A stretch of DNA of 41,918 bases from Clostridium sp. Its GTDB lineage: Bacteria > Bacillota > Clostridia > Clostridiales > Clostridiaceae. Location: positions 1 through 41,918 of the forward strand of contig JARIDB010000091.1 of the NCBI GenBank assembly GCA_029257045.1, read 5' to 3'. The notes under the pieces are model-generated. The model did not search any database and was not told where the DNA came from. It saw nothing but the letters and a program-made list of their open reading frames with translations. The translations under genes were made by a program, and so were the position numbers. Positions 1 through 41,918 of the stretch are shown here, one piece after another (position 1 is the stretch's first letter; every line of letters starts with the position of its first letter).

Positions 1-75
1 AGGTTGATAGGTTAGAGGTGTAAGTATGGCAACATATTGAGCTTACTAATACTAATAGGTCGAGGGCTTGACCAA
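1..75 (+). rRNA. 23S ribosomal RNA, 3' end (partial)
   Basis: The first 75 bases match the conserved 3' end of bacterial 23S rRNA: the block GGTTGATAGGTTAGAGGTGT, then GAGCTTACTAATACTAATAGG, and the closing CTTGACC that pairs with the 5' end of mature 23S. The gene enters from the left, so only its tail is visible. The exact 3' end is uncertain by a few bases. Its presence places the window just downstream of an rRNA operon. Confidence 0.93.
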
Positions 76-201
76 ATCAAGTCCAAAGATTTTGGCAAAG
101 TAATTCATATGCAATTTTCAGAGAACATTCTGATAAGGAAACTAATTTTATGCTGAATACTTTTAAATAGGTCATCATAAATTACTGTTTTCAATGTACA
201 T

Positions 202-276
<75 letters not shown>

Positions 277-286
277 ATTTTTATTT

Positions 287-337
287 AAGAGTTTTATAAG
301 AGTAGATTTAATATCTATTGTTATAAGACTCTTTTTT
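287..337 (+). terminator. terminator of the rRNA/tRNA operon
   Basis: A 13-bp stem (287-299 with 321-333, one G-U wobble) encloses a 21-nt loop and is followed by a run of T. It lies 10 bp after the tRNA CCA end and has the form of an intrinsic terminator. Confidence 0.85.
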
Positions 338-459
338 CATATATAAATTAATAGTATGTAATATATCTGTAACGTATTGTAAACAAATTGTAGTGATTTG
401 ATGAAATATAGAAGATATAATAAGTATATGATAAAATTTAACTTTTAAGGATGATTTAT

Positions 460-1458
460 ATGAGAAGAAAGAAAAGATTATTTAGAAGGATAGTAATGTC
501 TTTTATGATATTATTAGTAGTTATATTGTTTGTAGATTTTAAAATATCTATAGATCATAATAGAATGAACAAAAATAAAATTTTAAGCTCTGGAATAAAT
601 AACTTTATAAAACAGGAGAAATCTTCATTTGAGAACATAGAAAAAGAAATAGAAACAGAAATTTATGATAAAAATGATAAGAAAGATGAGAAAAAAGAAA
701 GTACAAGCCAGGAAATTAAGATTTATGAAAAAGATGGAATAGATGAGGAAGTTGAAGATAATGAGAGTTTGAATCATAGTTATGTAGATGATGTATCTTT
801 AGTTATACCTGAAACCTTATATAAGTGGAATTTCTATAGAGATGATAATAAAAAAATGGCTTATTTAACTTTTGATGATGGGCCTTCAGAAAAATCCACA
901 GAAAAAATTTTAGATATATTATTAAAAAATAATATTAAAGCTACATTTTTTACTTTAGGTACATCAATAAATAATAACAAAAGATCAGATGTTATATTGA
1001 AGAGAATGCTAGCAGAAGGGCATTCTATTGGTAATCATGGATATTCTCATGACTATAAAATACTTTATCCAAATCGAAGAGTAGATGTACAAGCATTTAT
1101 GAATGATATAGATAAAAATGATAGAATTTTAAAAGGTATGCTGGGGAATGATTTTAGTACTAAGTTAGTAAGAATGCCTGGAGGACATTCAAGTTGGAAT
1201 GGAACAGAGGAATTAGATAAGGTACTAGAAGAAAAAGGGTTATATCAAATGGACTGGAATGCTTTAAATGGAGATGCAGAAGGTATAGAATATTCAAGGG
1301 AAGAATTACTAAATAATTTAAAGGATACAGTAGGAGACAAAGATGTTATAATTGTTTTAATGCATGATACAGATGCAAAAAAGGGAACTGTAGAATATTT
1401 ACAAGATGCTATAGATTATTTAAAGGAAGATGGATTCGAATTTAGAACACTTAAATAA
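460..1458 (+). CDS. membrane-anchored polysaccharide deacetylase (NodB/CE4 family)
   Basis: Predicted metal-dependent deacetylase acting on N-acetyl groups of cell-wall glycan, probably peptidoglycan (PgdA-like), outside the membrane. The N-terminus is basic and followed by one hydrophobic segment (residues about 10-30), then a charged Glu/Lys-rich linker to about residue 120, then the NodB domain. CE4 motifs are visible: TFDDGP, the metal-ligand motif HSIGNHGYSH, RMPGG, DWNALNGD and VLMHDT, so the active site looks intact. The ATG at 460 is preferred over the in-frame ATG at 451, because AAGG at 447-450 touches 451 but is well spaced from 460. It is a single-gene unit closed by its own terminator. 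The family is certain; the exact substrate is inferred. Confidence 0.9.
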   Translation: MRRKKRLFRRIVMSFMILLVVILFVDFKISIDHNRMNKNKILSSGINNFIKQEKSSFENIEKEIETEIYDKNDKKDEKKESTSQEIKIYEKDGIDEEVEDNESLNHSYVDDVSLVIPETLYKWNFYRDDNKKMAYLTFDDGPSEKSTEKILDILLKNNIKATFFTLGTSINNNKRSDVILKRMLAEGHSIGNHGYSHDYKILYPNRRVDVQAFMNDIDKNDRILKGMLGNDFSTKLVRMPGGHSSWNGTEELDKVLEEKGLYQMDWNALNGDAEGIEYSREELLNNLKDTVGDKDVIIVLMHDTDAKKGTVEYLQDAIDYLKEDGFEFRTLK

Positions 1459-1488
1459 GAGACATGTATTTAGTATGTCTCTTATTTC
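1454..1488 (+). terminator. terminator of the deacetylase gene
   Basis: A perfect 12-bp stem (1454-1465 with 1475-1486) has a 9-nt loop and a short T-rich tail. The 5' arm contains the stop codon of the deacetylase gene. Confidence 0.8.
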
Positions 1489-1521
1489 TATATATAAGTT
1501 TATGTAGTTTTAGGAGGAATA

Positions 1522-2199
1522 ATGAATAAGATATTATTAGTGGAAGATGAAGAAAGTATAAGAGGATTTTTAAAAATAAATTTGAAGAGAAATAATTTTC
1601 AGGTAATTGAAGCTGAAACAGGGGAAGAAGCCTTAAGACTTGCAGAGATTGAAAGTCCTAATATAGCAATTTTAGATATTATGCTTCCTGGAATAGATGG
1701 TTTTTCTGTTTGTAAGAAGCTAAGAGAGAAAAATCAAAAAATTGGAATTATAATGCTTACAGCAAAAGGTCAAGATATGGATAAAGTTATGGGTTTTGAA
1801 TATGGAGCGGATGATTATATTGTTAAACCATTTAACCCTGTAGAGGTTATTTTAAGAATAAAGGCTATATTAAGAAGAATGGAAGAAGTTAAGGATAATA
1901 AAGAGATAACCCTTTCCGGATTTACAATTAATAATTATTCTAAAAAATTCTATAAAGGAAATAAAGAAATTGATTTAACTCCAAAGGAGTACTCACTTAT
2001 GAAAATATTCTTAGAAAATCCAAACAAAGCTTTTAATAGAGATGAGTTACTTGATTTAGCTTGGGGAGAAAATTACTTTGGAGATGCTAAATTAATAGAT
2101 GTAAATATAAGAAGAATAAGAGCAAAGATAGAAGAAAGTCCTTCTGAACCAAATTATATAGAAACAGTATGGGGTGTAGGTTATAGATGGAGATCATAA
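1522..2199 (+). CDS. OmpR/PhoB-family response regulator
   Basis: DNA-binding response regulator. The receiver domain (about residues 1-118) has the acidic pair E8/D9, phospho-acceptor D52 in ILDIML, T80 and K102 in DDYIVKPF. The C-terminal winged helix (about 130-225) has the OmpR features LTPKEYSLMKIF and the closing VWGVGYRW. The 225-aa length is typical. AGGAGG precedes the start by 5 bp. The gene overlaps the histidine kinase by 13 bp, so the two are co-transcribed and probably translationally coupled. The signal sensed cannot be read from the sequence, but the neighbours (a lipoprotein and a cell-wall deacetylase) fit an envelope role. Confidence 0.95.
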   Translation: MNKILLVEDEESIRGFLKINLKRNNFQVIEAETGEEALRLAEIESPNIAILDIMLPGIDGFSVCKKLREKNQKIGIIMLTAKGQDMDKVMGFEYGADDYIVKPFNPVEVILRIKAILRRMEEVKDNKEITLSGFTINNYSKKFYKGNKEIDLTPKEYSLMKIFLENPNKAFNRDELLDLAWGENYFGDAKLIDVNIRRIRAKIEESPSEPNYIETVWGVGYRWRS

Positions 2200-3590
2200 A
2201 AGGAAAAGGGATAAGAGCTCAACTACTTAAAATAATATTTATAATAATTTTTTCTATTATAATAATATTGAATATTCTCTTAATAATATTTATAAAAAAG
2301 TATTACTATGATAATACAGAAGATTTATTAAATAATAAAATAGATGTATCTATAAGTTTATATGAAAAATATTTTCCTCAAAATACTCTTAATGAGATGG
2401 TATATGATGATATTGATGTATTTTGGAAGGATAATAATGTTCAAGTGGAGTTTTTTGATAAACATGGAAACTTAATTATGGATTCTATAGGAATTAGAGA
2501 TGAAGTATTTATAAAGCGGTCAGATGTTACTAAGGCATCTAAAGGTGAAAAGGCTAGATGGATAGGTAAAGTAAGTTATAATGATAATAAAGTTATGGCA
2601 GTTTCATCTCCTATAATTGATAATGGAGAAATAGTTGGAATTATAAGGTTTATAACATCTTTAGAGGGAATAGAAGCTATAATTACAAGTATTATAATAA
2701 GATTTTCATCTATATCTATAGTTGTATTGTTTATAGGTATAGGAATAAGTTTAATTTTAGCTAATAGTATAATAAAACCTATTAAATATATAACTGATGT
2801 AGCGGAAGAAATGGCTGGAGGCAATCTTAAAATACGGACCAACATAGAAAATGAAAATGAAATAGGTAAGTTAGCGAGGACATTAAACTTCATGGCTAAT
2901 GAAATAGAAAAGAGAGATCAACTTAAAAATGAATTTATATCTTCAATTTCTCATGAACTAAGAACACCACTAACAGCTATTAAAGGATGGGCTATAACCT
3001 TAAATAATGAAGAAACTGATAAGGAAACCTTAGAACTTGGTTTTGAAATTATTGAAAAAGAAGCAGATAGATTAAGCAATATGGTAGAAGAATTACTTAA
3101 CTTTTCAAGTTTAATAAGTGATAAAATAACTTTAAATAATAAAAAGATTTCTGTTAATAAGTTTATAAAGAGTATTGAAGAATTAATGAAGCCAAGAGCC
3201 TTAGAAGAAAACGTGGAATTATTTATAGAAGTTAATACTAATTTATTTATAGAAGTAGATATAAATAGATTAAAGCAAGTTTTTATAAACTTATTAGATA
3301 ACTCCTTTAAGTTTATTAAAGATAACAGGAAAGTAATTTTGAAAGCGGAAAAGATAGATAAAAATATAATTTTTAAAGTTATAGATTATGGTTGTGGGAT
3401 AAGTGAAGAAGATCTTCTTAGAGTAAAGGAAAAGTTTTTTAAAGGGAAAAATTCAAATTCAAAAAATGGTATCGGCCTTTCTATATGTGATGAAATAATA
3501 AAGCTTCACAAGGGAGAAATTAATATATTTAGTAAAGAAGGCATAGGTACAGAAGTTGTAATTAGTATTCCTATAGCAGAGGAGAAATAA
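2187..3590 (+). CDS. sensor histidine kinase (HAMP, HisKA, HATPase)
   Basis: Membrane sensor kinase paired with the upstream response regulator. Two hydrophobic segments (about residues 15-37 and 168-192) flank an extracytoplasmic sensor region of about 130 residues. A HAMP linker follows (about 192-243), then HisKA with phospho-acceptor H256 in SSISHELRTPL, and a HATPase domain with the N box (FINLLDNSFKF), G1 box (DYGCGIS), F box (KEKFFKG) and G2 box (NGIGLSICDE). The architecture is complete and the 467-aa length is normal. The start overlaps the end of the regulator gene. A lipoprotein gene begins 2 bp after the stop, giving a three-gene operon. Confidence 0.94.
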   Translation: MEIIKGKGIRAQLLKIIFIIIFSIIIILNILLIIFIKKYYYDNTEDLLNNKIDVSISLYEKYFPQNTLNEMVYDDIDVFWKDNNVQVEFFDKHGNLIMDSIGIRDEVFIKRSDVTKASKGEKARWIGKVSYNDNKVMAVSSPIIDNGEIVGIIRFITSLEGIEAIITSIIIRFSSISIVVLFIGIGISLILANSIIKPIKYITDVAEEMAGGNLKIRTNIENENEIGKLARTLNFMANEIEKRDQLKNEFISSISHELRTPLTAIKGWAITLNNEETDKETLELGFEIIEKEADRLSNMVEELLNFSSLISDKITLNNKKISVNKFIKSIEELMKPRALEENVELFIEVNTNLFIEVDINRLKQVFINLLDNSFKFIKDNRKVILKAEKIDKNIIFKVIDYGCGISEEDLLRVKEKFFKGKNSNSKNGIGLSICDEIIKLHKGEINIFSKEGIGTEVVISIPIAEEK

Positions 3591-3591
3591 A

Positions 3592-5031
3592 ATGAAGAAT
3601 TTTTTAATAACAGTATTTATACTTTTATTTACATTAACTACAGGTTGTAGTACAGTAAGTTTAAAAGAAAATTCAACAATAAAGCCTCCTAAAAATAATA
3701 ATATTCTTGTAGAAGGAAATTGGATAGTTGAAGAAATAAAACTAATTGATGAAAAAATAGAAATTAACAAAGAAGAAAAAAACAAAGTGAAAAAAGTTAT
3801 AAAAATAAAAGAGGATAAAATAAGCATATTAAATAAAGATTACGAGAAAGTAAATTATAAGTTGAAAGTTGTTAATAATGATTATATGCTATCCTACGAA
3901 TTTAATTTTAAATTAAAAGATATATTAGCAAATAAGGATAAGATAGATGTTATTTCTATAATTTCTTCAAATAAAATAATTGGAGAATTCATTTTAGAAA
4001 AAGATAATTATGGATATCTTTATTACCAAGGAATTTTATTTAAATTAAAAAAATCAGAAAAAGAAATAAACTATATAGAAAACAAAGAAATATTTAAAAC
4101 AGATTATAAACTTGAGGATTATAATAGTTCTGTTGGGGTAATGCTTGCATTGAAAAGTACAAGACAACAACTAGAGGATTATTCTTATAGTGAAGAAAGT
4201 TATAGAACCTTATGGATATCTTTTAAAGATAATGAAATTAATCCTATATTACAAAAGGATTATATAATATTTCCTAGAATGAAAGGAATATGGAATATTA
4301 AAAGTAACATTATTAAAGATAATAATAATTATATAGAATATTTTACTACAAATAAAATAGATAGTTTAGAAGATAATAATACTTCAAATAATATTCAAAA
4401 TAATACAACTGATATTTACAAGAATATTACTTTTATTTCAAATGATTATATATCCATGGAGATATATCAAGGAGAGGATTTTAAAAATCAATTTCCAATC
4501 TATAAAACTATACCAATAGATAATATTAATTCTGAAAAAGGACTTAGTATAAAAGAAATTTATTCTGAGGATGGTAAAAAACAATATGAAAAAGATTTTA
4601 ATGTAAAATTAGAATCTTTAAAAATAAATAGTGATATAAATCCTAAAATTGATTATAGTAATTTTAAGATTGATAGATTAGAAGGGAAATGGATATTAAT
4701 AGGCAACATACCTTCAGTAGATAATGAATATAATCAATATAGAATTAATATAAATCCAGTTGATAAAATACTAAACTATGATAGATTATTAATATCATGG
4801 AAAGAACTTAGAAGTAATTTTCCATTAATAAAAGATGCATATACATCACCAAATGGAAGACTTGCCATAATTGTATTAGATAATAATTTATTAGTATATG
4901 AAATAGAGGAAGATAATATAAATCTAAATCTTTTAGCAGAAATAAATATTGAAGAAAATGAAGAAGTTATTATGGCTGAATGGGCAAATGGTAGTTATGT
5001 AGATTATTGGGAAAATGCTTTTAAAAATTAA
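3592..5031 (+). CDS. putative lipoprotein of unknown function
   Basis: I do not recognise the mature domain. The N-terminus is a lipoprotein signal: MKN, a hydrophobic stretch, then lipobox LTTGC with Cys at about residue 19. The 479-aa protein is rich in Asn, Lys, Ile and Asp and looks beta-rich. It contains two similar-sounding segments (GNWIVEEIKL near residue 42 and GKWILIGNI near residue 364), which could mean repeated beta modules. It starts 2 bp after the histidine kinase stop and has GAGGAG as its ribosome site, so it belongs to the two-component operon. By position it may sense for the kinase or be its output; this is inference. Confidence 0.8.
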   Translation: MKNFLITVFILLFTLTTGCSTVSLKENSTIKPPKNNNILVEGNWIVEEIKLIDEKIEINKEEKNKVKKVIKIKEDKISILNKDYEKVNYKLKVVNNDYMLSYEFNFKLKDILANKDKIDVISIISSNKIIGEFILEKDNYGYLYYQGILFKLKKSEKEINYIENKEIFKTDYKLEDYNSSVGVMLALKSTRQQLEDYSYSEESYRTLWISFKDNEINPILQKDYIIFPRMKGIWNIKSNIIKDNNNYIEYFTTNKIDSLEDNNTSNNIQNNTTDIYKNITFISNDYISMEIYQGEDFKNQFPIYKTIPIDNINSEKGLSIKEIYSEDGKKQYEKDFNVKLESLKINSDINPKIDYSNFKIDRLEGKWILIGNIPSVDNEYNQYRININPVDKILNYDRLLISWKELRSNFPLIKDAYTSPNGRLAIIVLDNNLLVYEIEEDNINLNLLAEINIEENEEVIMAEWANGSYVDYWENAFKN

Positions 5032-5049
5032 ATTTAAGGAGGTATAAAT

Positions 5050-6429
5050 ATGTTATCAAAAGATATATTAGAACAAGTATTATCAAGATGTCTGATAACA
5101 GGAGGAGATTTTGCAGAAATCTTTGAAGAGGATACGCTTGATACATCAATAAGCATTTTAAATGGAAAGGTGGAAAATACCATTTCAGGGAGAATGCATG
5201 GAATAGGAATAAGAATATTTAAGGGCTTTAAAAGTATTTATGCTTATACAAATAATACAACATTGCAAGGACTATTAGATACAGCACAAAAGGCGGCTTT
5301 GGCCCTTGGAGATTTAAAGGAAGATATAAGCATAGTATTAAGAGAAAGTATAGTTCATAATAATCATCCAATTATTTATATTCCATCATCAATATCAACT
5401 CAGAAGAAAATTGAGGTTATGAAAAGAGGATATAAGTCAGCTAAGGATTATCATAATGAAATAGCACAGGTATCTGTTGGATACTTAGATAAAGAACAAA
5501 ATGTTTTAATAGCTAATACAGAAGGCTTATTAAAAGAGGATAAGAGAGTAAGAACAAGACTTTCAATAAGCTCAGTAGCTTCAGCTAATGGAGAAAACCA
5601 AACAGGTTTTGAAGGGCCAGGAGCTAGAATGGGATTTGAATTATTTGATACAATAGATCCAGAATACTATGGAAGATCAGCTTCTAAGGTTGCTCATACC
5701 ATGCTACATGCTAAAAACTGTCCAGCAGGAAATATGACAGTAGCTATTGATAATGGTTTTGGAGGAGTTATATTCCATGAAGCTTGTGGACATTCCCTAG
5801 AAGCTACAGCTGTTGCTAAAGGAAACTCAGTATTTACAAATATGTTAGGTAAGCAAATAGCTTCAACTAAGGTCACAGCTATTGATGATGGAACTATTGC
5901 AAATGCTTGGGGATCATTAAATATTGATGATGAAGGAAGCCCAACACAAAAGAATGTTTTAATTAAAGATGGTATATTACAAGGTTATTTAATAGATAAG
6001 TTAAATGGTAGAAGAATGGGGATGAAATCTACAGGTAGTTCAAGAAGACAAAGCTATAAATATGCTCCTACTTCAAGGATGACAAATACTTATATTGATG
6101 CAGGTAATGACAAAGAAGAAGATATTATAAAATCAATATCTAATGGCCTTTATGCTAAAAAAATGGGTGGTGGCTCAGTAAATCCTGTAACTGGTGAATT
6201 TAACTTTGCAGTATCAGAGGGATATATAGTTAAAGATGGAATAATCCAAGAACCTGTAAGAGGCGCTAGCCTTATAGGAAAAGGTAGTGATGTTTTAATG
6301 AATATAGACATGGTAGGAAGTAACTTAGAACAAGGTCAAGGTATGTGTGGATCAATTTCAGGAAGTATTCCAACAAACGTAGGTCAACCTATGATAAGAG
6401 TTAAAGAAATAACTGTAGGTGGAAGATAG
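5050..6429 (+). CDS. tldD: TldD/PmbA-family metalloprotease, TldD-type subunit
   Basis: Homologue of TldD, the catalytic subunit of the TldD/TldE (PmbA) heterodimer, which degrades unfolded or leader peptides in the cytoplasm. The family zinc motif HExxxH is present as H243-E244 to H248 in IFHEACGHSLEA. The C-terminal part carries the conserved Gly-rich blocks (GSSRRQSY, NFAVSEGYIV, GSDVLMNID). The 459-aa length is typical. The ribosome site is AAGGAGG. The partner gene starts 9 bp after the stop, matching the usual paired arrangement. It follows the lipoprotein gene by 18 bp, so read-through from the two-component operon is possible. Confidence 0.93.
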   Translation: MLSKDILEQVLSRCLITGGDFAEIFEEDTLDTSISILNGKVENTISGRMHGIGIRIFKGFKSIYAYTNNTTLQGLLDTAQKAALALGDLKEDISIVLRESIVHNNHPIIYIPSSISTQKKIEVMKRGYKSAKDYHNEIAQVSVGYLDKEQNVLIANTEGLLKEDKRVRTRLSISSVASANGENQTGFEGPGARMGFELFDTIDPEYYGRSASKVAHTMLHAKNCPAGNMTVAIDNGFGGVIFHEACGHSLEATAVAKGNSVFTNMLGKQIASTKVTAIDDGTIANAWGSLNIDDEGSPTQKNVLIKDGILQGYLIDKLNGRRMGMKSTGSSRRQSYKYAPTSRMTNTYIDAGNDKEEDIIKSISNGLYAKKMGGGSVNPVTGEFNFAVSEGYIVKDGIIQEPVRGASLIGKGSDVLMNIDMVGSNLEQGQGMCGSISGSIPTNVGQPMIRVKEITVGGR

Positions 6430-6438
6430 GAGGATTTT

Positions 6439-7782
6439 ATGGAATTAAAAATTTTTATAGATAAATTATTTGAAAAGGCTAAAAATGCTGGATTTAAAGA
6501 ATATGAAGTTTATTTTACAGATAAAGAAAGCTTAAGTATTAATGTGTATAATCAAGAAGTAGAAAAATATAATTTAACTACTTCATATGGTTTATCCTTT
6601 AGAGGGAAAATAGGAGATAAGATAGGATATTCTTATACTGAAATATTGGATGAAGAAGCCATTGAAATGCTGGTTAAGAATGTAAAAGAAAGTGCATTAG
6701 CTATAGAAAATGAAGATATACAATTTATATATGAAGGAGATAAGGAATACGTAGAAGTTAATACTTATCATAAAGGATTAGAAAACTTAGATCCTAATAA
6801 ACTAATTGATTTAGCTTTAGATATGGAAAAGGAAGCTAAAGAATTAGATAATAGAGTTACAAGTTTTCAAGGGTGTGGAATTGGATATAGTAAAGCAAGC
6901 TATGGAATAATAAATTCTAAGGGGTTAAACTTAAAAAATAAATCTAACCTTTTAAGTGCTTATGTAGTACCAATTATAAAAAATGGTGAAGAAATGTTAG
7001 ATGGAATGGGTTATGTCATTGCTAATAACTTAGAGGAAGTAGATCCTAAGAAAATTGCAGAAGATGGCGTTAGAGAAGCTATAATTAGAATTGGCGGAAA
7101 GTCAATTAAATCTGGTAAATATAAAACTGTGATTAATAACGAAGCTATGGTGTCTATACTTTCAACTTTTGCTGGAGTATTTAGTGGTGATGCAGCGCAG
7201 AAAGGGTTAAGTTTACTAAAGGGAAAAGAAGGAGAAATAATAGCAAGTAGTAAAGTAACATTATTAGATGATCCTCATTTAGAAAATGGTTTAGCATCTG
7301 TATCCTTTGATGATGAAGGTGTTGCAACTAAGAAAAAGGATATTATACATGAAGGAAAGCTTATAACATTACTTCATAATTTAAAAACTGCAAATAAGGG
7401 CAATATAAAATCTACAGGCAATGGATTTAAGCCTTCTTATGCATCATCTGTTGGAGTATCTCCAACAAACTTTTATATAAAAGAAGGTATAAAATCTTTG
7501 GAACAACTGTTAGAAGAGGTTGGAGAAGGTTTAATGATAACAGACTTTGCAGGACTTCATTCTGGGGCAAACTCAATAACAGGAGATTTTTCTTTAGCAG
7601 CTAAAGGATTTTATATTAAAGATGGAAAACAAGACTTCCCGGTTGAACAAATAACTGTAGCTGGAAACTTCTTTGATTTATTGAAGGCTGTAGAAGAAAT
7701 AGGAAGTGATTTAAAATTCCCAATGAGTAGCGTTGGAAGCCCGTCAGTTATAATAAAGGAATTATCTATAGGAGGAAAATAG
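6439..7782 (+). CDS. pmbA: TldD/PmbA-family protein, PmbA (TldE)-type subunit
   Basis: Second subunit of the TldD/PmbA pair. It shares the family fold and Gly-rich C-terminal blocks (GLHSGANSITGDFSLAAKGF, and the closing SPSVIIKELSIGG) but has no HExxxH zinc motif, as expected for the non-catalytic PmbA/TldE partner. It is 447 aa, starts 9 bp after tldD with GGAGG before the ATG, and ends the operon. In other bacteria the pair has been linked to microcin maturation and toxin-antitoxin peptide turnover. No peptide substrate gene is visible beside it here. Confidence 0.92.
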   Translation: MELKIFIDKLFEKAKNAGFKEYEVYFTDKESLSINVYNQEVEKYNLTTSYGLSFRGKIGDKIGYSYTEILDEEAIEMLVKNVKESALAIENEDIQFIYEGDKEYVEVNTYHKGLENLDPNKLIDLALDMEKEAKELDNRVTSFQGCGIGYSKASYGIINSKGLNLKNKSNLLSAYVVPIIKNGEEMLDGMGYVIANNLEEVDPKKIAEDGVREAIIRIGGKSIKSGKYKTVINNEAMVSILSTFAGVFSGDAAQKGLSLLKGKEGEIIASSKVTLLDDPHLENGLASVSFDDEGVATKKKDIIHEGKLITLLHNLKTANKGNIKSTGNGFKPSYASSVGVSPTNFYIKEGIKSLEQLLEEVGEGLMITDFAGLHSGANSITGDFSLAAKGFYIKDGKQDFPVEQITVAGNFFDLLKAVEEIGSDLKFPMSSVGSPSVIIKELSIGGK

Positions 7783-7896
7783 TACGCTATAGGACAATTT
7801 CAAATTAAATATAAAGGTAAGAACTATTAAAAGTAGTTTTTAAATAATACAAAATAAAGTATTTCAAATACTAGGATAATTTTATAATATAAATTA

Positions 7897-7925
7897 AGGG
7901 GCTGTTTTATACAGCCCCTATTTTG
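7897..7925. terminator. bidirectional terminator between pmbA and ltaS
   Basis: A perfect 9-bp GC-rich stem (AGGGGCTGT with ACAGCCCCT) closes a 5-nt loop. T-rich sequence follows on the plus strand and, read in reverse, on the minus strand. It lies between two convergent genes. Confidence 0.85.
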
Positions 7926-7932
7926 TAAATCA

Positions 7933-9789
7933 TTAGTTTTTTAAGTAATTACTTCTTATCATTTTATCTGAAAGATCGATTATATTCTTATATATATCTT
8001 TTTCTTCTTCTGTTAAATTATCAGAAACTATATCTAAGTTAGTTAATATAGCAAAGGATTTATTAGTATTAAATAAGTTTCTACCTAAAGCAGTATTTAT
8101 ATAACTTTCTGTGTCTATTCCCATTAAGTATAAAAGAGAAGGCATTATATCAATTTGTCCACCTTTTGATTCAAAAGTCTTTGGACTTTCAATATCTTTG
8201 CTCCAAACAATGAAAGGAATAGTATGGTGACCATTATCTAAATACCAATCCTCAGGATTAGAAAGAGTTTCAACAGAACTATTATAGTATTTATGTACTC
8301 CTGTATGATCCCCTTCAATTACTACAACAGTATTATCTAATAAACCTTCTTTATCAAGTTGATTTAAAAAATTACCGATTTGAGTATCTGTATATTTTAT
8401 ACTTTCAAAGTATCCGCCCATTTCATTTTTATCAAGTTCTTCATCTAAGTTAAGAACTCGTTTTTCTTTTGGTAAATCAAAAGGACCATGGCTAGTTAAA
8501 GTAACTGTAAAAGCATAAAATGGATTTTTCAAATCTTTAAGCATAGGGGTCACTTGCTTGAAATAACTTTCATCAGAAATTCCAAGGCCTATTTCTTCAT
8601 CCATATTAAATGAGTAATAATCTGTGAATTTATTAAACCCTATTCCCTTTAAACCTGTAGCATAGTTCCAAAAGGAACCTTTATCAGGATGAATAGCTTC
8701 AGTATAATAACCTTCTTTTTCTAATAATAAAGGTAAAGAATTGTATGTAGTATTTGGATATCTAAAGAAGGTACTTCCACGTCTTAGTGGAAACATTGAA
8801 GTATTTATCATAAGGTCTGAATCGGAACTTGTCCCTTCATTTACTTGATCATATATATTAGGTAAATAAAGGCCTGATTTAATCAAATCATTCATTATAG
8901 GCGTTATTGCTTGTCCGTTAATTTCCTTATTAATAACAAAGCTTTCTAAAGATTCTACTTGGATAACAATAAGATTCTTTCCTTTAAATATACCAGCATA
9001 TTCATTGTCAGGTAAGTTCTCTTTTTTATTAAAGAATTCCTCAATCTGACTTTTATCTTCTCCTGTTAAAGTATAAGGTTTTGAATCCTTATAGACATTA
9101 TAAACATCAAAAACATGATATCCTACTGAAGAAAAATATCTTGCAGTATTAGTTGGATCATAATTTGAGAAGATATAACCATTATCAACATCTTCATTGT
9201 TGAAAGCATAAAGACTAATAGGTACATATGCTATATAAAAGATACTTCCTAAAAGTAGAATAGCAAAAGTTATAGGAGCTCTTCTTTTAGTTCTAGTATA
9301 AGTTTTTCTTGTAAAGAAAATATAGATACCTAGAATAACAAAATCTAAAACAAGAAGATAATCTTTATTGCTAAACATTGAAGATATTGTGCCACCCATG
9401 TTATCAAGATTTGCAGTTTGGGATAATAACATCACTGAAGGCATAGTTAGAAATCCTCTAAAATAACATAAATCTAGAATTATTAAGAAAGTAAGAAAAG
9501 CATCTATTATAAATAAATAGATAATTCTACCTTTTCCTTTAAATAATAAAGAAAAGCTTAGAAATATTAAAAGAAAAGAATAGTAATAATTTATAAAAGG
9601 CTTAACAGATTGATATCCTAGTTTAATATCTAAAGAGTAGGGATTTTCACTGCTAACAAAACCTTGAAAGATTATACTTTTAATTATAATAAATACAAAT
9701 GGTATTAAGAATAATACTGTTCTAATAAATCCATCAAAAGTAAATGTATTAGTAAATTTGTTTTTAAGTATGTTGGAAAATTTATTCAT
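7933..9789 (-). CDS. ltaS: lipoteichoic acid synthase-family phosphoglycerol transferase
   Basis: Membrane enzyme that moves glycerol-phosphate from phosphatidylglycerol to a growing polyglycerol-phosphate chain on the outer membrane face. The N-terminal half has about five hydrophobic segments (residues about 22-42, 66-83, 89-108, 144-160, 172-192). The extracellular sulfatase-fold domain starts near residue 268. Metal and catalytic residues are recognisable: E279 in QVESLESF, the nucleophile T320 in NEGTSSDSD, GDHTG, and the late His in NGHHTIPF. The 618-aa length matches LtaS/YfnI/YqgS proteins. The start has GAGGTG upstream, and a good sigma-A promoter lies about 50-75 bp ahead. The exact polymer product is inferred from family. 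Confidence 0.92.
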   Translation of the reverse strand: MNKFSNILKNKFTNTFTFDGFIRTVLFLIPFVFIIIKSIIFQGFVSSENPYSLDIKLGYQSVKPFINYYYSFLLIFLSFSLLFKGKGRIIYLFIIDAFLTFLIILDLCYFRGFLTMPSVMLLSQTANLDNMGGTISSMFSNKDYLLVLDFVILGIYIFFTRKTYTRTKRRAPITFAILLLGSIFYIAYVPISLYAFNNEDVDNGYIFSNYDPTNTARYFSSVGYHVFDVYNVYKDSKPYTLTGEDKSQIEEFFNKKENLPDNEYAGIFKGKNLIVIQVESLESFVINKEINGQAITPIMNDLIKSGLYLPNIYDQVNEGTSSDSDLMINTSMFPLRRGSTFFRYPNTTYNSLPLLLEKEGYYTEAIHPDKGSFWNYATGLKGIGFNKFTDYYSFNMDEEIGLGISDESYFKQVTPMLKDLKNPFYAFTVTLTSHGPFDLPKEKRVLNLDEELDKNEMGGYFESIKYTDTQIGNFLNQLDKEGLLDNTVVVIEGDHTGVHKYYNSSVETLSNPEDWYLDNGHHTIPFIVWSKDIESPKTFESKGGQIDIMPSLLYLMGIDTESYINTALGRNLFNTNKSFAILTNLDIVSDNLTEEEKDIYKNIIDLSDKMIRSNYLKN

Positions 9790-9836
9790 TTTTTCACCTC
9801 AAGTTATTTAATGATCTTTAATGTTCACAGTTATTA

Positions 9837-9865
9837 ATTATAATATAGTAATATTTATAAATCAA
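9837..9865 (-). promoter_or_regulatory. sigma-A promoter for ltaS
   Basis: Read on the minus strand, TTGATT and TATAAT are separated by exactly 17 bp, a near-consensus vegetative promoter, about 50 bp upstream of the ltaS start. Confidence 0.65.
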
Positions 9866-9956
9866 ACTAGCATATTAAATTATTTAAGGAAATAAGAAAG
9901 TAAATTTCATAAAGATATAAAAATTAACAAATCTAAAGTATAAGATAATCCTATTA

Positions 9957-9965
9957 TGATATAAT
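9957..9965 (+). promoter_or_regulatory. extended -10 promoter for the FAD oxidoreductase
   Basis: TGATATAAT is a perfect extended -10 element (TGn plus TATAAT), 41 bp before the gene start. No clear -35 is visible, which extended -10 promoters can tolerate. Confidence 0.5.
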
Positions 9966-10005
9966 ACAAATATATTATTTGCTAAGATTAAGGGGGAAGA
10001 AGTAG

Positions 10006-10956
10006 ATGATTAATTATGATTTAGTAATAATTGGTGGGGGAGCTTCTGGGCTTTCAGCTGGAATATCAGCCCTTAGAAATGGAATAAAAAATGTTTTGAT
10101 TATAGATAGAAATAATGAATTAGGTGGAAATCTTAATTTATTCATCCATTATGGTTTTGGTAGTTATTACTTAGAAAAAGAAGTAACAGGACCAGAACTT
10201 GCAAGCCAGCTTATAAAAGATTTTAAAACTTTAAAGGGAAATTTTAAAATAAATACAGAGGTTTTAGGAATTAGCAAAGATAAGATAATTTCTTATGTTA
10301 ACCCAGAAGAAGGAGTACAAGAAATAAAAGCAAGTGTAGTAATATTGGCTTCTGGGTGTAGAGAAAAGTTTACTGGGAACATTAATATACCCATACATAA
10401 ATATACAGGGGTATTTACTTTGGCAGCAGCACATAGAATAGTTAATATTCAAGGTTTCTTGCCAGGGAAAGAAGTAGTTGTTGCTGGAAATAATAAATGG
10501 TCTCTAATATTAGCTAGAAGACTTATATTAGAAGGGGCAAAAATAAAAGCTTTATTAGATACTTCTGATAAAGGATTTTCAGAGGAAGACTTAAAATTTA
10601 TTAAAGGGTTTCCCATGGATATAATAAAAAAGTCAACTGTCATAGAGTTAAATGGAAGTGATAGATTAGAAAGTATTGATATAAGAGATTTAAGAAGTGG
10701 AAATGTATCTACCATAGAATGTGATTCTATGATTTTAAATGTGGGATATCATCCAGATATGAGTTATATAAGGAAGTTAAATATAAAAATTGATTCTAAA
10801 TCATTTCCTAAAGTAGAAGAATATGAAACTTCAGAACATGGAGTATTTGTTTGTGGAACTTTCTTAAATGGTGAAGATGAATTGCTTTCAAGTGGAGAAA
10901 GTGGTTATTTGTGTGGAGAAAAGGCTGCAAATTATATTAAGGAATATAAATATTAA
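10006..10956 (+). CDS. FAD-dependent oxidoreductase (glycerol-3-phosphate dehydrogenase-associated type)
   Basis: Flavoprotein with an N-terminal dinucleotide fold (VIIGGGASGLSAG, residues 7-19) followed by an acidic IDRNNELGG, as in FAD-binding oxidoreductases. The order and wording of blocks (ASGCREK, GVFTLAAAHRIVNIQG, LPGKEVVVAG) resemble the second gene of clostridial glycerol-3-phosphate dehydrogenase operons. Here it stands alone: no GlpA-like or CxxC-rich DUF1667 partner is beside it. The second Rossmann loop reads VVVAGNNKWS in place of a GxGxxG, so NAD(P) binding may be lost. The C-terminus has the usual FAD end (GVFVCGTF to GEKAANYI). The 316-aa length is somewhat short for the family. 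Substrate unknown. Confidence 0.8.
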   Translation: MINYDLVIIGGGASGLSAGISALRNGIKNVLIIDRNNELGGNLNLFIHYGFGSYYLEKEVTGPELASQLIKDFKTLKGNFKINTEVLGISKDKIISYVNPEEGVQEIKASVVILASGCREKFTGNINIPIHKYTGVFTLAAAHRIVNIQGFLPGKEVVVAGNNKWSLILARRLILEGAKIKALLDTSDKGFSEEDLKFIKGFPMDIIKKSTVIELNGSDRLESIDIRDLRSGNVSTIECDSMILNVGYHPDMSYIRKLNIKIDSKSFPKVEEYETSEHGVFVCGTFLNGEDELLSSGESGYLCGEKAANYIKEYKY

Positions 10957-10971
10957 AATATATAAATAAAC

Positions 10972-11034
10972 TAATAAAAGAAGGGCATCATAGGGGCTTA
11001 AATTAAGTTGTTTTAAGAGGCCTTCTTTTTATTA
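10972..11034. terminator. bidirectional terminator between convergent genes
   Basis: A 13-bp stem (10972-10984 with 11021-11034, one bulged T) has T-rich sequence on both strands and a loop of about 36 nt. It sits between the oxidoreductase gene and the convergent RusA-like gene. Confidence 0.65.
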
Positions 11035-11059
11035 GACTAATTAATTATGAAAGTATATT

Positions 11060-11707
11060 TTAAAATAACTTTGTAAAACACTTTCTACAAATAATGGTTT
11101 TCCCTCCATTTGCCGAAATTAAATCTCCATCTATTATATCTTTATTACAAAATTCACATATCTTAATTTTTGTAGTATTATTATCTATAGTTATATTATT
11201 AGGCTTTTGACTAATGTTAGATTTTTTAGGGAGATTTAAAAAATCCTTTTTTAAAGATTTATATAATCTTTTCTCTGAAGAAACTTCTTTTTTACAAAGT
11301 GAATAACTCATTGAATATTCGCTTTCAGCAAAAAATTCTAATTCAAAACGGGGGTTTTCCTTATCATAATATTCTTGGGTTATTATTGTTCTTATTTGAG
11401 CATCATTAACAATTAATCCACTTTTTTCAATACCATCAAAAATACTTTTAGTTATATTTGCAGTATCAGGATGTCTTTTTTCGCTTTTATAATAAACTTT
11501 CAAAACTGCAATTAAAGACTCATCTAAAACTACATCAGGATTCTGAATTTTAGCATAATAAGAGATTTCTTCTTCATAAAGAGCATATTTATCATAAGAC
11601 TTACCAGAATTAGAAGGAAGTATAGCTCGACCATCTTTGTTATGTAGTTTAAAATTAGATTTAGTTATAGGGGAACCAGGAACTACAATCTTAGCATAAT
11701 TGCTCAT
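11060..11707 (-). CDS. RusA-like protein with C-terminal zinc ribbon
   Basis: Residues about 1-130 resemble RusA-family Holliday junction resolvases: an N-terminal PGSPITKSN-like strand, then RHPDTANITKS, then IEKSGLIVNDAQI. The E. coli counterpart is RRRDLDNLQKA with LDDAQV, where D70, D72, K76 and D91 matter. Here the first Asp, the Lys and the last Asp are kept, but the D72 position is Ala. The C-terminus adds a module absent from phage RusA: two CxxC pairs (CEFC and CRKC) about 25 residues apart, a likely zinc ribbon. No phage genes surround it. Nuclease activity is doubtful; a structural DNA-binding role is possible. Start supported by GGAGG. Confidence 0.7.
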   Translation of the reverse strand: MSNYAKIVVPGSPITKSNFKLHNKDGRAILPSNSGKSYDKYALYEEEISYYAKIQNPDVVLDESLIAVLKVYYKSEKRHPDTANITKSIFDGIEKSGLIVNDAQIRTIITQEYYDKENPRFELEFFAESEYSMSYSLCKKEVSSEKRLYKSLKKDFLNLPKKSNISQKPNNITIDNNTTKIKICEFCNKDIIDGDLISANGGKTIICRKCFTKLF

Positions 11708-11767
11708 ATAAAACCTCCGTTAATAAAAGTACCATTTCTTAAAGATCAATTAATTTTAATAAAATAT

Positions 11768-11803
11768 AATGAATATTTTATTCATTCATTATATAATTAA
11801 CAA
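11768..11803 (-). promoter_or_regulatory. promoter with overlapping inverted repeat, RusA-like gene
   Basis: On the minus strand TTGTTA (11798-11803) and TAAAAT (11775-11780) are spaced by 17 bp. The -10 lies inside a 19-bp inverted repeat, AATGAATA-TTT-TATTCATT (11768-11786), a typical operator shape. No candidate regulator is adjacent. Confidence 0.5.
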
Positions 11804-11903
11804 GGACATTTATTAAGAAACAATCTTAATTTTAATATACATTAATGTTCTTCTTTTAACAAGGAAGGAAATATAATATAAAATAGTGAGTAAGAGGTAT
11901 GAA

Positions 11904-12914
11904 ATGGAAAGTAAATTAATTTTATCAATAGAATCAAGCTGTGATGAAACATCTGCTGCTGTTGTTAAAGATGGAAGAGAAGTTTTGTCAAATATAATAG
12001 CAACACAAATAGACACGCATAAAAAGTATGGTGGAGTTGTACCAGAAGTAGCATCAAGAATGCATATAGAAGTCATTGATAGTGTTGTAAAGAGTGCTTT
12101 AGAAGAAGCAAAAGTTGATTTAGAAAATATAGATGCAATAGGGGTAACCTATGGACCTGGATTAGTTGGAGCTCTTTTAGTTGGTCTTCAATATGCAAAA
12201 GGATTAGCTTATGCATCAAACAAACCTTTAGTCGGAGTAAATCATATTGAAGGACATATATCAGCTAATTACATAGAACATAAAGATTTGAAACCACCTT
12301 TTGTTTCCTTAGTAGTTTCAGGTGGTCATACCTTCATAGTTCACGTAAAGGACTATGGTGAATATGAAGTGATTGGCCAAACAAGAGATGATGCAGCAGG
12401 AGAAGCTTACGACAAGGTAGCAAGATCTTTAGGTCTTGGATATCCAGGGGGTCCTAAAATAGATAAAATTGCAAAGGAAGGAAATGAAAATGCAATAGCA
12501 TTTCCTAGAGCAAATTTTCATGATAATAGTTTAGATTTTTCCTTTAGTGGAGTTAAATCAGCAGTTTTAAACTATTTAAATAAATGTAATATGCAAAAAA
12601 TTGAATATAACAAGGCTGATGTAGCAGCTTCATTTCAAAAAGCTGTTATAGATGTTTTAAAGCAGAATGTATTAAGGACTTGCAGAGAAAAGAAAGTAGA
12701 TAAAATAGCAATAGCTGGTGGTGTTGCATCAAATTCAGCTTTAAGAAGTACATTAATAGAAGAAGCAGGGAAAGAAGGAATAAAGGTTCTTTTTCCAGCA
12801 CCGATTTTATGTACGGATAATGCAGCTATGATAGGAAGTGCTGCTTACTTTAATTTGTTAAATAAAAGAACAAGTAACTTTAATATTAATGCAAAACCAA
12901 ATTTAAAGCTTTAG
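11904..12914 (+). CDS. tsaD: tRNA N6-adenosine threonylcarbamoyltransferase
   Basis: Catalyses the last step of t6A37 formation in ANN-decoding tRNAs, transferring the threonylcarbamoyl group from its AMP carrier, with TsaB and TsaE as partners in bacteria. Family marks are clear: [15 protein letters not shown] at the N-terminus, metal-binding H114 and H118 in [35 protein letters not shown] and [12 protein letters not shown]. The 336-aa length is normal. The ATG at 11904 is chosen over the in-frame GTG at 11886, because AGAGG is spaced 6 bp from 11904 and the family starts a few residues before the IESSCDE motif. The next gene follows closely. Confidence 0.96.
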
Positions 12915-12936
12915 AAAATAGGGGGAGTTGGTTAGG

Positions 12937-13965
12937 ATGAAGCTTTTGCCAAATTCAAATGGAGTTTATAAGGTAAATATGAAAACAAAAAAGAATCCTA
13001 AGGAAAAATTAAGAAGCATATTTATAATTATTTTTATTATTTTAGCTTTAGGATTTGTATATCAAAAAATAAATAATTTTATTATAAAAGAGACACTAAA
13101 GGAAAGAGTAGACTATGTGAGAGTAGATGAGAAAAGGTTAGACTTTAAAATAGAAGGAAGTGGATCAAATTATACTGTTGTATTTGATGGAAATATAGGA
13201 GCAAATTTGAATCAATGGAACCCTATTGTTGAAACCCTTACTACTGATTATGATGACTTAACAACTTTTGTTTACAATAGAAGAGGTTATGGATTTAGTG
13301 ATATAGGATCAATTAGAACTCCAAAAGAACAAGCAGAAGATTTAAGGATTCTTCTTAGAAAATCCGCAGCCAAAGCCCCGTACATATTAGTAGGAGAGGA
13401 TTATGGAAGCTTAGTATTAACTGAGTTTGCTAAGGAGTACCCTGATTTAGTAGCGGGAGTTATATTAGTTAATCCATTAGTTGAACAGGAAATAAACACG
13501 AAGGAATTTAAAAATAAGTTGTTTTTAGAAAGACTTAGAAGAAAAATAGAAAGTATAGGATCAAATTTTGCTTTTACATATTTATTAGACACTATAAATT
13601 TAGATACAAAAGTGGAAGACTTTGAAAAAAGTTTAGATGAAAATTCACTAATTGAATTTAAAGCTCATAGAACTAAGTCTAATTATACTAAAGCTGTTTA
13701 CAATGAAATTCTAAATATTACAAGTGGGAATAATACAAGTCAGCAAACAGAAGTATTTGCTGGAAAACCATATTATTTAATAGCTAAAAGCAATCAAGAA
13801 TCCTTAGAAGGTCTAGGAGATAAAGATTTAACAAAGCTTTATACTACTAATCTAGATAGTGATTTTATTTCAATAGATAATCAAGAATCCGTGATAAATG
13901 GAATAAGACAAGTTGTTAAACAAGCAAATGAAATAGAGAGAACAGAAAAAGCAAATAAGAATTAA
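12937..13965 (+). CDS. membrane-anchored alpha/beta-hydrolase-fold protein, probably non-catalytic
   Basis: A basic N-terminus and one hydrophobic segment (about residues 29-45) anchor an external alpha/beta-hydrolase domain. Fold markers are present: the strand-turn NRRGYGFSD and the elbow LVGEDYGSL. The elbow normally reads GxSxG; here the nucleophile position is Asp. The usual late SGHFI-type histidine block reads DSDFISIDNQE, so the catalytic His also appears lost. An Asp nucleophile occurs in dehalogenases and epoxide hydrolases, but those keep the His. The ATG at 12937 is used, since GGGGAG abuts the TTG at 12928 but suits 12937. It lies between tsaD (22 bp) and htrA (81 bp). Confidence 0.72.
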   Translation: MKLLPNSNGVYKVNMKTKKNPKEKLRSIFIIIFIILALGFVYQKINNFIIKETLKERVDYVRVDEKRLDFKIEGSGSNYTVVFDGNIGANLNQWNPIVETLTTDYDDLTTFVYNRRGYGFSDIGSIRTPKEQAEDLRILLRKSAAKAPYILVGEDYGSLVLTEFAKEYPDLVAGVILVNPLVEQEINTKEFKNKLFLERLRRKIESIGSNFAFTYLLDTINLDTKVEDFEKSLDENSLIEFKAHRTKSNYTKAVYNEILNITSGNNTSQQTEVFAGKPYYLIAKSNQESLEGLGDKDLTKLYTTNLDSDFISIDNQESVINGIRQVVKQANEIERTEKANKN

Positions 13966-13972
13966 GCTATTG

Positions 13973-13994
13973 TTGTCATATAATTGTCATATAA
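13973..13994 (+). promoter_or_regulatory. tandem 11-bp direct repeat before htrA (Pho-box-like)
   Basis: TTGTCATATAA occurs twice, head to tail, with no gap. The 11-bp period puts both copies on one DNA face, the usual pattern for OmpR/PhoB-family dimers. The E. coli PhoB box is likewise built from CTGTCAT plus 4 AT-rich bases, repeated every 11 bp. The repeat ends 52 bp before the htrA start. Confidence 0.6.
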
Positions 13995-14046
13995 AAGGGG
14001 TATATTAAATCTAAAGAAAAATTTAATTTCTATGGAGGATTACATT

Positions 14047-15279
14047 ATGAGTAATGATGATGATAAAGTTTATGATGTTGATAATTATGAAGAAGTAGAG
14101 CCTAAGTATTTCTCAAATGAAAGCCAAGGACTTTTAAATGAGGATGAGAATTTTTCTGATTATAATGAGAAATTATCAAGTAATAATAAAATAAAGACTA
14201 AAAAGAAAAAAAGAAGCGGATTAGGTATTATATCTTTAGCCCTTGTTGCAGGACTTCTAGGAGGATTAGTTGGTGGATATGGAATGTACTACTCAACAAA
14301 AAGCATTTTAGAAAGAAAACCAAACTTAACACCGAATCCTCAAAGTTTCACTACAGATCAAGAAGCTTTATCTGCTAGTCAAGCCTTTGAAAAAGTTGCA
14401 CCTGCAGTTGTAATAGTTTCAGTAAATGGATTAATGGATTATAGTGGATTTATTCCACAAGAAACAGAAGGAATAGGGTCTGGATTTATAATAAATGAAG
14501 AAGGCTATATATTAACTAATTATCATGTAATACAAGATGCAAAGGTAGTTACAGTTACTTTATCAGACGGACGAGATATTCCAGCAAAAGTGGTAAACTA
14601 CGATAAAAACCAAGATATAGCTATGCTTAAATTGAGCGATGATTCGATAAAGGTCCCTGGAATAGTTGAACTTGGTGATTCAGCGGTATTAAAACCTGGA
14701 GAAGAAGTTTTAGCTATTGGAACACCGTTATCAAAGGAGTTTAACCAAACTCTTACAGGAGGATATGTAAGTGCGGTTAATAGATCAGTAGAAACAAATA
14801 GTGGAATTAAAGTAAATTTAATTCAAACAGATGCTGCAATAAATCCTGGTAATAGTGGAGGGCCACTTATAAATACAAAAGGTCAAGTTGTTGGAATTAA
14901 TACATTAAAAATAGCAGATGGTAGCGTAGAAGGAATAGGTTTTGCAATTCCTATAAATGAAGTTAGTGATAGAATAGAATCTTTATCAAAGCCTATATTA
15001 AACCTTGGAGTATCTATTAGAGAGATAAATTCTGATTTATCTAAACAATATGATATGGAAGAAGGACTTTATATAGCTCAAGTATCAGAGTTCTCACCCG
15101 CTGAAAAGGCAGGTTTACAGATTGGAGATATTATAGTTAAATTTGATGGCACAAGTATAAAAACCTTCGATGAGTTAAAGAAAATAAGAGATACTAAATA
15201 CGAAGGAGATATTGTTGAAGTAGAAGTTGTAAGAAATGGTGGGAAGAAAACTTTTAACGTTAAATTAGAAGTTAAATAA
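14047..15279 (+). CDS. htrA: HtrA/DegP-family membrane serine protease with PDZ domain
   Basis: Envelope quality-control protease. The acidic cytoplasmic N-terminus (about 55 residues) is followed by one Gly/Leu-rich membrane segment (about 58-82), then a trypsin-like domain with the triad H160 (LTNYHVI), D190 (NQDIAML) and S270 (NPGNSGGPL). A C-terminal PDZ domain covers about 318-410 (SPAEKAGLQIGDIIVKFDG). One PDZ and one membrane anchor match Bacillus HtrA/HtrB. ATG 14047 is chosen because GGAGG sits 8 bp upstream; the in-frame TTG at 13984 lies in the promoter repeat. It probably has its own promoter, given that repeat, and ends at a strong terminator. Confidence 0.95.
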   Translation: MSNDDDKVYDVDNYEEVEPKYFSNESQGLLNEDENFSDYNEKLSSNNKIKTKKKKRSGLGIISLALVAGLLGGLVGGYGMYYSTKSILERKPNLTPNPQSFTTDQEALSASQAFEKVAPAVVIVSVNGLMDYSGFIPQETEGIGSGFIINEEGYILTNYHVIQDAKVVTVTLSDGRDIPAKVVNYDKNQDIAMLKLSDDSIKVPGIVELGDSAVLKPGEEVLAIGTPLSKEFNQTLTGGYVSAVNRSVETNSGIKVNLIQTDAAINPGNSGGPLINTKGQVVGINTLKIADGSVEGIGFAIPINEVSDRIESLSKPILNLGVSIREINSDLSKQYDMEEGLYIAQVSEFSPAEKAGLQIGDIIVKFDGTSIKTFDELKKIRDTKYEGDIVEVEVVRNGGKKTFNVKLEVK

Positions 15280-15309
15280 TAATATTAATCAAACTACAAA
15301 AGGTTTTGT

Positions 15310-15347
15310 AAAAAGACTACTATTTAATTAAAAATAGTAGTCTTTTT
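15310..15347. terminator. bidirectional terminator between htrA and apbE
   Basis: A perfect 16-bp stem (15310-15325 with 15332-15347) has a 6-nt loop. Each arm ends in five A or T, so it can terminate transcripts from both directions. It separates convergent genes. Confidence 0.93.
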
Positions 15348-15355
15348 AGTAAGTA

Positions 15356-16399
15356 TTATTCTTGAATTATAAAATCTTCATTACTTAAATTAAAGTTATC
15401 TTTTATACCATTACTTAAGTAGATTTTATTATCTTTTGTTACAAAGATTGCATCTATGCCATTTCTTGAATTAATGAAATCTAATCCATGTTCAAGTCCC
15501 ATAGCAAACACAGAAGTAGAAAGAGCATCACCATCAATGGATTTATCACTTACTATTGTTATACCCGCTATATTATTTTCATAAGGGTACCCTGTTTTTG
15601 GATTTAGAATATGATGATATCTAATTCCATTTTCTTCGAAATATCTTTCGTATATTCCGGAAGTAACTATAGATTTATCTTGAACCTTTATAGATCCAAT
15701 AATACCACCACGTTCAGATAAAGGGTTTTGGATACCTATCTTCCAAAGGTCGTCTTTATTCTTATTTCCATGTGCAAAAATATTTCCACCAAGGTCTATA
15801 ATTGCACTTTTAACTCCTCGGGCAGTTAAAAGTTCTGAAATTATATCGGCTGTAAAACCTTTAGCAATACCACCTAAGTCAAGTATCATACCTGATCTCT
15901 TTAAAGAAACTGTTTTGTTTGCATCATCTAAAATAATATCATTATAATTAATCAATGGTAGCTTAGAGTCAATTTCTTCTTTGGTAGGTAGCTTTTGTTC
16001 TGGTAATCCAATACTCCAAAGCTTAACTAAAGGTCCTATAGTTATATCAAAAAGTCCATTTGATACTTCAGAATATTCCAAACCACTTTTAATAACCTCA
16101 TATGTATCATCATCTACTTTAATAGGTTCTATTCCAGCAGATGTATTTATCTTATCAAGTAAAGTTCCATTTTCATTAATACTTAATTTAGATTCAATAT
16201 CTTTTATTTTATTAAATATATCATCTAAAATGCTTTCATCGGTACTATCATACATAGTAACTTTAATTACAGTCCCCATTAATAAATCACTTCTAGATAG
16301 AGGTTCTTTATTTTCTTGTTTTTTAGTACAACCTCCTAAAATTGAAAGAGAAAATATTAATAAAATACTTAAGCTTATATAGTTAAAGGTCTTTTTCAT
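15356..16399 (-). CDS. apbE: FAD:protein FMN transferase, lipoprotein (FmnB-type)
   Basis: Transfers FMN from FAD to a Thr of target proteins outside the membrane. The N-terminus is a lipoprotein signal with lipobox ILGGC (Cys near residue 24), so the enzyme is on the cell surface, as for Listeria FmnB. ApbE motifs are present: MGTVIKVTMYD, DLGGIAKGFTAD, DLGGNIFAHG and the metal/active-site region DGDALSTSVFAMG. The 347-aa length is typical. AGGAGGA precedes the start. The next gene upstream on the same strand encodes an FMN-binding lipoprotein carrying the target motif, its likely substrate. A hairpin between the two suggests partly separate transcription. Confidence 0.93.
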   Translation of the reverse strand: MKKTFNYISLSILLIFSLSILGGCTKKQENKEPLSRSDLLMGTVIKVTMYDSTDESILDDIFNKIKDIESKLSINENGTLLDKINTSAGIEPIKVDDDTYEVIKSGLEYSEVSNGLFDITIGPLVKLWSIGLPEQKLPTKEEIDSKLPLINYNDIILDDANKTVSLKRSGMILDLGGIAKGFTADIISELLTARGVKSAIIDLGGNIFAHGNKNKDDLWKIGIQNPLSERGGIIGSIKVQDKSIVTSGIYERYFEENGIRYHHILNPKTGYPYENNIAGITIVSDKSIDGDALSTSVFAMGLEHGLDFINSRNGIDAIFVTKDNKIYLSNGIKDNFNLSNEDFIIQE

Positions 16400-16499
16400 A
16401 AAAATCTTCCTCCTAAATAATATATATGTTTATCTATTAAATATATAATTTTTATTACAACTTACATACAAGTATATTATAGGTTAAAAGTTAGAAAAA

Positions 16500-16530
16500 A
16501 TAAAAGACTTTAGGAATAAATCCTAAAGCC
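16500..16530 (-). terminator. terminator of the FMN-binding lipoprotein gene
   Basis: Read on the minus strand, an 8-bp perfect stem (CTTTAGGA with TCCTAAAG) with a 5-nt loop is followed by TCTTTTATTTTTT. It lies 14 bp after the stop codon. Confidence 0.75.
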
Positions 16531-16544
16531 CTATTGAAATATAA

Positions 16545-16961
16545 TTATTTAGCAGTTTCTAAAGCTTTCTTAGCCAAAGCTTTGAAAGTATCAGATGTGT
16601 TAGTTGCACCAGTTACAGTATCAACAGCATCAACATCTTGTTTTTCAACTAAAGCAGTTTCTAAATCTGGGTAAGCTTTTATTGGGTTAATTCCGCTTAC
16701 AGCTTCCATTTTAGTATTATATTCAACATCTTGTAGTTTGCTTCCAGCATCATTAGCTTCATCAAACTTAACTGTTGCTATCTTACCATCTTTAACTTCT
16801 ATATTTATTGAAGCAACGTAGCCTCTTTCGTCTTTTTCAGATTTAGCTTCATAGTTTCCATTTTTTAATCCTGTTTCTTTAGCAGCACCACAGCCAACTA
16901 ATATTGTTGAAGCTAAAGCAGCTACAGTTACTAAACTTATAAATTTTTTTGATTTCATCAT
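16545..16961 (-). CDS. FMN-binding-domain lipoprotein (PplA-like electron carrier)
   Basis: Small surface flavoprotein. Lipobox ILVGC gives a lipidated Cys at residue 24. The remaining ~110 residues form one FMN-binding domain with the ApbE flavinylation motif DTVTGAT at 114-120; T120 is the expected FMN attachment site. Listeria PplA, the extracellular electron-transfer lipoprotein, has two such domains, so this 138-aa protein is a single-domain version. Its upstream neighbour on the opposite strand is ndh2, and apbE lies downstream, which supports a role as terminal carrier to external acceptors. GGGGG precedes ATG-ATG by 8 bp. Confidence 0.88.
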   Translation of the reverse strand: MMKSKKFISLVTVAALASTILVGCGAAKETGLKNGNYEAKSEKDERGYVASINIEVKDGKIATVKFDEANDAGSKLQDVEYNTKMEAVSGINPIKAYPDLETALVEKQDVDAVDTVTGATNTSDTFKALAKKALETAK

Positions 16962-17305
16962 AATAAAATCCCCCTTGTATTATTAAGTTTTGTAATTAAA
17001 TTAAAAGTTATCTATGTAAGTTAAATTAAAACTAATTACCCAATAATTATACACAATTATATTTAAAATTGATATTCAATTTACTTATATTGAATAAGTT
17101 ATTCTTATGATTAAAAAAAGTGGCTAATACTACCTATATAAGTAAATAAGCCATTTGAGTTAAAAAGAGAGATGAAAAGAAATGAAACATATTGTTAAAA
17201 AAACAACAAAATACTATCTAACTTATATGGACATATGTTAAAATAATATATAAAATTAAAGATGCTATTTTATAAATTTATATTATGAAGGGATAGGTGT
17301 GCAAC
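16962..17305. other. divergent control region between the FMN lipoprotein and ndh2
   Basis: This 344-bp AT-rich gap holds no gene. For the minus-strand gene there is a TATAAT at 17046-17051 and an inverted repeat TATTCAAT-N8-ATTGAATA at 17073-17096. For ndh2 there is an extended -10, TGTTAAAAT, at 17236-17244 and a Rex-like box at 17192-17209. On the minus strand a weak hairpin (TGGCT with AGCCA, 17121-17153) is followed by seven T, a possible terminator or attenuator lying upstream of the minus-strand -10. Confidence 0.5.
17192..17209 (+). promoter_or_regulatory. candidate Rex (NADH/NAD+ sensor) operator
   Basis: The 18-bp site matches the Rex consensus TTGTTAA-N4-TTAACAA at 12 of 14 defined positions: left half perfect, right half ACAACAA. 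It lies about 115 bp before ndh2 and upstream of the probable -10. The target fits, since Rex responds to the NADH that Ndh2 consumes. Part of the match is favoured by the AT-rich background. Confidence 0.45.
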
Positions 17306-19186
17306 ATGTCAAAAAATAAGATTGTTGTTCTTGGTGCCGGTTATGGTGGCGTTCATGCTGCTAAAAAACTAGCAAAGAAATATAAAAAAAATAATGATGT
17401 GGAAATTACTCTAATAGATAAAAATCCATACCATACTTTGATGACAGAGTTACATGAAGTTGCTGGGGGGAGAGTTCATCCTGAGTCAGTTCAAGTTGAA
17501 CTATGCAAAATTTTTGGAAAGTCTAAAGTAAATATAGTTACTGATTATATAGAAAAAGTAGATACAGATAATAAAAGAATTACTACAACTCATGGAGAAT
17601 ATTCATATGACTATTTAGTAGTTGGAACAGGTAGTGAGCCTGCATTCTTTGGAGTTCCAGGAGTAAAGGAAAATGGATTTACTTTATGGTCATTTGAAGA
17701 TGCTTTAGAAATAAGAGCTCATATACAAGATATGTTTGCTAAGGCAAGTCTTGAAAGAAATGCAGAAAAAAGAAAAGAAATGCTTACTTTTATAGTTGCT
17801 GGATCAGGTTTTACTGGTATAGAAATGGCTGGAGAGCTTATTGAGTGGAAATCAAAATTAGCTAAAAAACACAATGTAGATGAAAATGAGGTTACATTAA
17901 AAGTTGTTGAAGCTATGGGAACTATCTTAAATATGTTAGATAGAAAACAAGCTGATAAAGCAGAAAAGTATATGACTAAACATGGAATTGAAGTGTTAAA
18001 AAATTCTCCAATAGTTGAAGTTACAGAAAATGCTGTAATTTTAAAAGATGGAAGTAAAATAGCTACTAAAACATTAATTTGGACATGTGGAATTCAAGCT
18101 AATCAAGATGCTAAAGAATATGGGTTAGAAACTGCTAGAGCTGGTAGATTAAAAGCTAATGAATTTATGCAAGCTGAAGGAAAGAAAGATGTATTTGTAG
18201 TTGGAGATATGGCTTATTTAGAAGAAGAACCTGGAAAAGCAACTCCACAAATAGTTGAAGCAGCTGAACAAACAGCAAATACAGCTGTAAACAATATAGT
18301 TGCATCTATAGAAAATAAAGAAATGCAAAAATATAAAGGTGCTTATCATGGATTTATGGTATCAATTGGTGGAAGATACTGTGTTGCTAATCTAATGGGT
18401 GTTAAATTATCAGGATTTATTGCAATGATGATGAAACATTTAGTAAATCTTTATTATTTATGGGGAGTAAACAATATTAATACTGTTTACAACTATATAA
18501 GACATGAGTTTTTTGATATGGAAGATAAGAGATCTGTATTTAGAGGCCATATATCATCTAAAAGTAATAGATTATGGATTATACCATTAAGACTTTATAT
18601 AGGATTCTTATGGTTAACAGAAGGTATTGAAAAATTAATAGGTACAGCTAATTGGGACAAGTTATTTAGTGGTGATGGAAAATTTATTAATAAACTTAAA
18701 GATATTTCAGTAGGTGCTGATAGTTGGATAAAGGATGGAAATGTTAAAATACCATTTGAATGGTTACAAGATGCAACTTCAGGAGCATCAGCAGCTGGTG
18801 ATGTAGGAGAAGCAGCAACAGAGTGGGTAACTCCAATATTAAACTCAGTTCCAGGGTGGTATCAGTCAATAATGAAGATTATGATGCCAAATCCAGAAGT
18901 TGCAGTTTGGTTCCAAAGAATAGTTGTTTGTCTTGAAATTGGAATGGGGCTTGCTTTGATAGCTGGTTTATTTACATTCATATTCAGTGTAGTTTCAGCA
19001 GGTATGGTAATTAACTTTATCTTATGTGCTATGGCTGGATGGGATATATTGTGGTATTTCTTCGGATCAATAGCTTTAATGAGCGGAGCAGGTAGAACAT
19101 TCGGATTAGATTATTATATAATGCCGTGGATAAGTAAACTTGCAGATGAGTTTTGGCATGGCAAAAAGAAGCCATTATATAAGTAG
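17306..19186 (+). CDS. ndh2: type II NADH dehydrogenase with C-terminal membrane domain (EET-type Ndh2)
   Basis: Oxidises cytoplasmic NADH and reduces membrane quinone without pumping protons. The first ~400 residues form the two-dinucleotide fold: FAD loop VVLGAGYGGVHAA (about 7-19), VVGTGSEP, NADH loop IVAGSGFTGIEMA (about 163-175), and the second FAD motif VFVVGDMAY (about 296-304). The last ~200 residues are unusual for ordinary Ndh2 but match the EET-dedicated enzyme of Listeria: several hydrophobic segments (about 424-444, then three between about 535 and 605) resembling DoxX-type membrane proteins. The 626-aa length fits. ATG 17306 is preferred to GTG 17297, because AGGTG is 6 bp before the ATG. 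A Rex-like box lies upstream. Confidence 0.92.
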   Translation: MSKNKIVVLGAGYGGVHAAKKLAKKYKKNNDVEITLIDKNPYHTLMTELHEVAGGRVHPESVQVELCKIFGKSKVNIVTDYIEKVDTDNKRITTTHGEYSYDYLVVGTGSEPAFFGVPGVKENGFTLWSFEDALEIRAHIQDMFAKASLERNAEKRKEMLTFIVAGSGFTGIEMAGELIEWKSKLAKKHNVDENEVTLKVVEAMGTILNMLDRKQADKAEKYMTKHGIEVLKNSPIVEVTENAVILKDGSKIATKTLIWTCGIQANQDAKEYGLETARAGRLKANEFMQAEGKKDVFVVGDMAYLEEEPGKATPQIVEAAEQTANTAVNNIVASIENKEMQKYKGAYHGFMVSIGGRYCVANLMGVKLSGFIAMMMKHLVNLYYLWGVNNINTVYNYIRHEFFDMEDKRSVFRGHISSKSNRLWIIPLRLYIGFLWLTEGIEKLIGTANWDKLFSGDGKFINKLKDISVGADSWIKDGNVKIPFEWLQDATSGASAAGDVGEAATEWVTPILNSVPGWYQSIMKIMMPNPEVAVWFQRIVVCLEIGMGLALIAGLFTFIFSVVSAGMVINFILCAMAGWDILWYFFGSIALMSGAGRTFGLDYYIMPWISKLADEFWHGKKKPLYK

Positions 19187-19221
19187 AATATAATTTGAAA
19201 AAAGTCTCAAGATAATGTTAA

Positions 19222-19255
19222 TATATAAGGTAGAGTATATACTCTACCTTATATA
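19222..19255. repeat. 34-bp perfect palindrome between ndh2 and eetA
   Basis: Bases 19222-19255 equal their own reverse complement, with core GGTAGAGTATATACTCTACC. No T run follows, so it is not a standard terminator. It could be an operator, an RNA-processing hairpin or a partial terminator that sets ndh2 to eetAB expression. Confidence 0.75.
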
Positions 19256-19298
19256 ATATAAAGAATAAATTGAGTTTAACATAATAGGAGATTTATAG

Positions 19299-19679
19299 AT
19301 GTTTAAAAAGTTAGATTTCGTAATTATATGTATTTTAATGATTTTATCTTTTTTACCAGAAGTTATTTTAGGAGCAACTGCAGGTAAAAGTTATAATAAC
19401 ACTTATGCAGAGGTAACTGTAAGTGGTAAAATGTACAAAACAATTGCATTATCAGAACATGTTGGTGAGGATATACTTGAAGTTAAAACTGATGATGGGA
19501 TAAATATTATTAAAATTAAAGATAATAAAATAGGTATAATAGAAGCTGATTGTCCAGATAATGTATGTATGAATCCAGAATACATTGAAAATGCAGGACA
19601 AAGTTTAGTATGCCTTCCTCACAAGCTCATGATAGAAATTAAGGGAATAAGTGATGATGAAGTAATATTATCATATTAA
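19299..19679 (+). CDS. eetA: NusG-domain-II protein EetA
   Basis: Small membrane-anchored protein with one N-terminal hydrophobic segment (about residues 7-30) and a NusG domain II-like beta domain outside. The domain has the characteristic Cys cluster: DCPDNVC followed by SLVCLPHKL. In Listeria, EetA and EetB are needed for flavin-based extracellular electron transfer, and EetA usually lies directly before EetB, as here (11 bp). The 126-aa length is usual. The ribosome site is AGGAG. The exact chemistry of EetA is not known; a link in electron transfer across the membrane is inferred from its genetics. Confidence 0.88.
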   Translation: MFKKLDFVIICILMILSFLPEVILGATAGKSYNNTYAEVTVSGKMYKTIALSEHVGEDILEVKTDDGINIIKIKDNKIGIIEADCPDNVCMNPEYIENAGQSLVCLPHKLMIEIKGISDDEVILSY

Positions 19680-19690
19680 GGAGTAAAGCT

Positions 19691-20203
19691 ATGAGAAAAA
19701 CTAACAAAATTGTATATATAGGTTTATTGGTAGCTCAAGCTTTAGTATTACATATATTTGAAAGAATGATTCCTGTACCTTTTATAGCTCCAGGGGCAAG
19801 ACTTGGACTTGCTAATTTAATAAATGTTATAGCTATTTATACTTTAGATAGCAAAAAAGACGCATTCCTAGTACTATTTTTAAGGTTAACTTTAGCAACG
19901 ATGTTTGGTGGTAATTTATCATCCTTCATGTACAGTGCAGCAGGAGGAATATTAAGTTTCTTTGCAATGATATCAGTTAAAGAAGTTTTTAAAGATAAAG
20001 TAAGTATAATAGGAGTAAGTGCGTCAGGAGCAATATTTCATAATGTAGGTCAGCTGTTAATTGCATCATCAATAGTTAGGAATATAGGTGTAATGTTATA
20101 TTTGCCAGTATTATCAGCTATGGGAATAGGCACAGGTATTTTTATTGGAATAACAGCAAATTATATTGTTGGACATTTAAGAAAATTACCTATGTTTAAC
20201 TAA
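19691..20203 (+). CDS. eetB: Gx-transporter-family membrane protein EetB
   Basis: Polytopic membrane protein of 170 aa with about five hydrophobic segments. It belongs to the group often mislabelled heptaprenyl diphosphate synthase component I and also called Gx transporter; it shows the ECF-substrate-binding look (HIFERMIPVPFIAPGARLGL near the N-terminus and GGNLSSFMYSAAGGILSF in the middle). It lies between eetA and the polyprenyl synthase gene, as in the Listeria EET locus. AAGGAG is placed well before the ATG. The transported compound is unknown; a role in flavin or quinone electron transfer is inferred from context. Confidence 0.87.
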   Translation: MRKTNKIVYIGLLVAQALVLHIFERMIPVPFIAPGARLGLANLINVIAIYTLDSKKDAFLVLFLRLTLATMFGGNLSSFMYSAAGGILSFFAMISVKEVFKDKVSIIGVSASGAIFHNVGQLLIASSIVRNIGVMLYLPVLSAMGIGTGIFIGITANYIVGHLRKLPMFN

Positions 20204-20265
20204 TATAGAGCTATAAGAGATATCTAATTCTAAAGTTTAAAGTATCACTAAGAGGGTGGATAATA

Positions 20266-21231
20266 ATGAATAGGGTTTGGAATAAATATCCTGAAGTAAA
20301 AAAAGAATTAAAAGAAGTAGTTAATTTAATGAAAAAAAATATTAAATGTAAAGATAAAAAGATTGAAAACTCTATAATAGATTTAATCGAATCTGGTGGC
20401 AAAATGTTAAGACCAGCTTTTGTTTTGATAGGTTCAAAGTTTGGAGATTCAGATACTAAAAAATCAGTTCCAACAGCTTCTGTGATTGAATTGTTACATA
20501 TGGCATCTTTGGTTCATGATGATGTCATTGATGAATCAAAACTTAGAAGAGGGCAGGAGACTATACAATCTAAATATGGAAAAGACTATGCTGTATATAT
20601 TGGAGATTACCTTTTTTGTGTTTGCTTTAAAATTTTAGCCACAAGCTCTTCTTTAAAAACATTAAATGTAGATGCTAGAGCTATGTCGAAAATTTGTATG
20701 GGTGAAATAAACCAATTAAATTCTAGATTTTCAATGAAATTATCAGTTAAGGATTATTTAAGCAGAATTTCTGGAAAAACAGCAGAATTATTTTCTATAT
20801 CTTTATATTTAGGCGCAGCAGAATGTAATGCAGACAATATAGTTAGCAAGGAACTTAAAAATATAGGGCATAATTTAGGTATGGCTTTTCAAATAATGGA
20901 CGATATACTAGATTATGAAGGAAGCGATACTAGCATTAAGAAATCAGCGGCAAATGATTTAAGACAAGGTATATATACACTACCATTTATTTATGCTTAT
21001 AAGAATAATAAAAGTGACTTTAATGAAATAATAAATAAGAATTATTATACAGAAGAAGAAGTATACAATATTATTTCTTTAGTAGAAAAAAATAATGGGA
21101 TAATAATGGCTAAAGAATTAGCAGAAAAATATATGAATAAATGTTTTAAAGGAATAAATAATTTACCGGAAAATGAATATAAAGTTGTTTTAAAAGAAAT
21201 TGCAGAATGGCTTTTAAATAGAACATATTAA
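20266..21231 (+). CDS. dmkB: polyprenyl diphosphate synthase (DmkB-type)
   Basis: Trans-prenyltransferase that builds the isoprenoid tail of the EET quinone from IPP and an allylic starter. Both Asp-rich motifs are complete: HDDVIDESKLRRG (first) and FQIMDDILDYEG (second), with GGKMLRPAFV near the N-terminus and the KTAELF block. The 321-aa length suits a long-chain (C30-C40) synthase. It is last in the ndh2-eetA-eetB-dmkB series, 62 bp after eetB. Its Listeria counterpart DmkB works with the prenyltransferase DmkA, which is not in this window. Chain length cannot be fixed by eye. Confidence 0.88.
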   Translation: MNRVWNKYPEVKKELKEVVNLMKKNIKCKDKKIENSIIDLIESGGKMLRPAFVLIGSKFGDSDTKKSVPTASVIELLHMASLVHDDVIDESKLRRGQETIQSKYGKDYAVYIGDYLFCVCFKILATSSSLKTLNVDARAMSKICMGEINQLNSRFSMKLSVKDYLSRISGKTAELFSISLYLGAAECNADNIVSKELKNIGHNLGMAFQIMDDILDYEGSDTSIKKSAANDLRQGIYTLPFIYAYKNNKSDFNEIINKNYYTEEEVYNIISLVEKNNGIIMAKELAEKYMNKCFKGINNLPENEYKVVLKEIAEWLLNRTY

Positions 21232-21233
21232 TA

Positions 21234-21276
21234 AATAAAGGGCTACTTATATTAAGTAGTCCTTTATTATTTTTTT
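21234..21276. terminator. terminator after dmkB, overlapping the lysR stop
   Basis: A 15-bp stem (21234-21248 with 21254-21268, one G-U wobble) with a 5-nt loop is followed by seven T on the plus strand. The stop codon of the convergent lysR gene lies inside the hairpin. Confidence 0.9.
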
Positions 21277-22134
21277 AAACGCTTTTATATAGTCAACATT
21301 AAGCTTATAAAAACCTTCTTTGTAACTAATATAAACAGGAAAAGATAAAGAAAAGTCTACAATTTCAACTATTTTAATATCAAAATTTTTATGGTAGTTA
21401 TTATAAATGCTTTTAGGAATAAAGGTATAAGCATCACTTATATGCAAACTATTTAAAGCTGAAATATAAGAGTCTGTACGATAAATTAAATTCATTTGTT
21501 CAAAAATGCTTTTATCCAAACTAAGTTCTTTAAATATAGTTGTTTGTAAGTTGTTTTTATTATAAATACAAATTAGAGGCAAATTTGGTAAGTCTAATTT
21601 ACTTATATTGTTAACCTTTGAATTGTTAGATGTAACAAGGACCATTTCATCATATCCAATTAGCTTATTAATTAAGTTATCATTCTTTTGAGGTTTAAAA
21701 TAAGTTAATAAAATATCAGAAATATTATTTAACAAATTATCATTAGATGAATTATTGCTTATATTTAAATTTATCTTATGAGATGAATAGATCTTATTTA
21801 ATTTAGAAATAGCAACTGGAAGAATAGTTAAAGTTAAAGATTCGATAGATTCAATGTAGATTAATTTTTTTTTATTAATTGAATCAATAAGCTCTTCCTG
21901 CATCTTTCCATATGCATTTAGAATAGTTTCAGAGTATTTTAAAAGTATATTTCCTTCAGGGGTAAGAGACACACCCTTATTATTTCTATCAAATAGTTTA
22001 ACATTTAAACTGTTTTCTAATTTTTGTATCTGTTGACTTAAAGCAGATTGAGATATATGTGAATTTTTAGCTACAATAGAAATATTTTTTGCTTTAGCAA
22101 CTTCAAAAAAGTAATTTAAGCTATCTATATGCAT
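21247..22134 (-). CDS. LysR-family transcriptional regulator
   Basis: N-terminal winged helix-turn-helix (residues about 1-65) of LysR type: LNYFFEVAKAKNISIVAKN, SQSALSQQIQKLENSL, LFDRNNKGVSLTPEG. A type-2 periplasmic-binding-like effector domain covers about 90-295; the ligand is unknown. The 295-aa length is standard. The gene is convergent with dmkB, so it is not an obvious regulator of the EET genes, though it could act in trans. Its own upstream region holds short inverted repeats that may be autoregulatory sites. Confidence 0.92.
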   Translation of the reverse strand: MHIDSLNYFFEVAKAKNISIVAKNSHISQSALSQQIQKLENSLNVKLFDRNNKGVSLTPEGNILLKYSETILNAYGKMQEELIDSINKKKLIYIESIESLTLTILPVAISKLNKIYSSHKINLNISNNSSNDNLLNNISDILLTYFKPQKNDNLINKLIGYDEMVLVTSNNSKVNNISKLDLPNLPLICIYNKNNLQTTIFKELSLDKSIFEQMNLIYRTDSYISALNSLHISDAYTFIPKSIYNNYHKNFDIKIVEIVDFSLSFPVYISYKEGFYKLNVDYIKAFKKIIKDYLI

Positions 22135-22173
22135 AATTATCTCCTATCTTTTTAGTATGAGAATAATTATAGT

Positions 22174-22205
22174 TGATTAATCATTAAAAATCAAAGTTAT
22201 TTGAT
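22174..22205. promoter_or_regulatory. inverted repeats upstream of lysR
   Basis: Two short dyads lie about 40-70 bp before the lysR start: TGATTAATCA (22174-22183) and ATCAAA-GTTA-TTTGAT (22190-22205). LysR regulators commonly bind such dyads near their own promoter; in DNA this AT-rich they may also be chance. Confidence 0.3.
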
Positions 22206-22351
22206 AACATAATAGGTATTTGAATTAGCATAATCAAAGTCGGAGGTATCAAGTTTTTAATAATAAAAGGCATCCTTAACTTTAAATAATATATTAGAAA
22301 AGTTTTTAAAAAAGTTAAGAAGTTATTTTAAAATATAAATAATAAAATAAA

Positions 22352-23476
22352 TTATTTTAAATTATATATTTTTTCATAAGCATTTAGTGTATTTTCAGCT
22401 GTTTTTTTCCAAGAAAAGTTAAGACTGCGGTCATAACCTTTCTTAGCTAATTCAATTTTTAAACTTTCACTATTTAATAAAGTAAATAAGGATTTTTCAA
22501 TATCAGAAGTTTTATTTGGATCTATTAAAATGCAAGAGTCTCCAGTTACTTCAGGAATTGAAGTGACATCTGAAGTTATTACAGGAGTCATGCAACTCAT
22601 AGCCTCTAAAGGTGGTAATCCAAAACCTTCATAAAGAGAAGGATAGACAAAGGTCTCTGCACCGTTATATAAAATAGGAAGTAATGAATCTTCAACAAAG
22701 CCTGTAAAGATAATATTATCCTTTGAAGATAATGTCTCGACTAAAGAAACTAGTTTTTTACCCTCATCCTTTACAGATCCAACTAAAAGTAGAATGTGGG
22801 GTTCTTTTAAGTCCTTATTAATCTTATCAAAGGCCATTATTAACTCTTTTACATTTTTTCTACAACTGAAGCCACCTATGTATAAAATAAAGGGCTTATT
22901 AAAATTGAACTTTTGATTTACATAATTTTTACATTCTAGTTTATCTAAAGGTTTAAAGTTAGAATTTGCAGCCAAAGGAGTAACAAAAATCTTATCTTCA
23001 GGAATATGATTAAAAAATTTTAATATATCTCTTTTGGAGTACTCAGACACTGTTAGTATTCCTTTAGCATTTGAAATTATATTAGGCATGTTTTTCAAAA
23101 ACCTTTCTAAGTAACCTCTGCCAGTAGTATGGGGAAGAACATAAGGAATTAGATCATGAATAGTAACAACCATATTATTTTTATAATTTTCACAATATCC
23201 AATTCCGTTTTGAGGTATATGATGTATATCAATGTCATTATTTTTTATGAAATGTGGGAAATAATAATTTTCATAAAAGGCACTATGTTTTTTTGAAGTC
23301 AAAATAATATTACTATTTTTAGCCTTAAACTTATTATAATTATTACCTGCCCAAAAAAGAGAATATTCATTTTCTTTATCTATATGAAGGAGTTCAGTTA
23401 GTAGGTTTTCAGTGTAAGTACCAATGCCTGTACCATTATATAAATTAATACCTCTAGCATCTATAGATATTTTCAT
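22352..23476 (-). CDS. GT4-family glycosyltransferase, spore coat cluster, copy 1
   Basis: Retaining GT-B glycosyltransferase. The N-terminal domain begins MKISIDARGINLYNGTGIGT (acceptor side). The C-terminal donor domain has LYIGGFSCRKNV, then PSLYEGFGLPPLEAMSCMTP with the conserved E-x7-E pair. It is 374 aa, cytoplasmic, with no membrane segment. It is divergent from a CotS-family gene with 163 bp between. In Bacillus the homologue CotSA is encoded beside CotS and is a coat protein, so this is probably a coat-associated sugar transferase. It is a close paralogue of the gene at 26507-27625. Sugar and acceptor unknown. Confidence 0.88.
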   Translation of the reverse strand: MKISIDARGINLYNGTGIGTYTENLLTELLHIDKENEYSLFWAGNNYNKFKAKNSNIILTSKKHSAFYENYYFPHFIKNNDIDIHHIPQNGIGYCENYKNNMVVTIHDLIPYVLPHTTGRGYLERFLKNMPNIISNAKGILTVSEYSKRDILKFFNHIPEDKIFVTPLAANSNFKPLDKLECKNYVNQKFNFNKPFILYIGGFSCRKNVKELIMAFDKINKDLKEPHILLLVGSVKDEGKKLVSLVETLSSKDNIIFTGFVEDSLLPILYNGAETFVYPSLYEGFGLPPLEAMSCMTPVITSDVTSIPEVTGDSCILIDPNKTSDIEKSLFTLLNSESLKIELAKKGYDRSLNFSWKKTAENTLNAYEKIYNLK

Positions 23477-23639
23477 TATTAATCCTCCTAATTAGTTATA
23501 TATATTATAGATATTAAAAAGGAATTAGATATATAACAGAAATTAATAAATTGTGAAATAATTTATTCTGATAACTTATATTAGCAATATAAGTACAGGT
23601 TTCATATAATGGCATATAACATGTCATAAGGAGCTTTAA

Positions 23640-24632
23640 ATGGATAGTTCATATATAAAAAATGAAATTCAATTAAACTATTCAATGAACATAGATTCTA
23701 TTGAGAAGGTGAAAAATAGTTATAAAATTGAAACTAATAAAGGGTGCTATGGTATTAAAGTTATAAAGTATAGATTTTCTCACTTTTATTTTATTTACTC
23801 TGCAATAGAACATTTACAAAAACGAGGGTTTAATAATATACCCAAGATCCTTAAAACAAAAAATGAAGAAGGTTTTATAAAACTTGGAAATAATTATGCC
23901 TATTTAAATGAATGGATAGATTGTAGGAATACAGATTATAAAAGTAAAGATGAACTATCATTAGTGTCAAGGAAACTTGGAGAACTTCATAAATGTAGTG
24001 AGGGATTTAATATAAATAGAAATATGAAACCTAGAATAGGTTGGTATTCTTGGATAAAGGTTTTTGAAACTAGATGTGAAGAAATTCTAGATTTTAAAAA
24101 AAGAATATTTCAGAAAACTTACAAATCTGAATTTGATTTAATATATTTGGATGCTTTAGAAGAGGAGATAGAAAGAGGGAAAAAAGCTATAAGTGAACTT
24201 AAGGAATTTAATTATTACGAACAAATGGATAAGGAAGTTTTCAAAAGAGGATTTTGCCATCATGATTATGCTTATCACAACGTATTAATTGATAAAAAAG
24301 GTGAATTAAATGTTATAGATTTTGATTATTGTATATTAGACACACATATACATGATATAGGATCTTTATTAATAAGAAGCATGAAGGATGGAAGGTGGAA
24401 TAAGGATACTGCAAAATTAATTATTGATAATTATTCATTAACTAATAATATATCAAAAGATCAATTGAAGTTAATGAAAGCCTTTATAGGATTTCCACAG
24501 GGTTTTTGGCAAATAGGACTTCAATATTATTGGGAGCAACAACCTTGGGGAGAAGAATTCTTAATTAAAAAGATAAATAAATATCTAGATGATAGAAAAG
24601 CAAGAGAAAGATTTTTAGAAGATTTTATTTAA
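23640..24632 (+). CDS. CotS-family spore coat protein with kinase fold, copy 1
   Basis: Aminoglycoside-phosphotransferase/CotS-type protein of 330 aa. The N-lobe begins with a short beta region (YKIETNKGCYGIKVIKY, with a candidate ATP-site Lys). The C-lobe has the kinase catalytic loop CHHDYAYHN (HxDxxxxN) and the metal motif VIDFDYC, so catalytic residues are kept. The C-terminal WQIGLQYYWEQQPWGEE block is typical of clostridial CotS proteins. AAGGAG precedes the ATG. A CATATAAT at 23603-23610 resembles a sigma-E -10, but its -35 is unconvincing. The next two genes follow closely, forming an operon. Phosphorylation target unknown. Confidence 0.87.
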   Translation: MDSSYIKNEIQLNYSMNIDSIEKVKNSYKIETNKGCYGIKVIKYRFSHFYFIYSAIEHLQKRGFNNIPKILKTKNEEGFIKLGNNYAYLNEWIDCRNTDYKSKDELSLVSRKLGELHKCSEGFNINRNMKPRIGWYSWIKVFETRCEEILDFKKRIFQKTYKSEFDLIYLDALEEEIERGKKAISELKEFNYYEQMDKEVFKRGFCHHDYAYHNVLIDKKGELNVIDFDYCILDTHIHDIGSLLIRSMKDGRWNKDTAKLIIDNYSLTNNISKDQLKLMKAFIGFPQGFWQIGLQYYWEQQPWGEEFLIKKINKYLDDRKARERFLEDFI

Positions 24633-24646
24633 TGGAGGTGATTTAA

Positions 24647-25408
24647 ATAAATAATTTTGATCTTAATGCTTATATTAAAAGTAAGAATATTTATGTTACT
24701 AATAAAAGAATGAATATAGAAGAAGAAAATATAGAAGAGATATTTAAACAAATAGATAATATAATATTTTTCCAAAGAAGTATTGGTAAATATAAAGTAA
24801 ATCTTTTTCCTAGAATAAGGTGCACAATAGGTAAAGAAATAGATAATTTTTATGGACAAGCACTTTTAATAAAAAGATATCTAAATAATATTAGAAATAA
24901 AGAAGATTTACAGGAATTAGATAAATATATACTTGAAAATGGTACAGGTTTAATTGATAAAGTTTATAACGCTATTAACTATATTCAGGATAATGGTTAT
25001 AAAAGTATTATAAAAAGAAGTATGAATAATTATGAAGTTTGTTTAGGAAAAACAGATGGAGGAAATTTAACAGTTAGTGAAGATGGGGAAATTAAAGTTA
25101 CTACAATAAAGTATTTAAACTATAATTTAAAGGAAAATGATATATACTTATATCTGAAAAAAATAAAGAGAAGACAAATGCTAAGAAATATTGAGGATGT
25201 TATAGATTATTATATTGTAAAGGAAAATCTCACAGAGGATAGTAGAGAGTATTTAAAAGGAATGTTATCAATACCAAATGAGGAACTTAAGTTTTTGGAG
25301 AGAGCTATACTAGGAAAAATAAAAATTTCGGAAAAAAAATTTTCAGAGGAAATTAATAGAGTAATAAAAATGGATAGTAAATGTTTAACAAATTATAGGA
25401 GGATTTAA
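24647..25408 (+). CDS. unrecognised protein of the coat cluster, apparent AUA start
   Basis: I do not recognise this protein. A perfect ribosome site, GGAGGTG (24634-24640), points to an AUA codon at 24647, 8 bases past GGAGG. From there the frame is open (M/I-NNFDLNAYIKSKNIYV...) into the first in-frame ATG at 24710, which has no good ribosome site. The longer reading gives 253 aa, mostly charged and helical, with no membrane segment, no Cys-rich motif and no kinase loop. It sits 14 bp after one CotS gene and 3 bp before another, so it is co-transcribed and probably coat-related. A conservative annotation would start at 24710. Confidence 0.72.
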   Translation: MNNFDLNAYIKSKNIYVTNKRMNIEEENIEEIFKQIDNIIFFQRSIGKYKVNLFPRIRCTIGKEIDNFYGQALLIKRYLNNIRNKEDLQELDKYILENGTGLIDKVYNAINYIQDNGYKSIIKRSMNNYEVCLGKTDGGNLTVSEDGEIKVTTIKYLNYNLKENDIYLYLKKIKRRQMLRNIEDVIDYYIVKENLTEDSREYLKGMLSIPNEELKFLERAILGKIKISEKKFSEEINRVIKMDSKCLTNYRRI

Positions 25409-25411
25409 GTT

Positions 25412-26458
25412 ATGAATAAATTAAAGTATGTAGACAAGGAAATACTTTGTCAATATAGTTTAAGTGAAGAATTTTTTAACAGCCTAGGACTTGAAATAGA
25501 TGATATAATACCCCTTAGAAAAGTATTTGTACTATTCACAAATGAGGGGAAAAAGATACTTAAAATTACTGATTCTAAAGAAGAGAGAATAAACTTTATA
25601 AATGAGTCTTTAAAATATATAAAAGAAGAATATCCAAAGGTTCTAAGTTATTTTCAGTGTAAAAGTGGTAGGGTTATTAATGAATATAATAATAAGAATT
25701 ATGTTATTTTGGATATGATAGAAGGTCGTGAGTCCACCTTTACAAATCCAGTGGAAGTTGAGCTATGTGCAAAGGCAATAGCTAATATGCATAACGCATC
25801 GAAAGGAATATTTAATAAATTTGATGCTAATTTGATAAATGGAAACCTAGGAGATTATTTACCAGAATATTTTAAGATTGCTTTAGATGATATTGAAAGT
25901 ATAAAGGAATATGTTAAAAGATTAAAAAATCCTTCTGAATTTGACTGTATATTTTTAGAAAATGTAGATAAATATATTAATCAAATAAAAAAAACACAAG
26001 AATTATTAGCTATGACTAAATATAATGAAATTATTGAAGATTACAATAAAAGAGTTTTATGCCATAACGACTTAGCTCATCATAATTTTATTGTAGATGG
26101 GGAAGATATAAAAATTATAGATTTTGATTATTGCAAAATTGATACCAGATCTGTAGATATAGCTAATTACTCATTAAAGGCTATTAAAAATAGTTGCTAT
26201 GATATGAGTAAGTTCAAATCCATAATAGATGGATATAACAGTATAGATAAACTAGGCAAAGAAGAAATAAAATTAATATATATATTATTTAACTTCCCAA
26301 GAGATTTTGTAACAATTTCAAGAGATTATTATTTTAAACAAAAAAGATGGGAAAATGAAGTATTTATAAATAGATTAAAGGATAAGATTAGTGTTGAAGT
26401 TTACAGGCAAAACTTTTTAAATAGTTACATTCTTGAAATGAAGGATTACTTTTATTAA
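25412..26458 (+). CDS. CotS-family spore coat protein with kinase fold, copy 2
   Basis: 348-aa relative of the two other CotS proteins here, more divergent at the N-terminus. The catalytic loop reads CHNDLAHHN (HxDxxxxN kept) and the metal motif is IIDFDYC. The N-lobe has KILKITDSKEERINF with a candidate ATP-binding Lys. It is third in the cotS operon, with AGGAGG 8 bp before the ATG and 3 bp after the previous stop. Its stop codon lies inside the strong bidirectional terminator that follows. Confidence 0.86.
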   Translation: MNKLKYVDKEILCQYSLSEEFFNSLGLEIDDIIPLRKVFVLFTNEGKKILKITDSKEERINFINESLKYIKEEYPKVLSYFQCKSGRVINEYNNKNYVILDMIEGRESTFTNPVEVELCAKAIANMHNASKGIFNKFDANLINGNLGDYLPEYFKIALDDIESIKEYVKRLKNPSEFDCIFLENVDKYINQIKKTQELLAMTKYNEIIEDYNKRVLCHNDLAHHNFIVDGEDIKIIDFDYCKIDTRSVDIANYSLKAIKNSCYDMSKFKSIIDGYNSIDKLGKEEIKLIYILFNFPRDFVTISRDYYFKQKRWENEVFINRLKDKISVEVYRQNFLNSYILEMKDYFY

Positions 26459-26509
26459 ACCCAAAAAGACAAAACTACTTTATTAAATAGTTTTGTCTTT
26501 TTGGGTTTA
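26456..26509. terminator. bidirectional terminator holding both convergent stop codons
   Basis: A perfect 21-bp stem (26457-26477 with 26488-26508) has a 10-nt loop, and runs of five A/T within the arms. The TAA of the CotS copy 2 gene and the TAA of the minus-strand glycosyltransferase each fall at a foot of the hairpin. Confidence 0.93.
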
Positions 26510-27625
26510 GAAATAAATAATTTTTTCATAGGCTTTAATAGTTTCCTTAGCTGTTATATCCCATGAAAAGTTTGAACTTTTTTTAAGTCCAGACTCAATC
26601 ATTTTATTTCTAAGATCTGTATTACTTAAAACTGTTTCTATAGAAGTTTTAAGTTCATCAGTATTATTAGGATTTATCAATAAAGCAGAACCTGTACAGA
26701 TTTCAGGAATAGAAGTTACGTTAGATGTTATTACAGGAGTTCCACAGGCCATTGCTTCTAAAGGAGGCAGTCCAAAACCTTCATAGAATGATGGATAAAC
26801 TAATAACTCAGAAGCATTATAGAAAATTGGTAAATCTTCAAGTGGAATAAAATCAGTAAATATTACATCATCTTCAACATTGAGTTCTATACTACGGTTT
26901 TTATATATTTCATAAGATAATCCCCTTTTACCCGTAATAACTAACTTTAGGCCTTTTTTATATTCTAAGGATAAAAGGGAAAAAGCTTCTATTATACCTA
27001 ATATATTTTTTCTTGGACTAAAACCACCTACATAAAGAAGAAACTTATCTTTTATTCCATATTTTTTTAAAAGGAGGTTTTTACAATAGTCCCTATTTAA
27101 AGGTTTGTATATTTCTTCAGCAGCTAGGTGAGTTACAAAGATTTTATCAAGAGGAAAATTAAATCCTTTTGCAATATCTTGCTTAGAAAATTCAGACACC
27201 GTAAGAATACCATCACAATTATCTATTATTTTAGGAAGTTCATTATTGAAAATTGAGAGATAGCGATTGCTTACAGTATCAGGCATTCTTAAGGGGATTA
27301 TATCATGTAATGTAATAGTGTTATGGCAAGATATTTTAGTAGAAAGACCAACCCCATTTTGAGGTACATGATAGATATCAAGTTTACTATCATTAAAGTT
27401 ATTTTCAACACTAACTTCATCCCAAAAGTTAGAAATTGAAGTTGCTTTAACAGACTTAGTTTTAAAATTCTCCTTTAAATAAAGATCGGAGTTTTCTGGA
27501 AGAAATACAAGATAGTCATTTATAGTATCAACTTTATTAATACTATTAATAAGTTGATATGTATAGGTTCCAATGCCTGTACCTCTATACCATTTAGCTG
27601 CTCTTCCATCTATGCCTATTTTCAT
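26507..27625 (-). CDS. GT4-family glycosyltransferase, spore coat cluster, copy 2
   Basis: 372-aa paralogue of the 22352-23476 protein with the same layout: MKIGIDGRAAKWYRGTGIGT at the start, LYVGGFSPRKNI in the donor domain, and PSFYEGFGLPPLEAMACGTP with the E-x7-E pair. It too is divergent from a CotS gene (27731), with 105 bp between, so a glycosyltransferase/CotS divergent unit appears twice. Likely a coat or spore-surface sugar transferase like Bacillus CotSA; donor and acceptor unknown. AAAGGA precedes the start. Confidence 0.88.
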   Translation of the reverse strand: MKIGIDGRAAKWYRGTGIGTYTYQLINSINKVDTINDYLVFLPENSDLYLKENFKTKSVKATSISNFWDEVSVENNFNDSKLDIYHVPQNGVGLSTKISCHNTITLHDIIPLRMPDTVSNRYLSIFNNELPKIIDNCDGILTVSEFSKQDIAKGFNFPLDKIFVTHLAAEEIYKPLNRDYCKNLLLKKYGIKDKFLLYVGGFSPRKNILGIIEAFSLLSLEYKKGLKLVITGKRGLSYEIYKNRSIELNVEDDVIFTDFIPLEDLPIFYNASELLVYPSFYEGFGLPPLEAMACGTPVITSNVTSIPEICTGSALLINPNNTDELKTSIETVLSNTDLRNKMIESGLKKSSNFSWDITAKETIKAYEKIIYF

Positions 27626-27730
27626 GATGTATCCTTTCGCATTGTTTTTAATTTATTATATTAAAGATAGGTATAAAATGTTAATAAAAGAATAGATATA
27701 GTCATATAAATATAAAGGAGGTGGGAGTAT

Positions 27731-28732
27731 ATGATGAGAGAATTTGAAATCGAAAGACAATTTGATATAAAAATAGAAACAATAAAGGCAAATAGGGGAA
27801 TATATTACATTAAAAGTAATAAAGGTGAAAGGTGTTTAAAAAAAATAAATTATGGCCCACAAAAACTATTATTTGTTTATGGAGCAAAGGAACATTTAAT
27901 TGAGAAAGGTTTTAACAGCGTAGATAGATATTTTTTAAACATAAATCAAGAACCCTATGCCTTGGTAAATGAAGATCTTTATACTTTATCAGAGTGGATA
28001 GACGGAAGAGAATGTGATTTTCATAATATAGAAGAAGTTAAATTAGCAGCAAAAACATTAGCTACAATGCATGAGGCTTCCAAAGGGTATGATCCTCCTG
28101 AGAACTCTAAGCTTAAGAGTGATTTAGGAAGATGGATAAACCTCATGAAAAAAAGAATAAAATCCTTTGATAAGATGAGAGATATGGTTAGGAAAAAAGG
28201 CAATAAGAATCAGTTTGATATGACGTACTTAAAATCCATGGAGTTTTATAAAAATATTGGAAAGCAGGCATTAAAAACTTTAGAAGAGTCAGAATATGAA
28301 AAACTTTGTGAAATTGCTGAAATTGAAAAAGGTTTCTGTCATCACGATTTTACTTATCATAATATAGTATTGGATAAAGATAATAATTGTAATGTTATAG
28401 ATTTTGATTATTGCAAAAGAGAAATTAGAGCCTTTGATATATCTAATTTTATGATAAAGGTTTTAAAAAGAGTTGATTGGAATATAGAATTTGCAAAGGC
28501 TATTATAGAGTCCTATAATGAAGTTTCACCTCTTATGGAATGTGAATATAAGGTTTTATATGCTTATTTACAATTTCCACAAAGGTATTGGAGATTAGCT
28601 AATAGATATTACTATAATGAAGTTAATTGGGGACAAAATACTTTTGGTGGGAAAATTGAATCTATAATAGAAGAACAAGAGCCTATGATGGACTTTTTAA
28701 ATGAGTTTAATAAGGAATATAAAATAGATTAA
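27731..28732 (+). CDS. CotS-family spore coat protein with kinase fold, copy 3
   Basis: 333 aa, closer to copy 1 than to copy 2. The N-lobe motif GIYYIKSNKGERCLKKINYG is characteristic of CotS proteins. The catalytic loop is CHHDFTYHN and the metal motif VIDFDYC, both intact. The C-terminal block YAYLQFPQRYWRLANRYYYN aligns with copy 1. AAGGAGG lies 9 bp before the first ATG of an ATG-ATG pair. It is transcribed alone and closed by a terminator. Divergent from glycosyltransferase copy 2. Confidence 0.88.
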   Translation: MMREFEIERQFDIKIETIKANRGIYYIKSNKGERCLKKINYGPQKLLFVYGAKEHLIEKGFNSVDRYFLNINQEPYALVNEDLYTLSEWIDGRECDFHNIEEVKLAAKTLATMHEASKGYDPPENSKLKSDLGRWINLMKKRIKSFDKMRDMVRKKGNKNQFDMTYLKSMEFYKNIGKQALKTLEESEYEKLCEIAEIEKGFCHHDFTYHNIVLDKDNNCNVIDFDYCKREIRAFDISNFMIKVLKRVDWNIEFAKAIIESYNEVSPLMECEYKVLYAYLQFPQRYWRLANRYYYNEVNWGQNTFGGKIESIIEEQEPMMDFLNEFNKEYKID

Positions 28733-28757
28733 AAAAAAGTGCTATTAGCACTTTTTT
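28731..28757 (+). terminator. terminator of CotS copy 3
   Basis: An A-rich lead, stem GTGCT with AGCAC around a 3-nt loop, and six T form a compact intrinsic terminator directly after the stop codon. Confidence 0.85.
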
Positions 28758-28767
28758 ATTTTATATA

Positions 28768-28897
28768 GAATTATAATAACGAATCCTAGGTATAAGTTAT
28801 TATAATTCCATACTTAAGTTTTTAAATTGATATATAAGTTTTAATTGGATTGAAAGGTAATTATGGAATAAGAAAACTTATATATGCTACCTTTTTT
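28768..28897. repeat. stacked inverted repeats upstream of yabG
   Basis: Three dyads lie here. A 13-bp perfect repeat pairs 28768-28780 with 28796-28808 (15-nt spacer). A 12-bp perfect repeat pairs 28831-28842 with 28873-28884 (30-nt spacer). A 7-bp repeat pairs AAAGGTA (28853-28859) with TACCTTT (28888-28894), interlocked with the second and followed by T to 28897. The last could be a terminator competing with the 12-bp stem. Confidence 0.6.
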
Positions 28898-28901
28898 ATG
28901 T

Positions 28902-28929
28902 ACGAATACCTAGAGAAAAACATAATATA
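28902..28929 (+). promoter_or_regulatory. candidate sigma-K promoter for yabG
   Basis: An AC at 28902-28903, a 17-bp spacer and CATAATATA at 28921-28929 match the sigma-K pattern AC then CATAnnnTA. It lies 30 bp before the start. Bacillus yabG is transcribed by sigma-K in the mother cell. Confidence 0.5.
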
Positions 28930-28958
28930 ATTATAAATCAATACAATAAGAGGGAAAA

Positions 28959-29849
28959 ATGGAAATAGGGGATTTAGTAGTTAGAAGATCTTATGATAAA
29001 GATATTACTTTTAAGATAATTGATATTAAAAAAGATAAGGATGGAAACTTAGTATATATGTTAAAGGGAATATGTATAAGAATAATAGCAGATTCAAAAA
29101 AAGAGGATTTGGAAAAGGTAAGTAAAGAGTTTGTTGGTAAAAAGGAAAAGATATTAAATAGTAGAGTTAATGAAGTCCTTAAAAAGGCTGTTTCTCTAAG
29201 AGGAGATAATGAAGCCAATGAAGCATTAAAAAATTTAAATAGAGGAAGTAAAAGTAATAAACAAAAGGAAAATAAAGATTTGATTTTCGGAAGACCAGGA
29301 AAAATACTTCATATAGATGGAGATAGTGAATATTTAGAGATGTGCCTTAAAGTATATAAACAACTATCGCTGGATGCTGTAGGAAGGGCTATAGCGGAGA
29401 TAGATCAACCTAAGGTTATAGTAGACTTAGTTAGAGAGATAAAACCTGATATAGTTGTTTTAACAGGCCATGATAGTGTTATTAGAGATACGGAAGATTA
29501 CTTAAATTTAGATAATTATAGAAATTCAAGGCATTATATAGATTCGGTTAAGGCTCTTAGAAATTATAATTCAAGCTATGATGAATTAGTTATATTTGCA
29601 GGAGCTTGTCAAAGTTGCTATGAGTGCATGTTAGACGCTGGAGCTAATTTTGCAAGTTCTCCAAATAGAGTTTTAATTCATTGTTTAGATCCTGTATTAG
29701 TCTGCGAAAGAATAGCTTATACAAGAATAGATCAAGTTGTGTCTATAACAGATGTAATAAACAATACAATAACAGGTATAAAAGGAATTGGAGGATTACA
29801 AACTAGGGGGAAGTATAGAGAAGGTTATCCAAGATCAGCATATCTATAA
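28959..29849 (+). CDS. yabG: sporulation-specific coat protease YabG
   Basis: Cysteine protease that trims spore coat and cortex-associated proteins late in sporulation. The N-terminus MEIGDLVVRRSYDKDITFKI is diagnostic. The protease half (about 112-296) has ILHIDGDSEYLE, the His of LTGHD (H171) and the Cys of FAGACQSC (C217), the likely dyad. The linker near residues 90-108 is Lys/Asn-rich. The 296-aa length is normal. It is followed by veg, as in Bacillus (yabG-veg). In clostridia YabG also processes germination proteins. A sigma-K-like promoter precedes it. Confidence 0.95.
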   Translation: MEIGDLVVRRSYDKDITFKIIDIKKDKDGNLVYMLKGICIRIIADSKKEDLEKVSKEFVGKKEKILNSRVNEVLKKAVSLRGDNEANEALKNLNRGSKSNKQKENKDLIFGRPGKILHIDGDSEYLEMCLKVYKQLSLDAVGRAIAEIDQPKVIVDLVREIKPDIVVLTGHDSVIRDTEDYLNLDNYRNSRHYIDSVKALRNYNSSYDELVIFAGACQSCYECMLDAGANFASSPNRVLIHCLDPVLVCERIAYTRIDQVVSITDVINNTITGIKGIGGLQTRGKYREGYPRSAYL

Positions 29850-29860
29850 ATTTGATTATA

Positions 29861-29898
29861 AGAAAATCTATCTGAAAAAAGATGGATTTTCTTTTTTT
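29861..29898 (+). terminator. terminator of yabG
   Basis: A 12-bp stem (29861-29872 with 29881-29892, one G-U wobble), an 8-nt loop and seven T follow the stop by 11 bp. Confidence 0.92.
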
Positions 29899-30009
29899 GA
29901 TATAAAAGAAGATATAGAAGTGAGGTATTAAAATAGTTGTATAAAATAACCTAACATAGGAATAATAAGAAGTGAATAGGCATTATATAAAAATAATAAA
30001 AAAATACAT

Positions 30010-30077
30010 TGACAACTTATTTTAAAAGTGATAAAATATAAATTTTGTTTGACAAAAAATGAGAAATGGTGTATAGT
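30010..30077 (+). promoter_or_regulatory. tandem sigma-A promoters of veg
   Basis: Two consensus TTGACA boxes are visible. The first (30010-30015) is followed after 17 bp by TAAAAT (30033-30038). The second (30050-30055) is followed after 16 bp by TATAGT (30072-30077). The Bacillus veg gene likewise has strong tandem vegetative promoters. The second promoter overlaps the ATG at 30066, which rules that codon out as the start for its transcript. Confidence 0.85.
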
Positions 30078-30101
30078 ATAATTAAGAAAGAAGGTGTTTA
30101 T

Positions 30102-30338
30102 GTGGAAAGTGTAAAGACTATCGCTACTATAAAAAGAAGCATAGAAGATCACGTAGGGGAAAAAGTGACTTTAAAAGCAAACGGTGGAAGAAAGAAAATC
30201 CTAGTAAACAACGGAGTAATTGAAAGTGCTCATCCTAGCATTTTTGTTGTAAGACTTGAAAGTGACACTCAGAGAACAATAACATATAGTTATTCAGACG
30301 TATTAACCAAAACAGTACAACTGTATTTTTCTTTATAG
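30102..30338 (+). CDS. veg: Veg protein
   Basis: Small conserved Firmicute protein; in Bacillus subtilis it promotes biofilm gene expression and affects spore outgrowth. The mature reading starts with GTG at 30102 (78 aa: MESVKTIATIKRS...), since AAGGTG ends 5 bp upstream and a promoter overlaps the upstream in-frame ATG at 30066. Family blocks are VGEKVTLKANGGRKK, HPSIFVVRLE and TITYSYSDVLTKTV. Position after yabG is conserved. The very strong promoter pair predicts high vegetative expression. Confidence 0.93.
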   Translation: MESVKTIATIKRSIEDHVGEKVTLKANGGRKKILVNNGVIESAHPSIFVVRLESDTQRTITYSYSDVLTKTVQLYFSL

Positions 30339-30342
30339 AAAA

Positions 30343-30373
30343 TGGAGCTTCATAAAGAGGCTCCAAATTTTTT
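30343..30373 (+). terminator. terminator of veg
   Basis: A short TGGAGC/GCTCCA stem with an 11-nt loop is followed by AA and seven T, 4 bp after the stop codon. Confidence 0.85.
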
Positions 30374-30703
30374 TATAAAAAAAGAAAGATGGTGGGTATC
30401 CATCTTTCAACTATGGTATAAAAGGGTATTGAGAATTTATGAGAGGTTATATGGTCAATAACCATCTTTATAATACGACATATTTTCCTACCTGTCAACA
30501 ATTTATATGAAAAAACAGAGAAAATAAATAAGTATTTTAATAAATTTCGACAAGATATCCCATAAATTAAAGGTTTATGTTAAAAATATCTATAAATTTG
30601 TAAGAATTTGAATATATTTTTTTAGAAACTTTTATATAAAACTTGAATAAACATATAGCGTTAGAAATATATTTTATAATAGGTATTATGTGGGAGGGAT
30701 TAT
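30374..30703. other. gap between veg and sipL with alternative hairpins
   Basis: No gene is seen. GAAAGATGG (30384-30392) pairs with CCATCTTTC (30400-30408); read on the minus strand this hairpin ends in seven T and is a plausible terminator. AAAGATGGT (30385-30393) could instead pair with ACCATCTTT at 30461-30469. The right-hand part is AT-rich and has CATATAGC at 30652-30659, a weak sigma-E-like -10 for sipL. Confidence 0.45.
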
Positions 30704-32287
30704 ATGTCACAAATAGATGTAATAAAAGAAATGGTTAGGTATGAACAATTACTTAGAGAAAGTTCAACAAATCATGTACTAAAGGGAGAATATTTAATTA
30801 GAGATTCTCAATATCCTGATATGAAAGAAGTATTAGGAGTTGATGCTAAATCTACTATAACTAATAAAGAGGTCTTAGGGGACAAGATTATGGTAGAAGG
30901 AACACTTAATTATATAGTATTTTACCTACCAAAAGATGAAGCTTTAATGGAAGGTCCAATGAATAGAATACACTCAGTTATATTTACAGACAAGTTTACA
31001 AACTATCTTGATCTTAATAATGATGAACATAATGTTTGGTTTGATGTTGAGTGTGAGATAGAACATATTGAAGCTAACTGGATGAATGAAAGAAAAGTTG
31101 GCATTGATGGAGTAATAACTTTAAATTGGGAAATCTATAAAAATGGAGAATTTGAATATGTAGAGGATATTGAAGGTAAAGATGATATTCAAACACTTAA
31201 AAAAGAAGAAGTACTTACTGGAATAAAGGGAGAAAAAGAAATTGACCTAATGGCTAAGGCTATATTAAAGGTTTCAATGGATAAACCACCTATAGATGAA
31301 ATATTAAAATGTATGATGACTATTCATAAAAAAGAAATAAAGGTAGTTGAAGATAAATTCTATGTAGGCTGTTATTGTAAAATAAACATCTTATATAAAT
31401 CATATGAAACTAATGAACTTATTTGTATTCAAGACGATGTTTACTTATCTAAAGAAGAAGAGTTACCAGGAATATCTTCAGATATGTTTTCTTTAACAAA
31501 TCTTTGCGTAAAAAATTATGATTGTATGATAAGTGAAGATGATTTAGGAGAAAATAGAGTTGTTAATGTCGAACTTTTGATAAAAGGAAATATAAAAGTC
31601 TATGACAAAGATAATGTTGAGATGTTGAAAGATGCTTATTCACCAACAATGAATCTTGAATTAAAGAAAGAAAATAAGAGCTTTGGAGATATTCATTCTA
31701 TAGCATCTAGTGAAACTGTAGTTAAAGATAATATAAAAATAAAAAATGACGAGGACAGAATTGAGGAAATTGTATATGTTTCGTCTAATCCATTTATCCT
31801 AGAAAAGCACATAAAGGATGATAGAGTTAAGATTGATGGAGTTATAAAACTATCAATAATTTATAAAATAGCTGGAGAAGAATTAAGATATGGAATATTA
31901 GTTGATGAAATTCCATTTAATACATCAGTAGATGTAAGAAACTCTAAATCGGAAATGGATGTAATAGTTAGGGCTTGCTTAGAAAGCATAGATTCTACAA
32001 TAGAAGGAAATTCAATAGCTGTAAGAGCTAACTTAGGATTCCTAATAAAGGTATGCTACAAAAGAACTGTAGAAGTTTTAGTTGATGCTATAGAAACAGA
32101 GGGATCTCCTAATGAAAAGAAAGCATCTATAACTATATATGTTGTAGGAGAAAAAGACACCTTATGGGATTTAGCTAAAAAGTATAATACAACTATAGAA
32201 GAACTTAGGAAAATAAATGAATTGGATATGGATGAAGAAGTTAAAATGGGAGGTAAGATAATAATTCCAGGAAGAGCTATGTTTTAA
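30704..32287 (+). CDS. sipL: SPOCS (DUF3794) and LysM spore coat anchor, SipL-type
   Basis: 527-aa protein with repeated SPOCS/DUF3794 modules (about residues 30-160, 175-310 and 345-460) and one C-terminal LysM (about 478-525: VVGEKDTLWDLAKKYNTT). This layout matches Clostridioides difficile SipL, the partner of SpoIVA that fixes the basal coat layer to the forespore and does the job of Bacillus SpoVID; the LysM binds SpoIVA. GGGAGGG precedes the start. SpoIVA is not in this window. It is transcribed alone, with a strong terminator after it. Alternative: another member of the DUF3794-LysM family. Confidence 0.85.
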   Translation: MSQIDVIKEMVRYEQLLRESSTNHVLKGEYLIRDSQYPDMKEVLGVDAKSTITNKEVLGDKIMVEGTLNYIVFYLPKDEALMEGPMNRIHSVIFTDKFTNYLDLNNDEHNVWFDVECEIEHIEANWMNERKVGIDGVITLNWEIYKNGEFEYVEDIEGKDDIQTLKKEEVLTGIKGEKEIDLMAKAILKVSMDKPPIDEILKCMMTIHKKEIKVVEDKFYVGCYCKINILYKSYETNELICIQDDVYLSKEEELPGISSDMFSLTNLCVKNYDCMISEDDLGENRVVNVELLIKGNIKVYDKDNVEMLKDAYSPTMNLELKKENKSFGDIHSIASSETVVKDNIKIKNDEDRIEEIVYVSSNPFILEKHIKDDRVKIDGVIKLSIIYKIAGEELRYGILVDEIPFNTSVDVRNSKSEMDVIVRACLESIDSTIEGNSIAVRANLGFLIKVCYKRTVEVLVDAIETEGSPNEKKASITIYVVGEKDTLWDLAKKYNTTIEELRKINELDMDEEVKMGGKIIIPGRAMF

Positions 32288-32299
32288 AAAGTAATTATA

Positions 32300-32338
32300 T
32301 GGGCTGTTACGCAGTAGAATGCGTAACAGCTCATTTTT
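32300..32338 (+). terminator. terminator of sipL
   Basis: A 14-bp GC-containing stem (32300-32313 with 32320-32333, one G-U pair), a 6-nt loop and five T follow the stop by 12 bp. Confidence 0.93.
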
Positions 32339-32550
32339 GTATAATTTAGAATTTAAAAGTTAGAATTAATGTTGAAATTCTTATGAAATTCATTAGAATT
32401 CTTTTGCGTAAATTAGACTTTGGTTTGTTTATATATCATGTATGTATTTTTAATTTTATATTACAAACTTTAAAAATGAAATTTATTAATTGAATAAGAA
32501 AATTAAAGAATGGATAAAATAAGAAATGCATAATGATAAGAGGTGAATTT

Positions 32551-33363
32551 ATGTCGGAAAAAATTAAAGGTGATTTAATAATAATTGGAGGAGCGGAAGA
32601 TAAAGAAGGAGATAAAGAAGTATTAAAAAAAGTCTGTAATTCAATAAATCAAGATAAAGATATTATCTTGATTGCAACTGTTGCAACGGAATATCCAAAA
32701 GAGGCTTTTGAGAAATATAAAAAAGTATTTAATGGTCTTAAAGTTAAAAACATTCAAGGGCTAAATATAAAAGAAAGATTAGATTCTTCAAAAGTTGAAA
32801 ATATAGAACTTGTAGAAAAAGCTTCTTTAATATTTTTCACAGGGGGAGACCAACTTAGAATAACAAGCTTAATAGGGGGAACACCTTTATATGAAGCTTT
32901 AAAGAGTTCTGTAAATAAAGGGTGCATAATGGTTGGAACTTCGGCAGGAGCTTCTGTAATGAGTGATACTATGATAGTAAAAGGAGAGGATGATGAATCT
33001 CCTAAAAAGTCATCAATAAAGATGGCTCCAGGACTAGGATTTTTAAATGGTGTAATTATAGATCAACATTTTGCTCAAAGAGGAAGAATTGGAAGATTAC
33101 TAGAAGGTATTGCACAAAATCCAGAAATTCTTGGTATAGGAATAGATGAAGATACTGCTTTAGTAGTTAAAGATAATGGTGAAGCGGAAATAATAGGGAA
33201 TGGTGCTATATATTTTTTAGATGCCAGTAATATTACTTATACAAACGTTTCGGAACAAAATTCAGATGAAATATTAAGTATTTCTAACGTTAAATTACAT
33301 GTATTAAAAGAAGGAAATAGATTTAATTTATTAACTAAGTTACCTTTTGAGGAGGAAAATTAA
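32551..33363 (+). CDS. cphB: cyanophycinase
   Basis: Serine-type exopeptidase that splits cyanophycin into beta-Asp-Arg dipeptides. The N-terminus KGDLIIIGGAEDKEGD, nucleophile elbow GTSAGASVMSD and HFAQRGRIGRL are family signatures. The length from the ATG at 32551 is 270 aa, which is normal. That start has AAGAGGTG 6 bp upstream; the in-frame ATG at 32533 has none. Cytoplasmic, with no signal peptide. The synthetase gene starts 4 bp after the stop, so synthesis and breakdown are in one operon. Confidence 0.94.
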   Translation: MSEKIKGDLIIIGGAEDKEGDKEVLKKVCNSINQDKDIILIATVATEYPKEAFEKYKKVFNGLKVKNIQGLNIKERLDSSKVENIELVEKASLIFFTGGDQLRITSLIGGTPLYEALKSSVNKGCIMVGTSAGASVMSDTMIVKGEDDESPKKSSIKMAPGLGFLNGVIIDQHFAQRGRIGRLLEGIAQNPEILGIGIDEDTALVVKDNGEAEIIGNGAIYFLDASNITYTNVSEQNSDEILSISNVKLHVLKEGNRFNLLTKLPFEEEN

Positions 33364-33367
33364 TAAA

Positions 33368-35971
33368 ATGAAAGTATTAGACATAAAAGTCTTTAAGGGG
33401 AAAAATATATATTCACTAAAAAAATGCATAAGAATAGATGTTGATTTAGAAGGCTATGCTGAATCTCCAAGTAAAGATATTGAAGATTTTAATTTTAATA
33501 TTTTAAATATTTTACCTGAACTTAGAACTCATAGATGTGGAATAGATGAGGATGGTGGCTTTGTTACAAGGCTAAAAGAAGGAACTTATTTATCTCATAT
33601 ATGTGAACATATGATAATTGCTATTCAAAATAAGATAGGAATAGATGTAGGTTATGGAAAAGCTAGAGAAATAGAAGGCGAAAAATATTATATAATAGTT
33701 CAGTACATTTATGAAAATGTAGCTTTAGAAGTAATTAGATTATCTGTAGATATAATAAATGCTCTAATAAAAAAGCTTCCTATAAATTATGATGAAAGAA
33801 TAAAGTTTATAGAGGAATTATTAAGAGAAGAAACTATAGGACCAAGTACAAAAGCTATTTGTGATTATGCATCTTCAATTGGATTACCTGTAACAAATCT
33901 TTCAAATAGTAATTTTTATCAAATAGGTTATGGAAAACAAGGTAGGATAATAGAGGCATCAATTGGAAGCAATACTAAATGTGTTTCGGTAGATATATCT
34001 TGTGATAAATATCTTACTAAAGAAATTCTTAAAAATCAAAATATACCTATAGCTAAAGGGTTTAAGGTAACTAATATAATAGGGCTTTTAAAAGACGCTG
34101 AGTATATAGGATATCCTGTAGTTATAAAACCTCAGTATGGAAATCAGGGCAAAGGAGTAATTTTAAATATACAAAATGAAAAAGAATTATTAAAGGCTTA
34201 TAGTGATGTTAAAAAAAATTATAAAGATATAATAATTGAAAAGTATCATGTAGGAAAAGATTATAGAGTTTGTGTTATAAATTATGAGGTTGTTGCAGTT
34301 TCTTTAAGATTACCACCTAAAATAAGTGGAGATGGAAAAAGTAAAGTTAAAGAATTAATAGAAATTTTAAATATAAATCCTCTAAGAGGAGAAGATCATG
34401 AAAAGAATCTAACAAAGGTTAAATTAGATGAGGATCTTATAAGTTATATAAAAAGTCAAGGATATAACTTGAATAGTATTCCTAAAGATGGAGAAATTAT
34501 ATACCTAAGACAAAATGCTAACTTATCAACAGGTGGAGAAGCTGTTGATTGTACAGAATTAATAAGCAATGAAAATATTGAATTATGTATAAGTACAGCT
34601 AAGGCACTTAAATTAGATATATGTGGAATTGATATATGTATAGAGGATATATCGAAATCTATAAAATGTTTTGGGATAATTATGGAGGTTAACTCTGCAC
34701 CAGGATTAAGAATGCATTTATATCCAAGCTATGGAAAGTCAAGGCTTGTTGGAGAAAAGATAGTTAATATGCTATATGAAGGTAATCCTTATAATATACC
34801 TATAATATCAATAACAGGTACTAATGGTAAAACTACAGTATCAAGAGTGATAAGCCATACTTTGAGTAAAATAGGTTATAATGTAGGTATGACAAGTACT
34901 AGCGGAATATATATAAATGAAAAATGTATTCATGAAGGTGATGATACTGGATTTGATAGTGCGAAAACAGTATTATTTAACAATGAAGTAGATATGGCAG
35001 TTTTAGAAACAGCAAGAGGTGGATTAATTAAAAAGGGATTAGCTTACGACTTAGCAGACGTAGCTATTATAACCAATATTAGAGAAGATCACCTGGGCAT
35101 GGATGGAATAAACACCATGGAAGAATTATGCCATGTTAAATCCTTAGTAGGAGAAGCTGTAAAAGAAGATGGATATGTAGTTATAAATGCAGATGATTAT
35201 TGGAGCAAAAATATTATAAATAGAATTAAATCAAAAATAATATTCTTTAGTAAAGACTCAAATAATTCATTTATTACTGAAAATAAAATTAAAGGAATTG
35301 TAGTAACTATAGAAGAAGATGATTTGATTTCTTATAATTGTGGAAGAAGATATGAGATTTGTAGTATAAAAGATATACCAATAACTTTAGAGGGAAGGCT
35401 TGAATTTAATATAGAAAATATTCTTGGAATTACGGCAACATTAATTGGATTAAAAATTGATTATTCAATGATAAAGAATGGATTAAAAACCTTTGAAATT
35501 AATTCTAATAAAAATTTAGGCAGATTTAATCAGCATAAAGTTAATGGGATAAATTTAATTTTAGATTATGGACATAATGCAGATGGATATGAGGCAGTGC
35601 TATCTTCTATTAAAAATATAAGTAAAGGAAATGTTATTGGAGTTATAGGAATGCCTGGAGATAGGAAAGATGAATATGTAAAAAAAATAGGTGACATTTC
35701 ATCAAAATATTTAGATTATATAATAATTAAAGAAGATAAAGATTTAAGAGGAAGAAAAGAAGGAGATATAGCTAAGATTATTGAGACTGGAATAAAGAAT
35801 AAAAAGAATTATGAAATAATATTAGATGAAAAGAAAGCTTTTTTAAGGGCTATTGAGAAAGCTAAGAAAGATGATTTTGTAGTAGTTTTTTTTGAGGAAA
35901 TAAATCCTTTGTTAGAAGAAATAAACAATATTAAAGAGCTTGGTTTTAAAAAAGTAGTAGATAATATTTAA
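33368..35971 (+). CDS. cphA: cyanophycin synthetase
   Basis: Makes multi-L-arginyl-poly-L-aspartate from Asp and Arg using ATP, without ribosomes. The protein is 867 aa in three parts: an N-terminal domain (about 1-160), an ATP-grasp domain (about 210-470, with YPVVIKPQYGNQGKGV and MEVNSAPGLRMHLYP), and a Mur-ligase-like domain from about 475 with P-loop ITGTNGKTT and later DYGHNADGYEAV. All are complete. ATG 33368 is used; AGGAGG at 33349-33354 is somewhat distant (13 nt), overlapping the end of cphB, which suggests coupling. In C. perfringens cyanophycin synthetase has been implicated in spore assembly, which fits the sporulation genes here. Confidence 0.95.
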   Translation: MKVLDIKVFKGKNIYSLKKCIRIDVDLEGYAESPSKDIEDFNFNILNILPELRTHRCGIDEDGGFVTRLKEGTYLSHICEHMIIAIQNKIGIDVGYGKAREIEGEKYYIIVQYIYENVALEVIRLSVDIINALIKKLPINYDERIKFIEELLREETIGPSTKAICDYASSIGLPVTNLSNSNFYQIGYGKQGRIIEASIGSNTKCVSVDISCDKYLTKEILKNQNIPIAKGFKVTNIIGLLKDAEYIGYPVVIKPQYGNQGKGVILNIQNEKELLKAYSDVKKNYKDIIIEKYHVGKDYRVCVINYEVVAVSLRLPPKISGDGKSKVKELIEILNINPLRGEDHEKNLTKVKLDEDLISYIKSQGYNLNSIPKDGEIIYLRQNANLSTGGEAVDCTELISNENIELCISTAKALKLDICGIDICIEDISKSIKCFGIIMEVNSAPGLRMHLYPSYGKSRLVGEKIVNMLYEGNPYNIPIISITGTNGKTTVSRVISHTLSKIGYNVGMTSTSGIYINEKCIHEGDDTGFDSAKTVLFNNEVDMAVLETARGGLIKKGLAYDLADVAIITNIREDHLGMDGINTMEELCHVKSLVGEAVKEDGYVVINADDYWSKNIINRIKSKIIFFSKDSNNSFITENKIKGIVVTIEEDDLISYNCGRRYEICSIKDIPITLEGRLEFNIENILGITATLIGLKIDYSMIKNGLKTFEINSNKNLGRFNQHKVNGINLILDYGHNADGYEAVLSSIKNISKGNVIGVIGMPGDRKDEYVKKIGDISSKYLDYIIIKEDKDLRGRKEGDIAKIIETGIKNKKNYEIILDEKKAFLRAIEKAKKDDFVVVFFEEINPLLEEINNIKELGFKKVVDNI

Positions 35972-36044
35972 ATAACAACTTAAATTATTCTAAATAGTAT
36001 AGGGATTGCTAGTTTACTATATTATTAAAAAAATATATAATAAA

Positions 36045-36077
36045 AATAAACTTCAGATAGTATCTGGAGTTTATTTT
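36045..36077 (+). terminator. terminator of the cyanophycin operon
   Basis: A 13-bp stem (36045-36057 with 36063-36075, one G-U) with a 5-nt loop ends in TTATTTT, 74 bp after cphA. Confidence 0.7.
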
Positions 36078-36114
36078 AAGATATTTGTATTTATAGTTGA
36101 AAGGAAAATTAAAT

Positions 36115-36957
36115 ATGAGGATTAAAGCCTATGCTAAAATTAACTTATCTTTAGATATTGTAGAAAAAAGAGATGATGGATATCATTTACTAGAAATGAT
36201 AATGCAAACTATTGATATATATGATGAAATAACCATAGAAAAACAAAATAAAGATATTACAATAAAATGTAATAAGTCTTATGTACCAACAAATGAAAAG
36301 AATTTAGCTTATAAAGCTGCAAAATTATTTATGGAGGAATATGGCATAAAGGGTGGAGTTAATATATATATTAAAAAGAATATACCTGTATGTGCTGGTC
36401 TTGCGGGTGGTAGTACAGATGGTGCTGCAGTTTTAAAAATAATGAATAGATTATTTAATGTAAATGCTAGTACAAAAGAACTTATGGAAATAGGATTAAA
36501 ATTAGGAGCGGATGTTCCTTATTGCATAAATGGTGGAACAGCATTATGTAAAGGAATAGGGGAAGAAATTACTGAACTTAAAAATTTTAAAGATAAGATA
36601 TTGGTTGTAGTTAAACCACCTTTTGGAGTATCAACAAAATCTGTATATCAAGAATTTAATATAGAAAAGGCTAAAAGTCATCCTGATACTTATAATATAA
36701 TTAAATACATAGAAGAAGATAACTTAAAACTTGTTTGTGACAATATGAAGAATTTATTAGAGAATATAACTTTAAAAAAATATAAAAGCTTGATAAGGAT
36801 AAAAGAAGAAATGAGATACCTAGGGGCCCTAGGAAGTATGATGAGCGGAAGTGGTCCTACGATATTTGCCTTTTTTGATGATATGCAAAAGGCTCAAAGG
36901 TGCTTTGAAAAAATGAAAGAAAGTTATTGTGATGTATTTATAACAAGAACAATTTAA
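36115..36957 (+). CDS. ispE: 4-diphosphocytidyl-2-C-methyl-D-erythritol kinase
   Basis: GHMP kinase of the methylerythritol phosphate route to isoprenoids. Motifs: AYAKINLSLDI at the N-terminus, the ATP-binding PVCAGLAGGSTDGAAVL, GADVPYCINGGTALCKGIGE, and the C-terminal GSGPTIFAFF. The 280-aa length is standard. ATG 36115 is preferred over TTG 36097, because AAAGGA lies 9 bp upstream. The pathway supplies IPP, including the substrate of the polyprenyl synthase at 20266. Followed by spoIIR, as is common in clostridia. Confidence 0.96.
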   Translation: MRIKAYAKINLSLDIVEKRDDGYHLLEMIMQTIDIYDEITIEKQNKDITIKCNKSYVPTNEKNLAYKAAKLFMEEYGIKGGVNIYIKKNIPVCAGLAGGSTDGAAVLKIMNRLFNVNASTKELMEIGLKLGADVPYCINGGTALCKGIGEEITELKNFKDKILVVVKPPFGVSTKSVYQEFNIEKAKSHPDTYNIIKYIEEDNLKLVCDNMKNLLENITLKKYKSLIRIKEEMRYLGALGSMMSGSGPTIFAFFDDMQKAQRCFEKMKESYCDVFITRTI

Positions 36958-36963
36958 AAATAT

Positions 36964-36993
36964 GATTAAACCTCCGGATAATTGGCAATTATT
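36964..36993 (+). promoter_or_regulatory. candidate sigma-F promoter of spoIIR
   Basis: GATTA (36964-36968), a 15-bp spacer and GGCAATTATT (36984-36993) fit the sigma-F pattern (GywTA, then GGnnAnAnT) with three mismatches in total. spoIIR is sigma-F dependent in Bacillus. The start point would lie near 37000. Confidence 0.45.
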
Positions 36994-37014
36994 ATAATGA
37001 AAGGGAGGTTTAAT
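36965..37014 (+). promoter_or_regulatory. hairpin sequestering the spoIIR ribosome binding site
   Basis: ATTAAACCTCC (36965-36975) is the exact complement of GGAGGTTTAAT (37004-37014), which contains the spoIIR ribosome site 3 bp before the ATG. No T run follows, so terminator function is unlikely. The 5' arm overlaps the candidate sigma-F -35, so it would be absent from a transcript starting near 37000. Confidence 0.7.
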
Positions 37015-37016
37015 AT

Positions 37017-37670
37017 ATGAAAAGACTTATTTTGTTAATAATGATATTTTTAATTAATTTTAATATAGTTTCCTGTTCAAATTTAGAAGGAGGACAAGTT
37101 TATCAAAAAGAACTTGTTTACGAACAAATTGAAAAGGAAATAATAAGATTTCACGTTATTGCTAATAGTAATTCAGAAAAGGATCAAGATTTAAAACTTA
37201 AAGTAAGAGATGCGGTAATAGATTTTGTATATAAAGGGTTAGAAAATAGTACAAGTTTAGAAGAGTCAAGAATATTTATTTTAGATAATAAAGATAAAAT
37301 AGAAAGTATATCTAGAGAAGAAATAGAGAAGTGTGGTTATGATTATAAAGTAGAGAGTATGCTCTCGAGAGAAAACTTCCCTGATAAGGTTTATGGAGAT
37401 GCTATATTTCCTCAGGGGGAATACGAAGCTTATAGAATTTTAATTGGAGAAGGGCAAGGGCAAAACTGGTGGTGTGTTATGTTCCCGCCTCTATGTTTTG
37501 TAGATGGAACTAAAAAGGCAATTGAATTAAGTAATATTAGTGAGAAGTTGGATAAGAAATTAGAAGAAGATTTGACAGTTGAGGATAAGAGTTTAAACTT
37601 AGAAGATGAAAGTGCTAAGATAGTTTTTAAATTTAAACTATTAGAAAGTATAAAAGCATTTTTTAAATAA
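37017..37670 (+). CDS. spoIIR: stage II sporulation protein R
   Basis: Secreted forespore signal that triggers SpoIIGA to process pro-sigma-E in the mother cell. The N-terminus is a signal peptide (hydrophobic 3-17) ending in VSC, so it may be lipidated. The family core is clear: FHVIANSNSEKDQDLKLKVRD and the late QNWWCVMFPPLCFVD. The 217-aa length is typical. GGGAGG is the ribosome site, but it is paired in an 11-bp hairpin. Upstream neighbour is ispE; downstream is a DUF1934 gene 24 bp away. Confidence 0.94.
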   Translation: MKRLILLIMIFLINFNIVSCSNLEGGQVYQKELVYEQIEKEIIRFHVIANSNSEKDQDLKLKVRDAVIDFVYKGLENSTSLEESRIFILDNKDKIESISREEIEKCGYDYKVESMLSRENFPDKVYGDAIFPQGEYEAYRILIGEGQGQNWWCVMFPPLCFVDGTKKAIELSNISEKLDKKLEEDLTVEDKSLNLEDESAKIVFKFKLLESIKAFFK

Positions 37671-37694
37671 TTTATATTAATTTGGAGGAAAGAA

Positions 37695-38120
37695 ATGAGT
37701 AAAAAGGCTTATATATCGTTAAAAAGTTCTAACAATTTAGATAAGGAAGAAGTTATAGAGGTAGTTACATTAGGAGAATTTATAATAAATGAAGACGGAT
37801 TTAGAGCAGTATATGAAGAAACTGAGATATCTGGAATGGGTGGAACAACAACAAATTTAATTATGCTAAATGATGAACTAATTCTTGAAAGAGAAGGTAG
37901 TACCACAGCTAAGATGAATTTTAAGAAGGGTGAAAATTCAATATCATTATATAACACTCCTTATGGGCTTTTAGACTTACAAGTACATACTGAATACTTA
38001 TTAATGGACGTAGATGAAAATGGTGGAAATATAGTTGTTAAATATACAATGGATTTTGGAGAACAAGATTCTATCTTAACAAACTTAGTTATAAATATAA
38101 AAATAAAGTCAGATATTTAA
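37695..38120 (+). CDS. DUF1934 (YwiB-like) beta-barrel protein
   Basis: 141-aa cytoplasmic protein of the DUF1934/YwiB family, which has a calycin-like beta-barrel; its function is not known. Seen here: an N-terminal AYISLKSSN strand, the middle FRAVYEETEISGMGGTTTNL, and the TPYGLLDLQVHTEYLLMDVDENGG block with a closing alternating strand VVKYTMDFG. GGAGG precedes the start by 8 bp. It follows spoIIR closely and may be co-transcribed with it. Confidence 0.85.
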   Translation: MSKKAYISLKSSNNLDKEEVIEVVTLGEFIINEDGFRAVYEETEISGMGGTTTNLIMLNDELILEREGSTTAKMNFKKGENSISLYNTPYGLLDLQVHTEYLLMDVDENGGNIVVKYTMDFGEQDSILTNLVINIKIKSDI

Positions 38121-38206
38121 ATTATAATGAAATAATTGAATAGAAATTTAAGTTTTATGATTAGTAAGTAATTTAATGGCAATAATTCCATATAAGAGGT
38201 GATAAT

Positions 38207-38509
38207 ATGGAAAATAATTATGAGTTAGATAAGATTACAATAGTATCAAATGTAATGTGTGCTCATTTAGGTGTAGATTCCAAAGAGCTTAACAAAACCT
38301 TAAAGAAAAAAGAAAATAAATATTTATATTTATTATTGCTTAAAAATTATAAATGTCTCAATAAAGAAAGATTAAAAGATATATTAGATATTATTAATGA
38401 AAAAAGTATAAGTATTAATATAAATAAAGCTGAAGAAAAATTTCTGGTAAATAAAAACTTTAGAGAAACTTATGTAGAAATTGAAAAAGGCTTAAATAAA
38501 ATAATATAA
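38207..38509 (+). CDS. small hypothetical protein
   Basis: I do not recognise this 100-aa protein. It is charged, Lys/Leu/Asn-rich and predicted mostly helical, with no signal peptide or membrane segment. The segment NVMCAHLGVDSKELNKTLKK, followed by YLYLLLLKNYKCLNKERLKDIL, reads like two short helical units and could be a small DNA- or protein-binding fold. AGAGGTG precedes the ATG by 8 bp, and a terminator follows, so it is likely a real gene. It lies 86 bp after the DUF1934 gene. Confidence 0.72.
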   Translation: MENNYELDKITIVSNVMCAHLGVDSKELNKTLKKKENKYLYLLLLKNYKCLNKERLKDILDIINEKSISININKAEEKFLVNKNFRETYVEIEKGLNKII

Positions 38510-38527
38510 AAATTAACATAAAATTAT

Positions 38528-38561
38528 AAAAAAGCATAAAGTTTATATTTTATGCCTTTTT
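38528..38561 (+). terminator. terminator after the small hypothetical gene
   Basis: GCATAAA (38534-38540) pairs with TTTATGC (38549-38555); after a bulged C, five A pair with or precede five T. It lies 18 bp after the stop codon. Confidence 0.8.
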
Positions 38562-39253
38562 ATAATGTTATAAATTTTATTAAGTTTTTACATAATTATG
38601 TAAGTTTGATTATTTTAAAATAAAAAAAGTTTAAATAATAATTAAAAAATAGAAGAAATTTATAGTAATAATTAAAAAAAAGAAAAAAATTTATAGCAAT
38701 AAATGCAAAAAGGTTAATTTAAGGAGAAAAAATCATAAAAAAGTATATTTTATTAAATTAATACTAGTATTATTTAACATTTTAGTTATATAATATAGAC
38801 ATATAAGGTGAAAAAATTAATATTTATCAATTATTAAAAAAATGAATAGGATTTTTACGAAATACATTAAAATTAACAAAAAAATATTTGATATTTTATT
38901 AAAATAACAAAAAAAGTACTTTTTTATATAATTTTATATATTAATGCTAAAGAAATGATGGGTTTAATAATATTTTGTTAATAAAATTTAGATTTTTATA
39001 TTAAAATAAAACTTGTTTTTGAAAGATTAACACTATTATAAATAGTATTAATTAAACTATAATACATTCTGAAATTTTAAAAAGGGTTATAAATAATAAA
39101 TAATAAACATAAAGTTGATTGATTAATTAATATAATTAATATATATATATAGGATTATATAAAAGAATTTTATGGTTAGTTATAGTCTACATTTTTTTGA
39201 TGCATTTCTTTGTAAACAAAGATTGCTATATATTATTTTATGGAGGGATTATT
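38562..39253. other. long, extremely AT-rich non-coding gap
   Basis: Nearly 700 bp without a credible gene. It contains a 16-bp perfect palindrome TTACATAATTATGTAA (38588-38603), a tandem repeat (38637-38697), a short dyad ACTATT-ATA-AATAGT (39032-39046) and TACATTCTGAAATTT (39063-39077), which matches the CodY consensus at 11 of 15 positions. No purine riboswitch core was found before the nucleoside-type transporter. A promoter for the transporter must lie here but cannot be picked out with confidence. Confidence 0.5.
38637..38697 (+). repeat. imperfect tandem repeat, two units of 30-31 bp
   Basis: Unit 1 (38637-38666) and unit 2 (38667-38697) both begin AATAATTAAAAAA and end AAATTTATAG; a partial third start (AATAAA) follows. 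They are very A-rich. Confidence 0.65.
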
Positions 39254-40354
39254 ATGAAAAAAAAGCTAATAGCACTTACACTATCAGCACTAATGGTTAC
39301 AGGACTTGTAGGATGTGGAAATAGTACAGGTTCTACTAAAGGAGACAAAAAAGTTGATTTGAAGATTGGAATGGTTACAGATGCTGGAACTATTGATGAC
39401 AAATCATTCAATCAAGGTACATGGGAAGGGATTTTAAAGGCTGAAAAAGATTTAGGGGTAGAGACAAGCTATTTAAAACCAACAGGAACAACTGAAGCTG
39501 AATATATGAAGGAAATAGGAAACCTTTATGATACTGGATACAAATTTATTGTTACTCCAGGATTTAAATTTGAAACTGCTATATTTAATGCCCAAGATAA
39601 ATATAAAGATGCTAAATTTGTTATAATAGACGGTAATCCACATAATGGAGATTACACTCCAGTAGTTAAAGATAATACAATTGCTATCTTCTTTGCTGAA
39701 GAACAATCAGGATTCATAGCAGGTATTGCAGCTGCTATAGAACTTAAAGAAGGAGAATTTGGATTTATTGGTGGTATGCAAATACCTGCAGTTCAAAAAT
39801 TTAACTGGGGATTCCAACAAGCTATAAAGTATGCTAATGAAAACCTAGGAACTAAGATTGAACTAAAAGCAGAAAACGTTATCTATCAAGGAAGTTTTGA
39901 TAACGTAGCAGCAGGACAACAATTAGCTGCTACTATGTATGATAAAGGCGTTAAAGCTATATTCACAGCTGCTGGTGGAGTTGGAGTTGGAGCTATAAGT
40001 GAAGCGAAACAAAGAGCTGCTAATGGTAAAGAGGCATGGATAATTGGAGTTGACGTTGATCAATATTCAGATGGTATATATGAAGGCGATAAATCAATCA
40101 TATTAACTTCAGCTGTTAAGAAAATTGATACAGCTACATTTAACATGATTCAAGATGAATTAGATGGTAAATTCCAAGGCGGAAAGATTTTAATGTTTGA
40201 TGTAAATAATGATGGTGTTGGTATTCCAGAAAAGAATCCAAATCTTAAAGAAGATACAACTAAAAAAGTTGCAGAAGTATTTGGAAAAATTAAAGATGGA
40301 GATATAAAAATTACTAATACAGCAGATGGTTTAATAGAACCTAAACAACAATAA
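39254..40354 (+). CDS. BMP-family substrate-binding lipoprotein of an ABC transporter
   Basis: Surface solute receptor of the BMP/Med/TmpC family, which mostly bind nucleosides. Signal peptide MKKKLIALTLSALMVTGLVG leads to lipobox GLVGC with Cys at residue 21. The body is a type-1 periplasmic-binding fold with the family phrases IGMVTDAGTIDDKSFNQGTW, FVIIDGN, AEEQSGFIAGIAA, FIGGMQIPAVQKF and AAGGVGVGAISEA. ATG 39254 is chosen for its GGAGGG; upstream in-frame ATGs would put a charged extension before the signal peptide. Length 366 aa. The ATPase gene follows, and permeases should lie beyond the window. Confidence 0.94.
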   Translation: MKKKLIALTLSALMVTGLVGCGNSTGSTKGDKKVDLKIGMVTDAGTIDDKSFNQGTWEGILKAEKDLGVETSYLKPTGTTEAEYMKEIGNLYDTGYKFIVTPGFKFETAIFNAQDKYKDAKFVIIDGNPHNGDYTPVVKDNTIAIFFAEEQSGFIAGIAAAIELKEGEFGFIGGMQIPAVQKFNWGFQQAIKYANENLGTKIELKAENVIYQGSFDNVAAGQQLAATMYDKGVKAIFTAAGGVGVGAISEAKQRAANGKEAWIIGVDVDQYSDGIYEGDKSIILTSAVKKIDTATFNMIQDELDGKFQGGKILMFDVNNDGVGIPEKNPNLKEDTTKKVAEVFGKIKDGDIKITNTADGLIEPKQQ

Positions 40355-40373
40355 AATAATTAATTATAATAAG

Positions 40374-40403
40374 GGAAATTTAAAGGCTTGCTTTTAAATT
40401 TCC
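40374..40403 (+). promoter_or_regulatory. intergenic hairpin between the receptor and ATPase genes
   Basis: GGAAATTTAAA (40374-40384) and TTTAAATTTCC (40393-40403) form an 11-bp stem with an 8-nt loop, and no T run follows. Such hairpins between a receptor gene and its transporter genes commonly stabilise or partly terminate the message, giving excess receptor. Confidence 0.55.
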
Positions 40404-40440
40404 TAAATATTCTGTAAAACATGGGAAAGTGGTGATATAT

Positions 40441-41918
40441 ATGGAATATGTAGTAGAGATGCTTAACATTCGTAAAGAATTTCCAGGGATAATTGCAAAT
40501 GACAACGTTACCCTACAGCTTAGAAAAGGTGAAATCCATGCGCTTTTAGGAGAAAATGGTGCTGGAAAATCTACATTAATGGGAATGTTATTTGGAATGT
40601 ACATGCCGGAAAAGGGAACTATAAAGATAAATGGGAAAGAAGTTAAAATTTCTAATCCTAATATAGCAAATGATTTAGGTATTGGTATGGTGCATCAGCA
40701 CTTTAAACTAGTTGAAAACTTTACAGTAACTGAAAATATAATTCTTGGATGTGAACCAAGAAAATTTTTAACTGTTGATATTAAAAAAGCAGCTAAAAAA
40801 ATAGATGAATTATCAAAAACTTATGGTTTAAATGTAGATCCATATTCAAAAATAGAAGATATATCTGTTGGAATGCAACAACGTGTAGAAATATTAAAAA
40901 TGTTATACAGAAAGGCTGAAGTTTTAATTTTTGATGAACCTACAGCAGTATTAACACCTAAGGAAATAGAAGATTTAATTATAATTATGAAAAACCTTAT
41001 TAAAGAAGGAAAATCAATAATTTTAATTACTCATAAATTAAAAGAAATAAAAGCTGCAGCAGACAGATGTACAGTTATAAGACGTGGTAAATGTATAGGA
41101 ACTGTAGATGTTAAAACAACAAGTGAAGCTGATATGGCTAAGATGATGGTTGGTAGACAAGTGTCTTTTAAAGTTGAAAAGGGCGAAGCCAATCCAGAAG
41201 AAGAAGTTTTGAAAATAGAAAATGTTTTTGTTAAAAACAATAAAAAGGTTTTAGGACTTAAAGACTTTAGCTTAAATGTAAGACGTGGAGAAATAGTTGG
41301 GATAGCTGGAGTTGAGGGAAATGGACAAAGTGAAATTGTTGAAGCTATAACAGGGATGAGAAGTATTGAGAGTGGAAATATATTCTTTAGGGGTGATGAG
41401 ATTACTCATAAATCCATAAGAAATAGAATAGATGTTGGAATTTCACATATTCCAGAAGATAGACATAAAAGAGGATTAATTCTTGATTACACCATGGAAG
41501 ATAATATGGTTTTGAAAGCTTATAAAAATGAACCTTTTTCAAAAAATGGACTTATAAATAGAGAAGAAATAACAAAGTATTCAAATGATATTATTGAAAC
41601 ATTTGATGTAAGGTCTGGAGAAGGTGGAGCTTCTTTAGCAAGAACTTTATCTGGAGGGAATCAACAAAAGGGCATAATAGGTCGTGAGATTTTTTCGAAT
41701 CCAGATTTATTAATTGCGGTACAACCAACAAGAGGTTTAGATGTTGGATCTATAGAATACATACACAAGAGATTAATAGAACAAAGAGATAGTGGCAAGG
41801 CTGTATTATTAGTATCTCTAGAATTAGATGAAATACTAAATCTTTCAGATAGAATTGCTATAGTAAATAACGGTGAACTTATAGGAATAGTAAATGCCAA
41901 TGAAACTGACGAGAATGA
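40441..41918 (+). CDS. ABC transporter ATP-binding protein, BMP/nucleoside type (partial, 3' end missing)
   Basis: Double-domain ATPase of the RbsA/YufO kind that powers uptake with the BMP lipoprotein. First domain: Walker A GENGAGKST, signature SVGMQQRVEI, Walker B VLIFDEPT. Second domain: degenerate Walker A GVEGNGQSE, signature LSGGNQQKG, and AVQPTRGLD in place of a standard Walker B Glu. Such asymmetry is normal for this family. Start ATG 40441 has GGTG 5 bp upstream. The frame is open to the last base (492 codons seen). The rest, and the permease genes, lie outside the window. Confidence 0.94.
   Translation, partial: MEYVVEMLNIRKEFPGIIANDNVTLQLRKGEIHALLGENGAGKSTLMGMLFGMYMPEKGTIKINGKEVKISNPNIANDLGIGMVHQHFKLVENFTVTENIILGCEPRKFLTVDIKKAAKKIDELSKTYGLNVDPYSKIEDISVGMQQRVEILKMLYRKAEVLIFDEPTAVLTPKEIEDLIIIMKNLIKEGKSIILITHKLKEIKAAADRCTVIRRGKCIGTVDVKTTSEADMAKMMVGRQVSFKVEKGEANPEEEVLKIENVFVKNNKKVLGLKDFSLNVRRGEIVGIAGVEGNGQSEIVEAITGMRSIESGNIFFRGDEITHKSIRNRIDVGISHIPEDRHKRGLILDYTMEDNMVLKAYKNEPFSKNGLINREEITKYSNDIIETFDVRSGEGGASLARTLSGGNQQKGIIGREIFSNPDLLIAVQPTRGLDVGSIEYIHKRLIEQRDSGKAVLLVSLELDEILNLSDRIAIVNNGELIGIVNANETDEN

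Follow-up and report, generated by a model that had tools for sequence, protein, structure and literature searches.

Flavin-based extracellular electron transfer genes in a Clostridium and the probable outside origin of their quinone ring

Extracellular electron transfer (EET) loci have been published for many Firmicutes (PMC8837199; PMC9973259). For Listeria, the available account describes EetB as the ECF-S-type subunit of FAD export and the ECF-T protein FmnA as required (PMC9973259). Lactiplantibacillus plantarum is described as auxotrophic for quinone, making use of DHNA from outside, and as a carrier of the flavin-based EET (FLEET) genes (PMC10746273, PMC9888254). In Clostridium from rice roots, an ApbE–NosR module with a flavinylated carrier has been proposed to perform quinone-linked Fe(III) reduction (PMC13134045). 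Here we describe a locus of Clostridium sp. on a 41,918-nt stretch of DNA, which as a whole is referred to as the window.

Gene content of the locus

A preliminary description had read six genes of the window as an EET set, and this reading held: all six open reading frames lie at the positions and on the strands given in Table 1, with domains that agree with their names. ApbE, the FMN-binding lipoprotein, Ndh2, EetA, EetB and DmkB correspond to the published FLEET set, a naming that is well supported because both homology and conserved gene order point to it. The two divergent arms around one control region were likewise confirmed, and since the same arrangement recurs in close relatives, the grouping of the genes is more than chance. 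We regard a FLEET-type module as such as highly probable on these sequence grounds. The host genome is 84.7% complete, so absences from it are weak and lean on its relatives.

Table 1 Features of the locus and of the unlinked dmkA gene
Feature	Position	Strand	Basis
ApbE/FmnB-type FAD:protein FMN transferase	15356..16399	-	Pfam ApbE 3.6e-90
PplA-like FMN-binding lipoprotein, single FMN_bind domain	16545..16961	-	Pfam FMN_bind 4.7e-06
Divergent control region between both arms	16962..17305	.	read from sequence
Proposed extended -10 of lipoprotein promoter (TGTGTATAAT)	17046..17055	-	inferred assignment
Dyad CTTAT-N5-ATAAG, proposed operator	17084..17098	.	fits LysR-type T-N11-A box
Rex-like site TTGTTAAAAAAACAACAA (weak)	17192..17209	.	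2 mismatches to consensus
Proposed ndh2 promoter	17228..17256	+	-35 TGGACA, 17-bp spacer, -10 TAAAAT
Ndh2, type II NADH dehydrogenase with C-terminal DoxX-like membrane domain	17306..19186	+	Pfam Pyr_redox_2 2.9e-45
EetA, NusG_II domain with N-terminal membrane helix	19299..19679	+	Pfam NusG_II (PF07009) 3.1e-30
EetB	19691..20203	+	Pfam Hpre_diP_synt_I (PF07456) 4.4e-49
DmkB, long-chain polyprenyl diphosphate synthase	20266..21231	+	Pfam polyprenyl_synt 1.3e-65
LysR-type regulator	21247..22134	-	Pfam HTH_1 5.5e-19
DmkA (unlinked, outside the window)	G000, contig C134, 11812-12768		genome search and NCBIfam

ApbE provides the surface FMN transferase (FmnB) of the FLEET set. Its best PDB match was Listeria FmnB (7ESA, 8.6e-102; next match 2.5e-60), and its hydrophobic start, ending in ...LGGC, predicts a lipoprotein. 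The comparison with the Listeria locus called for by the preliminary description was carried out residue by residue for FmnB only, to which ApbE is nearest among solved structures. The FMN-binding lipoprotein has the lipobox LVGC and the motif DTVTGAT (DxxTGAT), which we take to be a flavinylation motif. It matched the NCBIfam PplA profile at 2.4e-24 but under the cut-off (86 vs 325 bits), covering positions 57–161 of the 302 in the profile. The closest solved protein, PDB 3o6u (7e-22), was deposited as the uncharacterised protein CPE2226, presumably a C. perfringens tag. Speaking against the module, the lipoprotein was not found in the locus of two close genomes (G046 and G016), despite the presence there of Ndh2, ApbE, EetAB and DmkB, and none of the FMN-binding clusters lay near L085, L098, L106, L107 and L111, five more loci in which the remaining genes of the six are present. 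One candidate for an FMN-binding lipoprotein, cluster 29, was left out of the counts, as the member examined matched no Pfam family.

On the opposite arm, the open reading frame of Ndh2 opens at GTG 17297, and ATG 17306 is the more likely start because relatives begin at the equivalent of MSKNK. As in the FLEET set, this dehydrogenase carries a C-terminal membrane domain, with weak Pfam DoxD/DoxX matches and hydrophobic segments within residues 548–589. The best PDB matches were 4nwz (3.9e-71), which we take to be an NDH-2, and the NADH dehydrogenase-like YjlD (1.4e-69). A better match to non-EET relatives would have spoken against the locus; for Ndh2, NDH-2 structures scored far better in the PDB comparison than sulfide:quinone or CoA-disulfide reductases, and these two assignments were rejected. 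EetA and EetB, the FLEET pair, both exceeded their Pfam cut-offs. Residues C85, D87, C90, C105 and P107 of EetA were invariant in 38/38 clustered homologues, and its predicted structure (pLDDT 77.5) suggests a membrane helix and a beta domain. DmkB, also of the FLEET set, was a neighbour of Ndh2 at 60 of 61 loci; it was above the Pfam cut-off and below those of the NCBIfam equivalogs, including the HepT type (7.9e-79). A further FLEET gene, dmkA, is present on another contig, and its product exceeded two NCBIfam cut-offs for DHNA polyprenyltransferases (320 vs 316 and 351 vs 289 bits). Among the matches listed in an Ndh2-alignment search for related loci (at least 64 loci), there was no Listeria or Enterococcus record.

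Control region and LysR-type regulator

We aligned the control regions of 10 close genomes, this one included. The block of the putative ndh2 promoter was conserved in the alignment, and a ATTATACACA block stood at the candidate -10 of the lipoprotein gene, where one row was cut. The dyad was exact in 12/12 close genomes, with its middle five bases variable, and in 0/20 other control regions examined; it occurred once in the window against 0.21 expected. LysR-type boxes have the shape T-N11-A. A LysR gene, lying outside the coordinates of the preliminary description, is part of the conserved unit as judged by sequence comparison, and its cluster was found in 27 of 61 Ndh2 loci, either next to DmkB or in the interval from ApbE to Ndh2/DmkA. 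We propose that this regulator pairs with the dyad because the two are co-conserved in close genomes and the dyad has the shape of such a box. Against the pairing, some of the 20 control regions without the exact dyad belong to loci that do have LysR (L080, L081, L083 and L084 among them). LysR bound to the dyad may co-regulate both arms, and the conserved pair would then offer a handle on when electron export is switched on. Autoregulation of LysR via the same dyad was not supported: the 200 bases upstream of the LysR gene held no exact copy at any of the 27 loci, the nearest being sites with one mismatch in L070 and L112.

Rex control of ndh2 was rejected. Although TTGTTAA of the Rex-like site was kept in 9/10 aligned rows, matches in the window at up to three mismatches were at the level of chance (20 vs 18.6), and the site is retained only as a weak one. 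Simulation per locus gave P values of 0.02–0.84 across 12 close genomes, and a genome search with the Rex pattern returned three one-mismatch sites, the same number as the reversed control pattern.

Electron path and source of the quinone ring

In the mechanism that we propose, Ndh2 would oxidise NADH and reduce a membrane naphthoquinone, from which electrons would pass outward to the surface lipoprotein with its predicted covalent FMN, and on to an acceptor outside the cell, such as ferric iron or free flavin. EetB would move FAD outward and ApbE would transfer FMN onto the lipoprotein. DmkB would make the isoprenoid tail and DmkA would join it to the ring. In the account of L. plantarum, dmkA and dmkB were scored as dispensable for EET, iron reduction falling only slightly (PMC9888254), so the carrier may be something other than a prenylated quinone.

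The dehydrogenase of this EET core, here placed in a Clostridium, occurred in 72 of the 206 Clostridiaceae genomes sampled, most of them without the ring pathways tested, namely the classical one (MenD) and the futalosine one (MqnE and the MqnA/D family, PF02621). This incomplete genome gave no MenD match, and none above the cut-off was found in 69 of the 72 genomes with Ndh2, so that 3/72 had it versus 6/134 of the others (counts that ignore relatedness). MqnE was above its cut-off in 0/206 genomes, with the match in this genome far below it, and the futalosine pathway is not supported as the ring source. PF02621 matches occurred in 15/206 genomes, 12 of them over Pfam's cut-off, and none in this one; because their scores were weak (best 1.2e-10), they are probably related binding proteins.

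Prenyltransferases co-occurred with Ndh2. The DmkA clade was present in 57/72 genomes with Ndh2 vs 2/134 others and a second UbiA type in 38/72 vs 0/134 (both counts ignore relatedness), and 68 of the 72 had a quinone prenyltransferase of one of the two types. Other genomes carry, beside Ndh2–DmkB, genes for MqnP-, MqnL- and MqnM-like enzymes as a block with its own NitT/TauT-type ABC importer.

The quinone-linked NADH outlet claimed in the preliminary description stood in part. The ring pathways tested went undetected in this incomplete genome and the link is incomplete; such an outlet would need a head group that is either supplied from outside or made by an unrecognised route. With neither ring pathway detected, DHNA is probably taken up from outside the cell. 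An NADH outlet running on a borrowed naphthoquinone is our preferred reading, and we give the borrowing of the ring a probability of about 0.6. If so, electron disposal in these fermenters would depend on ring precursors leaked by neighbours. We extend this reading only tentatively, at somewhat less than even odds, to NDH-2-based EET of Clostridiaceae almost entirely on borrowed rings, with DmkA/DHNA and the MqnP/MqnL/MqnM-like block as two salvage routes. The importer of the block would then bring in 1,4-dihydroxy-6-naphthoate, to be finished without the futalosine front end, and clostridial electron export would be a community trait, which points to an importer for ring precursors.

The cell might instead synthesise the ring itself along a pathway that is unrecognised or was missed, leaving the system self-sufficient as in Listeria. 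The searches covered MenD, MqnE and the MqnA/D family only, in a host genome that is itself incomplete, and three genomes with Ndh2 do have MenD; yet 62 of the 72 reach 90% completeness with no more than 5% contamination, and the near absence of MenD among the 72, the lack of MqnE above its cut-off and the weak PF02621 matches make own synthesis unlikely. Similarly improbable is that organic acceptors (fumarate, urocanate etc.) and not minerals are the target, with the flavin branch working for their flavinylated extracellular reductases: FMN_bind stands in open frames of 595–642 aa in some close relatives (G011, G012 and G049), a size that would fit such enzymes, but no such frames were found in this incomplete genome. 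We consider it less probable still that the chief role of ApbE and EetB is to mature the Rnf complex (RnfG/RnfD), with the neighbourhood of Ndh2 incidental. In the available account 572 genomes of Clostridia have eetB next to Rnf genes (PMC9973259), and close relatives have FMN_bind proteins whose size, about that of RnfG, would agree. However, the single ApbE and PF07456 matches of this genome both lie at this locus, its sole FMN_bind match (genome 84.7% complete) is the adjacent lipoprotein, and in several relatives PF07456 is found a second time, away from the locus. ApbE may act on Rnf and the lipoprotein alike. That Ndh2 and quinone feed a terminal oxidase for oxygen removal is very improbable: NDH-2 enzymes commonly feed oxidases and DmkA and DmkB would supply the quinone, but cytochrome bd, the oxidase covered by the search, was found in 6/206 genomes, three among the 72 with Ndh2, and not in this one.

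Comparison with described systems

The locus can be set beside three described systems. The rice-root module, as described, shares with this locus the Clostridium host, ApbE, a flavinylated carrier (predicted in our locus) and a proposed quinone-linked Fe(III) reduction; its carrier is NosR in place of a PplA-type lipoprotein, and 'Ndh2' occurs 0 times in the main text of that paper (PMC13134045). The FLEET locus of Listeria monocytogenes has ndh2, a pplA-like gene, fmnB, eetA, eetB and dmkB in common with ours. In contrast to Listeria, the Clostridium lipoprotein has one FMN_bind domain that matches part of the PplA model, dmkA is unlinked, the block contains neither fmnA nor genes for ECF ATPases, a LysR gene is conserved and no ring pathway was detected. 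L. plantarum, as far as its published accounts go, shares the gene set, dmkA and dmkB included, and its dependence on outside naphthoquinone is what we predict for this Clostridium. Compared with L. plantarum, genera related to this Clostridium add a second prenyltransferase module, of the MqnP/MqnL/MqnM type.

Gene content and spread of the locus

The preliminary description had read the locus as a flavin-based extracellular electron transfer (EET) set of six genes; our ORF check returned the same six positions, and a Pfam search placed each protein in the family expected for such a set. In the NCBIfam search, EetA and EetB had no match, and the matches of ApbE, the lipoprotein, Ndh2 and DmkB were all below cut-off. 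Among solved structures, about 390 residues of Ndh2 aligned with 4nwz, an NDH-2, and with YjlD and SAOUHSC_00878, both NADH dehydrogenase-like (E value 1.1e-55 or better), the top sulfide:quinone reductase match reaching only 1.1e-14. The C-terminal part of Ndh2 carried hydrophobic segments and weak DoxX/DoxD matches, and comparison with relatives supports the ATG as its probable start rather than an in-frame GTG 9 bases upstream. ApbE was nearest to Listeria FmnB (344 bits; runner-up 208; PDB codes in PMC8906456) and the lipoprotein to CPE2226. In EetA, residues C85, D87, C90, C105 and P107 were identical in 38 of 38 clustered homologues; Lin0431, a solved relative, lacks the first two of these cysteines. 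A metal or disulfide site is possible.

The described FLEET (flavin-based EET) set comprises Ndh2, flavin transport proteins, DmkA, EetB/DmkB, PplA and EetA (PMC9888254). The window locus is a real FLEET-type module of a kind already known, and by analogy with its homologues it would operate by EET. In Listeria, EetB is an ECF-S subunit for FAD export and a clean eetA deletion has no EET phenotype (PMC9973259); in L. plantarum, eetA/B are important in flavin-mediated EET, and dmkA/dmkB were rated not required (PMC9888254). For Clostridium, a paper of 2026 puts forward an ApbE-NosR route (PMC13134045).

The window makes up a single contig of a genome of 2.66 Mb (84.7% complete), in which the sole ApbE, PF07456 EetB and FMN_bind matches all lie inside the locus. 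With the window Ndh2 as query (E ≤ 1e-60), 72 of 206 Clostridiaceae genomes, this one included, had a match, representing 21 of 46 genera. Neighbourhoods were taken for 60 of the other 71 genomes, giving 61 loci with the window. Within about 9 kb per side, some stretches being shortened by contig ends, one similarity clustering placed near Ndh2 DmkB in 60/61 loci, EetA in 38, EetB in 37, ApbE in 38, LysR in 27 and a DmkA-like gene in 20 (L096, L097 and L098 having a divergent form only). All six genes occurred together in 17/61, counting the main lipoprotein cluster. In the ApbE-bearing loci L009/L075 (genome G046) and L010/L076 (genome G016), no lipoprotein was found between ApbE and Ndh2. 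Beyond the family, among the 64 loci listed, partial matches included, Ndh2 and DmkB, some with ApbE, were found in Paenibacillus, Halanaerobium, Spirochaetota and others.

Control region and LysR

The divergent two-arm layout is kept in close relatives, and four blocks stood out in the control region when 10 close genomes, including that of the window, were aligned.

Features of the locus and its relatives
Feature	Position	Direction or place	Source
TATAAT-like box		control region, towards lipoprotein	alignment, 10 close genomes
Dyad CTTAT-N5-ATAAG	17084..17098	control region	alignment, 10 close genomes
TTGTTAA-A-rich block		control region	alignment, 10 close genomes
-35/-10 pair		control region, before ndh2	alignment, 10 close genomes
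In-frame GTG	17297	upstream of Ndh2 ATG	
Ndh2 ATG	17306		
EetA	19299-19679	+	
UbiD-UbiA-UbiX block		near Ndh2-DmkB	fetched loci L085, L086, L089, L109, L112, L115-L120, L122

The exact dyad was present in 12 of 32 control regions examined (the window and fetched loci L069-L079) and absent from the other 20, including that of same-genus L083. Its arms were constant and its middle five bases variable across the 12 regions, and an exact dyad arose in 0-0.5% of the 200 first-order Markov simulations run for each locus. The 10-genome alignment that showed the dyad also yielded an extended form of it, which occurred once each in 21/212 loci and always in the control region. These 21 stretches overlap and come from 10 genomes, that of the window among them; L075 and L076 carry the dyad without the extended form. 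Because a LysR gene accompanies the locus, it is reasonable from sequence to propose LysR as a candidate regulator acting through the dyad.

Prenyltransferases and quinone ring synthesis

Quinone supply is the main point beyond the preliminary account. The sole UbiA-family match in the window genome was DmkA, the DHNA polyprenyltransferase, on a different contig and above two NCBIfam cut-offs for that function. Family-wide best matches to it split into 59 genomes at 5.1e-50 or better and 21 at 9.1e-37 or worse, a boundary chosen after the scores were seen. The strong group covered 57/72 Ndh2 genomes against 2/134 others, and a second UbiA type (E value at most 3.1e-47; next score 1.6e-36) 38/72 against 0/134, the Fisher values for these co-occurrences ignoring relatedness. 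One copy of the second type (genome G072) has an internal stop, and the type was not found in the window genome at its 84.7% completeness. DmkA of the strong group, the second type or both were present in 68/72 Ndh2 genomes; G025, G063, G065 and G200 had neither, each with a distant UbiA match (1.0e-10 to 1.6e-24). MenD, marking the classical ring pathway, exceeded its cut-off in 9/206 genomes (3/72 with Ndh2, 6/134 without), showing no association with Ndh2, and the futalosine (Mqn) pathway marker MqnE reached its cut-off in 0/206.

These data argue with moderate confidence for reliance on a quinone ring from outside, the most useful new claim here. Fenn et al. list Clostridium as one of the genera with species that have lost quinone synthesis, and say that no transporter of menaquinone or DHNA had yet been reported (PMC5738691). 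L. plantarum, a quinone auxotroph, performs EET with exogenous DHNA (PMC10746273). Among the papers listed in our searches, judged by title and abstract opening and with few subscription journals covered, we found no description of a family-wide Ndh2-prenyltransferase link without ring synthesis.

Candidate salvage genes

The second UbiA type, with UbiD-like and UbiX-like genes, lay near Ndh2-DmkB in 12/61 loci. A substrate-binding lipoprotein accompanied this block in 11/12, and the one checked was of NMT1 type. Most blocks also had genes for an ABC ATPase and permease, and a U32 peptidase-family gene was often present. In single examples, the L116 UbiD exceeded the menaquinone biosynthesis decarboxylase model (659 vs 496 bits) and the L085 UbiA exceeded TIGR01475 (300 vs 181). 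Because this UbiA fell short of the MqnP-specific cut-offs (closest, 294 against 430 bits) and the L116 binding protein fell short of the SsuA-family one (90 against 164), we only infer the substrate and role of this putative second salvage module. In L092, L093, L096, L097 and L098, a divergent DmkA-like prenyltransferase of 309-311 aa, under NCBIfam cut-offs in the one member tested, lies close to the EET locus and adjoins genes for ABC permeases; together they form a candidate third salvage set. In the report of Ravcheev and Thiele, mqnP, mqnL and mqnM are confined to Mqn-pathway genomes (PMC4746308), whereas the mqnP/mqnL/mqnM-like genes here occur without MqnE.
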